This document shows, one piece after another, positions 1 through 51,120 of a stretch of 51,120 nt of DNA (positions are counted from its first letter, which is position 1; each line of letters starts with the position of its first letter). The translations under genes were made by a program, and so were the position numbers. This stretch comes from an uncultured Alphaproteobacteria bacterium (GTDB lineage Bacteria; Pseudomonadota; Alphaproteobacteria; RF32; CAG-239): the NCBI GenBank assembly GCA_947588655.1, contig CANPYS010000010.1, positions 1 through 51,120 of the forward strand. Direction: 5' to 3'. Under the pieces are notes generated by a model. It ran no database searches. It had not been told where the DNA came from and saw only the letters and a list, made by a program, of their open reading frames with translations.

Positions 1-11
1 GCAAGAAAGCC

Positions 12-39
12 AAAAACAACAAAAGTAATTGTTGTTTTT
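12..39. terminator. AT-rich hairpin, possible terminator
   Basis: A nine-pair stem (12-20 with 31-39, AAAAACAAC against GTTGTTTTT) closes a ten-base loop and runs into Ts on the plus side and As on the other. It could end transcription of a gene to the left of the window. The stem is mostly A-T, so this is weak. Confidence 0.3.
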
Positions 40-89
40 TAGGCGAGATAACGCGATTGTTAGCTTGCGAGGTGCTGGCAGGCACACAA

Positions 90-178
90 CGTCACTCTGA
101 GCGGAGCGAAGAGTCCAGGACAACAAATAAGCTATTTTTCCTCCTGGATCCTTCCACCCTTCGGGTGTCAGGATGACG
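90..178. repeat. Palindromic repeat unit, copy A
   Basis: An 89-bp unit bounded by CGTCA and TGACG, with internal complementary arms TCCAGGA and TCCTGGA. A related unit lies in opposite orientation at 11337-11436. Both contain CGTCACTCTGAGC followed shortly by GCGAAGAGTCCAGGAC when read in the same sense. It looks like a dispersed non-coding intergenic palindrome. No coding potential is apparent. Confidence 0.75.
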
Positions 179-216
179 GCCCTAGGCAGCCGCACCCTTT
201 ATTGTACCCAAGCCGA

Positions 217-340
217 GGGAATGCGGAGAGTGGTACAGATATCGTGGTTTTGGTGGCAAAAGTACCGCAGTGTACATAAAGGTACATGAGGACACTTTTG
301 ACACAAAAACTGCGCTAGATGTGCCGCTATACGCATTCCC
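217..340. repeat. Long imperfect hairpin element, copy A
   Basis: The whole 124 bp folds on itself. GGGAATGCG (217-225) pairs with CGCATTCCC (332-340), an inner CAAAAGT pairs with ACTTTTG, and the tip pairs TGTAC with GTACA. A homologous inverted copy at 11177-11301 keeps the pairing with different bases, so the fold itself seems conserved. It sits 38 bp from the palindromic unit at 90-178, and the two parts keep similar spacing in the second copy. MITE-like element or structured RNA are both possible. Confidence 0.7.
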
Positions 341-345
341 ATGAT

Positions 346-385
346 AAAAAAACAGCGGTAACCCTTAAAAAAAAGGCCACCACTG
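346..385 (-). terminator. Intrinsic terminator after the 124-residue orphan gene
   Basis: On the minus strand an interrupted stem (CAG, GGT and CCTT pairing with AAGG, ACC and CTG) is followed by seven Ts. It lies just past the stop codon of the gene at 397-771. Confidence 0.6.
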
Positions 386-396
386 TCTTTTATGAA

Positions 397-771
397 CTAG
401 ATCAAGATATCCCAAACATCCTGATTACTTGGAAACTCTGAAAGCTCCACACCTAGCATCCACGCTTCATATTCAGGCGTAGATGCAAAATATGAAGTAT
501 CAGACTTTTCAAGTGTGCCGCCAAAAGCTTCTTGCAACGCTTTAGCATGCTCTTTAGTACCGACAAAACAGACGTACCCGTAATCCCCAAACATAAAGAC
601 TTCCACTGCGAGTCCCGTCTCCTCGTAAATAGAATAAATGACATTCCGAAGGACAGATCCATAAGAATCACGACAAATGAAAATTTTGCCACAATTTTTC
701 ACTTCAGAAAAAGATTGAGAAAGCCTCGCTTTCGCAAACTCTAAAGCTTGTTTTTTAGTCATTTTGTTCAT
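397..771 (-). CDS. Hypothetical protein, 124 residues
   Basis: Not recognised. The product is a small, mildly acidic soluble protein with no signal peptide or membrane segment. It opens with a lysine-rich helix (MNKMTKKQALEFAKARL), followed by alternating short strands that contain two cysteines (CGKIFICRDSYG) and a Gly/Tyr turn (FGDYGYVCFVG). It has its own promoter (811-839) and its own terminator (346-385), so it is a single-gene unit. Its promoter and leader resemble those of the two WG-repeat genes and the orphan gene at 37434, which suggests shared expression. A nine-pair perfect inverted repeat (465-473 with 489-497) lies inside the gene. Function cannot be assigned. Confidence 0.7.
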   Translation of the reverse strand: MNKMTKKQALEFAKARLSQSFSEVKNCGKIFICRDSYGSVLRNVIYSIYEETGLAVEVFMFGDYGYVCFVGTKEHAKALQEAFGGTLEKSDTSYFASTPEYEAWMLGVELSEFPSNQDVWDILI

Positions 772-810
772 ATTTTAAATAAGTTAATAATAATTTCTGT
801 TTACGATTAC

Positions 811-839
811 AGTATACCATATTTTGAGGGGCATTGCAA
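811..839 (-). promoter_or_regulatory. Sigma-70-type promoter of the 124-residue orphan gene
   Basis: Minus strand: -35 TTGCAA (834-839), 17-base spacer, -10 TATACT (811-816). The bases downstream (GTAATCGTAAA, later ATTATTAAC) match the leader of the WG-repeat genes, which supports the placement. Confidence 0.65.
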
Positions 840-2264
840 CTAAAAAAACAAGTCGCGTTCGCCTTGCCGAATACGCTCTAATTTTTGCATTAATTCACGC
901 TTAATCGGGTTAGAATCCGGAATTTCCGCAAGCTCTGCCTCAATCCGCGCCAAACCTTTAGCCCTCACCTCAGGAGACGCATAATCCGTGAGATATTCGG
1001 TCAGGGTCAAAAGCGCGTTTGGCGTGCAGAATTTTTTAACAAACCCCGGAATAGCAAACTCCATAAAATGCTCGCCCGTCCGTCCCAAACGATAACACCC
1101 CGTGCAAAATGAGGGCAAAAAGCCGTGTTCGCAAAGCTCGCCAATCACACTGTCCAGCGGCCGATTATCATTGAGGACAAATTGGCTCTTTTTGGCGCTT
1201 TCTACAGTGTCTTCCTTGCTATAAGCCCCTACCCCGATATCCGAACCGGCGTCAATTTGGCTGATTCCATAAGAGATAGCCTCATTTCTTAAAGCCACAG
1301 GCTCACGAGCCGTTAAAATCATGCCCGTATAAGGCACAGCAAGCCGAATAACGGCAATCATCTTCATAAAATCGGCATCGGAGGCCTGATAAGGCGGCCG
1401 ATCAGCATACGATGTGCCAATCGCCGGCTCAATACGCGGAAAACTGATGGTATGCGGCCCAACACCGAACTTTTGCTCCAAATGAATGGTATGGGAAAGC
1501 ATCGCCAAAGCCTCAAATTTATGATTATAAAGCCCGATAAGAGCCCCCATGCCCACATCGTCAATGCCGGCTTCCATCGCGCGGTCAAAGGCAAAAAGCC
1601 GCCAAAGATAATTGGCTTTCAGCCCGCTCGGGTGAACTTTGGCATAAGTTGGTTGGTGATAGGTTTCCTGAAAAATCTGATAAGTGCCGATACCAGCTGA
1701 TTTCACACGCCGAAAGCCTTCCACATCAAGCGGTGCGGCATTAATATTCACGCGCCTGATTTCGCCCTTGCCTTCCTTGGTTTCATAGACTTTACAAACC
1801 GTATCATAAATAAAATCAGCATCATAGCGCGGATGTTCGCCATAAACCAAAATCAAGCGTTTATGCCCTTTGCTTTCCAACATACGCACTTCTTTTTCAA
1901 GTTCTTTGAGGCTCAAGGTGCGGCGCACCAGCTCCGTATTTGACTGACGAAAAGCACAATAAACACAATTATTGATACAATCATTACCGATATAAAGTGG
2001 CGCAAACAGCACAATACGATTGCCGTAAATCCGGCGTTTTAACTCTTGAGCGCCCTCTTTGATTTCCGCCACAAGCGCCGGATCGTCCGTATTTAAAAGA
2101 GCAGCCATTTCCGGCAATTCCAAACGATTTTTATCCAAAGACTTTGCAATAATTTCACGCACACGCCCTTTATCATTGCTTTTATGCGTGAGCAATTCTT
2201 CAATTTCCGCCTCGTTGATAAACGATTTCAAACCTTCAACATCAATTTTGGGTAAACCTGTCAT
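840..2264 (-). CDS. hydG: [FeFe]-hydrogenase H-cluster maturase HydG (radical SAM tyrosine lyase)
   Basis: HydG cleaves tyrosine with SAM chemistry to make the CO and cyanide ligands of the hydrogenase H-cluster. The 474-residue length matches the family. The radical-SAM cluster motif CINNCVYC (CxxxCxxC) lies near residue 95. The C-terminal auxiliary-cluster motif CX2CX22C (CTGC, 22 residues, then C) is intact and separates HydG from ThiH. The ATG at 2264 overlaps the hydF stop codon (ATGA); an in-frame extension upstream to 2348 lies inside hydF and is unlikely. It is the last gene of an elbB/tatD/tcdA/hydF/hydG run. hydE and the hydrogenase structural gene are not in the window. Confidence 0.93.
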   Translation of the reverse strand: MTGLPKIDVEGLKSFINEAEIEELLTHKSNDKGRVREIIAKSLDKNRLELPEMAALLNTDDPALVAEIKEGAQELKRRIYGNRIVLFAPLYIGNDCINNCVYCAFRQSNTELVRRTLSLKELEKEVRMLESKGHKRLILVYGEHPRYDADFIYDTVCKVYETKEGKGEIRRVNINAAPLDVEGFRRVKSAGIGTYQIFQETYHQPTYAKVHPSGLKANYLWRLFAFDRAMEAGIDDVGMGALIGLYNHKFEALAMLSHTIHLEQKFGVGPHTISFPRIEPAIGTSYADRPPYQASDADFMKMIAVIRLAVPYTGMILTAREPVALRNEAISYGISQIDAGSDIGVGAYSKEDTVESAKKSQFVLNDNRPLDSVIGELCEHGFLPSFCTGCYRLGRTGEHFMEFAIPGFVKKFCTPNALLTLTEYLTDYASPEVRAKGLARIEAELAEIPDSNPIKRELMQKLERIRQGERDLFF

Positions 2265-3472
2265 TTTTTTAATTTTTGATACCTCTCTAAAATTTCCGGA
2301 AAAGGCGCTAAAACCCTTTCCAACACACCGTTTAAAGCCGCAAGACAAACGCCGTAATTGGTCATCGGCACGCCTTGGGATAAACTCTGATGAATGCGGC
2401 TTAAAATCTCACGCCGGTTTTGCGTGCAACCGCCACATTGAATAACAAGCTTGTAATCGGACAGATTTTTTGCAAAATCACACCCCGAAACATGGTCAAT
2501 TTGTAAATTTGTGCCTGTTTTCTGCCGCAAAAGATTCGGAATTTTAACCGTGCCAATGTCATCTTCAATCGCGTGATGCGTGCAAGATTCCGCAATCAAA
2601 ACCTTATCGCCGTCTTTTAAAGTCCAAATAGCCCCTGCCCCTTCGCTCATTTTCAAAAGGTCGCCTTTTAAGCGCGCCATCAAAATGGAAAACGTGGTAC
2701 AAGGCACCGAAGGCGGCGTTTGCGCCACCATTTGCTTTACAACTTGCGAATCGCAAACAACTAAATCCGGCTCTTTTTTAAGGTTTTTCAAGGCGTTAAG
2801 ATATGTATCTTCTTGCACAACCAAAACATTTTGATGATGATCCAAACAATCGCGAATAGCTTGCACTTGGGGCAAAATAAGCCGCCCTTTCGGCGCCTCA
2901 TAATCAATCGGCACAATCATCACCACCAAGCCACCTTTTGGGGCTAAATCGCCCAAAAGCGGGGGTGGCGTTAAAAAGGAATCAGGAGAGATTTTCAAAA
3001 GTGCGGCGGTCAAAGCAGATAAAACCTGATGACGGCTTTGAAGATCAAGCGCATTTACGGCAAGCTCGTCCGAGGGTAAATCCGGATATAAATCCGCCTT
3101 ATTATAAACTTTAAGAACCGGTAGAGAGCGTTTTTCAATTTCAGATAAAATTTCTTCTTCCGGTGCGCCAAATTGATTGCCGTCCAAGACCAAAACCGCC
3201 ACATCAGCCCGATCCAAAACAAGACGTGTTTTTTGCAATCGTTCGGCAGATAAAACCGTATCATCGCCAAAACCCGCGGTATCAAGCCACAAAACAGGTC
3301 CTAAAGGTAAGAGCTCCTGTGCTTTTTCAACCACATCGGTTGTTGTGCCAGCAATTTCTGAGGTAATGGACACATGCTGACCGGTCACCAAGTTCAAAAA
3401 GCTTGATTTTCCGGCATTAACGCGCCCCAAGAGGGCAATTTGAAGGCGTAGGCCTTTAGGCGTTTGCAACAT
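2261..3472 (-). CDS. hydF: [FeFe]-hydrogenase maturation GTPase HydF
   Basis: HydF is the GTPase scaffold that receives the di-iron precursor from HydE and HydG and loads it into the apo-hydrogenase. The N-terminal G domain shows P-loop GRVNAGKS, a switch region with GTTTD, DTAG, and NKAD. Near the C-terminus the iron-sulfur motifs are CTHH (the CxH element) and QCGGC. The usual His directly before the CxxC pair is replaced here by Gln. The ATG at 3472 follows GGAG at good distance; an upstream TTG at 3490 is less likely. It overlaps tcdA by 17 bp and hydG by 4 bp, so translation is probably coupled. Confidence 0.92.
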   Translation of the reverse strand: MLQTPKGLRLQIALLGRVNAGKSSFLNLVTGQHVSITSEIAGTTTDVVEKAQELLPLGPVLWLDTAGFGDDTVLSAERLQKTRLVLDRADVAVLVLDGNQFGAPEEEILSEIEKRSLPVLKVYNKADLYPDLPSDELAVNALDLQSRHQVLSALTAALLKISPDSFLTPPPLLGDLAPKGGLVVMIVPIDYEAPKGRLILPQVQAIRDCLDHHQNVLVVQEDTYLNALKNLKKEPDLVVCDSQVVKQMVAQTPPSVPCTTFSILMARLKGDLLKMSEGAGAIWTLKDGDKVLIAESCTHHAIEDDIGTVKIPNLLRQKTGTNLQIDHVSGCDFAKNLSDYKLVIQCGGCTQNRREILSRIHQSLSQGVPMTNYGVCLAALNGVLERVLAPFPEILERYQKLKK

Positions 3473-4199
3473 GTGAAGACGCTCCGACAAGTTTCAAAAT
3501 CACAAAATGAGCCATTGTCAAGCCAAAAACCGCTGTTATCGTAGGCATAGAGCCCAAAATACTTTTACCGCCGGCAGGGTTTGGGGAAATGGCATTTTCA
3601 GGTAAGTTAGACTCTTCGGCTGAAAAAACGCAATCAATATTTTCAATTTGAACACCGCATTTTTTCAAATTTTGCCGAACTTTGCGCGCCATGGTGCAAT
3701 TTTTGGTTTCGGAAAGCTTTGCCACCCGAACGGCGGAAATATCTTTTTTAAGCGCCGCCCCCATGGAAGAAATAAAGGGAATTTTCTTTTGGGAAAGGGC
3801 TTTCATCAACGCGCATTTGGCCGAAATGGTATCAATAGCGTCCACAACAAAATCAACTTTTTGATTTAATAAAATATTGATATTTTCGTTTGTTAGAAAA
3901 ACATCTTCAAGTTTTACTTCACAATCAGGATTAATTTCCGCCACACGTTTTTGCGCCACAATTGTTTTCTTTTGCCCGAGGGTGGAAGAAAGCGCCAAAA
4001 TCTGCCGATTGATGTTGGAAGGCTCAAAAGTATCAAAATCAACCAAAATCAAATGCCCCACGCCAGCACGCGCCAAGGCCTCCAAGGCATAGCCGCCCAC
4101 GGCCCCGAGCCCGACAATCATGACGGTCGCTTGAGAAAGTTTTTGCATGGCTTTTGCCCCCAAAAGGGCTTCGGTACGTTGAAAACGAGGGTTATTCAT
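3456..4199 (-). CDS. tcdA: ThiF/E1-like adenylating enzyme, TcdA (CsdL) type
   Basis: The E1-like fold activates a carboxylate with ATP. The TcdA branch cyclises tRNA threonylcarbamoyladenosine (t6A37). The nucleotide-binding loop is GLGAVGGYALE near the start, followed by DFDTFEPSNINRQ, which carries the ATP-contacting Asp and Arg. A later stretch contains NCTMARKVRQ, and a Pro/Gly-rich turn (NPAGGKSILGSMP) lies near the C-terminus. At 247 residues it is close to E. coli TcdA. The ATG at 4199 overlaps the tatD stop; an in-frame extension to 4247 would lie inside tatD. Its place between tatD and hydF is notable, but no hydrogenase role can be inferred from sequence alone. Confidence 0.85.
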   Translation of the reverse strand: MNNPRFQRTEALLGAKAMQKLSQATVMIVGLGAVGGYALEALARAGVGHLILVDFDTFEPSNINRQILALSSTLGQKKTIVAQKRVAEINPDCEVKLEDVFLTNENINILLNQKVDFVVDAIDTISAKCALMKALSQKKIPFISSMGAALKKDISAVRVAKLSETKNCTMARKVRQNLKKCGVQIENIDCVFSAEESNLPENAISPNPAGGKSILGSMPTITAVFGLTMAHFVILKLVGASSHVANA

Positions 4200-4896
4200 G
4201 AGTAAGCTCCAAGGCATTAAGGTAAAGTCGGTTTGCCAATTCTTCAAGCTTTTCCATCCGGATATCCGCTATTTTTTGAACAAGATTCGGGAGCTCATCA
4301 AGTGCTGTCTGATAAGGCGCGTCACTTTCTAATAAAAGTTTATCCGCCGGAATGAGCCTTAAAATTTCCGTTGCGGTTTTATTTTTCAAAATGGAGGCAT
4401 TAACCGCAATCATCCCGCCGTATTTCAAGATTTGCCGCACTTGTTCGGGGCGAGCGTTAAAGGAATGAATCACAAATTTTTCAGGCAGTTTCGGGAAATA
4501 TTTTGTCATAACCGGCCATGCTTTCACGGCATGAATAAGAATCGGGCGATGATAAGCTTGAGCCAAGCGAATATGCGTCTCAAAAATGCTTTCTTGGACT
4601 TCCCGATGCGCGCCTTTCAAAAAATCCAGACCACATTCGCCGACCAAAGCTTGCGGAAAAGCGCGGAGTTTGTCTTCAAGCATACTTTCAAAATTTTCGG
4701 GAGCTTCCTCGGCATACCATGGATGCAAGCCAAATGCCGGCACCACATTTTGCGGAAATTTTTGATAAAGCGCCGCCACCTGAGCCCAATCGGAAAGGTG
4801 CGCACTCACACAAACAGCGCGCGTGACATCCCTGCCCCATTCTGGCGGCAACGTTTCAAAATCGTGCAAATGAAGATGTGTATCAAATAGTCGCAT
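4192..4896 (-). CDS. TatD-family metal-dependent hydrolase
   Basis: TatD proteins are TIM-barrel metal-dependent nucleases or hydrolases of the amidohydrolase superfamily. The metal ligands are visible in order: DTHLHLHDF at the N-terminus, GECGLDF, HAVKAWP, HSFNARPEQ and ESDAPYQ. At 234 residues it is somewhat shorter than the usual 255-265. It starts 5 bp after elbB and overlaps tcdA by 8 bp. Whether it acts on DNA or on another substrate cannot be read from the sequence. Confidence 0.85.
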   Translation of the reverse strand: MRLFDTHLHLHDFETLPPEWGRDVTRAVCVSAHLSDWAQVAALYQKFPQNVVPAFGLHPWYAEEAPENFESMLEDKLRAFPQALVGECGLDFLKGAHREVQESIFETHIRLAQAYHRPILIHAVKAWPVMTKYFPKLPEKFVIHSFNARPEQVRQILKYGGMIAVNASILKNKTATEILRLIPADKLLLESDAPYQTALDELPNLVQKIADIRMEKLEELANRLYLNALELTHE

Positions 4897-4901
4897 GTAG
4901 T

Positions 4902-5564
4902 TTACATCATTTCAAGCATGGCTTTTACTAGATTATTCGCGCCCTCGCAGACTTCTTTTATGGATTGCGCAAGCATGTATGCCGGTGTGGTCACCACGCG
5001 GTGAATTTCATCTACACAAACATCTGTTGTGGCACAAGCTTCAAAGACCGCACCTGTTTGACGAATAGATGCCGCCACGCCTTCATCATTACCAATGGTT
5101 ACTTTCACGCCCTCACCGCCCAAAACTTTGGCAATGACGACAGGCGCAATGCACATCGCGCCAATAACAAGCCCGGCTTTGTAGCTGTTCCAGATGGTTT
5201 GACGAATACCTGCATCAACGCTACAGCTTACCCCGCTTTGCGAAAAGTCGCACCAATTAATCACCGCTCCTATCCCGCCGGGGAAGATAATGCCATCATA
5301 TTCATCTGTCTTAAAATCTTTGAGGAGCTTGATGTTCCCTCGGGCAATGCGTGCGGATTCCACCAAAACATTGCGTTTTTCCGAAACGGTTTTGCCGCTA
5401 AAGTGGTTCACAACAGCTGCCTGATCAATATCAGGAGCAAAGCATTGATAAGTACAATTCGCGCAATCAATAGCCAAAAGCGCGCAGGTTGCTTCATGGA
5501 TTTCAGAGCCGTCCGCACGGCCGCAACCGGAAAGCACAACGGCAAAACGAGGATTCTTTTTCAT
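4902..5564 (-). CDS. elbB: ElbB/GATase1-like glyoxalase
   Basis: This is a DJ-1/PfpI-superfamily protein of the ElbB branch, reported to have glyoxalase activity and linked historically to isoprenoid biosynthesis. Diagnostic stretches are VLSGCGRADGSEIHEA at the N-terminus, a GIIFPGGIGAV turn and GAMCIAPVV, which carries the nucleophile-elbow Cys. The ATG at 5564 has AAGGA eight bases upstream; extending to 5633 adds an unconserved basic peptide. The 220-residue length fits the family. It is first in the minus-strand run leading to hydF/hydG and divergent from the M16 peptidase. Confidence 0.85.
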   Translation of the reverse strand: MKKNPRFAVVLSGCGRADGSEIHEATCALLAIDCANCTYQCFAPDIDQAAVVNHFSGKTVSEKRNVLVESARIARGNIKLLKDFKTDEYDGIIFPGGIGAVINWCDFSQSGVSCSVDAGIRQTIWNSYKAGLVIGAMCIAPVVIAKVLGGEGVKVTIGNDEGVAASIRQTGAVFEACATTDVCVDEIHRVVTTPAYMLAQSIKEVCEGANNLVKAMLEMM

Positions 5565-5594
5565 AAGCGATGTCCTTTTTCTTAAATTTAAGGG

Positions 5595-5622
5595 TTGATT
5601 TATCTTATAGGAGCTATATAAT
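5595..5622 (+). promoter_or_regulatory. Promoter of the M16 peptidase gene
   Basis: TTGATT (5595-5600), 16-base spacer, and a perfect TATAAT (5617-5622). An AGGAAAG ribosome-binding site precedes the ATG at 5656. Confidence 0.65.
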
Positions 5623-5655
5623 GCTGTCAACAAAGATTTTAAACAGGAAAGATAA

Positions 5656-6918
5656 ATGAATACCGAACAAACAATTTTAAAAAACGGTTTAAGAATTATT
5701 ACGGCTGAACGTCCGCAGAATGAAACAGTTTCTTTAGGGCTTTGGGTAAATACCGGCTCAGCTTATGAGCAAAAAGAAAACAACGGTGTTTCGCATTTTG
5801 TGGAACACATGGTTTTTAAGGGCACTGAAAAGCGCAACGCTTTGCAAATTTCAGAAGAAATTGAAAACGTCGGTGGTCAAAGCAACGCTTATACCTCGCG
5901 CGAATTTACGGCATTTTATGCCAAAATGCTCAAAAACGATACCGAGCTTGCCCTTGACGTGTTGGCAGATTTTCTCATGGCGCCAACTTTTCCCGAAGAT
6001 GAAATTAAAAAGGAAAGAGAAGTTGTTGTGCAAGAAATTAAACAAAGCATAGACACACCAGATGATGCTATTTTTGATTATTTTCAGGAAACCGCCTTCC
6101 CTAACCAGCCACTTGGACGCACCATTTTAGGCCCAGCGGAAACAGTGCGCAGCTTCACACCTGATATTTTGCGCACATATATGAAGCATAATTATGCCGC
6201 CGAAAATACGGTAGCCGTGGCGGTTGGCAATATAAAACACGCCAATTTTGTAAAAATGGTTGAAGATAGACTCGCGAATTATCAAGCAAAAAAAGATTTT
6301 ACACCGGCAAAGCAGATTTATCAGGGCGGCTTTTATGAGCAAAAACGCAGCATTGAGCAGGCGCAAATGGTCTTAGGGTTTGAGGGCGTGCCTTATTACA
6401 ACACGTCTTATTATGCGCTTTCGGTATTTTCAACGCTTTTTGGCGGTGGTATGTCCTCGCGACTGTTCCAGGAAATCAGGGAAAAACGCGGGCTTGTTTA
6501 CACGGTCTATAGCTTTATGAATGCACACACCCAAAACGGTTTGTTTGGCATATATGCCGGCACTTCGGCAGACGAGCTCAACAAATTGATGCCCGTTGTC
6601 GCCGATGAAATTAAAAAGGTTGTGCAAGAAAAAGTGACTACCAAAGAGCTGGAACGCGCGAAAGTTCAGCTCAAAGCAAGCATGCTCATGGCGCTTGAAA
6701 GCACCTCTTCTTCGGCGGAAGTCATTGCCAGACAAATGCTTTTATATAACAGAGTTATTCCAACCAAAGAAACGGTGGAGCGGCTTGAAAGCGTGACAAT
6801 GGAAGATGTTCAAAATATCGCAAGGCAGATTTTTTCTAAAAATCCGACTTATACTCTTTTGGGCGACCTCAAGGAATATCCAAGCTTTGAAAAATTGCAA
6901 TCTTATTTAAAATTTTAA
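5656..6918 (+). CDS. M16B zinc peptidase, mitochondrial-processing-peptidase-like
   Basis: A 420-residue single-chain M16 peptidase of the type common in alphaproteobacteria, the lineage related to mitochondrial MPP-beta. The inverted zinc motif HFVEH (HxxEH) is near residue 48, with the distal Glu in a KKEREVVVQEIKQ helix. A C-terminal M16 domain follows (GGGMSSRLFQEIREKRGL, YAGTSAD). No signal peptide is seen, so a cytoplasmic location is likely. It is not adjacent to the second M16 pair at 42331-45056, which has an export signal or membrane anchor. Substrate unknown. Confidence 0.9.
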   Translation: MNTEQTILKNGLRIITAERPQNETVSLGLWVNTGSAYEQKENNGVSHFVEHMVFKGTEKRNALQISEEIENVGGQSNAYTSREFTAFYAKMLKNDTELALDVLADFLMAPTFPEDEIKKEREVVVQEIKQSIDTPDDAIFDYFQETAFPNQPLGRTILGPAETVRSFTPDILRTYMKHNYAAENTVAVAVGNIKHANFVKMVEDRLANYQAKKDFTPAKQIYQGGFYEQKRSIEQAQMVLGFEGVPYYNTSYYALSVFSTLFGGGMSSRLFQEIREKRGLVYTVYSFMNAHTQNGLFGIYAGTSADELNKLMPVVADEIKKVVQEKVTTKELERAKVQLKASMLMALESTSSSAEVIARQMLLYNRVIPTKETVERLESVTMEDVQNIARQIFSKNPTYTLLGDLKEYPSFEKLQSYLKF

Positions 6919-6978
6919 GGTTTATTAAGGAATACGCGCTTATCATAGTTGACATAGAGAAAAAATGGAGATGTAACC

Positions 6979-8046
6979 ATGTCGCGCGCGGAAGATATTT
7001 TTCAAAAGCTCATTTATTTTGGCGAAGATGCTATTGACGAGTTTATCATCAATCGGCAAACAGAAGAGCTATTCCTTGATTTCAAACAAGCGGTATCTAT
7101 TGGCAAAAATTACAATACCCTGCATCGGGACGATCGCAAAAATCTAGCCAAAGCCATTTCCGGTTTTGGCAATTCCGAAGGTGGCGTGATTGTTTGGGGT
7201 GTGGAATGCGCCCGCGATACGGAAATTGGTGATGTTGCGCAAGCTAAAGTGAAAGTGCAAAATGTACATCGGTTTTTAAGCTGGCTTGAAAGCGCTATTT
7301 CGGGTTGCACCGTGCCGAGTCACAATAAAGTGCGAAACCATATCATCAGTTGCGATAAAAACGGCGATGGCTTTGTGGCAACTTACATTCCAAAATCCGA
7401 GCTAAGTCCCTTAATGGCCGTAGGAAGCAGTACCATTTATATTCGCTCTGGCTCAAATACCGTGGCGGCGCCTTATGCCGTGATGGCCGGCATGTTCGGC
7501 AAACGACCGCAACCAAATATTGAACTGATATTGGAAGAAAAGTCTTTAGAAATTTTGAAAAACATTGATGAGGATATGCTTTATCCGCATACGATTGATA
7601 ATCCGCCTGAAAAATATATTCGTATTAACTTTGCCATACAAGCGCATAACGAAAGCAACGCCATTGCCCGCGAGATATTTTTATCATGCACCACACAATC
7701 AACAGGTGGCGAATATAATAAGGTTCGGTTTTTAAATTATAATCACTTGGATGCGCTTACAGGCATTGCCGGACATTTAAACCTCATCACGCGCCCCGAG
7801 CTTCGCCTGCCCCCGCGCGGGCTTTTAAAATTTGCAAATGTGCAAATTATTCTTTCGCCTTTCATTGAAGAAGATTTTCGTTTGGAGGGCGTGATTGGCG
7901 CAGACGGCGCTATGCCAAAAGATTTCCGGATTGAAATCCCGAAAAATCAGCTCCGTTCATTTGTAGCCAAGGCATTAAAAGGCGAAGATGAAACTCAAGC
8001 GCTTTGCAACGAGTTCTTTACCGAATTTTTACAAGGAAACATTTGA
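6979..8046 (+). CDS. AlbA_2 (Schlafen-like) DNA-binding domain protein
   Basis: The N-terminal ~160 residues match the AlbA_2 fold seen in many bacterial accessory regulators: an acidic FLDFK start, then [21 protein letters not shown], and a strand ending [10 protein letters not shown]. The rest (residues about 175-355) is a beta-rich region I do not recognise. There is no C-terminal winged-helix or ATPase extension. The gene has GGAG upstream of its ATG, and its TGA overlaps the rnhA ATG by one base (TGATG), so the two are probably translationally coupled. Function not assigned; nucleic-acid binding is the family expectation. Confidence 0.75.
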
Positions 8047-8492
8047 TGACGGCTCGCATTGAAATTTTTACCGACGGTGCATGTTCGGGCAACCCCGGCG
8101 TTGGTGGTTGGGGCGTGCTCTTAAGGTATAAAGACATTGAAAAAGAGCTCTCGGGTGGTGCGAAAGAAACAACCAACAACCGCATGGAATTAACGGCTGT
8201 AATTGAGGCCTTAAAGGCGTTAAAAACGTCGTGCAACATCACGCTTTACACCGATAGCAAATATGTGATGAGCGGTATTACTGAATGGTTAGAAAATTGG
8301 AAGAAGAATAATTGGAAAACAGCGCATAAAAAAGGCGATGTCAAGAATGTGGATTTATGGCTTCAATTAGACGAGCTGATTCAAAAGCACGAAATCAGAT
8401 GGGTATGGGTCAAAGGACATAACGGACACGCTGAAAACGAGCGTGTAGATGCGTTGGCGCGTGCGGCTGTTGACAAACTCAAAGAAACATAA
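8046..8492 (+). CDS. rnhA: Ribonuclease HI
   Basis: RNase HI cuts the RNA strand of RNA-DNA hybrids. All four catalytic acidic residues are present: Asp in [11 protein letters not shown], Glu in [13 protein letters not shown], Asp in YTDSKYV and Asp in [10 protein letters not shown] basic-protrusion helix ([18 protein letters not shown]) is also present. The 148-residue length matches E. coli RnhA (155). The ATG at 8046 overlaps the preceding stop; an extension to 8004 would add a peptide inside the upstream gene. Confidence 0.96.
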
Positions 8493-8495
8493 AGA

Positions 8496-8517
8496 AAGCG
8501 TCGTTAAAACGGCGCTT
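8496..8517. terminator. Convergent terminator hairpin
   Basis: A ten-pair stem (AAGCGTCGTT with AACGGCGCTT, one G-T pair) lies between the convergent genes rnhA and the orphan at 8504. On the minus strand it runs into TTTCTTT. It overlaps the stop codon of the orphan. Confidence 0.5.
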
Positions 8518-8920
8518 CTCTGTTCAGATAATTTTCCGGATTCCAAATATCAGTTATGCCAAAAACTTCCAAAGCATAACGTTCCAAAGAAATCGGGTAC
8601 TTTTTCCTCACTTCCAGTGTACCAATGACAGCTTTCATGACAAGAGAAAGTTCAGCGTCATGACAAGGTTCAAAAGAGATGCATGCTTCATAATCTTTTT
8701 CAGACAAAGCGTTTGCATCAATTTTTCGGCAAATTGGTACAAAGTCAGCCACCGCGGCTTCTCGTTCAGTTTGGAAACATTTTTCCGAAACAACCCCACG
8801 AGCGACACAAAACCAATCAGCCACAGCTGAAAGAAGAAGCAAAGAAAGTTGATAATAACCATCTTCGCGACTTAAACGGACAAAACCCCTGCCCTTATTT
8901 TTCAAAACAGTCTTAAACAT
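8504..8920 (-). CDS. Hypothetical protein, 138 residues
   Basis: Not recognised. The protein starts with a basic segment (MFKTVLKNKGRGFVRLSRED), then a hydrophobic helix (YYQLSLLLLSAVADWFCVARG) too polar at its ends to be a clear membrane span. A mixed, mostly helical acidic region with several cysteines follows. A seven-pair inverted repeat (8635-8641 with 8657-8663) lies in the coding sequence. It stands alone between the convergent rnhA and the divergent WG-repeat gene. A TTGACA lies about 50 bp upstream on the minus strand, without a convincing -10. Confidence 0.6.
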   Translation of the reverse strand: MFKTVLKNKGRGFVRLSREDGYYQLSLLLLSAVADWFCVARGVVSEKCFQTEREAAVADFVPICRKIDANALSEKDYEACISFEPCHDAELSLVMKAVIGTLEVRKKYPISLERYALEVFGITDIWNPENYLNREAPF

Positions 8921-9012
8921 AGGAATAATAATTTTGATTTAAAACAAAGGTGACATCTTTTTACAAATTTGTCAAGACTTAAAATATAAAAAAGAAAAAG
9001 AACAAAGAATTG

Positions 9013-9091
9013 AATTTTTTTGTTGAAATTTTTTCTAAGATATGCTATGCGTAATCGCGTAAAGATATTATGAACCATATTATTAACAATT
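9013..9091 (+). repeat. Duplicated promoter/leader, copy 1
   Basis: This 79-bp stretch recurs at 9973-10051 with only two mismatches (9050 and 9076). Each copy sits directly upstream of a WG-repeat gene, so the promoter and leader were duplicated with the gene or kept uniform by gene conversion. Confidence 0.9.
9023..9051 (+). promoter_or_regulatory. Promoter of WG-repeat gene 1
   Basis: TTGAAA (9023-9028), 17-base spacer, TATGCG (9046-9051), followed by TAATCGCGTAAAG. Placement is supported by alignment with the stronger TTGCAA-17-TATACT promoter at 811-839. Confidence 0.5.
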
Positions 9092-9104
9092 AAAATCTAT
9101 TCTT

Positions 9105-9905
9105 ATGAACCAAAAAATTCAATCTGCCAAAAAGGCGAAAACGCCAAACGTCAAAACAACAAGGACTCCTCGTGCAAAAAAGGATCAAAATGCAGATAAC
9201 GAAAATGTTATTGACGGAAAAGGTTACTACTGTAACGGTTGGTATGGAGTAAAAGACAAGAAAGGCGAGATTTCGCTTTTTCGTTCAAATGGGCGAACTG
9301 TTGCTACGCACTTGCAAGATTGCCGTGTGTATCAAAACGGATGGTATTCTTTGAAAAAAGACAACAAAATGACACTGTATGGATTTAACGACAGAATCAT
9401 TGCTAGTAACTTTAAAGATTGCAATATTGAGGGAAATGGTTGGTATTCTTTGGAGAGCAAAGAAGGATGGGCCTTATACCGAGAAAATGGTACTTTAATA
9501 GCTGACAAGCTTGTGGATTTCTGTGTTTTTGAAGGAGGTTATTATTCCCTGTGTTTTTCTGAAGATAATTATTCTCTCTATCATCCTGACGGAACGCTAC
9601 TTTTTGATAATGCTTCCCATATTGAGGTGTTTGAAAACGGTTGGTATATCGTAGAAAACAAGGAAGGTAAGATTTCTCTCTATCGCTCGGACAATACGTT
9701 AGTCGCCGATAATTTAGAGGAAGCTTTTGTTTCCGGAGCCGTTTATGAATTAGAGAGGGATAATGGGAAAAAAGAAGCTTATTGGCTTGACGGAACTTTG
9801 ATTTCCAAAAACTATAACTTTCTGAACGTTATCAATGATATGTGCAAGCTTAATTCAGACAATAAGTATTTTCGGAACCCAAAACGTGAATTTATTACTT
9901 ATTAA
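9105..9905 (+). CDS. WG-repeat protein 1
   Basis: After a lysine/threonine-rich N-terminal tail (about residues 1-35), the 266-residue protein consists of roughly five beta repeats of about 40 residues. The repeat core is NGWYxL, a short polar turn, then a LYR-x-NGTLIADKL-type strand. This is the WG repeat family, whose biochemical role is unknown. There is no signal peptide or membrane segment, so it is probably cytoplasmic. The last unit degenerates before the C-terminus. It is followed by a terminator and a second, related gene with the same promoter. The two proteins differ in repeat number and N-terminus, so they are diverged paralogues. Confidence 0.8.
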   Translation: MNQKIQSAKKAKTPNVKTTRTPRAKKDQNADNENVIDGKGYYCNGWYGVKDKKGEISLFRSNGRTVATHLQDCRVYQNGWYSLKKDNKMTLYGFNDRIIASNFKDCNIEGNGWYSLESKEGWALYRENGTLIADKLVDFCVFEGGYYSLCFSEDNYSLYHPDGTLLFDNASHIEVFENGWYIVENKEGKISLYRSDNTLVADNLEEAFVSGAVYELERDNGKKEAYWLDGTLISKNYNFLNVINDMCKLNSDNKYFRNPKREFITY

Positions 9906-9911
9906 TTGATT

Positions 9912-9949
9912 AAAAACGCCAAATACTTTTTGTATTTAGCGTTTTTTTA
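9912..9949 (+). terminator. Intrinsic terminator after WG-repeat gene 1
   Basis: CGC plus AAATAC (9917-9926) pairs with GTATTT plus GCG (9932-9941) with one mismatch, followed by a run of Ts. Confidence 0.8.
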
Positions 9950-9972
9950 TAATTGCCAATAAAATATACTTA

Positions 9973-10051
9973 AATTTTTTTGTTGAAATTTTTTCTAAGA
10001 TATGCTATGTGTAATCGCGTAAAGATATTATGAACTATATTATTAACAATT
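9973..10051 (+). repeat. Duplicated promoter/leader, copy 2
   Basis: Partner of the repeat at 9013-9091, exactly 960 bp away, with 77 of 79 bases identical. One of the two changes (10010) alters the -10 element to TATGTG. Confidence 0.9.
9983..10011 (+). promoter_or_regulatory. Promoter of WG-repeat gene 2
   Basis: TTGAAA (9983-9988), 17-base spacer, TATGTG (10006-10011), as in copy 1. Confidence 0.5.
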
Positions 10052-10066
10052 TAAAAATATATATTT

Positions 10067-10951
10067 ATGAAAAAGACATTTGAAAACGGCTGGTATAGCC
10101 TTAAAACAGAAAGTGGCGAAAAGTTATACCGTGCAGACGGATCTTTGATTGCCTCTTTTGGTGCTGACGAATTGCTACATTGGTATTGTTATGACAATGG
10201 TTGGTGCAAATTGCAAACGACAAAGGGCTATGCGTTATACCACGCAAATGGAACTTTGGTTGCAACTAACCTGCCCTTAACGCATTGCTATTGCGTTTTT
10301 TATAGCAATGGTTGGTGTGAATTGTATAGCTCCAACTACTATTCGTTATACCGCGCAGACGGATCTTTGATTGCCAATAGGCTGAAACTTTGCGTTGTAT
10401 ATAACAATGGATGGTATAAATTGGAAACCGATGATGGCTTTACCGCATTATACCGTGCTGATGAGAGTTTAGTTGCTGACAAACTACGCAATTGCTTTGT
10501 TTGTAACAATGGTTGGTACTGGATAGAATTTAAAGATGACTATGGCTATAAGGCATTATTCCGCGCTGATGAGAGTCTGGTCGCTGACAAACTATCCGAT
10601 TGCAATATTTTTGACAATGGTTGGTACTGGATAAAACTCAAAGATGACTGGGACTGTGATTGTGATGACTGGTACTGTAAGGCATTATACCGTGCTGATG
10701 AGAGTTTGGTTGCTGACAAACTGTCCTTGTGCTTTGTTTATAACAATGGGTGGTACTCATTGTGCTCATCAAAAGGTTGTGCTTTATACCGTGCAGACGA
10801 GAGTTTAGTGGCTGATAATCTGTATAGCTGTACCGTATACGAAGACGGCTACTATGTATTAGAAATGCCTGACGATGATCTGGAAAGGTATTACAAACCT
10901 GACGGGACACTAGTTCGCACTGAATTGAATGTTAACCGCCGAATACAATAA
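10067..10951 (+). CDS. WG-repeat protein 2
   Basis: The 294-residue protein is built almost entirely of WG-type repeats, about seven. Each has NGWYxL (or NGWCxL), a variable turn, then LYRADESLVADKL and a Cys-containing strand. The repeats begin immediately at the N-terminus (residue 4), unlike WG protein 1, which has a basic tail. Units from 10447 to 10830 are very similar at DNA level, so unit number may vary by recombination. The fifth repeat carries an inserted Asp/Cys-rich loop (CDCDDWYC). Trp, Tyr, Cys and Asp are enriched. No export signal. Role unknown. The stop codon lies in the loop of its own terminator. Confidence 0.82.
   Translation: MKKTFENGWYSLKTESGEKLYRADGSLIASFGADELLHWYCYDNGWCKLQTTKGYALYHANGTLVATNLPLTHCYCVFYSNGWCELYSSNYYSLYRADGSLIANRLKLCVVYNNGWYKLETDDGFTALYRADESLVADKLRNCFVCNNGWYWIEFKDDYGYKALFRADESLVADKLSDCNIFDNGWYWIKLKDDWDCDCDDWYCKALYRADESLVADKLSLCFVYNNGWYSLCSSKGCALYRADESLVADNLYSCTVYEDGYYVLEMPDDDLERYYKPDGTLVRTELNVNRRIQ
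10447..10830 (+). repeat. Tandem coding repeats within WG-repeat gene 2
   Basis: Four near-identical starts (near 10447, 10557, 10687 and 10787) read GCTGATGAGAGT or GCAGACGAGAGT, followed by GTTGCTGACAA-type sequence. Spacing is roughly 100-130 bp, a multiple of three. Recent unit duplication is the simplest reading. Confidence 0.7.
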
Positions 10952-10968
10952 GTATTCGGCGTTTTTTT
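10937..10968 (+). terminator. Intrinsic terminator after WG-repeat gene 2
   Basis: A ten-pair perfect stem, CGCCGAATAC (10937-10946) with GTATTCGGCG (10952-10961), followed by seven Ts. The TAA stop codon (10949-10951) lies in the loop. Confidence 0.9.
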
Positions 10969-11076
10969 GTACCTCAAATCCATTTACAAATCCTTATTAT
11001 ACCAAAAATCCTTATGATTTTGTATCTAAGAAAAATATATAAGAATCAATAACTTATCATCAAAACGTGTGCAAAA

Positions 11077-11171
11077 AAACGTACCTTTAAATGTGCAATT
11101 TGTCAAGGAAAATTTTTGAGATTTTTCAAAAGGTTATTTTCTTGATGAAATGAACATTTAAACGTACCTTT
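11077..11171. repeat. Palindromic element flanked by a 12-bp direct repeat
   Basis: TTTAAATGT (11086-11094) pairs with ACATTTAAA (11154-11162), and the pairing continues inward (TCAAGGAAAAT against ATTTTCTTGA, then TTTTGA against TCAAAA), giving one imperfect hairpin. The direct repeat AAACGTACCTTT occurs at 11077-11088 and 11160-11171. This is the layout of a small transposed element with a target duplication, but no transposase is nearby. Confidence 0.6.
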
Positions 11172-11176
11172 TTTTG

Positions 11177-11301
11177 AGAAATGTGTATAGCGGCACATCT
11201 AAAGCCGTTTCTTCAAGTTCGGAAAATTCACGTACGTCTATGTACGCTCAAATTTTCCTCGCTTTTGAAACGATTTTATCTGCACCACTCTCCACATTTC
11301 T
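11177..11301. repeat. Long imperfect hairpin element, copy B
   Basis: Inverted homologue of 217-340. Outer arms AGAAATGTG (11177-11185) and CACATTTCT (11293-11301) pair, an inner GGAAAATT pairs with AATTTTCC, and the tip pairs CGTAC with GTACG. Several pairs differ from copy A on both sides, so base pairing is preserved. Confidence 0.7.
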
Positions 11302-11336
11302 TAGGTTAGAACGAGAGAGGAAAAATCTCACTAAAA

Positions 11337-11436
11337 CGTCATTCCGAGCTTTGACGCGATAGCGTCATTCGCGAGGAATCCAGGAAAAATTAGCTACTTT
11401 ATTGTCCTGGACTCTTCGCTATCGCTCAGAGTGACG
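11337..11436. repeat. Palindromic repeat unit, copy B
   Basis: A 100-bp unit from CGTCA to TGACG, an inverted homologue of 90-178. It ends 34 bp before the start codon at 11470 and so may lie in that gene's leader. Confidence 0.75.
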
Positions 11437-11469
11437 ATAACGGTGGAGTCTGTAAATAAGGAGCAAAAA

Positions 11470-12531
11470 ATGAAGTACGTTTTATTTTTGATGATGGTTT
11501 TATTTTCAAAGCAAGCAGTGGCATTAAATTGTGAAAAGCAACCAACCTGTAAGGAATTAAATTATTCCAAAGATAATGATCCTCAATGTGCCGAGGACGG
11601 CTATATCTTATGTCCGTTTGACTTCTCATACAAAAAATGTGCACAGCCTGATTGTGAAAAAATGGGTTACACAAAGTCTAAGAAATCTGATTGGTGTGGC
11701 AAGCTTGCCTTTTGTCCGAACGATGAATCTTACACGCTTTGCAAAGCACTTTGTGAGGTTGGCGATGTTTATTATGCAGACGGCACTTGTGGTTATGTTG
11801 AAGATTATGACGGCACAAAAATCCCTGTCGGTGTCGTTTATTGGGTTACAGATGACGGGCGCCACGGTAAGGTCATTAACCTGCATGATTTAGGCAGAGA
11901 ATCGGAATCTTCTACCTTTGATCCCGAACATCCGTATAATACAAGATACGAACATTTCTTTTGGGGATATGGAAACTATGATGTTCCCAATCTGACAAGT
12001 TATGATGAAAATATTGTTGACAGACTTCAAGCGTATGATCCTGATTTGTATGACGGCAAAGGAAATACGGATAAGATATTAAAAGCAGAAAAGCCAAAAT
12101 GCGATAAAACCGAAAACACAAAGGAATATTTTCAATATTGTATACCGCAAGCAGCGCAGGCAGCACATGATTTTTATCCACCTGAGGTAGATAAAGATAA
12201 TCCAAAAGTTGGTGTAGGACAATGGTATTTACCCGCCTTAGGGGAACTTATGGAGTTGTATGGTTATGATAATAGCCAAATAACGAATTGGCTGGGATAT
12301 ACAGGAGCAAAAGGAGATAATAAGGATATTATCAACAAAACATTAAGTACATTAAAGAGTAAGCATGTAAATGCTGAAATATTTACAAATATCTATTGGT
12401 CATCGTCAATATCTCGTCAGGAATATTCGTGGGTATTATATATGAATCATGGTTACCGAGGTAACTTCATTAAGAATTACGGTGATGATTCTAACCATGT
12501 TTGTCATATTCGTGTAAGCCTGGAGTTTTAA
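11470..12531 (+). CDS. Exported Cys-rich protein with Lcl_C-type C-terminal domain
   Basis: The 353-residue product has a signal peptide (hydrophobic MKYVLFLMMVLFS core, likely cleavage after AVA near residue 18). A Cys-rich stretch of spaced C-x(n)-C pairs follows up to about residue 115. The C-terminal half has the Lcl_C/DUF1566 signature: GQWYLPALGELMELYGY, then NIYWSSS, YSWVLYMNHG and a terminal HIRVSLEF strand. Such domains occur on surface or secreted proteins. The ATG at 11470 has AGGAG seven bases upstream. A terminator follows at 12542. It shares this C-terminal architecture with the large protein at 49154. Specific function unknown. Confidence 0.75.
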   Translation: MKYVLFLMMVLFSKQAVALNCEKQPTCKELNYSKDNDPQCAEDGYILCPFDFSYKKCAQPDCEKMGYTKSKKSDWCGKLAFCPNDESYTLCKALCEVGDVYYADGTCGYVEDYDGTKIPVGVVYWVTDDGRHGKVINLHDLGRESESSTFDPEHPYNTRYEHFFWGYGNYDVPNLTSYDENIVDRLQAYDPDLYDGKGNTDKILKAEKPKCDKTENTKEYFQYCIPQAAQAAHDFYPPEVDKDNPKVGVGQWYLPALGELMELYGYDNSQITNWLGYTGAKGDNKDIINKTLSTLKSKHVNAEIFTNIYWSSSISRQEYSWVLYMNHGYRGNFIKNYGDDSNHVCHIRVSLEF

Positions 12532-12541
12532 TCTTTACAAT

Positions 12542-12578
12542 AAACCGTCTCTTTGTTACAAAAGGCGGTTTGTTTTTT
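12542..12578 (+). terminator. Intrinsic terminator
   Basis: AAACCG (12542-12547) pairs with CGGTTT (12566-12571), with further interrupted inner pairing, then GTTTTTT. It ends the Lcl_C-type gene and reaches the stop codon of the convergent nitroreductase. Confidence 0.75.
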
Positions 12579-13113
12579 ACCATTTACCCCAATGAATTTT
12601 TTCAGGCTTAAAGCGATCGGTCGGTTGTTTGGGCGATTCTGCCGGATAGCCCATCGGGATAATTGCTACCGGGCGCATATTTTGTGGCAGATTTAAATAT
12701 TTTTGCAAGCCTTCAATCACTTTCGGCATGGGCGCCGCGCCACAAAAACACGCACCAAAGCCCTTGTTATGCGCCGCAAGCAACACGCCGTAAGCCGCCA
12801 ATGTGCCGTCAATATCGGCATAGCTCCAGTGCTCCTCATCTTTATCGCGATGAAATGTTTCTTCCGTATCAGCGCAAACAACCACCACGCAAGAAGCGTT
12901 TTTGGCAAATGATGTCCATGGTTGAACCGTGCGAAAACCCGCCAAAACTTCTTTGTCATCAATCACTAAAAAATGCCACGGCTGTTTATTGTGCGCGGAA
13001 GGCGCATAAGACGCCGCTTCCAAAACCGCCTCAATATCAGCCTTGGAAAGCTTTTTTGTTTCATTAAACTGCCGAATGGAACGTCTGGTTCGTAGTCCGT
13101 CCGTTAAATCCAT
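12577..13113 (-). CDS. Nitroreductase-family flavoprotein
   Basis: A 178-residue FMN-dependent oxidoreductase of the nitroreductase superfamily. The N-terminal RTRRSIRQF segment is the FMN-phosphate-binding pattern. APSAHNKQPWHFLVI and the central DGTLAAYGVLLAAHNKGFGACF helix are typical of the dimeric core. The closing VAIIPMGYPAE segment is also standard. RBS AAAGGAG precedes the ATG. The substrate cannot be predicted; the family ranges from nitro- and quinone reductases to flavin fragmentation enzymes. Confidence 0.85.
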   Translation of the reverse strand: MDLTDGLRTRRSIRQFNETKKLSKADIEAVLEAASYAPSAHNKQPWHFLVIDDKEVLAGFRTVQPWTSFAKNASCVVVVCADTEETFHRDKDEEHWSYADIDGTLAAYGVLLAAHNKGFGACFCGAAPMPKVIEGLQKYLNLPQNMRPVAIIPMGYPAESPKQPTDRFKPEKIHWGKW

Positions 13114-13132
13114 GTTTTTTCTCCTTTAAAGC

Positions 13133-13738
13133 TTAATTTGTCTGCCGTTTTAAAGATTCTATGCGAGGCAGAACCGCGTTTTCCACAATAAAACCTATAG
13201 CGCGCGTGACTGTTTTGTCCGTATGCGCTAAGGTTTTGCGCACTTCTTCAGAAGTATCGCCCTTGGCAACACGCTTGTTTAACGCCGCGTAAACGTCCGC
13301 CATTTCAGATAAAGAATCTAAGATTTGAGCTATATACGCTGGGATCTTCAAATCTTGCCGGCCACCCCAAAAACCTTCCAAATAGCCCTGCTCCAGCTCA
13401 TCATAACGCGCGCTTGCCCAAAGTCGCAAATCAGCCTTTTCAGATTTTAACAGTTCCGGCAATGCAAATTTGTTTTGCTTGATTTGATTAAAAATATCAT
13501 CCCAAAGCCCCATGAAAAACTTAAAAAACAGCTCGGCTTCTTTTTTGGTTTCAAGCCTTGGTGTTTCATTGTTTTCCCAAAATGAGGCAATTACGTCCGC
13601 GGGGCGCAACGCCATATTCGGACTGCAAATTGCACCCGCAAAACGCATTTTGACCACGTCTATGGGCGACGGACATTCATAATGAGCTAAAAATTTTATA
13701 AACTTATCATCGCCAATATATTCATTTTCAGTTTGCAT
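13133..13738 (-). CDS. Hypothetical helical protein, 201 residues
   Basis: Not firmly recognised. The protein is predicted to be mostly helical and soluble. A segment around residues 60-125 (ELFFKFFMGLWDDIFNQI, then YDELEQGYLEGFWGG) faintly resembles the UPF0149/YecA pattern of helix plus Gly-rich turn, but it has no C-terminal zinc-binding SEC-C motif. It lies 19 bp upstream of the nitroreductase start on the same strand, so the two may be co-transcribed. It is divergent from the lipoprotein gene. Confidence 0.65.
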   Translation of the reverse strand: MQTENEYIGDDKFIKFLAHYECPSPIDVVKMRFAGAICSPNMALRPADVIASFWENNETPRLETKKEAELFFKFFMGLWDDIFNQIKQNKFALPELLKSEKADLRLWASARYDELEQGYLEGFWGGRQDLKIPAYIAQILDSLSEMADVYAALNKRVAKGDTSEEVRKTLAHTDKTVTRAIGFIVENAVLPRIESLKRQTN

Positions 13739-13800
13739 TTAAAATCTTCTTGTATATGATACTTAAAGTAATATCGTTTAATTTAACGGAGTTTTTGAAA

Positions 13801-14118
13801 TTGTCCAGTATAAAAAACATCTTAATCGCCGCAATTTTGCTTTTTTTAACCGCTTGCTCACTTTTTGAGCCTTTTGTTGACCGTCGGCGCAATGCGGGCG
13901 CTGACTTGGAACATCTTTATGTGGGGCGCTCCAAACCCGAATCGCCTGCCATCTGCTATAACGGCTTGTGGACAACTGAAGATGAACTCCAAGCTTTAGC
14001 TGATGCCGAATGCCAAAAACATGGCACAGGCGTTCGTGCTGAAAAAACAGGCACAACCACCCTTACTTGCAAACTTTTTTTGCCGACACACGCTTATTAT
14101 AAATGTGTAAAGGAATAA
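13801..14118 (+). CDS. Small lipoprotein
   Basis: A short N-terminal hydrophobic segment (ILIAAILLFL) ends in the lipobox LTAC, so this is an exported lipoprotein. The mature part (about 85 residues) has three further cysteines and the turns GLWTTEDELQ and AECQKHG; I do not recognise it. Start choice: TTG at 13801 lies nine bases after GGAG. ATG at 13756 (or TTG at 13750) would give an unusually long signal peptide without a good ribosome-binding site. The gene ends three bases before the argS ATG. Confidence 0.7.
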   Translation: MSSIKNILIAAILLFLTACSLFEPFVDRRRNAGADLEHLYVGRSKPESPAICYNGLWTTEDELQALADAECQKHGTGVRAEKTGTTTLTCKLFLPTHAYYKCVKE

Positions 14119-14121
14119 TTG

Positions 14122-15870
14122 ATGATACAATCTATTGAAAAAACATTAAATAACAAGCTTTTGAGCATCTTTAACAAGCTGAATCTTGATGCGCGCTTTG
14201 CCGTTGTGAAAACATCGGACAGACCCGATTTATCGGATTATCAATGCAACGGCGCGCTGGCTTTGGCAAAAATGATGCACCAAAATCCGCGCGAGATTGC
14301 TTCCAAAATTGCGGCGTTTTTGCAAAAAGATGCTGATATTGTCGCTGTTTCTGTTGACGGCCCGGGGTTTATCAATATCAGCCTTTCCAATGCTTTTATT
14401 GCCGCTCAAACCGATGTTGTGGCTCAAGATTCGCGTTTAGGCATCGGGAAAGTTGAAAAGCCGCGTCAAATTGTGATGGATTTTGGCGGTCCGAATGTGG
14501 CGAAAGCCTTGCATGTGGGTCATCTGCGCTCTGCCGTGATTGGCGAATCGCTCCGCCGGATTGAAAAATTTGTCGGACATAACCCTGTTTCCGATGTCCA
14601 CTTTGGCGATTGGGGAACGCCTATGGGGATGATTCTTGCCGAAATTATCCGTCAGGACGGCAATTTGGAACAAACCGAAAAATATGACATTGAGGCGATT
14701 TCGCAGTTTTATAAACAAGCAAATATTCGTTGCAAGGAAGATGAAGCCGCCAAAGAAGAGGCTCGGCGCATCACGGCCGAACTTCAGGCCGGCAATGCTC
14801 TCTATCGGAAGGCTTGGCAACATTTGCGCGATGTTTCGGTGGCGGCTGTGAAGGCGCAATATGATGTTTTGGGTGCGCATTTTGACCTTTGGCTCGGCGA
14901 AAGCGATGCCGATAAGCCCTCGCGTGAGGTGATTGAAATTGCCAAGCAAAAAGGGCTTTCCGAAGTTGATGACGGTGCAACCATTATCCGCCTGCCCCAA
15001 ACCAATAAACCCATGCCACCCGTGATTTTAGTCAAATCGGACGGTGGCATCGGTTATCAGGTGACGGATATTGCAACTATTAAAATGCGCGTGGATGATT
15101 TGCATGCCGAGGAAATTTTGTATGTGGTGGATAAAAGGCAATCCCTTCACTTTGAGCAGGTTTTCCAAGTGTCAGAGATGCTTGGGATTGCGCCTGATGT
15201 GAAATTGCAGCACATTGGTTTTGGCACAGTCAATGGTTCAGACGGTAAGCCTTTCAAAACGCGTGACGGCGGTGTGATGAATTTGGCCGATTTGATTGAA
15301 ATGAGCAAAGACAAAGTCCGCCGCTCTATGCCCAAGCCCAATGAAGTTGAGGGTTACGGCGAAAAAGAAATTGAAGCGCTGGTTACGCAAATTGCAATTG
15401 GCGCGATTAAATTCCAAGATCTTAAAAATAGTATCGCCGCCGGTTATGTGTTTGATTTGGACGATTTTGCGAACTTTGAGGGCAAGACAGGGCCTTATAT
15501 TCAATATGCCGTGGCGCGCATTAATTCCATTTTGCGCAAAGCCGCCGCGCAAGGACTTGTTGAGGGCAATATTGTCTTGGAAAATGCTGATGAACGCGCT
15601 TTGGCGCTTAAATTGGCTCAAATTGAAAATGCCGTTTTTCGCGCGGAAGCCGATAAAGAGCCAAGCATTATTGCCGATTATGCCTACACTTTGGCACAGG
15701 CGTTCAGCGGTTTTTATAACACCTGCCCTATTATGAGCGCGGAAAATAAAAATTTGGCCGCCGCACGCTTGAAATTGGCGCGGTTGGTACGCGATGCGCT
15801 TAAACTTTTGCTTGACCTCTTGGGTATTGAAGCACCCGAGGTTATGTTAAAAGCCTCGGAGGAAAAATAA
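14122..15870 (+). CDS. argS: Arginyl-tRNA synthetase
   Basis: Class I synthetase that charges tRNA-Arg. An N-terminal Add1-type tRNA-binding region precedes the catalytic core, whose class I HIGH motif reads HVGH (in PNVAKALHVGHLRSA). The HFGDWGTPMG segment, the KTRDGG equivalent of the KMSK loop and a DALRM-type C-terminal anticodon-binding domain (YIQYAVARINSIL onward) are all present. The 582-residue length is standard. An ATG with AAGGA upstream is chosen over the TTG one codon earlier. The FtsK-like gene starts directly after the stop, without a spacer. Confidence 0.96.
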   Translation: MIQSIEKTLNNKLLSIFNKLNLDARFAVVKTSDRPDLSDYQCNGALALAKMMHQNPREIASKIAAFLQKDADIVAVSVDGPGFINISLSNAFIAAQTDVVAQDSRLGIGKVEKPRQIVMDFGGPNVAKALHVGHLRSAVIGESLRRIEKFVGHNPVSDVHFGDWGTPMGMILAEIIRQDGNLEQTEKYDIEAISQFYKQANIRCKEDEAAKEEARRITAELQAGNALYRKAWQHLRDVSVAAVKAQYDVLGAHFDLWLGESDADKPSREVIEIAKQKGLSEVDDGATIIRLPQTNKPMPPVILVKSDGGIGYQVTDIATIKMRVDDLHAEEILYVVDKRQSLHFEQVFQVSEMLGIAPDVKLQHIGFGTVNGSDGKPFKTRDGGVMNLADLIEMSKDKVRRSMPKPNEVEGYGEKEIEALVTQIAIGAIKFQDLKNSIAAGYVFDLDDFANFEGKTGPYIQYAVARINSILRKAAAQGLVEGNIVLENADERALALKLAQIENAVFRAEADKEPSIIADYAYTLAQAFSGFYNTCPIMSAENKNLAAARLKLARLVRDALKLLLDLLGIEAPEVMLKASEEK

Positions 15871-17109
15871 ATGACAGACTTTGAAGAAGTTTTGGCACAT
15901 TATGATATTCACGGGCAAGTGATTGGTACGCAAAAAGGACCGCTGATTACGCAAATCCAATTTCAGCCGGAAGCCGGCACAAAGCTTAAAACCCTTGAAA
16001 GCGTTCTTCCTGACATTGCGCGTGAAAGTGGTTACCCTGCTCTGCGTTTAAGTAATTTCTGCGCGCATAATTGTATTGGGTTTGAAATCCCCAATGATAC
16101 GCTTGAAACCGTTCCTTTAATGCCGTTGCTTCAAAGTCAAGATTTTCTCTCTTTTAAGGCGGAACTTCCGCTTTTGTTGGGTGTTGACATTGCAGGCCTT
16201 CCGGTTTTTGCCGATCTTGCCAAAATGCCGCATTTGCTTTTGGCGGGTGCGACAGGCTCTGGAAAATCCGTAGAGCTTAATGCCTTTATTCTTTCTTTAA
16301 TGAGCCGGCTTTTGCCTGATCAATTAAAATTTGTTTTAATTGATCCCAAGCGGATTGAATTTGCGCTTTATAATCATCAGAAATATTTGCTGATGCCGGT
16401 TGTGACCGATAATGCCGAGGCCTCAAGCGCGCTTCAAATGCTTATCGGGGAAATGAACAAGCGCTACCAACTCTTTGAAAATGCGAAAGTTCGCAACATT
16501 TCAGAATATCATGAAAAAGGCAAAAAATTGCCTTATTTGGTGGCGATTGTGGACGAGTTTTCAGATTTAGTTTTAACGCAAGCTGATGTTTCTGTTCAAA
16601 TTCAGCTTTTGGCGCAAAAAGCGCGCGCCGCCGGTATTCATTTGATTTTGGCAACACAACGCCCCTCGGTTGATGTGGTGACCGGCAGCATTAAGGCGAA
16701 CTTCCCTGCCCGCTTGGCTTTCAAAACGGCAAGCACGGTTGATTCCAAAACCATTTTGGATACCACTGGCGCGGAAGATTTAATCGGCCGTGGCGATGCG
16801 CTTTATTTGGCACCTACAGGCACTTTAACGCGTTTGCACGGCGCTTATATTGAAAATGAAGAGATTGACACCTTTTTAAAGCCTTATCGCGGTACAGTAG
16901 AGTCTCTTGAAATGAAAGCGCCTCAAGTAAAGAAACCGACCAAGTCAGAGCCTGCGAAAAAGTTTATTCTTTTGGCATGGCTTATTGCTTTTTGGAATTG
17001 GTTAGGTAAGCGCAATCAAAAGAAAATCGTAAACTATATTCTTAATTTGTTTAAGAAAATTATGAAAAAAGCGTTAAGCAAAACCCGTGGTCGGAATATA
17101 GCGCGTTAA
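15871..17109 (+). CDS. FtsK/SpoIIIE-type DNA translocase, short atypical form
   Basis: A 412-residue ATPase matching the alpha/beta motor of FtsK. An alpha-domain-like region covers residues 1-110, with Walker A GATGSGKS at about 126-133, IDPKRIEF, Walker B VAIVDEFSDL near 222, and the RecA-like ATQRPSVDVVTGSIKANFPARLAF segment. It lacks the N-terminal four-helix membrane domain and linker, and the C-terminal gamma winged helix that reads KOPS. Instead it ends in a Lys-rich linker and a hydrophobic/amphipathic tail (FILLAWLIAFWNWLGK) with a basic end. The 3' end overlaps algH by 36 bp convergently, so the tail may be a recent replacement. It could be the cell's only FtsK or an accessory pump. 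Confidence 0.85.
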   Translation: MTDFEEVLAHYDIHGQVIGTQKGPLITQIQFQPEAGTKLKTLESVLPDIARESGYPALRLSNFCAHNCIGFEIPNDTLETVPLMPLLQSQDFLSFKAELPLLLGVDIAGLPVFADLAKMPHLLLAGATGSGKSVELNAFILSLMSRLLPDQLKFVLIDPKRIEFALYNHQKYLLMPVVTDNAEASSALQMLIGEMNKRYQLFENAKVRNISEYHEKGKKLPYLVAIVDEFSDLVLTQADVSVQIQLLAQKARAAGIHLILATQRPSVDVVTGSIKANFPARLAFKTASTVDSKTILDTTGAEDLIGRGDALYLAPTGTLTRLHGAYIENEEIDTFLKPYRGTVESLEMKAPQVKKPTKSEPAKKFILLAWLIAFWNWLGKRNQKKIVNYILNLFKKIMKKALSKTRGRNIAR

Positions 17110-17643
17110 ATCTATGCCGCTTTCGTCCATGGCGCGTTCCCATTTTAAATCGTCCGGCGTGTTAAATATAATATTTTCATCAGCAGGCGTAATTAACCAG
17201 CGATTTTGCATTAATTCTTGCTCTAGTTGATGCGCTTGCCAACCGGAATATCCCAAAGCAATCAGATTGTTTTTTGGTCCAACACCATAAGCAATATCAG
17301 TTAAAACTTCTAAAGATGATGAAATGGCAATATGATCGTCAACTTTAAATGTGCCAGGCTTAAAATAGTCGGCACTATGCAAGACAAAACCTCTGATTTT
17401 TTCAACCGGTCCGCCTTGGTATAAAAACATATTTTCTAACGAAACAGGCGTGTCCATTGGCATTTTAACGGCTAAATCAGAAAAAGAAAAATCTTTGAGT
17501 TTTTTGTTAATCACGAAACCCATCGCGCCGTCTTTATCGTGCGAGCAAATATAAACAACGGCTCGGGCAAAACAATCGTCTGTCCATTGTGGCATGGAAA
17601 CCAAAAATTTGCCGGTTAAATATTTGCCTTGATCGTTCGTCAT
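17074..17643 (-). CDS. algH: YqgE/AlgH family protein (UPF0301)
   Basis: A 189-residue member of the YqgE/AlgH family, a conserved proteobacterial protein of unclear biochemistry. Signature stretches are LTGKFLVSMPQWTDDCFARA at the N-terminus, GAMGFVINK, YQGGPVEKIRGFVLHS, and GYSGWQAHQLEQEL, followed by NRWLITPADENIIF. Every conserved block is present. It is convergent with, and overlaps, the FtsK-like gene and is divergent from the DsbD-like gene. Confidence 0.92.
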   Translation of the reverse strand: MTNDQGKYLTGKFLVSMPQWTDDCFARAVVYICSHDKDGAMGFVINKKLKDFSFSDLAVKMPMDTPVSLENMFLYQGGPVEKIRGFVLHSADYFKPGTFKVDDHIAISSSLEVLTDIAYGVGPKNNLIALGYSGWQAHQLEQELMQNRWLITPADENIIFNTPDDLKWERAMDESGIDLTRYIPTTGFA

Positions 17644-17710
17644 TAGTTGTACATATCCTAAAATTATATTTGTTTCTTTATAAACCTTATTATATCATAA
17701 ATCTCATAAA

Positions 17711-20332
17711 ATGCCAACCTTTTTTATACAATCGGTTATGCTTGCAATATTTAAATATTTAGTGTTTTCATTTTTGTTTTTCAATATTTCGGCTGTTTAT
17801 GCTGAAAATATTATTCTTGATTTGGAAGAATTGCCTGTTGAAAAAACGGATTCTTATGCTTTTGATTCGTTGCAAAATATACCTCAGCCGGCTTATTTGC
17901 GCGACTTTTTGAAAAATAAAGATCTTCCTGTTACCGATAAATTGCTCACGATTGCGCAATATTTTCACATTCGTTATCCTGATCAATTAATTGATACCGA
18001 TTTTTCAGATGCTGTTTCGGAACTCTTTCCGGAACTCTCTTTACAGGAAGTCTATGATCGGGAAGTCCTGATTCGTCGTATTGTTAAGCTGTATCGCTTT
18101 GGACGCGAAAAAATTGAACAGATTAAGGAAACAATCTTAGCGCCAGAAGAACCGCCTCTTATGATTGAGGAAAAAGACCTTGAAAATGCGGATTTGCCTT
18201 ATTTTGACGCTGGCGATGGGCGCTTTGCCGTTCGTTATGATTTTAAAAAAGTTGTGCCCTATTCGCACCAAGAGCGCGATATTAAAGCCATTTCGGCCTT
18301 AAGGCAACGGCAAGCTAATCAGAAAAAACAAAAAACGAATTTTGAAAAATTCAAATCAATGGTGGAAAAAATTGAGTTTTCTAAAATTCCGTTTTATGGT
18401 GTTAGTGAACCTAACCCGTTTGTCGGCAATGCGGGTGTTGGTTCTTGGGTGGAAGATGACGGCTTTCGGCTGAGGCTGATTTCACAGTTTGCCGAATACG
18501 CCTCTGAAGATAATTTGCTTGTTGCTGTTCATTTTCAAGTGCCACCAACACAGTTTGTTGAAGCCTTGCAACATAAGCCGCAGATACAAATCAAAACGCA
18601 TGAAACCCCTATAGAGGCGCAAGTCTTTTATCCGATGCCTTCAGCTTTGGTGGATGAAGAAATGGTTGGAGGATATGGCGGAGATTTTGCTATACCTGTG
18701 ATGCTTAAAGGGATTCAAAATTATTCTGATTTGAACCTTCAAGCGAATGTGACTTTTGACGCTTGCTCTTTTGAAAAAGTCTGCCAAACACATTCCGTGC
18801 CGCTAGAGTTGCAACTTCATCACGGGTTAGATACCGTTTCTTCCGGTATGGAAAACTTTATAAAACAATCTTATTATAATGTTCCTCAAGAAAAAAATAA
18901 TCATCTCTACCTTGAACAGGCATACCCTCTGTTTGATGAAAGCGGTCAAAATATTGAGGCTTTGCGCTTTGTCTTTGGTTATAAGGGAACGTATCATCCT
19001 TTAACGTTTTTTATAACAGATCGTTTGGGAACACGCTTTAGCTCACCGCAAGTGACAATGTTTGAAAATAAAATTTATTTGACGGTTCAGCCCTTAAATC
19101 ATCAGGATAAAATTCTTGAGGGAACATTTGAAATTTCAGCTCAATTAAATCCGTTTACAAAAATCAGATTTCAAACAAAACTTCAAGCGGCACCCGAATC
19201 TCAAGCGGAATTTGGAATGTATCGCTTGGCGCTTGTATCTTTCTTGGCAGGGTTTTTGTTCCATTTATCACTTGCTGGTCTTTGCTTATGGGCTGTATCA
19301 AATTATATTCAAAATAGGCGCTTGTTTTTAAAAGGCTTTTTATTATCTGTTTTTGTTTGTATTTTTGGAGCAACCTTTGTTTTATGGAAGTTTGGTTTTT
19401 ATTATGGCATCCAATATCAATCAGCTGGTTACCTGATGTTTATGCTCTTGATAAGTTCGGCGCTTTTTATGCTTTTGAAGTCTGGAACTTTATTCCCTCA
19501 GCACGAATTTTTAAAGGGTATTTTACAAGGCATTGTCACAACCTTATATTTTCCGATTTCTTACACGCCTTTTTTACCTCAAGCTTTGAGCGTTTTTTAT
19601 TTTGAAAATTTAACAAATGTCTTTATTAGCGCATTTTCGGTTTGTTCCGGTCTTGGCGCTTTTTGCTTTTTGATGCTTCCTCAAATCTCAAATTTAAAGC
19701 TTCGGCAAATTGTTTTTATACTGGCACGGGTTTTGGCAATTTTCTTAATGGGGTATTTTGTACTTTTAATTGTGTTGCAATTTGATTTTGTTGTTATTGT
19801 TAAATGCTTGGCTTTGTTCCTGATTGCTCTTTGTATCGGGTTTTATATTTTCCGCTTTCTTTTGGCCTTAAATCAAACAGAGCTTCAAAACACCCAAAAA
19901 ACAAAAAGCTTTTATATCGTATCTGCTTTTTATTTGTTGATTATTTTTGCTTTGGCTTTTTATGCGCATCGGTTTTTGCCTCAGACAACGCAAGCACCTG
20001 TTATTAATCAGGCGCTTATTATAGAACAAATCCAAAACGGACAAAATGTTTTGCTTGCTCTTGATGCGCCTTGGTGTTTTGAATGTCAATATAATCGGCT
20101 GAGTGTCTTTTCTTCAAAAGAATTAGACCGTCTGAAAACACAATTTCCGCTTGTTTATATGCCTGTTTCGGTATCGGTTATTAATCAACAGATGATGGAA
20201 TATCTGAACACTTACAAACATTCTAGCTTGCCTTTATATGTGTTTTATAATTATCGGTTTCAGGACGGACTTGTCTTGCCTGATATTCTCAATAGTGGTG
20301 ATTTAGAGCGAATATTTAATGATCTTTATTAG
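17711..20332 (+). CDS. DsbD/ScsB-like protein lacking the transmembrane cysteine pair
   Basis: The 873-residue protein has a signal peptide (cleavage near AVYA, residue 31), a long periplasmic region, about eight membrane helices (roughly 500-740) and a C-terminal thioredoxin fold. The alpha-like domain keeps a Cys pair spaced C-x5-C (CSFEKVC). The C-terminal domain keeps WCFEC (Cys 789 and 792) and a cis-Pro (SSLP). In the membrane part, the position of the conserved PC-x-x-P of DsbD helix 1 reads AGLCLW, and the helix-4 motif reads FPISYTPFL with no Cys. The normal electron relay across the membrane therefore seems broken. The first ~130 residues are unfamiliar. A start at 17738 would also give a good signal peptide. 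Confidence 0.8.
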   Translation: MPTFFIQSVMLAIFKYLVFSFLFFNISAVYAENIILDLEELPVEKTDSYAFDSLQNIPQPAYLRDFLKNKDLPVTDKLLTIAQYFHIRYPDQLIDTDFSDAVSELFPELSLQEVYDREVLIRRIVKLYRFGREKIEQIKETILAPEEPPLMIEEKDLENADLPYFDAGDGRFAVRYDFKKVVPYSHQERDIKAISALRQRQANQKKQKTNFEKFKSMVEKIEFSKIPFYGVSEPNPFVGNAGVGSWVEDDGFRLRLISQFAEYASEDNLLVAVHFQVPPTQFVEALQHKPQIQIKTHETPIEAQVFYPMPSALVDEEMVGGYGGDFAIPVMLKGIQNYSDLNLQANVTFDACSFEKVCQTHSVPLELQLHHGLDTVSSGMENFIKQSYYNVPQEKNNHLYLEQAYPLFDESGQNIEALRFVFGYKGTYHPLTFFITDRLGTRFSSPQVTMFENKIYLTVQPLNHQDKILEGTFEISAQLNPFTKIRFQTKLQAAPESQAEFGMYRLALVSFLAGFLFHLSLAGLCLWAVSNYIQNRRLFLKGFLLSVFVCIFGATFVLWKFGFYYGIQYQSAGYLMFMLLISSALFMLLKSGTLFPQHEFLKGILQGIVTTLYFPISYTPFLPQALSVFYFENLTNVFISAFSVCSGLGAFCFLMLPQISNLKLRQIVFILARVLAIFLMGYFVLLIVLQFDFVVIVKCLALFLIALCIGFYIFRFLLALNQTELQNTQKTKSFYIVSAFYLLIIFALAFYAHRFLPQTTQAPVINQALIIEQIQNGQNVLLALDAPWCFECQYNRLSVFSSKELDRLKTQFPLVYMPVSVSVINQQMMEYLNTYKHSSLPLYVFYNYRFQDGLVLPDILNSGDLERIFNDLY

Positions 20333-20627
20333 ATTCTGTGTTTTCTTTGAACATTTCAAATAAAGATTTTCGGTATATCCATAAATTAATTAAGCCAAGC
20401 ATAACGGACATCGCACCGAACAAATAAAGAAAAAAGTACCAGTTAATATCGCTTTCTTGCATCAAAACAGTTTGTTTGTCGTTGCTGATAAAAAAGATGG
20501 ACAAAGCCGTGATTAAAAACGAAATAGCATAAGCCGAAATCCACACTCGCCGATTAATCAGCGCTGGTACGGTAAAAGCCATTAACATATAAATAAAAAT
20601 TAAGGCAATAAATAAAAATATTTCCAT
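20316..20627 (-). CDS. Small membrane protein, 103 residues
   Basis: Three hydrophobic segments are seen: residues about 3-22, 30-48 and 62-84. The second and third are joined by a polar loop (SNDKQTVLMQESDIN). The C-terminal tail is charged and probably cytoplasmic. I do not recognise a family. The 3' end overlaps the convergent DsbD-like gene by 17 bp, and era follows 57 bp downstream of its start on the same strand's left-to-right map. No functional inference is possible beyond an inner-membrane location. Confidence 0.65.
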   Translation of the reverse strand: MEIFLFIALIFIYMLMAFTVPALINRRVWISAYAISFLITALSIFFISNDKQTVLMQESDINWYFFLYLFGAMSVMLGLINLWIYRKSLFEMFKENTESNKDH

Positions 20628-20683
20628 TTACTTTCTCCCTTCTTTTTGGAAGAAAGATATAACGCCCTTTTTTAAAATTTCAA

Positions 20684-21586
20684 TCAACTATTAAAATTCA
20701 AACCCCAATCAGCATAATGCGTGGCATCTTCACCCCAGTTTTCACGGACTTTAACAAACAAGAAAAGATGAATGTGTTCTTCTAACATTTCTTCAAGCTC
20801 TTTTCTTGCTGATTGGCCAACTTTTTTAATCATGCTTCCTTTTCTGCCAAGAACAATCATCTTTTGTCCCTCGCGCTCCACATAAATTGTCATTTCTGCG
20901 CGGATGGAACCATCTGTTCGGCGCTCCCAAAGCTCTGGCTCAACAGTCAAAGCATAAGGAAGTTCTTGCCTTAAATATAAAAATAGTTTTTCGCGTACAA
21001 CTTCCGCTGCTAAAAATTTAAGTGGCATATCTGACATTTGATCTTCAGGATAATACCATGGACTTGAAGGTAAATTTTGCGCCAGATAATGATAAAAATC
21101 ATCAATATGAAGACCGCTTAAAGCCGAAACCATAAATGTTTCTGTGAAAGGAAAATCTTCATTGAGCTTGCGACTTAATTCCAAAAGTTTTGGCTTTTCA
21201 ATCAGGTCAATTTTATTTAAAAGCAATAGGGCTTGCAGGTTGTTTTCTTTAAGCTTTTGGATAATGTTTTGCGTTTCCTGATCCAAGCCACGCTTGGCAT
21301 CTACAACCAAAACAATGATGTCTGCGTCTTTTGTTCCGCCCCAAGCTGATGAAACCATAGCTCTATCAAAACGCCGTTTGGGGTTAAAAATGCCGGGGGT
21401 GTCTAAAAAAATGATTTGTGTGTTTTCAAAAATGCCAATGCCTTTGACAATGGTTCGGGTTGTTTGTGCCTTGGGCGAAACAATGCTGACTTTAGAACCA
21501 ACAAAATGATTTGTAATGGTAGATTTACCTGCGTTCGGTGCGCCTAAAAGCACCACAAAACCGGCTCTTGTTTCATTATTTACCAA
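20684..21586 (-). CDS. era: GTPase Era
   Basis: Era binds the 3' end of 16S rRNA and helps 30S subunit assembly. G motifs are clear: GAPNAGKS (G1), DTPG (G3), NKID (G4), SALSG (G5). A C-terminal KH domain carries the GRKGSMIKKVGQ RNA-binding loop. Start: TTG at 21586, six to seven bases after a strong GGAGG inside the end of rnc, gives 300 residues, the family length. The longer frame to 21691 lies within rnc and is rejected. It overlaps rnc by 11 bp. Confidence 0.95.
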   Translation of the reverse strand: MVNNETRAGFVVLLGAPNAGKSTITNHFVGSKVSIVSPKAQTTRTIVKGIGIFENTQIIFLDTPGIFNPKRRFDRAMVSSAWGGTKDADIIVLVVDAKRGLDQETQNIIQKLKENNLQALLLLNKIDLIEKPKLLELSRKLNEDFPFTETFMVSALSGLHIDDFYHYLAQNLPSSPWYYPEDQMSDMPLKFLAAEVVREKLFLYLRQELPYALTVEPELWERRTDGSIRAEMTIYVEREGQKMIVLGRKGSMIKKVGQSARKELEEMLEEHIHLFLFVKVRENWGEDATHYADWGLNFNS

Positions 21587-22235
21587 ACTTTTCCTCCAAA
21601 ATATGGAGCATTTTAGCGGCGGCATTTTGCTCAGCTTGTTTAATTGTTGAGCCGCTCCCCGTTGTTTCAATATCCCCGATACGAACGCCATAATAAAATG
21701 TAGGTTTATGTTGAGAGCCTTCTCTTTTAATTAATTCATATATCGGCGGTAAAAATTTTAATTTCGCGGCTATTTCTTGCAAAGCCGTTTTGTAATCTTT
21801 GGGAGGCTTAGCGTCTTTAGTGATCAAGTTTTTCCAATGTTTTTCAACAAAGGCCATGGCTTGATCAATGTTACTATCCAAGCAAATTGCGCCAATCACA
21901 GCCTCGCCGACATCACATAAAACATTGGTGCTTTTCCGTAGATTTTTGTTCTCAACTTTCAGCTCTTTATCCAGCCCTAACAAAAGGGCAATTTGAGAAA
22001 CTGTTTCTTTGCGTACCAAACGAACAAAACGTTGCGCGAGACTTCCCTCCTCTTCATTAGGGAAAGTTTCAAAAAGTAGTTTGGCAATGGTAACGCCTAA
22101 AATGCGGTCGCCCAAAAATTCAAGTCGTTCGTAGTTTTTGTGAATGTCCACTGTGCAACTACAGTGTGTTAATGCTTGTTCCAAAAGCATTTTGTTTTGA
22201 AATTCATAGCCAATATTTTTTTCAATGTTTTCCAT
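21576..22235 (-). CDS. rnc: Ribonuclease III
   Basis: RNase III cleaves double-stranded RNA in rRNA and mRNA processing. The catalytic signature YERLEFLGDRILGV contains the conserved Glu and Asp. The second metal-binding site is in DVGEAVIGAICLD. The C-terminal dsRNA-binding domain includes TALQEIAAKLK and the closing KQAEQNAAAKMLHIL helix. At 219 residues it is near family length. It lies between lepB (7 bp upstream) and era (overlapping), the usual proteobacterial order. Confidence 0.96.
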   Translation of the reverse strand: MENIEKNIGYEFQNKMLLEQALTHCSCTVDIHKNYERLEFLGDRILGVTIAKLLFETFPNEEEGSLAQRFVRLVRKETVSQIALLLGLDKELKVENKNLRKSTNVLCDVGEAVIGAICLDSNIDQAMAFVEKHWKNLITKDAKPPKDYKTALQEIAAKLKFLPPIYELIKREGSQHKPTFYYGVRIGDIETTGSGSTIKQAEQNAAAKMLHILEEKFGK

Positions 22236-22242
22236 AAAGCAC

Positions 22243-22989
22243 CTAAGTTAAGCTCTTGAAAAATTTACGCCAACGTATGCTTTGTGGCCATGTCCATGGT
22301 TTATACCACGCGCCTTGATCATTATGTGAAAAGAACAAAAAGCGCGCTTTTCCAATTAAATTTTCATAAGGCACAAAGCCCACGCTGATACGACTATCAT
22401 CGGAACGGTCGCGGTTATCGCCCATCACAAAAACGTGCCTTTCAGGGACAACAACTTTTGTGGTATTATCTACAACAGGCTCAAAATCAGATACTTCTAT
22501 AATGTGATGTTTCAAACCATTCGGAAGTGTTTCTTCATATTCGGTGTATGTTTCAGGTTTGTTGACGTATTCCGTAACCTTATAAGGACCAATTTCTATC
22601 CTGTCTAACATTTTATCATTAATATAAAGACGGCCTTGCTTTACTTCAACCGTATCGCCTGGAAGTGCCACAACACGTTTAATATAGTCTTTGTTATTAT
22701 CACTTGGAAATTTAAATACAACAATATCGCCGTATTGGGGAGCGCTTTCCCACAAACGACCGTCAAAAGGTATCAGGCTTGCCGGAAAAGAATGTCTTGA
22801 ATAGCCGTATGTATATTTGCTAACAAATAAATAATCGCCTACTTCTAAAGTTGGGTACATTGAACCTGAAGGAATACGAAAAGGCTCAATCAAAAAGCTA
22901 CGAATAATAACAGCAATAACAACGGCATAAACTACCGTCTTAACGGTTTCCTTAAAACTTTCGTCTTTTTTCTTTTCTTTCATACTCAT
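22243..22989 (-). CDS. lepB: Signal peptidase I
   Basis: LepB removes signal peptides from exported proteins at the outer face of the inner membrane. One N-terminal membrane anchor (VVYAVVIAVIIRSFLIEPF) is followed by the catalytic Ser box IPSGSMYPTLEVGD, the Lys box DYIKRVVALPGD and the GDNRDRSDDSR box. Only one membrane span is visible, as in alphaproteobacterial and mitochondrial-like enzymes. The start may be at 22989 or two codons later at 22983; both have an AAGG-type site. Confidence 0.95.
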   Translation of the reverse strand: MSMKEKKKDESFKETVKTVVYAVVIAVIIRSFLIEPFRIPSGSMYPTLEVGDYLFVSKYTYGYSRHSFPASLIPFDGRLWESAPQYGDIVVFKFPSDNNKDYIKRVVALPGDTVEVKQGRLYINDKMLDRIEIGPYKVTEYVNKPETYTEYEETLPNGLKHHIIEVSDFEPVVDNTTKVVVPERHVFVMGDNRDRSDDSRISVGFVPYENLIGKARFLFFSHNDQGAWYKPWTWPQSIRWRKFFKSLT

Positions 22990-23065
22990 TTACCTTCAAT
23001 AATTTTGCTCTTTAATGTAACGTATGCGGTTTATAAAATCAAGCACTTTTATTTTATTTAGCACT

Positions 23066-25336
23066 TTAGATTTCGCCCCGATTTAAATTTCCTTTTAAAG
23101 CATTATCCACATCTTGAAAGTTCATTAATTTTTGCATAATTTGATGCACATTTTCTGATGTGTAAGATTTGTAAACAAAGTCTGCCCGATAGAAGTCTGC
23201 CAAAATTTGATGTGCTTCAGTGGCAAAGCAAAGCGGATTTTTGTCAAAAACCATAGTGGTGCAATCTTGTGATAAAGCCTCGTACGCATGATTGTTTTGT
23301 TCAAGATGTATCCATTGCTTTTTCTTATCGCAATCAGAGCAAGGCGTATGACGAATACAAACCGCGCTTGTAAACAAAGGAGCGTCTTGATAAACAACAA
23401 ATTCTGTCGGCAAAGGCGAGAGATTTGCTAAATTTATCAGGTTTTCAAGAGTATCTTCGGTTGGTAAAGCAACTCTTGAGGCATGCATTTCTTGAGCCTG
23501 TGCTATAGCTTCTGTGTTGAACATATAAAGCGGCGTATCAAAGCTTATATCTAATTTTTCGGCAGGCAAAACTTCTAAGCCCCAAACGTTTCCGACTTGC
23601 CATTTTTGATAACCTGCATTTAAAAAAAATTGAATTGTTTTTTCAAAAACTGCAGGCTTACGGCAAACGGTCGGCAAAGCCAAGCGCACCTTGTTTTTAG
23701 GCAATAGCAAAATATCAGCAAGCTCTGACTTTGGGTTTAGTAAATAAATGATTTCTTTGAATAACGATAAATCTAAGTCTTGTAAGCATGTTATTTGATC
23801 TGTTTTAATAACCCATTGAGCCTTTGGCGTATGCTTTAAAGCTCTTACGGGCGGTAAAATGCCGGTTTTATAGGTTGGTTGAACACTGCTGTAAACCTTG
23901 CGTCTCAATTCATTAATTAAAGATGCCGGCACAAAAAGACCTTCCGGATTTTCAAGCTTTAAGGTATTTAGTTCAAAAGGTGTTCCACCGGTTTTAGAAA
24001 ACGATAAGCAAAAAGCCTCTTCTGTTTGCATTGGGTTTTTAGCCACTTCAAAAGAACCAATTTGCTCAAAAAGGATATCATTACATTCCAAGAAAATTTT
24101 ATCTTTTGTAAGTTGAATTTTTATACCAAGCGGCGTTGCGTTTTTATAGGCATTTGGCTTCGGCTTTTGATAAGAATACGCACCTTTTACGGCTCCTGAT
24201 GAAGCCAAGTAAACCGCCTGCCCTTTTTGCAATTGAGGGCATGAAGGCGGCAGAGCGACTTCCAAAACCTCGCTATTTGCAGATTCAAAAACATTTTTTC
24301 CGCGGATTTTTAGAAATTTTGCTGAAAAACCAAAGGGCTTTTCAAACCCTGAAACTTCTATTTGCAAACCGTCATGTCGGCAAATTTTATGTGTTGGCTT
24401 AAAGCGTATCCAGCCTTTGCCGACTTCCTCAATTTGACCAACTTTTAAGCCACGGTGTCCGACAAAATCAGGATCAGTTACCTCTTTATTTTTACCAGCA
24501 AAATGAAATTTGCACCATGGACGTGAAAAAATTTGCTTAATATTTTCCGCACGATTTATATCGGCCGGCTTGCCATCTAATATTTGGCGATAATAATCCG
24601 TAACTGCCGCGACATATAATGCTGATTTTTTACGTCCTTCAATTTTAAGTGATGTCACAGGCATTTTTAAGATGTCTGATTCTAAAGCCATATCTTTCAT
24701 GGAAAAAATATGACGATCCCTGTTCTTCTCTTTAAAACAAGAACGACAAGGATACGCACATTTGCCGCGATTAGCGCTCCGGCCAAATTCTAAAGACGAA
24801 AATTGGCATAAACCGCTATAAGAATAACATAGTGCCCCATGAATAAAAGCTTCTGTTTCTAAATCAGGAATAGAGGCGATTTCCTTAATTTCAGGCAAAG
24901 AAAGCTCGCGGGCTAAAACAACGCGTTTAAAGCCAAGCTTTTTAAGGTATAAAGCCCCTTCTTTGTTGTGAACCGCCATTTGCGTGCTAGCATGGAGTTC
25001 CATTTCAGGGTAGCTTTCACGCACAATGCGCGCCACGCCTAAATCTTGAAGAATAATACCGTCTACATGATAACGCGAACAAATATCCAAGCTTTGCATT
25101 AGCTCGGGCAACTCTTTTTCTTGAACAAGCGTGTTGATTGCAACGTAAACTTTTCGTTTTAAGCTATGGGCATAAGCCGTAAACTGATTAAGGTTTTCCT
25201 CATCAAAGTTAATTGCGCCTGCGCGCGCTGAAAATTTTTGCAAACCCAAATAAACCGCGTCTGCGCCATAATATAAGGCGGCATAACCGGCTTCAATATC
25301 CCCTGCAGGGGCTAAAAGTTCTGTTTTGTTTTTCAT
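23066..25336 (-). CDS. U32-family peptidase-like protein (RlhA-like)
   Basis: The N-terminal U32 domain (TELLAPAGDIEAGYAALYYGADAVY, HGALCYSYSGLCQFSS, KCAYPCR and KIEGRKKSALYV) carries the four-cysteine cluster typical of the RlhA/TrhP/UbiU group. A long C-terminal extension of about 400 residues matches the DUF3656 type. E. coli RlhA hydroxylates C2501 of 23S rRNA, so a tRNA/rRNA hydroxylation role is plausible. The ATG at 25336 follows AGGGTG; an extension to 25372 adds an Arg-rich peptide without a better site. It lies 42 bp after metK and 76 bp before lepB, probably in one transcript. Confidence 0.85.
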   Translation of the reverse strand: MKNKTELLAPAGDIEAGYAALYYGADAVYLGLQKFSARAGAINFDEENLNQFTAYAHSLKRKVYVAINTLVQEKELPELMQSLDICSRYHVDGIILQDLGVARIVRESYPEMELHASTQMAVHNKEGALYLKKLGFKRVVLARELSLPEIKEIASIPDLETEAFIHGALCYSYSGLCQFSSLEFGRSANRGKCAYPCRSCFKEKNRDRHIFSMKDMALESDILKMPVTSLKIEGRKKSALYVAAVTDYYRQILDGKPADINRAENIKQIFSRPWCKFHFAGKNKEVTDPDFVGHRGLKVGQIEEVGKGWIRFKPTHKICRHDGLQIEVSGFEKPFGFSAKFLKIRGKNVFESANSEVLEVALPPSCPQLQKGQAVYLASSGAVKGAYSYQKPKPNAYKNATPLGIKIQLTKDKIFLECNDILFEQIGSFEVAKNPMQTEEAFCLSFSKTGGTPFELNTLKLENPEGLFVPASLINELRRKVYSSVQPTYKTGILPPVRALKHTPKAQWVIKTDQITCLQDLDLSLFKEIIYLLNPKSELADILLLPKNKVRLALPTVCRKPAVFEKTIQFFLNAGYQKWQVGNVWGLEVLPAEKLDISFDTPLYMFNTEAIAQAQEMHASRVALPTEDTLENLINLANLSPLPTEFVVYQDAPLFTSAVCIRHTPCSDCDKKKQWIHLEQNNHAYEALSQDCTTMVFDKNPLCFATEAHQILADFYRADFVYKSYTSENVHQIMQKLMNFQDVDNALKGNLNRGEI

Positions 25337-25378
25337 AAAGCGCACCCTAAAACGGATGCGCTTTATTGTCAAGCGTTT

Positions 25379-26386
25379 TTACCAAACAAAACCGTTTGCG
25401 CAAAGTTTTGCAAAATGAGGCTTGTTTAAACCGAGTTTTTCAATAACGTTTTTCGGTGAAAAGTCGCCTTGCAATACTTTTTGTGAAACAACACCGTTTT
25501 TGATTGTTTTTAAAACCGCACTTGGTAGTTTTGAACGCCCAATGCATGATGAAAGATAAACAAACGCTTCATCATTATCATGCAAATTTTCTTGAGCCAA
25601 ACGTCTGGCAAAAAGATTTAAGCTAACATCTGCCTTGCTTGCATCTTTCGTCCAAGGTGAACCACCGCCTACAGGGCAAGCAGTTTCATAAAAATCAACC
25701 GCTAATTTGCGCCCCGTAATGCCGCAATCGGCAATGCTAGAATGACAGACATAACTTCCCGTACCATTTACAATCAGTTCTTTGGGCTTTTGTCCCAAAG
25801 TCTTTATAATAAAATCCGTTAAGTCTTGCGGTTCAAGCATTGGAACAGCAACGACAGCTGTTTCAATATTTTTGTTTTCATCAATTGTAATTTGTGTCTT
25901 AATGTCTAGACCAAGTTTTGAGTCTTTTTCTTTGGCTTTTTGATACAAAGCATTATTGAGCTTTTTTGCCAAATACAACTCTGTCGGCATCAGGCCTTCA
26001 CCTTGGCAGGCATAACCCACAAATACGCCTTGATCGCCCCAACCGCCATTTTCAACACCTTGGCTGATTTGTGGTGATTGGCAACCTATCAGGTTAATGA
26101 TTTTAAGTTTGTTCGGTTCAATGGCGTTTTCATGCCATTTTGATGCATATTCTTTGCAATAGCCAACTTCTGCCAAAGCATCTTTGACATAAGTCTCAAC
26201 ATTTGCTAAGTTAATATGCCCGCAGACTTCTCCACCTAAAACAACCGTGTTGTCTTTGAGCATAACCTCAACAGCATAGCGCAGATGAGGATCTTGTTCA
26301 AGCAAGCGGTCAAGAATGTAAGAGGAAATATAGTCAGCGGTTTTATCAGGGTGTCCTAAAGACACGTATTCTGCAGTTTTTTGCAT
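25379..26386 (-). CDS. metK: S-adenosylmethionine synthetase, short divergent form
   Basis: Makes SAM from methionine and ATP. Signatures are recognisable but divergent: GHPDKTADYISSYILD, GGWGDQGVFVGYACQGE (normally GAGDQG), TGRKLAVDFY, and GGGSPWTKDASKADVSLNLFARR (normally GGGAFSGKD). At 335 residues it is about 50 shorter than canonical MetK. The ATG at 26386 has GGAGA upstream, and that site lies at the end of a candidate SAM riboswitch; a frame running on to 26443 would translate the riboswitch and is rejected. The divergent neighbour mtnN recycles SAM by-products, which supports the assignment. Confidence 0.9.
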   Translation of the reverse strand: MQKTAEYVSLGHPDKTADYISSYILDRLLEQDPHLRYAVEVMLKDNTVVLGGEVCGHINLANVETYVKDALAEVGYCKEYASKWHENAIEPNKLKIINLIGCQSPQISQGVENGGWGDQGVFVGYACQGEGLMPTELYLAKKLNNALYQKAKEKDSKLGLDIKTQITIDENKNIETAVVAVPMLEPQDLTDFIIKTLGQKPKELIVNGTGSYVCHSSIADCGITGRKLAVDFYETACPVGGGSPWTKDASKADVSLNLFARRLAQENLHDNDEAFVYLSSCIGRSKLPSAVLKTIKNGVVSQKVLQGDFSPKNVIEKLGLNKPHFAKLCANGFVW

Positions 26387-26394
26387 TTTAGTCT

Positions 26395-26446
26395 CCTTTT
26401 TAGTCCGTTTATGGTGCCGGACAAGTTGGTTAAATCCACACATTAC
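26395..26446 (-). promoter_or_regulatory. Candidate SAM-II/SAM-V-type riboswitch ahead of metK
   Basis: Minus-strand leader read 5' to 3': GATTTAACC (26428-26436), then TTG, TCCG, GCACC, ATAAA, CGGA and CTAAAAAGG (26395-26403). This order and wording match the SAM-II core (GAUUUAACC, UUG, AUAAA, CUAAAAAGG). A pseudoknot helix forms from GTCCG with CGGAC. The P1 stem is weak (GTGT with GCAC). The AAGGAG ribosome-binding site of metK is at the 3' edge, as expected for SAM-II translational control. The predicted transcription start (about 26446) coincides with the 5' edge. Confidence 0.65.
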
Positions 26447-26452
26447 GAGTTT

Positions 26453-26481
26453 GGGATATCATTGTGGTTGACAACTGTCAA
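26453..26481 (-). promoter_or_regulatory. metK promoter
   Basis: Minus strand: TTGACA (26476-26481), 17-base spacer, TATCCC (26453-26458). Its -35 box is one half of the palindrome TTGACAACTGTCAA; the other half is the mtnN -35 box. Confidence 0.6.
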
Positions 26482-26496
26482 GCAAAAATTTATAAA
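26468..26496 (+). promoter_or_regulatory. mtnN promoter
   Basis: TTGACA (26468-26473), 17-base spacer, TATAAA (26491-26496), close to consensus. AAGGAGG precedes the ATG at 26520, so the leader is very short. Confidence 0.8.
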
Positions 26497-26519
26497 ATGT
26501 TGTATAAAAGGAGGATATC

Positions 26520-27134
26520 ATGAAAATTGCTATTTTAGCGGCTATGGAAAGTGAAGTTAAGTTGTTAAAAACACTTGAAAGTGCTGATGTTATTGTCACT
26601 CAAACTGGAATTGGTAAAGTTAATGCCGCTTTGAAAACCGCCACTATTATTGAACGATACAAACCTGATTTAATTATTAATTCAGGTGTTGCCGGTGGTT
26701 TAGATGAAAAATTAAATATTGGCGATGCTGTTGCTGGCGCTTTAATCTGTTATCATGATGTCTGGTGTGGCACGCCTAATCTTAAGGGGCAAATTCAAGG
26801 CTTGCCACTTTTTTTTCAATCTGATTCTAAAGCTCTCTCTGTTTTAGATCCTTTAGTTCATAAAGGTTTGATTATTTCGGGCGATCAATTTATTCAGGAT
26901 AAAGAAAAGTTATTGTCTTTAAAGGCAGATTTTCATGAGGCTTTGGCTGTTGATATGGAATCGGCTGCCGTCGCGCAAACATGTTATATTTATCAAACGC
27001 CTTTTATTAGCATCAGGCTTATTAGCGACACTCCAGGTGTAGCGCATCATCAGGAGCAATACGATTCCTTTTGGCAGAACGCCGCCCAAAAATCATTTGA
27101 AAAAATTAAACAGGTTGTCTCAGCTTTATATTGA
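26520..27134 (+). CDS. mtnN: 5'-methylthioadenosine/S-adenosylhomocysteine nucleosidase
   Basis: MtnN (Pfs) hydrolyses MTA and SAH to adenine and a ribose product, clearing SAM by-products. The N-terminus KIAILAAMESEVKLL, the NSGVAGGLDEKLNIGDAV segment and the AVDMESAAVAQ purine/ribose-binding motif are characteristic. The late catalytic Asp sits in IRLISDTPG. At 204 residues it is slightly shorter than E. coli MtnN (232). It is transcribed away from metK from an adjoining promoter. Its 3' end overlaps the convergent PH-domain gene by 9 bp. Confidence 0.92.
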   Translation: MKIAILAAMESEVKLLKTLESADVIVTQTGIGKVNAALKTATIIERYKPDLIINSGVAGGLDEKLNIGDAVAGALICYHDVWCGTPNLKGQIQGLPLFFQSDSKALSVLDPLVHKGLIISGDQFIQDKEKLLSLKADFHEALAVDMESAAVAQTCYIYQTPFISIRLISDTPGVAHHQEQYDSFWQNAAQKSFEKIKQVVSALY

Positions 27135-27632
27135 CGGTTCCAAATTAATGGGGCGGTTGATAATAGCATCAATGACCTGTTTCATCAAACGTGGCTGATT
27201 GACAAAGCGGAACACGATTTTAGATGTCCCTGTTCCCGAAAACAAAATATCGCCGTAATTAAAAATGCGCCCGAAAAAGCTTTGTCTGATTTCAACCGAT
27301 TCAATACGCTCACGGTGAAGTTCTTCGGTTGTTACGTTAATAATACCCGTACGCTTCACAACACGTTTATTGGTACAAACCATTTCAATCATATTGCGTT
27401 TGAGCCATGATGTCGCTGTAAAAATCAGTAAAATGGCAACAATAAGCCATGCTATAATTTTATCGGCCGAATTCATTTCAGGCGTATAACCTAAGACTAA
27501 AATAAAAGTGCAAAAACTGATAATGGTCAACAATGAAGGAATAATCAAGGCAAAATAATGTAAACGCCCGACAATTTCTATATCTTCACCTTGTGTTAAA
27601 GTGCTAGCTGTATAACGGTATCTTCCAAGCAT
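27126..27632 (-). CDS. Membrane protein with bacterial PH-like domain (bPH_2)
   Basis: The 168-residue protein has two adjacent membrane helices (about 27-47 and 59-77). A bPH_2/DUF304-type domain follows: MVCTNKRVVKRTGIINV, then ELHRERIESVEIRQSFFGRIFNYGDI, and a strand pair ending IVFRFV. The pattern of TNKRVVxRTG followed by an I-E-S-V element is typical of the family. It is probably an inner-membrane protein; its biological role is unknown. No operon partner is evident: mpg ends the next unit 78 bp upstream of its start. Confidence 0.8.
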   Translation of the reverse strand: MLGRYRYTASTLTQGEDIEIVGRLHYFALIIPSLLTIISFCTFILVLGYTPEMNSADKIIAWLIVAILLIFTATSWLKRNMIEMVCTNKRVVKRTGIINVTTEELHRERIESVEIRQSFFGRIFNYGDILFSGTGTSKIVFRFVNQPRLMKQVIDAIINRPINLEPSI

Positions 27633-27709
27633 AGGTTTTCTCCTTGTTTAAGAACATTTATAGCATACACCCTAAAAAAATCAAATGTCAAATATAAAAC
27701 ATTAAGTTG

Positions 27710-28318
27710 TTATTTTTTGCTGATAAACGGATTATCCTTGATGTAAAACCGCCAAGGTTTGTTTTTATCTTTGCCACCATTTTCAATCCCTACTCTTTTA
27801 GCGGTTTTGATTTTGGGTGTTTCGTCCCTTTTGACAAGCCATATTTGATCACCTGTTAAATCTGCGCCGTTAAAGGCATCCCTCGTAATTTTTAAGGCTT
27901 GGCAGAGTTTTCCCGGACCTGTTGTGAGGTTTTTATCCGGTGCACCGTGGCGACGTTTGCGCATTTCTTCAAGGCCGGCAACCGGTTCTAAAGAGCGAAT
28001 GAGAATGCCGTTCGGCTCGCCTTCCGGGCTCACTATCACATTCATTTGAAAATACATGCCATAGGTAAAATAAACATACGCCACGCCGCCTTCTTCAAAC
28101 ATCACGGCATTGCGCTGTGTTTTGCGATATTGATAAGCATGACAAGCGCTGTCATGTGCGCCAAAATAAACTTCCGCTTCCGTGATTTTACCCGCAGTCA
28201 AAATGCCGTCAACAACCGTGCATAAATAAGCGCCCATAAGATCTTCTTTCACAAAGTCAAATGGATCTTTGAGATATTTTTCTTTTTCTATTTTATTTGA
28301 AAAATCAATTTGTTGCAA
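27710..28318 (-). CDS. 3-methyladenine DNA glycosylase (MPG/AAG family)
   Basis: Removes alkylated purines in base-excision repair. Family marks are DLMGAYLC, ITEAEVYFGAHDSACHAY (with catalytic Glu), RNAVMFEEGGVAYVYFTYGM and LTTGPGKLCQAL. The 202-residue length is standard. The start appears to be TTG (28318), 15 bp after mnmA, with AAGGG upstream at a longer than usual spacing. It is last in the rmuC/murG/mnmA/mpg run. Confidence 0.9.
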   Translation of the reverse strand: MQQIDFSNKIEKEKYLKDPFDFVKEDLMGAYLCTVVDGILTAGKITEAEVYFGAHDSACHAYQYRKTQRNAVMFEEGGVAYVYFTYGMYFQMNVIVSPEGEPNGILIRSLEPVAGLEEMRKRRHGAPDKNLTTGPGKLCQALKITRDAFNGADLTGDQIWLVKRDETPKIKTAKRVGIENGGKDKNKPWRFYIKDNPFISKK

Positions 28319-28333
28319 CGTTTTATTAAACCC

Positions 28334-29401
28334 TTACTTTATAATTCCACCGCCCAAAAGCAAGTCATTTTCATAAAATACGACCGATTGCCCTGGCGCC
28401 ACTGCCTTTTGCGGTTTTTCAAATTCTACCTGAAAATCGCCATTGGAAAGCGGCGTCACTTCAGCGGCAAAAGGCTCTTGGGCGGAGCGGATTTTTGCGA
28501 AAATCTGTCGTGGCTTTTCTATTCCTGCGACAGACACCCAATTTAGGTTTTGTGCAATTAAACCTGTGGTCCCAGCCTCGTCATCAAAGCCAACGACAAC
28601 TTCGTTTGTTTTGGGGCGTAATTCTAACACATACAAAGGCTTTTCCGCGGCAATGCCCATACCGCGACGTTGACCGACGGTATAATGCCAAATACCTTCA
28701 TGTTGACCCAAAATGCGTCCGTCACGCGTGACAAAGTTCCCTTTTTGAGGCTTTTGTTCCAAAATGTCGTTGACATCGCCTGAATAAAAATCCTGACTAT
28801 CTTTCTTTTCCGCCACTTCCAAACCTGCCAAGCGCGCGAATTGCCGCGTTTGATTTTTATCAAAACCACCCAAAGGCATCAGCACGTTTTGCAGCTGACT
28901 TTGCTTTAAACGATATAAAAAATAAGACTGATCACGCTTTTTATCCGCCCCGCGTGAAAGCGTATAACGCTTGGTGTTTTCATCAAAACCGACACGGGCA
29001 TAATGACCGGTTGCAAACTTATCAAAGCTGATGCCTGCCGCTTTTGCCGCCTGAGGCAAAGCCTCAAACTTGATGGTGGCATTGCATATCACGCAAGGGT
29101 TCGGGGTGCGACCTGATAAATATTCGGCCTTAAAATTTTGAAGCACCATTTTTTGATACAAGGCGCTACAATCCACAACCTCATACGGAATGTCAAGTTT
29201 TTGAGCCACTTTTTTCGCGGCGTCAATATCTTCCTTTTCGTGCGGGCTAAAGCACCCCTCGCCTTTTAAAGCGCCGTGAAAGTTGATATTTTTATCCCAT
29301 ATCGTCATGGTTACGCCAATGACGTCATTGCCCTCATTTTTTAATAAATATGCGGTTGCCGCCGAATCTACGCCGCCGCTTAAACCGACCAAAACTCTCA
29401 T
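28334..29401 (-). CDS. mnmA: tRNA 2-thiouridine(34) synthase MnmA
   Basis: Thiolates U34 of tRNA Lys, Glu and Gln. The PP-loop SGGVDS is at the N-terminus. The first catalytic Cys is in NPCVICNATIKF. The GHYAR and KRDQSYFLYRL blocks and the YTVGQRRGMGI segment are present. Where most MnmA proteins have the second catalytic Cys (DSQxICF), this one reads DSQDFYSGD, so that Cys is missing. The ATG at 29401 is nearly abutted by murG (one base between); the longer frame to 29491 lies in murG. Confidence 0.93.
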   Translation of the reverse strand: MRVLVGLSGGVDSAATAYLLKNEGNDVIGVTMTIWDKNINFHGALKGEGCFSPHEKEDIDAAKKVAQKLDIPYEVVDCSALYQKMVLQNFKAEYLSGRTPNPCVICNATIKFEALPQAAKAAGISFDKFATGHYARVGFDENTKRYTLSRGADKKRDQSYFLYRLKQSQLQNVLMPLGGFDKNQTRQFARLAGLEVAEKKDSQDFYSGDVNDILEQKPQKGNFVTRDGRILGQHEGIWHYTVGQRRGMGIAAEKPLYVLELRPKTNEVVVGFDDEAGTTGLIAQNLNWVSVAGIEKPRQIFAKIRSAQEPFAAEVTPLSNGDFQVEFEKPQKAVAPGQSVVFYENDLLLGGGIIK

Positions 29402-29402
29402 T

Positions 29403-30497
29403 TTAATTTCCTTTGGCATAATGTTCAACGGTTGCCGCCAAATCTTTGTTTGTGGTTGATTTAAAATGACTCGCGCGCATGGTTTTTTCATATTTTGCGC
29501 GGTTTTTATAAACCTTATCTATCAGGCTTAAAAAGGCTTTGTCATCTTTTAAGTCTTCATCGGCAATGAGCTCGCACCAACCGCGCTTTTGGAAAGATTT
29601 GGCATTTAACATTTGCTCGCCTCGGCTTGAACCCACGGGCAACGGCACCAAAAGCATGGGTTTGGCAAGGCTTAAAAGCTCAAAAATAGCATTTGAGCCG
29701 GCGCGCGAAACAACCATATCTGCCGTTTGCATCAGGTCTTTGAGTTCTGTGTCCACATATTCAAACTGCGCATAGCCTTTTTTCTTGATTTTTGGATCTG
29801 TCTGCCCTTTGCCGCAAATGTGAATAAGCTGATATTTTTTCAAAAGTGTATCCAGATTATGTCTGATGGCGGTATTAAGGCTTTTGGCACCCAAACTGCC
29901 ACCCACAATCATCAGGCAAGGTTTTTCTTCGGTTAACTTGCAAAAAGTACAGCCGCGCTTTTTAGAACCGCCCTTAAAGCGATCTGATAACACGGGACCG
30001 ACATATTCCACTTTCGCTTTGTCCGCCACATATTTTGCCGTATCTTCAAAAGTGGTGAAAAATTTGCGCACGAAAGGCAAGCTCATCTTATTGGCAAGAC
30101 CGGGCGTAACATCGGATTCATGCATCACGACCGGCACACCGTTGAGCTTACCGGCAACCACCACAGGAAACGAGACAAAGCCACCTTTAGAAAAAATAAT
30201 GTTCGGTTTTTCTTTGAAAACAATCCAAACTGCTTGCACAACGCCTAAAGGAATTTTGAGCATATCCCAAACATTTTGCCATGAAAAATAGCGGCGGAGT
30301 TTGCCGGTTAAAATGGCGTGATAATGTACTTTTTCAAACTTTTTGATGAGCTCTTTTTCAATGCCGTCATAAGAACCGACATAAACCACTTGCCATTTTT
30401 TTTCCAAAAACAATGGAATTAACGCTAAATTGAGCGTCACATGGCCCGCCGAGCCACCGCCCGTGAACATAATTTTTTTAACCGTTTGCCGCTTCAT
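29403..30497 (-). CDS. murG: MurG-type GlcNAc transferase
   Basis: Transfers GlcNAc to lipid I to make lipid II at the inner membrane. The glycine-rich loop GGGSAGHVTLN, the FSKGGFVSFPVVVA and MHESDVTPGLANK blocks, and the UDP-GlcNAc site (SRAGSNAIFELLSLAKPMLL) are all clear. Details such as YVGSYDGIEKELI and GKLRRYFSWQN look like Firmicutes MurG rather than the usual proteobacterial form, and the gene sits outside any division-cell-wall cluster. GGAGG eight bases before the ATG lies within the end of rmuC (20-bp overlap). Confidence 0.88.
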   Translation of the reverse strand: MKRQTVKKIMFTGGGSAGHVTLNLALIPLFLEKKWQVVYVGSYDGIEKELIKKFEKVHYHAILTGKLRRYFSWQNVWDMLKIPLGVVQAVWIVFKEKPNIIFSKGGFVSFPVVVAGKLNGVPVVMHESDVTPGLANKMSLPFVRKFFTTFEDTAKYVADKAKVEYVGPVLSDRFKGGSKKRGCTFCKLTEEKPCLMIVGGSLGAKSLNTAIRHNLDTLLKKYQLIHICGKGQTDPKIKKKGYAQFEYVDTELKDLMQTADMVVSRAGSNAIFELLSLAKPMLLVPLPVGSSRGEQMLNAKSFQKRGWCELIADEDLKDDKAFLSLIDKVYKNRAKYEKTMRASHFKSTTNKDLAATVEHYAKGN

Positions 30498-31770
30498 CGT
30501 TTAAGTCCTCCAACAAAGGTGTCGTATCGTCCTCGTGTTCCAAAGAAAGCGCCTTGGATGCTTTTGCGCCGTAATCTTTCAACCTTTCTGCCAACGAGAG
30601 TGCATTGCCTTTGCCTGTTGAAAGCTTGTTCATCGCCAAGTCATAATTTTTGCGCGCGCCTTCCAAGGCTTTGTCAATGCGTTGCATATCCTCGGTGAAA
30701 TTGGCAATTTTATCATAAAGCGCGCCGCCGACTTGTGCGATTTTCAAAACATTTTTGTTTTGGTTTTCAATCCGCCAGAGGTTTTCAACCGTGCGCAAAA
30801 TCGGCAACAAGGAAGACGGCGTCGTGACGGCGATGTTTTTCTTATAAGCATAATCATAAAGCGTGGTGTCCGCGCGCACCGCCTCCACGTAAGCACTTTC
30901 CACGGGGACAAAAATCACCACATAATCAAGCGCGTTATCTTTTAAAAGCTTTTGATATTCCTTGTCCGAAAGCTCGTCAATGTGATTTTTTAAGGCTTGG
31001 ATGTGTTTTTTAAGATGCTCGGCGCGTGAAATTTCGTCCTCGGCATTGACATAAGCCACATAATCATTGAGCGAAACTTTAGAATCAATAATCACACTTC
31101 GGTCATTAGGGAGTTTCACAATGACATCCGGGCGAAACTGGCGTTTGTCCGCCGCTTCAAACGTTTCCTGTGTGATGTAATTAATACCTTTTTGCAAGCC
31201 TGAAACTTCAAGGACGCGTTCTAACTGAAATTCGCCCCAATTACCTTGAAGCTTTTTGTTGCCCTTTAATGCCGCGCTTAAATCTTCGGCATCTTTGCTT
31301 AAATTTTGATTGAGTTGAAGTAAATTTTTAAGCTGTTCATCAAAGGACGATTTATTTTTAATGCTTTCTTCATGCGCAACTTCAACTTTTTTCTTAAAGT
31401 CCGCCATTTGATCTTGGAAAGGTTTTAAGAGCAGATTAAACGTGTTTTTTTGCTCCTCGCCAAAAGTTTTATTTTGCGCCAAGATAATTTCATTAGAAAT
31501 TTCTTGAAACGACTTTTTGATTTTTTCATCATCTACGAGCTGTTTTTCAAAATATTTCTTCTGATTTTCCAAATCTGATAAAAGGCGCGTGTTTTCGCGC
31601 TCCAATTCTAGATTCTGATTTTGTAATTCTTCCAATTTGGCGCTTAATTGTTGCTCTTTTTTTGATTTTTCGCGATTTTTAAGACCACTTAAGCTCCACC
31701 CTGTAATTAAAAAACCTAAGATTGCCGCCATCAGGCATGCCGCGATGATGATATATTGATTTTCTAGCAT
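30478..31770 (-). CDS. rmuC: DNA recombination protein RmuC
   Basis: RmuC limits rearrangements at inverted repeats in E. coli and carries a restriction-nuclease-like domain. Here there is an N-terminal membrane helix (IIIAACLMAAILGFLITGW), then a long coiled coil (about residues 30-160). The RmuC core follows with GNWGEFQLERVLEVSGLQ, RPDVIVKLPND, VIIDSKVSL and YVVIFVPVESAYVEA. The ATG at 31770 has AAAGGAG upstream; the frame to 31815 adds an unconserved basic peptide. It is first in the run rmuC/murG/mnmA/mpg and divergent from the HD-domain gene. Confidence 0.92.
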   Translation of the reverse strand: MLENQYIIIAACLMAAILGFLITGWSLSGLKNREKSKKEQQLSAKLEELQNQNLELERENTRLLSDLENQKKYFEKQLVDDEKIKKSFQEISNEIILAQNKTFGEEQKNTFNLLLKPFQDQMADFKKKVEVAHEESIKNKSSFDEQLKNLLQLNQNLSKDAEDLSAALKGNKKLQGNWGEFQLERVLEVSGLQKGINYITQETFEAADKRQFRPDVIVKLPNDRSVIIDSKVSLNDYVAYVNAEDEISRAEHLKKHIQALKNHIDELSDKEYQKLLKDNALDYVVIFVPVESAYVEAVRADTTLYDYAYKKNIAVTTPSSLLPILRTVENLWRIENQNKNVLKIAQVGGALYDKIANFTEDMQRIDKALEGARKNYDLAMNKLSTGKGNALSLAERLKDYGAKASKALSLEHEDDTTPLLEDLNDEAANG

Positions 31771-31849
31771 TTTCTTCTCCTTTACTTTTTCTACCACCTT
31801 CCCATAAAATAGCAAGCGTGTTTTCTCTCTTTTCCTCTTGCATTTTTTC

Positions 31850-31880
31850 TTGACAAGCGTAATTTATGAAAGAGTATTTT
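31850..31880 (+). promoter_or_regulatory. Promoter of the HD-domain gene
   Basis: TTGACA (31850-31855), 19-base spacer, TATTTT (31875-31880). A transcript from here would exclude an ATG at 31866 and supports the start at 31938. Confidence 0.5.
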
Positions 31881-31937
31881 AATAAGAGACAGTATAAGCT
31901 TGAAACAGAATTTGTATTGTTTTTTAAGGAGAGAAAA

Positions 31938-32498
31938 ATGTCAGAGAGAATATTTGATGCTATGGAATTTGCACAAAAGGCTCACAGAGGGCAATATCGT
32001 AAGTGTAGTCCCGTACCCTTTATTGTTCATCCTATGTGGATTATGCAACGCTTGATTCGTGAAGGCTGTTCTGAAGATGTCGTGATTGCCGGTTTGCTTC
32101 ATGATGTGGTTGAAGATACACCTTATACACTTCAAGATATTCAAAAACTATTTGGAAATCGCGTTGCAGAACTTGTTCTAAGCGTCAGCGAGCCGGATAA
32201 AAGTTTGAGCTGGCAAGAGCGTAAAGATCATACCATGGCTTATTTTGATAAATGTAACGATACAGATTCTCTTTATATTCTTGCCGCGGATAAATTGCAC
32301 AATGTTTTAAGTATGAAAACTGATTATGAGCGTCTGGGCGATGCGCTATGGTTAAGATATAACGCCCCAAAAGAAAGGCAAAAGTGGTATTATACAAGTA
32401 TCGCCGATATTTTGATTAAACATTCAAAATCTAAAGATGATATTTTTCGCATTTATCATGATGTGACATACGGCTTTTTTCAATCCCTTCACATTTGA
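31938..32498 (+). CDS. HD-domain phosphohydrolase (RelA/SpoT hydrolase-like, MESH1 type)
   Basis: A stand-alone HD domain of the type found in the hydrolase half of RelA/SpoT proteins. Metal ligands are visible: His in the RGQYRKCSPVPFIVHP block, the HD pair in VIAGLLHDVVEDTPYT, and Asp in ILAADKLHNV. No synthetase, TGS or ACT domain follows, and the length is 186 residues. A (p)ppGpp hydrolase or other nucleotide pyrophosphohydrolase role is likely. The ATG at 31938 follows AAGGAGAG. Confidence 0.8.
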   Translation: MSERIFDAMEFAQKAHRGQYRKCSPVPFIVHPMWIMQRLIREGCSEDVVIAGLLHDVVEDTPYTLQDIQKLFGNRVAELVLSVSEPDKSLSWQERKDHTMAYFDKCNDTDSLYILAADKLHNVLSMKTDYERLGDALWLRYNAPKERQKWYYTSIADILIKHSKSKDDIFRIYHDVTYGFFQSLHI

Positions 32499-32505
32499 GG
32501 GAAAT

Positions 32506-34071
32506 CTAAAGGCTATTTAAAATCGCTTCGGCAACTTTCAGGCCGTCAACTGCCGCCGATGTAATGCCGCCGGCGTACCCTGCTCCCTCGCCACACGGAT
32601 AAAGCCCTTTGATGTTGCTTTCAAAGTTTTCGTTTCGGAGAATGCGCACCGGCGAAGAGCTCCTTGTTTCAGGGGCGGTCAAAACCGCGTCTTTTGCGGC
32701 AAAGCCTTTCAGTTTTTTATCCATTTCCACAATAGATTGACGCATAGCGTCTAAAACTGCCTCAGGCAAAACGCCCTGTATGCTTGATAAAGCCACAGAC
32801 GGCTTATAAGAGGGCGTTACTTCGCCTAATTTTTTGCTTTCTTTACTTTGCAAAAAATCGCCCACAAGTTGCGCCGGCGCGGCATACGTTTTGCCACCGC
32901 GGATAAAAGCCTGCTCTTCAATTTTGCGCTGAAAATACATGCCTGCCAAAGGATGTTTGTCGCCAAAATCTGCCGTATCCACATTCACAAGCAAACCGGC
33001 ATTGGCGTTTTCCTGATCGCGCGCATAATTGCTCATGCCATTGGTTGCCACACGCCCTGTTTCTGAGGCCGCCGCTACCACCGCGCCGCCAGGACACATG
33101 CAAAAAGTGTAAGCCGAGCGACCGTTTTTTAAGTGTGTTGCCATTTTATAATCCGCCGCGCCTAAAAATGCGGGATGAGCCTCGCCATATTGGGCTTTGT
33201 TAATCTGTTCTTGCCGATGCTCAATCCGCGCGCCGACAGAGAACGGCTTTTGAACCATATGAATGCCGCTATCTAAAAGCATTTCAAATGTATCGCGCGC
33301 ACTATGCCCGATTGCCAAAACAAGCTTTTCACAGGCTATTTCTTCAAGCTTGCCAGCGCGGTTAATTTGCAACCCGATAAGCTTGCCGTCACGACAGATT
33401 AAACCCGTTAATTTTGTTTCAAAACAATAGCTTCCACCTAATTCTTCAATTTTTAAACGAAGATTTTTAACCATCTTAATCAGCTTATCCGTTCCGATGT
33501 GCGGCTTGGCTAAATACAAAATTTCAGAAGGGGCACCGGCCGAAACAAAATCGTGCAGAACTTTGCGCATATACTTGTCTTTTTTAATGCCGGTCATCAA
33601 CTTGCCGTCAGAAAAAGTACCTGCCCCGCCCTCGCCGAACTGGACGTTGGAGATAATGTCCAGATTGCCTGTTTGCCAAAAGGTGTCCACATCTTTTTGG
33701 CGGCGTTCCACATCGCGTCCGCGTTCTAAAACAACAGGGTTTAAGCCGGCTTGCGCCAAAGCCAAAGCCGCGGCTGTGCCACAAGGTCCGCTCCCGACGA
33801 TCACGACTTTTACCGGTCTGGCGTTTTTTTGGGGTTGATAAATTTCCTCAAGCGGGGCTTGAAGTTCTTGAAAGCGCTCCTCATGCACGACTGCGCAATC
33901 TAAGGTCAAGACCGCATGAATATCATTTTTGCGGCGCGCGTCAACGGACTTTCGGACCAAGGTTATTTTTTGAACCTCATCAAGCGGTACATTTAAACGC
34001 GCCGAAACCAAGCTTTTCAGCTTGGCTTCAGAGGCGTTTAACGGTGCTTTGATGTCTTGCAGACGGAGCAT
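32506..34071 (-). CDS. FAD-dependent oxidoreductase, COG2509 type
   Basis: A 521-residue uncharacterised flavoprotein. An N-terminal ferredoxin-like domain (about 1-85) is followed by the FAD loop VVIVGSGPCGTAAALALAQAG and an FGEGGAGTFSDGKL block. The family-specific SVGARIEHRQEQI and the C-terminal PCGEGAGYAGGITSAAVDGL FAD-closing segment are also present. The whole layout matches the conserved family found across bacteria with no assigned substrate. It starts nine bases after gyrA ends, so it is probably co-transcribed with gyrA. Confidence 0.88.
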   Translation of the reverse strand: MLRLQDIKAPLNASEAKLKSLVSARLNVPLDEVQKITLVRKSVDARRKNDIHAVLTLDCAVVHEERFQELQAPLEEIYQPQKNARPVKVVIVGSGPCGTAAALALAQAGLNPVVLERGRDVERRQKDVDTFWQTGNLDIISNVQFGEGGAGTFSDGKLMTGIKKDKYMRKVLHDFVSAGAPSEILYLAKPHIGTDKLIKMVKNLRLKIEELGGSYCFETKLTGLICRDGKLIGLQINRAGKLEEIACEKLVLAIGHSARDTFEMLLDSGIHMVQKPFSVGARIEHRQEQINKAQYGEAHPAFLGAADYKMATHLKNGRSAYTFCMCPGGAVVAAASETGRVATNGMSNYARDQENANAGLLVNVDTADFGDKHPLAGMYFQRKIEEQAFIRGGKTYAAPAQLVGDFLQSKESKKLGEVTPSYKPSVALSSIQGVLPEAVLDAMRQSIVEMDKKLKGFAAKDAVLTAPETRSSSPVRILRNENFESNIKGLYPCGEGAGYAGGITSAAVDGLKVAEAILNSL

Positions 34072-34080
34072 GCAAACACC

Positions 34081-36891
34081 TTAATCTTCGTCTGTTGTTT
34101 CCGGCTCATTAACATCGTCAAATGCGGCTTCATCCACATCGGCAACGCTTTCGCCCAAAACTTCAGAACCTGTTTCTTCTTCAAGCTCCTCGTCATCGCC
34201 TTCATCGGCGTTGAGCCATGTGACAGAAACAACGCGCTCGTTTTCAGCCGTGCGGAACAAAATCACGCCTTGTGTCTTACGACCGGCAATGCGAATGTCT
34301 TCCACCGGCATGCGGATCAGCTTGCCACCGTCGGTAACCATCATAATCTGATTATCGTTTTCAATCGGGAAGGAGCTGACAACCTCTTTGTTGCGTGGCG
34401 ACATTTCCATGTTGGCAATGCCTTGTCCGCCACGGCCCGTGACGCGGTATTCATAAGATGAGGAGCGTTTGCCATAACCCGTAGCCGTGACCGTTAAGAT
34501 AAACTCTTCACGCGACTGCATGTCCTTGAACTTCTCAGGTGTTAAAAGGTTTAACAAGCCTGTCTGCTCGGGTGTGGCGCAAGCTTCCGGATTTTCATTT
34601 TCAGCATGCTTCATCGCGCTTGAAATTTTCAGGTATTCTTCACGCTCTTCCGTACTCGCGCTGATGTGCTTGAGCATGGACATGGAAATGACCTCGTCGT
34701 TATCGCTTAATTTAATGCCACGAACACCGGTAGAATTACGCCCGACAAAGACGCGGACGTCCGTGACCGGGAAGCGGATGCACTTGCCGCTTTTTGCTGC
34801 GAGCATGACATCGTTGTCTTCTGTGCAAAGCATAACGTTTACAAGCTTATCGCCCTCGTCTAACTTCATGGCGATTTTGCCGTTGGACTGTACGTTTACA
34901 AAATCCATCAGCGAGTTGCGGCGAACATTGCCCTGCGCTGTTGCAAACATAATGGACATATCTTTGCAATCTGCCTCGTTTTCAGGAAGTTTCATAATGG
35001 TTGTGATGTTTTCGCCCTCGTCTAACGGCAAAAGGTTAATAAACGGCTTGCCTTTGGATGTTGGCGAGCCTAAAGGCAGTTTATAAACTTTCATCTTATA
35101 AACTAAGCCCTTAGACGAGAAGAACAAAACCGGCGTGTGTGTGGAGGCCACAAACAGACGCGTGACAAAGTCTTCCTCTTTGGTCGCCATACCGGCTTTG
35201 CCTTTACCGCCACGTTTTTGAGCCTTATAAGCATTTAAAGGCACACGTTTGATATAGCCGGCTTCGGTCACGGTCACAACCATTTCTTCACGTTGAATAA
35301 GTGATTCAATGTCTGTGTCGTACTCAATATCTTCAATTTGGGTTAAGCGCGGGGTGGCGTATTCGTCTTTAACTTCAACAAGCTCACTGCGCATAATGGC
35401 ATAAAGCTTTTCGCGGCTTGCCAAAATGGAAAGATATTCTTTAATATCTTCGCCGAGACCTCTTAATTCATCGTGGATTTTATCGCGCTCCAAGCCTGTT
35501 AAACGTTGAAGTTTTAAGTCCAAAATCGCTTTCGCCTGATCTTCCGAAAGATGATAAAAACCGTTTTCAACCTTGCGGTCAGGTTCATCAATCAGTTTGA
35601 CAAGTGCTTCCACCTCACCTGCCGGCCAAGCCTTGCTTAACAAAGCGTCTTTGGCTTCCTGCGGGTTCGGGGCTGTTCTAATCAGCTCAATGACGGGATC
35701 AAGGTTTTCAACCGCAATCGCAAGGCCAACCAACACATGGGCGCGGTCACGGGCTTTGTTGAGCTTAAAGACCGTGCGGCGGCGAATGACTTCTTCACGA
35801 AACTCCACAAACGCCGAGATAATATCTTTTAAGGTCATCATCATCGGACGACCGCGGTTAATCGCCAACATGTTCATGCCGAAACTTGTTTGCAACGGTG
35901 TAAATTTATAAAGCTGATTTAACACCACATCGGCCTGAAAATCTTTTTTAATTTCAATCACGACACGCACACCCTGACGGTCTGACTCATCGCGAATATC
36001 TGAAATGCCGTCCACGCGTTTTTCTTTAACCAATTCGGCAATGCGCGTGACAAGCGCAGCTTTGTTGACCTGATAAGGAATTTCATGAACAATAATCGCC
36101 TCTTTGTCTTTACGAATTTCCTCAATGGTGCATTTGGCGCGCATCATAATGGAGCCACGCCCTGTGAGATAAGCTTGCTTTGCGCCGCCCTGCCCTAAAA
36201 TTAAGCCACCTGTCGGGAAATCAGGCCCAGGGACGATTGTCATCAGTTCTTCAGGGGTAATTTCAGGGTTATCAATGTAGGCGCAACAAGCATCTACCAC
36301 CTCACCCAAGTTGTGCGGCGGAATATTGGTTGCCATACCGACGGCAATACCGTTGGAACCATTGACCAAAAGGCTCGGAAAACGCGCGGGCAAAACTGTC
36401 GGCTCTTGCACGGATTCATCATAGTTCGGCATAAAATCTACCGTGTCATATTCAATGTCTTCAATCAGCTTATGCGCCACTTTTGCCAAACGGGCTTCTG
36501 TATAACGCATGGCGGCGGCACCGTCACCGTCCATAGAGCCAAAGTTACCTTGCCCGTCCACAAACGGCACGCGCATGGAAAACGGTTGCGCCATACGCAC
36601 CATCGCTTCATAAACCGAAAAGTCACCGTGCGGGTGATATTTACCTAAAACTTCACCAACGATACGCGCCGATTTACGGTAAGGCTTGGTGCTATCGTAG
36701 CCACTTTCGTACATCGCGTAAATAATGCGGCGATGCACCGGCTTTAAGCCGTCACGAACATCGGGGAGCGCGCGCGAAACAATCACGCTCATCGCATAAT
36801 CCAGATAAGAACGGCGCATTTCCTCGCTAATCATGGTCGGGGTAATGTTTTCTGCCGGTTGCGGCACGCCACTGATTTCATTTTCTTCCAT
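34081..36891 (-). CDS. gyrA: DNA gyrase subunit A
   Basis: Subunit of the type II topoisomerase that introduces negative supercoils. The catalytic Tyr is Tyr130 ([13 protein letters not shown]). The C-terminal domain has a GyrA-box-like AQKRGGKGK, which supports gyrase over topoisomerase IV, and the C-terminus is very acidic. The quinolone-determining stretch reads [12 protein letters not shown]: the E. coli Ser83 and Asp87 positions carry Phe91 and Glu95. AAGGAA precedes the ATG. At 936 residues it is a normal gyrA with a longer acidic tail. Confidence 0.96.
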
Positions 36892-37060
36892 TTTTTATTC
36901 CTTTTTTCTTAAAATAGTGGATTTACCTTACCAAAATCCATCATTTTTACCATTATTTTTTCTTTTTTACGCACAAAAATTTTGCCTTTAAACCGCTCTA
37001 GGGGCAAAAAAAGCCCCTTTAAAACGATTTTGGCGTCCAAAAGTTAACAAAAAATAGTTC

Positions 37061-37089
37061 TTGAGTATCACTTAAAAATGTGATATATT
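37061..37089 (+). promoter_or_regulatory. Promoter of the hairpin-rich orphan gene
   Basis: TTGAGT (37061-37066), 17-base spacer, TATATT (37084-37089). The bases that follow (CGTTAAAG, ATTATG, ATTATTATAAAA) resemble the leader of the WG-repeat genes. Confidence 0.55.
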
Positions 37090-37131
37090 TAAACCGTTAA
37101 AGAAAGTATTATGGGGATTATTATAAAATAG

Positions 37132-37307
37132 AACCGCTATTTTGTTGCGGTTGTGTTTTGTTTATGTTTCCATGCTTTTTTTACAAGCCCACGCTTGAGG
37201 TATTTATACCGTTGGGAAATATAAACGCTAAGAAGTTTAACAAGCGAAACTTTAAAGCACCTTGCAGAAAAAATATCAAAACATAATCAGACTATTCATT
37301 TGATATT
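37132..37307 (+). promoter_or_regulatory. Multi-hairpin RNA leader
   Basis: Perfect or near-perfect helices in order: AACCGC/GCGGTT (37132-37152); a 12-pair helix 37160-37171 with 37215-37226 (one G-U) enclosing two small hairpins CAAGC[CCAC]GCTTG (37184-37197) and GGTAT[TT]ATACC (37199-37210), a three-way junction; AAGTTT/AAACTT (37233-37252); AATATCAAA/TTTGATATT (37272-37307). The arrangement looks like a folded regulatory RNA but matches no class I know. Confidence 0.5.
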
Positions 37308-37433
37308 GGTTTATTGGGCATGTTGCAATTAGCCCCATTGTTGAAGTATAGTAGATAATGACTTAAAACTAAACCAATCCCTCAAGTTGAAACCTGAAGC
37401 CGTTTTGAAAAATATTTTGTAAGGAACATAAAC

Positions 37434-38375
37434 TTGTTGTTTATGGAAAATACAAAAAACAGCAACAAAAATTTTGAAGCCATTAACGCTATGCGCGAGA
37501 GCATAAAGGCGTTTAAATGTAATCCTTTTGACTCCCGCACGGGTAGCCATAGCTACTCCTGCTGGACGACGGGGCGGGATTATTATATCCTCATCGGCGA
37601 AAAGGAATTCTTCTTCCGCTACCGTTGTTATAACGGCGACGGTAAAGAATGGTTCCTTGATTTTGAGAATCCTCGGAAAGAGGATTTCACAGAATCAGTA
37701 GCCGTCGGCTACTTGCCAGACCTTATCATGAAGAAACTTTTTGAGTCTTTATTCCCGGAAGGGAGCGAAGACGAAAAAATTGTTTTTTTTAATGGTCTGG
37801 CAGAAGGCCTTCCCCTCATTGAGGAGAAGCATTGGCTTAAAGAGCACTGCCTTTGGGGAAGTGAAGACCTAACCCAAAGCGTCCTTAATGAAATTGGACG
37901 CTGGGACCGGGAAGAGCCTCGGTTTACAGCGGGACAATATCGTCTATTCAAAGGCGATGATGTCTATGAGATCAAGTCCTGGGTAAATGCGGGACGTGAT
38001 GGTATACAATACCATCACAGCCTTGAAAAGGTGGATCTCGCTGCCGAGCTTGAGGCTCAAAAAGCTTTCGGGCGAAGAGCCAGAAGGCTTGCCAATGCCG
38101 CCGGCGTTCCTTTCAAGATTGCCGCATTGGTGGAAGAAAATATTGAGGACACTAAAGCCTTAGAGGCTTTAGTGTTCATCAAAAAAATTCGCGCCAATGC
38201 CGACAAGATTGATCGGCCGACGCGCCACGAGCTCATCAATTGCGGCATTGAGCGTCGCCAAAACGCGATATGTCGTGTTCTCGGGGACGAATATGCGGCT
38301 ATGTTTCGCATATTCGGCCAAATAAAGTCCAGACGTTTGGCGGACTTTATCGCCGGTCTTGATGTGCGGTTCTAG
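37434..38375 (+). CDS. Hypothetical protein, 313 residues, encoded by a hairpin-saturated gene
   Basis: Not recognised. There is no signal peptide or membrane segment. The N-terminal half is mixed alpha/beta with aromatic and Gly turns (GRDYYILIGEKEFFFRYRCY). The C-terminal half (from about residue 200) is helical and basic (FGRRARRLANAAG, KIRANADKIDRP, IERRQNAICRVLGDEY). The start is uncertain: TTG at 37434 lies eight bases after AAGGA, while ATG at 37443 is 17 bases away. The start region itself can pair (TTGTTG at 37434-37439 with CAACAA at 37463-37468). The coding sequence holds many perfect inverted repeats, up to 11 pairs. It is a single-gene unit with a strong terminator. Confidence 0.7.
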   Translation: MLFMENTKNSNKNFEAINAMRESIKAFKCNPFDSRTGSHSYSCWTTGRDYYILIGEKEFFFRYRCYNGDGKEWFLDFENPRKEDFTESVAVGYLPDLIMKKLFESLFPEGSEDEKIVFFNGLAEGLPLIEEKHWLKEHCLWGSEDLTQSVLNEIGRWDREEPRFTAGQYRLFKGDDVYEIKSWVNAGRDGIQYHHSLEKVDLAAELEAQKAFGRRARRLANAAGVPFKIAALVEENIEDTKALEALVFIKKIRANADKIDRPTRHELINCGIERRQNAICRVLGDEYAAMFRIFGQIKSRRLADFIAGLDVRF

Positions 38376-38383
38376 ATAAGAAA

Positions 38384-38412
38384 GAGGGGTGAGATTTTTC
38401 TCGCCCCTTTTT
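38384..38412. terminator. Bidirectional terminator
   Basis: GAGGGGTGAG (38384-38393) pairs with CTCGCCCCTT (38400-38409), with a T-G pair, followed by Ts. It serves the orphan gene and the convergent small membrane protein gene. Confidence 0.85.
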
Positions 38413-38413
38413 C

Positions 38414-38803
38414 TTATTCAGCCTGAAAACCGCCGTTTTGATTTTGCATGCCGCCGTTTGGCTGGAAGCCGCCGTTTTGCGGTGCCGGTTCGGTTAAATC
38501 TTCATAGGTTTCGGAAATTGTATCTACTGTGGCATTATAACCGTCTGAAACCGTTTCTTTTACAGTGTCAACCGTTTCTGATTCATTATAAGCGCGTTTG
38601 GCGTTTTCATAGCCGTTGCCAATCGCTCTTTTCGTGGAATCGTAGCCGTCTGAAATGATGTTTTTGGTGCCTTGCGCCACATCACTGCTAACTTCACCGA
38701 TGGTGGAATCACGGTTAAAGCGCCCCTCGTAAAAACCAACGCCGATTAAATAAATGACAACAATAATCAGCGCATAAAGCAAATATTTTAATAAAGTGCC
38801 CAT
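38414..38803 (-). CDS. Small membrane-anchored helical protein
   Basis: One N-terminal membrane helix (LLKYLLYALIIVVIYLIGVGF) is followed by a helical stretch with loose eleven-residue repeats containing DGYDSTKRAIGNGYENAKRAY and DGYNATVD. The C-terminus is Asn/Gly/Gln-rich (QNGGFQPNGGMQNQNGGF). It is probably anchored in the inner membrane with an extended periplasmic or cytoplasmic tail. GGAG precedes the ATG at 38803; a TTG two codons earlier is possible. It follows mutL in the same orientation with a 70-bp gap. No family was recognised. Confidence 0.7.
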   Translation of the reverse strand: MGTLLKYLLYALIIVVIYLIGVGFYEGRFNRDSTIGEVSSDVAQGTKNIISDGYDSTKRAIGNGYENAKRAYNESETVDTVKETVSDGYNATVDTISETYEDLTEPAPQNGGFQPNGGMQNQNGGFQAE

Positions 38804-38873
38804 CTTCAAAACTCCTTTAAGTATGTAACCTCAAAGGCATAAATAGTGGCAGAAATCAGATTTTCAACGGCAC

Positions 38874-40679
38874 TTAACGCCGGTCAAATAATTTTTCAAT
38901 ATCAGCGAGGTGCAACTTCACATACGTCGGACGACCATGGTTGCACTGACCGGAATGCTCTGTTTTTTCCATATCCCGCAAAAGGCGGTTCATCTCGTCC
39001 AAATTTAAGGCGCGCCCTGCCCTGACGGAACCATGGCAAGCCATGGTGGCGCAAATGTGATGCAATTTGTCGGTTAAAGAAAGCGCCGTGCCCCATTCGG
39101 CAATTTCAGCGGCTAAATCTTGAATCAGCTTTTTAATGTCAGTATCGGCAATCAGGGCCGGCACTTCACGAACCAACACGGCCGAAACGCCAAACCCTTC
39201 CAGTTTCAAACCAAGCTTGGCAAAGTTTTCCGCCTGCGATAAAATATGCTCCTTTTCTGCCGCCGATAAATCAACCACTTCAGGGATTAAAAGCATTTGC
39301 GAGGCCGCCTGTTTGTCGTTTAACAAGCCCTCTTTCAGCTTTTCCATGGTGATACGCTCATGCGCGGCGTGCTGATCAATTAAGATAATACCGTCTTCCG
39401 CCTGTGAAATGATGTAAGTGTTATGAAACTGCGCTTTTGCCAAGCCCAAAGGCCCAATCTCCGGTGTCGCTTGTTCTGGTTCTTCCGTTATTATAGGCGT
39501 TTCCGTATGAATGGAATAAAGCGCGTTCATTTGCGGCAAGTCCGGTTCAAAGCGCCGTGGCGCGGGACGACGTGGTGGAAAAAGCGCGTGTTTGATTTCT
39601 TGTCCTTGTTCGGCAAAAATTTTCGGTGCTTGCTCCTCTTTGACCAAAGTATTTATATCTAAAGTATCAGCTGTCTTTTTATCGCCAAACGATAAAGCTT
39701 GGCGAATAGCGCCAACAAGCAAGCCACGCACTTTTGCCCCGTCAAAAAAACGCACTTCCGCTTTGGTTGGATGTACATTTACATCAACATCTTGCGGATC
39801 AACATCTATAAATAAAGCACACATTGGATAACGGTTGGATGCCAAAACATCCTGATAAGCCCCCTTTAACGCGCCTAAAAGCAGTTTATCGCGCACGGGA
39901 CGCGAATTTACAAATAAATATTGTGCCAACGAATTCGCCTTGTTTAAGGTTGGCAAACTGATATAGCCACTTATGCGCACATCTTCACGAGAGGCATCTA
40001 TCGGCAGAGAATTTTGCGCAAATTCACGCCCCATAACTTCGCTTAAACGCTTGAGCCTTGTTTCAAACAATTCGCCTTGGCAGGCATTGAACTGCAGACG
40101 TTTGCGTCCGTCAGCCTCAAGCGTGAAAGTTATTTGCGGATTAGCCATTGCAATGCGGTTTAAAATATCTATACAAGCCGCCGTTTCCGTTGCATCCGCT
40201 TTTAAAAACTTTAATCGCGCCGGCGTTGCATAAAATAAATCACGCACTTCTATACGCGTGCCTTTGGCGTGCGCGGCCGGCATAATCTCTGATTTTTTGC
40301 CACCGTTTACTTCTAATTTAAAGGCTTCGGCACTTGATTGAGAACGCGTGGTTATGCTTAAACGCGAAACCGCGCCGATAGAAGGTAAAGCCTCGCCCCG
40401 AAAGCCAAGATGCTTAATATTAAATAAATCATCATCTGGTAATTTGGAAGTTGCGTGTCGCTCCACGGATAAATTTAACTCCTTAGCAGTCATACCGCTT
40501 CCATTATCGCTAACGCTTATCAGGCTTTTGCCACCGTCAATTAAGCTGACGTCAATTTTATCGGCGCCAGCATCAATCGCATTTTCAACAAGCTCTTTAA
40601 TAACCGATGCCGGACGCTCCACCACCTCGCCGGCGGCGATTTGATTGATGAGATTATCCGGTAAAATTCGTATTGGCAT
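38874..40679 (-). CDS. mutL: DNA mismatch repair protein MutL
   Basis: GHKL ATPase that couples MutS recognition to strand removal. The N-terminal ATPase has VIKELVENAIDAGA, DNGSGM, the KHLGFRGEALPSI segment and GTRIEVRDLFY. The C-terminal half has the endonuclease motif DQHA-x2-E-x4-E (DQHAAHERITME) together with ACHGSVRAG and CNHGRPT, so this MutL should nick DNA itself, as in bacteria without MutH. Length 601 residues. It is one base downstream of pgi; mutS is not in the window. Confidence 0.96.
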   Translation of the reverse strand: MPIRILPDNLINQIAAGEVVERPASVIKELVENAIDAGADKIDVSLIDGGKSLISVSDNGSGMTAKELNLSVERHATSKLPDDDLFNIKHLGFRGEALPSIGAVSRLSITTRSQSSAEAFKLEVNGGKKSEIMPAAHAKGTRIEVRDLFYATPARLKFLKADATETAACIDILNRIAMANPQITFTLEADGRKRLQFNACQGELFETRLKRLSEVMGREFAQNSLPIDASREDVRISGYISLPTLNKANSLAQYLFVNSRPVRDKLLLGALKGAYQDVLASNRYPMCALFIDVDPQDVDVNVHPTKAEVRFFDGAKVRGLLVGAIRQALSFGDKKTADTLDINTLVKEEQAPKIFAEQGQEIKHALFPPRRPAPRRFEPDLPQMNALYSIHTETPIITEEPEQATPEIGPLGLAKAQFHNTYIISQAEDGIILIDQHAAHERITMEKLKEGLLNDKQAASQMLLIPEVVDLSAAEKEHILSQAENFAKLGLKLEGFGVSAVLVREVPALIADTDIKKLIQDLAAEIAEWGTALSLTDKLHHICATMACHGSVRAGRALNLDEMNRLLRDMEKTEHSGQCNHGRPTYVKLHLADIEKLFDRR

Positions 40680-40680
40680 T

Positions 40681-42327
40681 TTACTTCCTTAGCTTTTTAA
40701 CTTCTTTAATCAGCGCTAAAGTTGAAACATCGTGATTAAGCCCAAATGCTCTGTTTTCTAATTCAGGCAAAATATTAAGAGCTAATTGTTTGCCAAGCTC
40801 AACACCCATTTGATCAAACGAGTTGATGTTCCAGATAATACCCTGCACAAAAACTTTATGCTCATAAAGGGCTATCAGCTGTCCTAAAGCAAACGGGTCA
40901 ATCTTCTTAAATAACAAGGTGTTAGAGGGTCTATTTCCTGTAAAACTTTTATATTTTTTTAAGGATTCAATCTCTTGCTTAGATTTGCCGGATTGACGCA
41001 ATTCTTCAGTGGCTTCGGAAATTGTTTTGCCTTTCATTAAGGCTTCGCCTTGTGCCAAAACATTTGAAAGCAAAATGGTATGATGATTGCCTATTTCATT
41101 ATGAGAAATAGCCGGCACAATAAAGTCCACCGGCACAGGTTCGGTGCCTTGGTGCAAAAGCTGGAAAAACGAATGTTGCACGTTTGTCCCCGCGCCTCCG
41201 AACAAAACCGGCCCTGTGGCGTATTTCACAAAGCTGTTGTTTTTATCAACAGACTTGCCATTGCTTTCCATATCAAGCTGTTGCAAGTAAGATGGTAAAT
41301 ATTGCAAATATTGATCGTAAGGAATGACCGCATAGCGATGAATGTTGAAAAAGTTGTTATACCATACGCCCAAAAGTGCCAAAATCAACGGCATATTGTT
41401 TTGAGGCTCGGCTTTTCTGAAATGTTCGTCCATGGCAAAAGCGCCGTCTAAAAGCTTTTCAAAGTTTTCAAAACCGATGGCAATGCATATAATCAGCCCA
41501 ATCGCGGACCAAACGGAATAACGCCCGCCGACAAAATTCCAAAATTCAAACATATTTTCAGGATTAATGCCGAACTTTTCCACTTCTGCCTTGTTGGTAG
41601 AGAGTGCCACAAAGTGCTTGGCAACGGCATGTTCGCCTAAAGAATCTACCAACCACTTGCGGCAAGTTTTGGCATTTGTTAGGGTTTCAATGGTTGTGAA
41701 AGTTTTGGACGCCACAATAAAAAGCGTGGTTTCTGGATTAAGACCGTCTAAAACTTCAGCGCAGGCCGTGCCGTCAATGTTTGAAATGAAGTGACAGTGA
41801 ATACCCTTCGCCCAATATTTTTTTAAGGCCTCGCAGACCATGAACGGACCTAAATCCGAACCGCCAATGCCAATGTTGACAATATCGGTTAATTTTTTGC
41901 CAGTTTGTCCTTTGAACTTTCCTAAACGAACCGCCTCGGAAAAGTTTTTCATCTTGTTTAAAACTTCGCGGATTTGAGGCATAACATCCTTACCGTCCGA
42001 TAAAATTTTGCGGTTAGAACGGTTGCGAAGCGCAATGTGCAAGACAGAACGGTTTTCAGTAAAATTAATTTTAGAGCCGTCAAACATTTCCTTGATTTTT
42101 TGTGTCACACCGCGTTCTTTGGCTAAGTTTAAAAGCGCTGAGAGCACTTTATCATCTATGCGATTTTTGGAATAATCTAATGTTAGCCCGTTTAAGCGCA
42201 AAGTATATTTTTCAGCGCGGCGTTCATCTTGTTCAAAAAGGTTTCGCATCTGAACTTTTTTAATACGTTTATATTCGCGTTCAAGCCGTTTCCAACCTTT
42301 TGTTTTGTTTTGCGAAAGTCCGAACAT
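40681..42327 (-). CDS. pgi: Glucose-6-phosphate isomerase
   Basis: Interconverts glucose 6-phosphate and fructose 6-phosphate in glycolysis. Both family signatures are present: GGRYSVWSAIGL and the late INSFDQMGVELGKQL block. The IGIGGSDLGP substrate loop is near residue 150. The catalytic Glu and His lie in the HQGTEPVPVDFI and SNxxAQGEALMKG regions. The 548-residue length is normal for the bacterial/eukaryotic long form. AAGGAG precedes the ATG at 42327, four bases after the M16 gene. Confidence 0.95.
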   Translation of the reverse strand: MFGLSQNKTKGWKRLEREYKRIKKVQMRNLFEQDERRAEKYTLRLNGLTLDYSKNRIDDKVLSALLNLAKERGVTQKIKEMFDGSKINFTENRSVLHIALRNRSNRKILSDGKDVMPQIREVLNKMKNFSEAVRLGKFKGQTGKKLTDIVNIGIGGSDLGPFMVCEALKKYWAKGIHCHFISNIDGTACAEVLDGLNPETTLFIVASKTFTTIETLTNAKTCRKWLVDSLGEHAVAKHFVALSTNKAEVEKFGINPENMFEFWNFVGGRYSVWSAIGLIICIAIGFENFEKLLDGAFAMDEHFRKAEPQNNMPLILALLGVWYNNFFNIHRYAVIPYDQYLQYLPSYLQQLDMESNGKSVDKNNSFVKYATGPVLFGGAGTNVQHSFFQLLHQGTEPVPVDFIVPAISHNEIGNHHTILLSNVLAQGEALMKGKTISEATEELRQSGKSKQEIESLKKYKSFTGNRPSNTLLFKKIDPFALGQLIALYEHKVFVQGIIWNINSFDQMGVELGKQLALNILPELENRAFGLNHDVSTLALIKEVKKLRK

Positions 42328-42330
42328 GTG

Positions 42331-43734
42331 TTACTCCTTGATTCCTATATTAACTTCCAAAGGCAGGCTTTTAAAATATTTCTTTGCCGCCCGCCGAATG
42401 TCTTTTAAGCGAACATTCTTGACATAAGTGTTGCGTTTTTGCAAAAAGTCTAGCCCGAGGTTATACTTTTGCATTCCTAACAACATTTGCGCAATATCGT
42501 CAATGGAAGAAAAACGAAGGTTAAACGATGCCAAAAGATAATCGCGCGCGGCTTGAAGTTCTTCTTCCGTTGCGCCCTTTTGTGCAAAATTTTGCCATTC
42601 TTGGCGCAAAATCTCGGCCGCTTTGGCATAATTTTCAGGCGTGGCGGAAAAATAGCCAATAATCAGTGGCGTATTTTCAGAAGTTGAAAGATATGTGCCA
42701 ATGCCGTAGGTCAAGCCCTTGTCTTCACGCGCCTTTAAAGATAAACGCGAGGTTAAACCTGAGCCACCTAAAATATGGTTTGCAATATAAAGCGCATAAA
42801 AATCAGGTGCTGTACGCTCAGCCCCTAAGGCGGCAAAACGTCCAATAGATTGCGCCGTATCGCGTTCAATATGCGTTGTTTGAGGCGTGAAATCAACCAC
42901 TGGGGGTTCAAGCGGTTGAACCTCGGATTCTGCGTTTAAATTTGCAAAAATTTGCGCCAAAACGGCTTTTGTTTCTTCAGCCGTAATATCGCCAGCAATA
43001 CCAATCATCAGATTATCTTGCGCCAGATTGCTTTTTAAAAAGGCTTTTACCTGACTTAATTTCAGGTTTTTAATATCTTCAGCTTTTCCAAGCGGGTTGC
43101 GCCCATAAGGATGATTTTTATACAAAACCTCGTTAAAAGCTAAAGAAAGCTCGTCTTCAGGCTGTTCTTTTTGCATTTTCAAGGCGGCCAAAACTTGATT
43201 TTTAACCACTTCAAAATCTTTGTCTTCCCAATTTGGCTCAGTTAAAACGTCTTTTAAAAGGGCAAAGGCTGTTTTTTTATGATAAGAAGGCGTGATAAGA
43301 TAACCATCAAAATCGTCCCGAAGAGCCTCAAAACCTAAACGAATACCATTAAGTTCCAAAAGCTCTTGAAATTCAAAGCGATTATTTTTACCTGCGCCAA
43401 ACAACATCATCTCAGAGGCCAAAACCGCGCGCCCCTCCTGCCCTTGTTCATCATAGGCATAACCTGCGCGCTCAAACAAAAATTGAATACTGATAATTGG
43501 CACTGTGTGATCTTCAATCAGCCATGCGGTTAATTGTCCATTTTTAATTTCCTGTGGCATTCTTTCAAAAGTTTTTTCTTTAAGAACAGAATTTTCCACA
43601 ATCTTTTTCGTATCTAAGCCGCGGAACGGTCCAAATTGCCACAAGCCCCAAGCCAAACCGAGCAAAAGTATCAGAAAGATAAACTTCAAATAAGTTCGGC
43701 GCGGTTTTCTGGTCTGGAATTTATAATATTTCAT
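42331..43734 (-). CDS. M16 family protein without zinc motif (non-catalytic partner)
   Basis: A 467-residue M16-fold protein with one N-terminal membrane anchor (FIFLILLLGLAWGLWQF). The place of the HxxEH zinc motif reads EGRAVLASEMM, so it should not bind zinc or cut peptides. The C-terminal M16 domain is complete (GSGLTSRLSLKAREDKGL). Its start overlaps the stop of the upstream M16 gene (ATGA). By analogy with paired M16 peptidases, it probably forms a heterodimer with the active subunit at the outer face of the inner membrane. Confidence 0.88.
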   Translation of the reverse strand: MKYYKFQTRKPRRTYLKFIFLILLLGLAWGLWQFGPFRGLDTKKIVENSVLKEKTFERMPQEIKNGQLTAWLIEDHTVPIISIQFLFERAGYAYDEQGQEGRAVLASEMMLFGAGKNNRFEFQELLELNGIRLGFEALRDDFDGYLITPSYHKKTAFALLKDVLTEPNWEDKDFEVVKNQVLAALKMQKEQPEDELSLAFNEVLYKNHPYGRNPLGKAEDIKNLKLSQVKAFLKSNLAQDNLMIGIAGDITAEETKAVLAQIFANLNAESEVQPLEPPVVDFTPQTTHIERDTAQSIGRFAALGAERTAPDFYALYIANHILGGSGLTSRLSLKAREDKGLTYGIGTYLSTSENTPLIIGYFSATPENYAKAAEILRQEWQNFAQKGATEEELQAARDYLLASFNLRFSSIDDIAQMLLGMQKYNLGLDFLQKRNTYVKNVRLKDIRRAAKKYFKSLPLEVNIGIKE

Positions 43735-45056
43735 TGTTCTTCTCCCGGCAACAAAAGCCCAACCGCCACCGTTGGCGACTTTTTAATTATCTGAATAGCT
43801 TTTTCAATAGCTTTCATATCTACCGCCTCAATATTTTGCGCATAGCTTTCAATTTCATCTGCTGAAAGCCCGTGTACGGCCATTGATCCCGCAAGCATAG
43901 CGGCATCAAGCGGATTATCGCGACTATAAACCAAGCCGGCAAGCATTTTTGTTTTTTGCTTTTCTAAAATTTCAGGTGTGATTTCTTCAAATGCTTCTTC
44001 AAGTGTTTTTTTAAGTTGCGCTTCGGTTTTGTTCAAATCAGCATCTTTTAAGGGCAAAGCAGTCACGGTCAACGAGCCGCCCAAGCGCGCAAACATTCTG
44101 TATGAAACATCAATGCCCAATAATTTGCCTGATTGAACCAACGCGCGGTTCAAATAGGCGTTATCCCCCTCGCCTAAATAGCTTTCTAAAACTGAAAGCG
44201 CATAAGCTGCTTCGGCATCTTCGGAAAGCGACGGCACACGATACTGAATGATGATGCGTGGCGACGTAATTTCGTCCTGATGTTGTTGCATTCGGTAAGA
44301 GGCTTTTAGAAGTGGTGGCATTTTAAAACTACTTGGCAAAGTTTGCGCGGCTTTGGGGACTGCGCCATAATATTTTTCAGCCAGTTTTTTTGCCGTTTTC
44401 AAATCTAAATCGCCCGAAAGAACTAAAATAGCGTTTTCAGGCCGATAATGTGCGCGATAAAAATTGCGCGCATCATCGGGCGTTAAGTTTAAAATTTCAT
44501 CTTCCGTTCCGGTCACAGGACGCGCATAAGGCTGATTTTGCCAAAACAAGCGATTAAAATCTTCTGCAAAACGCGCCGTCGGATTGTTTGAAATGCGTTG
44601 CTTGCGCTCTTGAAACACAATTTGACGCTCTTTTTCAAAAGCATCGTCTGTAAAATTAAGATTTTGCATACGATCAGCTTCCAAAGCCATGGAAAGTTCC
44701 AAACGGCTAATATCTGTCAACTCATGATAAGCGGTCATATCCTGACTTGTAAAAGCATTATTTTCCGCGCCGTTTTGCGCCATGATGTCATTGAAGGCGG
44801 AATCCGGCACTTTGCTTGTGCCACGAAACATAAGATGTTCCAAAAGATGCGCCACGCCCCCTTTAAAAGCCGGCTCATCCACCGCGCCTGATTTATAAAA
44901 AACAACTTGTGCCGCCACAGGGGCTTTATGATTTTCAATCAAAAGGACTCTTAAGCCGTTCTTGAGGTAAAATTCATTTAAGCCCAAAAATTCAGCCTGC
45001 GCTTTAATTGGCAAAAATAATAGCGCTAAAACAACTATTTTAAATATTATCTTCAT
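43731..45056 (-). CDS. M16 family zinc peptidase (active subunit)
   Basis: The 441-residue protein has a signal peptide (IIFKIVVLALLFLPI, cleavage near AQA) and so acts in the periplasm. The zinc motif HLLEH (HxxEH) is in GGVAHLLEHLMFRGT. The distal Glu is in a helix with SMALEADRMQNL. A second M16 domain follows. It pairs with the inactive homologue through a 4-bp overlap. The order lspA, small lipoprotein, M16, M16 is a familiar alphaproteobacterial arrangement. Confidence 0.92.
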   Translation of the reverse strand: MKIIFKIVVLALLFLPIKAQAEFLGLNEFYLKNGLRVLLIENHKAPVAAQVVFYKSGAVDEPAFKGGVAHLLEHLMFRGTSKVPDSAFNDIMAQNGAENNAFTSQDMTAYHELTDISRLELSMALEADRMQNLNFTDDAFEKERQIVFQERKQRISNNPTARFAEDFNRLFWQNQPYARPVTGTEDEILNLTPDDARNFYRAHYRPENAILVLSGDLDLKTAKKLAEKYYGAVPKAAQTLPSSFKMPPLLKASYRMQQHQDEITSPRIIIQYRVPSLSEDAEAAYALSVLESYLGEGDNAYLNRALVQSGKLLGIDVSYRMFARLGGSLTVTALPLKDADLNKTEAQLKKTLEEAFEEITPEILEKQKTKMLAGLVYSRDNPLDAAMLAGSMAVHGLSADEIESYAQNIEAVDMKAIEKAIQIIKKSPTVAVGLLLPGEEQ

Positions 45057-45064
45057 GTGCTACC

Positions 45065-45229
45065 TTAATTTGGAAGCTCGTTCATATCCGGCGGCATATC
45101 CAATGGCTGACGCGTTTCTAGCTGCGTTTCATCAGGTACTGAGCGCTCCAAGCCAAGCGTCTTTTTGAGCGAGCTGCAAGCACAAAGCATGAAAGAAAGT
45201 CCTAAGAGAATTAAGAACACTTTTCTCAT
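45065..45229 (-). CDS. 54-residue lipoprotein with DUF3035 (BamF-like) core
   Basis: A complete small frame: ATG at 45229 overlaps the lspA stop (ATGA), and TAA is at 45065-45067. The signal segment RKVFLILLGLSFMLCAC ends in a lipobox-like LCAC. The mature part of about 37 residues carries LGLERSVPDET and PLDMPPDMNELP. This is the core of DUF3035, the alphaproteobacterial lipoprotein called BamF in Caulobacter, where it belongs to the outer-membrane assembly complex. Its position after lspA and before the M16 pair matches that family. It is much shorter than usual DUF3035 proteins, which makes it either a minimal form or a decayed one. Confidence 0.75.
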   Translation of the reverse strand: MRKVFLILLGLSFMLCACSSLKKTLGLERSVPDETQLETRQPLDMPPDMNELPN

Positions 45230-45717
45230 TTATTTTTTGCTCCTTTTTTAAAGAATTTATCCGATTGCCAAATGTTTTGAAGAACGAGAAACACAACGCC
45301 CATACAAATAAATGTATCAGCGAGGTTAAAGGCCGGCCAATGCCAATGCATATAATGAAAATCAAGAAAATCAAACACAGCGCCATAACGAATGCGGTCA
45401 ATAACGTTGCCTAACGCGCCACCAATCACAAGCCCTAAGAAAACCTGCGCCCAATCTGATTTTTCGTGCTTGAGCCAATAAAGCAAAGCGCCGATGATAA
45501 CCAGTGCCGTCACGACCAAAATAAGTGTGCCGACAAAGCCTTCTTGCGTAAACATAGAAAAGCTTACGCCCCTATTCCAAGCTTCAACCAAATTAAAATA
45601 TGAGCCGAAAGCTTTCCCTGGGCGATAAGCTTCAAACAAGTATTGCACGCCCCATTTGCTGAGTTGATCCAGCACAAATGCCGCCAAAGCCACCCATAAA
45701 CCACGTTTCAAGTTCAT
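45226..45717 (-). CDS. lspA: Lipoprotein signal peptidase (signal peptidase II)
   Basis: LspA cleaves prolipoproteins at the lipobox Cys in the inner membrane. The 163-residue protein has four membrane helices. Both catalytic aspartates are visible in GALGNVIDRIRYGAVFDFLD and FNLADTFICMG. The N-terminal VLDQLSKW element and the NRGVSFSM segment are conserved. It heads the run lspA, lipoprotein, M16, M16, pgi, mutL, all on the minus strand with overlaps or gaps under ten bases. Confidence 0.95.
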   Translation of the reverse strand: MNLKRGLWVALAAFVLDQLSKWGVQYLFEAYRPGKAFGSYFNLVEAWNRGVSFSMFTQEGFVGTLILVVTALVIIGALLYWLKHEKSDWAQVFLGLVIGGALGNVIDRIRYGAVFDFLDFHYMHWHWPAFNLADTFICMGVVFLVLQNIWQSDKFFKKGAKNK

Positions 45718-45796
45718 TCTCCTTTATTATCAGCTCTGATTATAGGCGATTTTTTTGCGGATAAAAGAACTTTTAACAACAATATACAGTTTTTTA

Positions 45797-46750
45797 TCAG
45801 AACATCCCTTTTTTGCGAAAATAAATGATGGCAAAAATTGTGGCAAGAGCGGAAAGTGCAATCACAATCAAAAAGCCCAAGGGGTTGCCCGCGCCGGGGA
45901 CAGGAACATTCATGCCCCAAAAGCTTGCCAGCATGGTTGGAATAGATAAGATAATTGTAATTGCCGCCAAAAATTTCATGACTAAATTGAGGTTGTTATT
46001 AATGATAGAGGCAAAGCCGTCCATCATGCCTTCCAAAATGGAGCGATGCATATCAACCATTTCTATTGCCTGTTTATTTTCCACAATCACATCTTCCAAA
46101 ATATCAGTATCATCAGGCGTAAATTTTGCCAATTTAATCATTGCCGGCGAATTTACCATACGCAAAATTTTAAGAAGTACCAAGTGATTATCTTTTAATG
46201 CCGTTGTAAAATAAACGAGAGATTTTTGGATTTCTATCAGCTTAAAAAGCGCTTTATTTTGGGTGGTTTGGCGCAAAGAATCTTCAATTTCTTCGGTTCT
46301 TTGATTAATAATCGCCAAATATTTGAGGTAAAACTGCGTGCATTTTGATAAAATGCTAAGCAGAAAACGACCACGGTCGCGCGTATCAAAAGATTTTGCG
46401 GTATTTTTATTAAAAGCGCCCAAAATACGATTATCACGCGAGCAAATTGTAATCAGATTCTTTTCGGTAAAAAAGATACCGCAAGGCAATGTATCAAACT
46501 TGCCGTTCTCATCTAAAAGCGGCAAATTGATAATGAGGGACAAAACGCCTTCTTCAAGCTCCACGCGAGAACGTTCGTCCAAGTCCAGGGCGTTTTGAAG
46601 CATATCATTTTCAAGCTTAAGCTGAGACGCCACCAACGTCATTTCTTCAGGCGTTGGGTTTACCATATTGTACCAAGATAAGGGGACGACTTTGTTTTTC
46701 TTGAGTTTTGTGAGTTTCCCGCCATCTCCTGATTTATATATCCTAAGCAC
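45797..46750 (-). CDS. corA: CorA-family divalent metal transporter
   Basis: A 317-residue inner-membrane magnesium/metal channel. The large cytoplasmic domain (about 1-250) ends in the long pore-lining helix and two C-terminal membrane helices. The selectivity motif GMN is at FWGMNVPVPG in the loop between them. The terminal RKKGMF is basic. The YGMN form of the family is replaced by WGMN. It is not obviously in an operon; tRNA-Leu lies 44 bp beyond its start codon. Confidence 0.92.
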   Translation of the reverse strand: MLRIYKSGDGGKLTKLKKNKVVPLSWYNMVNPTPEEMTLVASQLKLENDMLQNALDLDERSRVELEEGVLSLIINLPLLDENGKFDTLPCGIFFTEKNLITICSRDNRILGAFNKNTAKSFDTRDRGRFLLSILSKCTQFYLKYLAIINQRTEEIEDSLRQTTQNKALFKLIEIQKSLVYFTTALKDNHLVLLKILRMVNSPAMIKLAKFTPDDTDILEDVIVENKQAIEMVDMHRSILEGMMDGFASIINNNLNLVMKFLAAITIILSIPTMLASFWGMNVPVPGAGNPLGFLIVIALSALATIFAIIYFRKKGMF

Positions 46751-46794
46751 GGCAGCCCTCCTTTAAAAAAACAAAATTCACAGAAAAGCCTTGA

Positions 46795-46880
46795 TGGTGC
46801 GACCGAAAGGACTTGAACCTTCATGAACTTAGTTCATAACGACCTCAACGTTACGCGTCTACCAATTTCGCCACGGTCGC
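46795..46880 (-). tRNA. tRNA-Leu (anticodon GAG)
   Basis: An 86-nt minus-strand tRNA with encoded CCA. The acceptor pairs GCGACCG with CGGTCGC. The D arm contains AATTGGTAGAC. The anticodon stem TAACG/CGTTA has loop TTGAGGT, giving anticodon GAG (reads CUC/CUU). A long variable arm (TGAAC/GTTCA) and a T arm with GGTTCAAGTCC complete a class II Leu tRNA. Confidence 0.97.
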
Positions 46881-46951
46881 ACATTTTTAAGACACGTTAC
46901 AGATATTCTAAAATTTAAAAAAAATCAAGCATTTTTTTTGCATTCGGTTAA

Positions 46952-46989
46952 AAAAAAGAAAAGCCGGCTCAACGTCCGGCTTTTTTTTG
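46952..46989. terminator. Terminator between dnaK and tRNA-Leu
   Basis: AAAGCCGG (46960-46967) pairs with CCGGCTTT (46976-46983); A-rich on one side and T-rich on the other, so it could work in both directions. It is positioned as the dnaK terminator. Confidence 0.85.
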
Positions 46990-47003
46990 TTTTTGAAATA
47001 AAA

Positions 47004-48926
47004 TTACTTCACTTCTTCATAATCGGCGTCTACGACCTTATCATCGCCTTGCGCGTTGGGCTGTTCGCCTTGGTTTGCGCCTTGAGCCTGATCTGAAGCA
47101 CTGGCTGTTGCCGTGTCTGCGCCTTGGGCTTTATACATTGCCTCACCGAGTTTTAAGGAAGCCTGCATCAAAGCATCGGATTTTTCCTTAATTGCCGCTG
47201 TATCGGTGCCTTCCAAAGCCGTCTTTAAGGCGCTAATCGCGTCTTCAATAGCGGTTTTATCGGTCGCGCTGATTTTATCGGCGTTTTCTTTTAAGGTTTT
47301 TTCGGTAGAATGCATTAAGGCCTCGGCCTGATTGCGTGTTTCTACTTCTTCTTTTTTCTTTTTATCGGCTTCAGCGTTGGCTTCGGCGTCTTTGACCATT
47401 TTTTCAATATCGGCCTCAGACAAACCACCCGACGCCTGAATGCGAATCGCCTGCTCTTTGCCGGTGGCTTTATCTTTGGCGGAAACGTTCACAATGCCGT
47501 TGGCGTCAATATCAAAGGTCACCTCAATTTGCGGCATACCGCGCGGTGCCGGCGGAATGCCGACCAAATCAAACTGGCCTAAAAGCTTGTTGTTGGCGGC
47601 AATTTCGCGCTCGCCTTGGAAAACACGAATTGTTACGGCTGTTTGTCCGTCTTCGGCGGTTGAAAACACCTGAGATTTGCGTGTCGGAATGGTAGTGTTG
47701 CGGTCAATCAAGCGTGTAAAGACGCCGCCCAAAGTTTCAATACCTAACGAAAGCGGTGTGACGTCTAAAAGCAAAACATCTTTGACATCGCCCATCAACA
47801 CGCCGCCCTGAATAGCCGCGCCAACTGCGACAACTTCGTCAGGGTTCACGCCTTTATGCGGTTCTTTACCGAAAATTTCCTTCACTTTTTCTTGCACTTT
47901 CGGCATACGCGTCATACCGCCAACCAAAATGACTTCCGAAACGTCAGAAGCATTTAAGCCCGCGTCCGCCAAAGCCTTTTGGCAAGGGGCGACCGTGCGT
48001 TCAATCAAATCTTCAACCAAAGATTCAAGTTTGGCACGTGTGAGCTTGATATTTAAGTGTTTCGGGCCTGTCTGATCCGCTGTGATAAACGGCAAGTTCA
48101 CATCGGTTTGCGTGGCAGAAGAAAGTTCAATTTTCGCCTTTTCAGCGGCTTCTTTCAAGCGTTGCAGTGCCAAGCGGTCATTTTTAAGATCAATGCCGGA
48201 TTCTTTTTTAAACTCATCGGCTAAATAATTCACGATACGTTGGTCAAAGTCTTCACCGCCTAAGAAAGTATCGCCGTTGGTGGACTTAACCTCAAACACA
48301 CCGTCGCCGATTTCCAAAATAGAAATATCAAACGTGCCACCGCCAAGGTCATAAACCGCGATGGTGCCCGAGGCTTTTTTATCCATACCATAAGCCAAAG
48401 CCGCGGCTGTTGGCTCGTTGATGATACGCAACACGTCCAAGCCTGCAATTTTGCCGGCGTCTTTTGTTGCCTGACGTTGAGAATCGTTAAAATATGCCGG
48501 TACGGTAATGACGGCTTTTTCAATTTTTTCGCCAAGATAAGCCTCGGCGTATTCTTTAATTTTTTGCAAAACAATAGCGGAAACCTGTGACGGCGCATAT
48601 TTTTGCCCTTTCACTTCCACCCAAGCATCGCCGTTATCGCCCTCAATGATTTTGAAAGGCGCGGTTGCTTTATCTTTGCGGACTTCATCCGAATCGTAAC
48701 GACGACCGATTAAGCGCTTAATAGCAAAGAGCGTGTTTTCGGGGTTTGTGACCGCCTGACGTTTTGCCGCCGCGCCGACCAAACGTTCGGCATCGGTAAA
48801 CGCTACCATAGATGGGGTTGTGCGCGCGCCCTCAGAGTTTTCCAAAACCTTAGCTTCTTTGCCTTCCATCACGGCAAAGCAAGAGTTTGTTGTGCCAAGG
48901 TCAATACCAATTACTTTATTGCTCAT
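47004..48926 (-). CDS. dnaK: Chaperone protein DnaK (Hsp70)
   Basis: ATP-dependent chaperone. The N-terminal [10 protein letters not shown] phosphate loop, [13 protein letters not shown], the [12 protein letters not shown] block and [11 protein letters not shown] are all present. The substrate-binding domain contains [17 protein letters not shown]. The C-terminus ends DADYEEVK, close to the usual EEVD/EEVK tail. Length 640 residues is standard. dnaJ and grpE are not adjacent. A clear heat-shock promoter was not found. A partial inverted repeat (AAAAGGTTA with TAACxCTTTT) lies near 48975-49000 in the leader. Confidence 0.97.
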
Positions 48927-49076
48927 TTTAAATGTTCCTTTAGTTAATTAAAAACAATTTCTAAAAGGTTATATAGGTAACACTTTTTCGTTAAGCAATA
49001 GGGTGTGAAATTTTTTTGTGATTTTTTTATAAAGCCCCTACTTTATCGTTAGAAGAAACAAACGCCCAAGCTAAGG

Positions 49077-49141
49077 AAAGGTGTCTAGCTAGACACCTTT
49101 TCTTGAATAGAGGGGAGGTTGTTAGGGCAGGTAACAACCTC
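49077..49141. terminator. Two perfect hairpins downstream of the Cys-rich gene
   Basis: A 24-bp perfect palindrome (AAAGGTGTCTAG and its mirror, 49077-49100) and a ten-pair hairpin with seven-base loop (GAGGTTGTTA 49115-49124, TAACAACCTC 49132-49141) lie in tandem after the stop codon. Neither has a long T run on the minus strand, so a terminator role is plausible but not certain. Confidence 0.5.
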
Positions 49142-49153
49142 GTAAAAACCTAA

Positions 49154-51120
49154 TTATTCATAATAATCCCAATCATAATCCCACCAGCCACCCATACCGC
49201 AATTTGACCATACAGGACGAACTTTAAGGTAAGATCCTCGCGTATATTCACCACCACTCTTATCTACTTCATGGTATCCTTTACCCATTGTATAATATCC
49301 CCCATCTTCAGCTGTCCAATAATCACCGGTCATACGCGTTCCACCGGCACTTACTATAGCTTTTTGAATCCTCTCATTATCAAGGGCTTCCATATCATAA
49401 TGCTCCGGTAAATACCATCCTAGCCTTTTATTATTGTAATTATATTGTCCACCTTCTCCATAATTATTTGCTCCATAAAAAGCGCTGTTTTCACCGCAAT
49501 ATTTAATACCTTCATAAGTGCAATATTGATCTTCAGAATCTGTACTAGTGCAATCGTTACAAGGCTCATCCTCAAATGGATTTTGTGGAAAATAGGACGA
49601 ACCGTCGTAGTCATTATAGGCATCTTCTAAGGCAACCACAGTAACACAAGAGTGATATTTTTCAATTACAATACCAATATCTTTCACCTCTATGTCATAA
49701 CCATAACAATCTGAGAAGCTCGCGCCAGTCCACGTTTCGCTACATATAAAATTGCTGTTACCTACATAAAAATCATCATTGAAACCAAGACCTGGACAAA
49801 GTTTGCTTTTATATTTTTCATAGTAACTTTTATTAAGACAGAAACCTTCTTCTTTATCCCAGTCAGCAACAAGGTCGCTACCACAAGAATTACGCGTGTA
49901 ATTATTTAAGTCTGCAAAGGCAAAAGGTGCAATGCAGTACAGGTCTTCGTATGTTTCTTTTATACACTCACCATCATCCGATTCATAATAGCCATCATTA
50001 CAGCTCCAATACCTACATTTATCTGTGGTTTTACCGCAAGCGCTATAGTAGTTATAGCAATAGGCATGATCTGGTACAGAAACGCCACGCGTGTTATCGG
50101 TGCAGGTTTTATATTTACCGTTGCAACATTTTGTGGAAAGGGTGCCGGAGCCGGCGTTTGAGGTTGTCCAGGTGCAGTTGCTGTTGGCTTGAGAGGTGTC
50201 GCAAGTGCATTTATAGCAAGTGTTGTTACCTGATTTGCCTGTTGATTCACGTGAGGCATAAGAATCGCAACTTGTTGTTGAGGTACTACTTCCCTCAGGG
50301 CAAGAGCTTGTCAGGCACGTATTGCTAGACTTGTACCAACCGTCATTGCAATCCCAAGTTTTACACCTTGACGTATCGTTGCAGGCGTTATAATAACCTG
50401 TACAATGCGCATTTGCCGGTATAGTTACCGCAGTTGGTATGGTGCAATCCTTATATTTATCGTTGCAACACTGTGTTGAAAGCGAGCCCTCACCTTTGTT
50501 AGAGTTTGTCCATGTGCAATCGTTTGCGCTACATTTACATTCGTAGCATTGTTTATCGCCGGAGTAAGAACTTGTCGCAGATTTTGATGCACCATACTTG
50601 CCTCCGCTACATTCACTTACATTTGTTGATGTATTCGTTCCATTCGGGCATGCGGCTGCAACACAGGTGTTGCTGTTTACTGTCCACCATGTATCGCACG
50701 AATCCAATTTGTGTTTTGTGGTATTCCCTTTTTGACATGTCGTGCAATGTCCATGTGTTGGGCAAGTGGTTAGCGGATACTGGTCACAACTGTTCTCAAC
50801 GCAAGTATCACCCTGTTTGTACCACCCGCTTTTACAACCCTTAATCTTGAACTTTGTTGTTGTTCCTTTTTTGCAGGTTTCACAACCATTTGCACCTGTC
50901 GGACACTCGTTTAAAGTAAACCCTGTACAATCGTTCTCAGCACATGTATTCCCTGATTTCTTCCAACCATCTTTACACGTGTCCACTTTATACATTAGGG
51001 TATTCCCCTTTTGACAGGATGAACAATTTGAACTTGTCGTATCACATGATGCTAATGTAAACCCTGTGCAAGGCTTTTCCGTACATTTATAACATTGTGT
51101 GTTTCCAGCATAATGACCTG
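49154..51120 (-). CDS. Large Cys-rich repeat surface protein with Lcl_C-type end (5' end beyond the window)
   Basis: The reading frame is open to the right edge, so the protein is truncated at its N-terminus here; an internal ATG at 50995 is not the true start. At least 655 residues are visible. The first part consists of Cys-rich modules (TCxxCxKGxT, KxCxxGW, then a variable Cys). Two longer repeats of about 110 residues follow, each with CTWTxSNxGxGxLSTxCC, NxKYKxCT and a CNDGWY or CNDGYY turn. The C-terminal domain has GWYLPEHYDMEAL, DYWTAEDGGYY and a closing YLKVRPVW, the Lcl_C pattern also seen in the protein at 11470. A secreted or surface location is likely. No function is known; a role in adhesion is speculation. 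Confidence 0.72.
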   Translation of the reverse strand, partial: GHYAGNTQCYKCTEKPCTGFTLASCDTTSSNCSSCQKGNTLMYKVDTCKDGWKKSGNTCAENDCTGFTLNECPTGANGCETCKKGTTTKFKIKGCKSGWYKQGDTCVENSCDQYPLTTCPTHGHCTTCQKGNTTKHKLDSCDTWWTVNSNTCVAAACPNGTNTSTNVSECSGGKYGASKSATSSYSGDKQCYECKCSANDCTWTNSNKGEGSLSTQCCNDKYKDCTIPTAVTIPANAHCTGYYNACNDTSRCKTWDCNDGWYKSSNTCLTSSCPEGSSTSTTSCDSYASRESTGKSGNNTCYKCTCDTSQANSNCTWTTSNAGSGTLSTKCCNGKYKTCTDNTRGVSVPDHAYCYNYYSACGKTTDKCRYWSCNDGYYESDDGECIKETYEDLYCIAPFAFADLNNYTRNSCGSDLVADWDKEEGFCLNKSYYEKYKSKLCPGLGFNDDFYVGNSNFICSETWTGASFSDCYGYDIEVKDIGIVIEKYHSCVTVVALEDAYNDYDGSSYFPQNPFEDEPCNDCTSTDSEDQYCTYEGIKYCGENSAFYGANNYGEGGQYNYNNKRLGWYLPEHYDMEALDNERIQKAIVSAGGTRMTGDYWTAEDGGYYTMGKGYHEVDKSGGEYTRGSYLKVRPVWSNCGMGGWWDYDWDYYE

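Follow-up and report, generated by a model that had tools for sequence, protein, structure and literature searches.

The window analyzed here is a 51,120-nucleotide stretch of DNA from an uncultured Alphaproteobacteria bacterium (contig CANPYS010000010.1), within which an orphan gene of 933 bp (37443..38375, forward strand; 310 amino acids) is flanked by gyrA and a 131-amino-acid open reading frame (ORF), with mutL next, and runs in the orientation opposite to these neighbours. A consensus scan places a putative promoter upstream of the gene (TTGAGT, 17 nt, and TATATT, with TG ahead of the second hexamer; 37061..37089, forward strand), which is weak by itself since the scan returned 4 promoter-like sites versus 2.8 expected; boxes resembling TGTGNTATAYT lie at the same position in four homologous loci (L002, L004, L007, and L021). 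With its start set by this promoter, the 5' leader RNA would span ~347 nt (37096..37442, forward strand), and its core is homologous in 24 genomes. Beyond the stop codon, a terminator-like hairpin (GGGGTGAGA / TCTCGCCCC) and a T-rich tail behind it can be read from the sequence (38383..38412, forward strand); the hairpin is absent from the list produced by a scan for a narrower terminator pattern. Together, the orphan gene and its leader would form a stand-alone transcription unit of ~1.3 kb. In the related genome L165, mutL, a homologue of the 131-amino-acid ORF, and gyrA follow one another in close succession and the orphan unit is absent, so the unit was either inserted at this site or lost in L165.

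The first-pass annotation of this DNA could not recognise the 310-amino-acid protein, an assessment borne out by the absence of any significant match in Pfam, PHROGs, PADLOC, NCBIfam, or the PDB. Profile searches recover relatives in 31 of 152 genomes from the same bacterial family, some of them incomplete, and none outside that family in a sample of 385 genomes of the class; four relatives occur in records of uncultured Alphaproteobacteria or proteobacterium MAGs, and the genus-mate G001 has no homologue. By these comparisons the protein represents a new, lineage-restricted family. A phage, plasmid, or viral origin was considered and rejected, as no relatives were found among phages, plasmids, or viral contigs. 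The C-terminal domain (residues 198-310, 113 residues; 38034..38372, forward strand) is predicted to be all-helical (AlphaFold pLDDT 94), contains the motif HELxxCGIxRR along with conserved Arg and Lys, and has as its best structural matches a Foldseek hit with an E-value of 1.8 and a VIA hit with a Z-score of 3.2, neither of which amounts to a clear fold match. A dsRNA-binding fold, guessed from an alpha-beta-beta-beta-alpha order of elements, is absent from the Foldseek and VIA lists. More distant members of the family (L038-L052; 272-354 amino acids) were also identified, and many of these have long terminator-like hairpins (10-22 bp) directly after the stop codon.

A conserved leader RNA and the genes behind it

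The first-pass annotation also described the leader as structured, with a long helix enclosing two hairpins, and both parts of that description stand: the leader folds with a z-score of -5.6 relative to dinucleotide shuffles, and a helix with two enclosed hairpins covaries across 19 distinct sequences. This three-helix core (37305-37378, forward strand) is common to the leaders of the orphan gene, L003-L005, and L007. Helix P1 (AUUGGUUUA, 37305..37313, paired with UAAACCAAU, 37370..37378) has double-sided changes in 7 of its 9 pairs and closes two hairpins, h1 and h2. Hairpin h1 (GGGC...GCCC, 37316..37335) is mostly invariant, with 96% of cells paired, while h2 (CAUUGUU / GAUAAUG, 37336..37360) has double-sided changes in 5 of 7 pairs and presents a conserved loop, GAAGNAYAGUA (37343-37353). 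Over the whole core, double-sided changes are seen in 13 of 20 pairs, a count reached in none of 500 shuffles, and 96% of cells are paired, as compared with 27-45% when the partners are slid along the alignment. Because the sequences were aligned by fitting to the model, the alignment leans towards structure; in the starting set, however, double changes in P1 and h2 can also be recognised by eye. The leader has no match reaching the gathering cut-off in Rfam 15, and a known RNA family was rejected on this basis. The core is almost certainly a genuine conserved RNA.

A covariance model of the core, built partly from the window itself and used to find leader-bearing genes outside the 310-amino-acid family, identifies 25 sites, spread over 24 genomes of the 152 from these related, gut-type bacteria, with E-values (which are rough) down to 1e-25. 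At most sites the core ends ~53 nt before the AUG. A second leader class (L016-L020) follows the same plan with other sequences and shares the conserved h2 loop. Weaker matches to this second class occur in L162 and L163 (E 1e-7 and 4e-6), with no evident family member downstream, and the leaders of two homologues of the 310-amino-acid protein (L002:1230-1350 and L006:2500-2570) have another conserved stretch in common, GATGTTCGGTCACCG...TTAAGCTGT...CGCCCC, which is perhaps a third leader class.

At most sites, the core is followed by a gene unrelated to the orphan gene, and at least three protein families are represented. The second of these consists of homologues of NrN (E 3e-31 and 1e-29; 9.7e-30 over 198 residues) in which the DHH motif VVDHHNE is kept. 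The third resembles SAM-AMP lyase, although the match is weak and covers part of the fold only (profile E 1.3e-5, with the motif WGCP..GE aligned). In L143, L147, L148, and L155, a lyase-like gene and an NrN-like gene stand in tandem behind a single leader. NrN and SAM-AMP lyase, two enzymes with no relationship to each other, both break down the CRISPR messenger SAM-AMP and support SAM-AMP signalling immunity (PMC10600005, PMC12255297), the former belonging to the SAM-AMP phosphodiesterase family of type III-B CRISPR (PDB 9lq9) and the latter to the PII superfamily (PMC12255297; PDB 9gad, 9lqd). While the NrN-like cargo aligns with its CRISPR-associated counterpart over ~200 residues, it is encoded alone or behind a lyase-like gene, under the new leader, and in genomes without Cmr2: a search restricted to Cmr2-type Cas10 (TIGR02577) found none in 19 leader- or cargo-bearing genomes, which leaves any link to CRISPR conjectural. 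The lyase-like cargo differs from known lyases in length (~200 versus 125-131 amino acids), and lyases align with two distinct regions of its profile, raising the possibility that the protein is a duplicated unit. NrN-like proteins are found in 23 of 128 genomes of the bacterial family, with the leader present or absent. In L142 (1280-1370, reverse strand), yet another, short ORF stands behind the core and encodes a zinc-ribbon-like sequence (MATWDEATNRTCATCG...CPEC).

Complementarity between the leader loop and early codons

The loop of h1 contains the sequence GUUGC (37322..37326, forward strand), the exact complement of a GCAAC that begins 19 nt after the A of the start codon (37462..37466, forward strand; within codons for N-S-N). 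The loop motif is found in 17 of the 18 listed sites, and in the remaining site (L155) the stretch available begins 3' of its position. GCAAC is present in all 18 leader-bearing coding sequences versus none of 24 leaderless homologues of the 310-amino-acid family, and occurs at that position in 0.3% of genes in the genome as background. The spacing of the motif pair is nearly fixed: at most sites 71-73 nt separate GCAAC from the core, and GCAAC stands at +19, or a few nucleotides more where an extra upstream AUG is taken. Cargo proteins of different families start with a similar Asn-Ser-Asn, and the residues encoded at GCAAC include N-S-N, N-G-N, and S-C-N, with L142 carrying the motif in another reading frame; it is therefore the base sequence, rather than the protein, that is conserved at this position.

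Leaders of the second class have a different, ACGUU-like loop, and here too the first part of the coding sequence contains a complement to it. In a comparison of five second-class leaders, some of them closely related and with loops chosen by hand, the complementarity score is 15.8 within the class, versus 11.2-11.6 across classes and 11.5 with shuffled coding sequences, a result that is suggestive and forms the principal evidence for leader-codon pairing. Within the main class, complementarity to a gene's own loop equals that to a swapped loop, and pairing is not proved there because the GUUGC/GCAAC pair is constant. Complementarity extended beyond the five bases likewise does not distinguish own from swapped loops. 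Alternatively, GCAAC could enhance translation or be bound by a protein.

Folding of the coding sequence

The saturation of the orphan gene with hairpins, as claimed in the first-pass annotation, is genuine. Perfect stems, defined as at least 7 bp with a loop of 3-15 and scored by script in 37443-38375, are located at 37668-37686 (7 bp), 37697-37713 (7 bp), 37851-37879 (7 bp, loop 15), 37878-37902 (7 bp), 37996-38018 (10 bp), 38149-38175 (12 bp), 38288-38316 (10 bp), and 38322-38350 (9 bp). The original list needs amendment in places, as the stem at 37697-37713 had been counted as 8 pairs and that at 38149-38175 as 11, and the 7 pairs described at 38262-38279 do not make a perfect 7-mer. These eight stems compare with a mean of 1.09 (maximum 5) in 1000 synonymous-codon shuffles, and the four of at least 9 bp with a mean of 0.056 (maximum 2). 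Stem density in the orphan gene (8.6/kb) is the highest among 45 ORFs in the window, the runner-up having 4.8/kb, and ranks first among ORFs of at least 450 bp in a 977-ORF scan of most contigs of the genome (~1.2 Mb; mean 1.23/kb). Measured as folding excess over codon shuffles, the gene ranks second of 965 in its own genome, and its minimum free energy has z-scores of -10.3 on the sense and -8.6 on the antisense strand. The gene lies at the 3rd percentile of codon adaptation and has a high GC content at third positions, from which we infer that the codons look as if chosen for pairing.

The excess extends to homologues and to cargo genes. Homologues in L003-L006 equal the orphan gene in their richness in stems, with the stems at other places, and folding excess is negative in all 30 family members tested, with a mean of about -6 kcal/mol per 100 nt versus -1.5 in 28 control genes and -1.2 in 965 genes. 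All 18 leader-associated coding sequences that were folded also have excess structure; together with the presence of one leader before different genes, this supports the coding-plus-structure element raised as an option in the first-pass annotation. When the base pairs of one homologue are projected onto another, nearly all comparisons are at chance level, the exceptions being L006 onto L004 and, weakly, L007 onto the orphan gene; on this ground, the idea that the coding region holds one fixed RNA architecture is rejected. RNAalifold z-scores of -4 to -7 on codon alignments were discounted because each sequence is over-structured by itself. The general excess, combined with pair projection at chance, indicates that the coding region keeps a degree of folding and not one architecture. 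Conservation of pairing among homologues, which had been put forward as a check on the hairpins, is thus found for their density and mostly not for the individual pairs. The orphan gene is a clean case of a coding sequence folded far beyond chance with no particular fold conserved.

A proposed model of leader-to-codon control and its alternatives

The presence of a conserved, covarying RNA ahead of different genes supports the earlier suggestion of control by the leader, and the reading we favour, at a probability of roughly 0.55, is that a new cis-acting RNA controls translation by pairing of its leader loop with early codons. The GUUGC of the h1 loop would pair with GCAAC just past the start codon, shutting the ribosome-binding region and the AUG inside a long-range pseudoknot, and a signal, which could be a small molecule, a protein, or an RNA, would bind the core, probably at the conserved h2 loop, and toggle the start region between open and closed states. 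The element also stands before genes for unrelated proteins, NrN-like and SAM-AMP-lyase-like ones among them. The hairpin-dense coding sequence is a further feature of these transcripts and would reflect selection for a compact mRNA of no set architecture that is slowly translated or protected from RNases. Pseudoknot expression platforms are known from riboswitches and other cis-regulatory RNAs of 5' leaders, including the preQ1 and SAM-II types. The element described here is similar in being a covarying RNA that precedes several unrelated genes, with a loop that could pair near the translation start, and differs in having no Rfam counterpart and in the location of the proposed partner inside the coding sequence. 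With these features and the possible codon pairing, the leader may represent a new regulatory class.

The match of two unrelated cargo families to SAM-AMP degraders, and their tandem arrangement behind one leader in four loci, bring up the idea that the core acts as a riboswitch sensing SAM-AMP or some nucleotide related to it, a compound that NrN, the lyase, and the 310-amino-acid protein would all handle. We consider this unlikely, given the lack of Cmr2/Cas10 in the genomes searched, the weakness of the lyase match, the predicted status of the cargo-enzyme substrates, and the 310-amino-acid protein, which matches such enzymes in neither sequence nor fold. The full version, in which a new riboswitch class senses SAM-AMP or a related immune messenger via loop-early-codon pairing and controls unrelated messenger-erasing enzymes (the 310-amino-acid family included), is more doubtful still. 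Since two cargo families resemble enzymes that destroy SAM-AMP, the ligand of the leader is directly testable.

Other explanations address the hairpins in the coding sequence. Template switching, which perfects imperfect inverted repeats and was among the origins first suggested, would fit stems that are perfect, short-looped, and not common to distant homologues. However, 27 of 30 homologues and all 18 leader-bearing coding sequences have the stronger folding excess on the sense strand, which is what a contribution of G-U pairs would predict; many weaker family members have the excess yet few perfect stems; and the neighbouring gyrA and mutL lack it, confining the phenomenon to one gene class. 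A mutational signature of this kind is accordingly disfavoured and has a low probability. Abundant mRNAs tend towards more folding, and an excess is also seen in ribosomal protein genes of this genome (about -2 to -6 kcal/mol per 100 nt), so that the coding structure could be an ordinary consequence of very high expression; the value for the orphan gene, however, is roughly double that of the most strongly folded ribosomal gene, and across 965 genes codon adaptation does not correlate with folding excess. This improbable explanation was set aside on the low codon adaptation of the orphan gene. Finally, the hairpin-rich transcript may be a platform bound by its own protein, for autoregulation or in an RNA-protein particle, as coding structure without conserved pairs and the conserved Arg and Lys of the C-terminal domain would allow. 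Transcripts with this leader and a structured coding sequence also encode unrelated proteins, including NrN-like ones, and no RNA-binding fold was found by Foldseek or VIA, which makes such a platform improbable.

Some RNA viruses have ordered RNA structure on the scale of the genome. The orphan gene is comparable in that folding excess runs throughout the coding RNA and individual pairs are not conserved, and different in being a gene of chromosomal DNA with no viral relative found. Raised coding structure is also observed elsewhere in the same genome. A two-gene unit at the end of contig C6 (L081:18012-18851, reverse strand, and L117:1800-2361 / L081:18874-19950, reverse strand) encodes a secreted lipoprotein-like protein and a 272-amino-acid barrel-like protein, with folding excesses of -9.3 and -17.4 per 100 nt; the barrel gene has low codon adaptation, and the unit has an A+T-rich leader without the new core. 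Five orphan genes (L080:9568-10155, L089:13535-14290, L097:18550-19152, L099:887-1372, and L107:6579-7034) are mostly alike in having raised coding structure, no evident Shine-Dalgarno sequence, a TTGACA promoter, and a short, A+T-rich leader that ends in TTATG or ATTATG.
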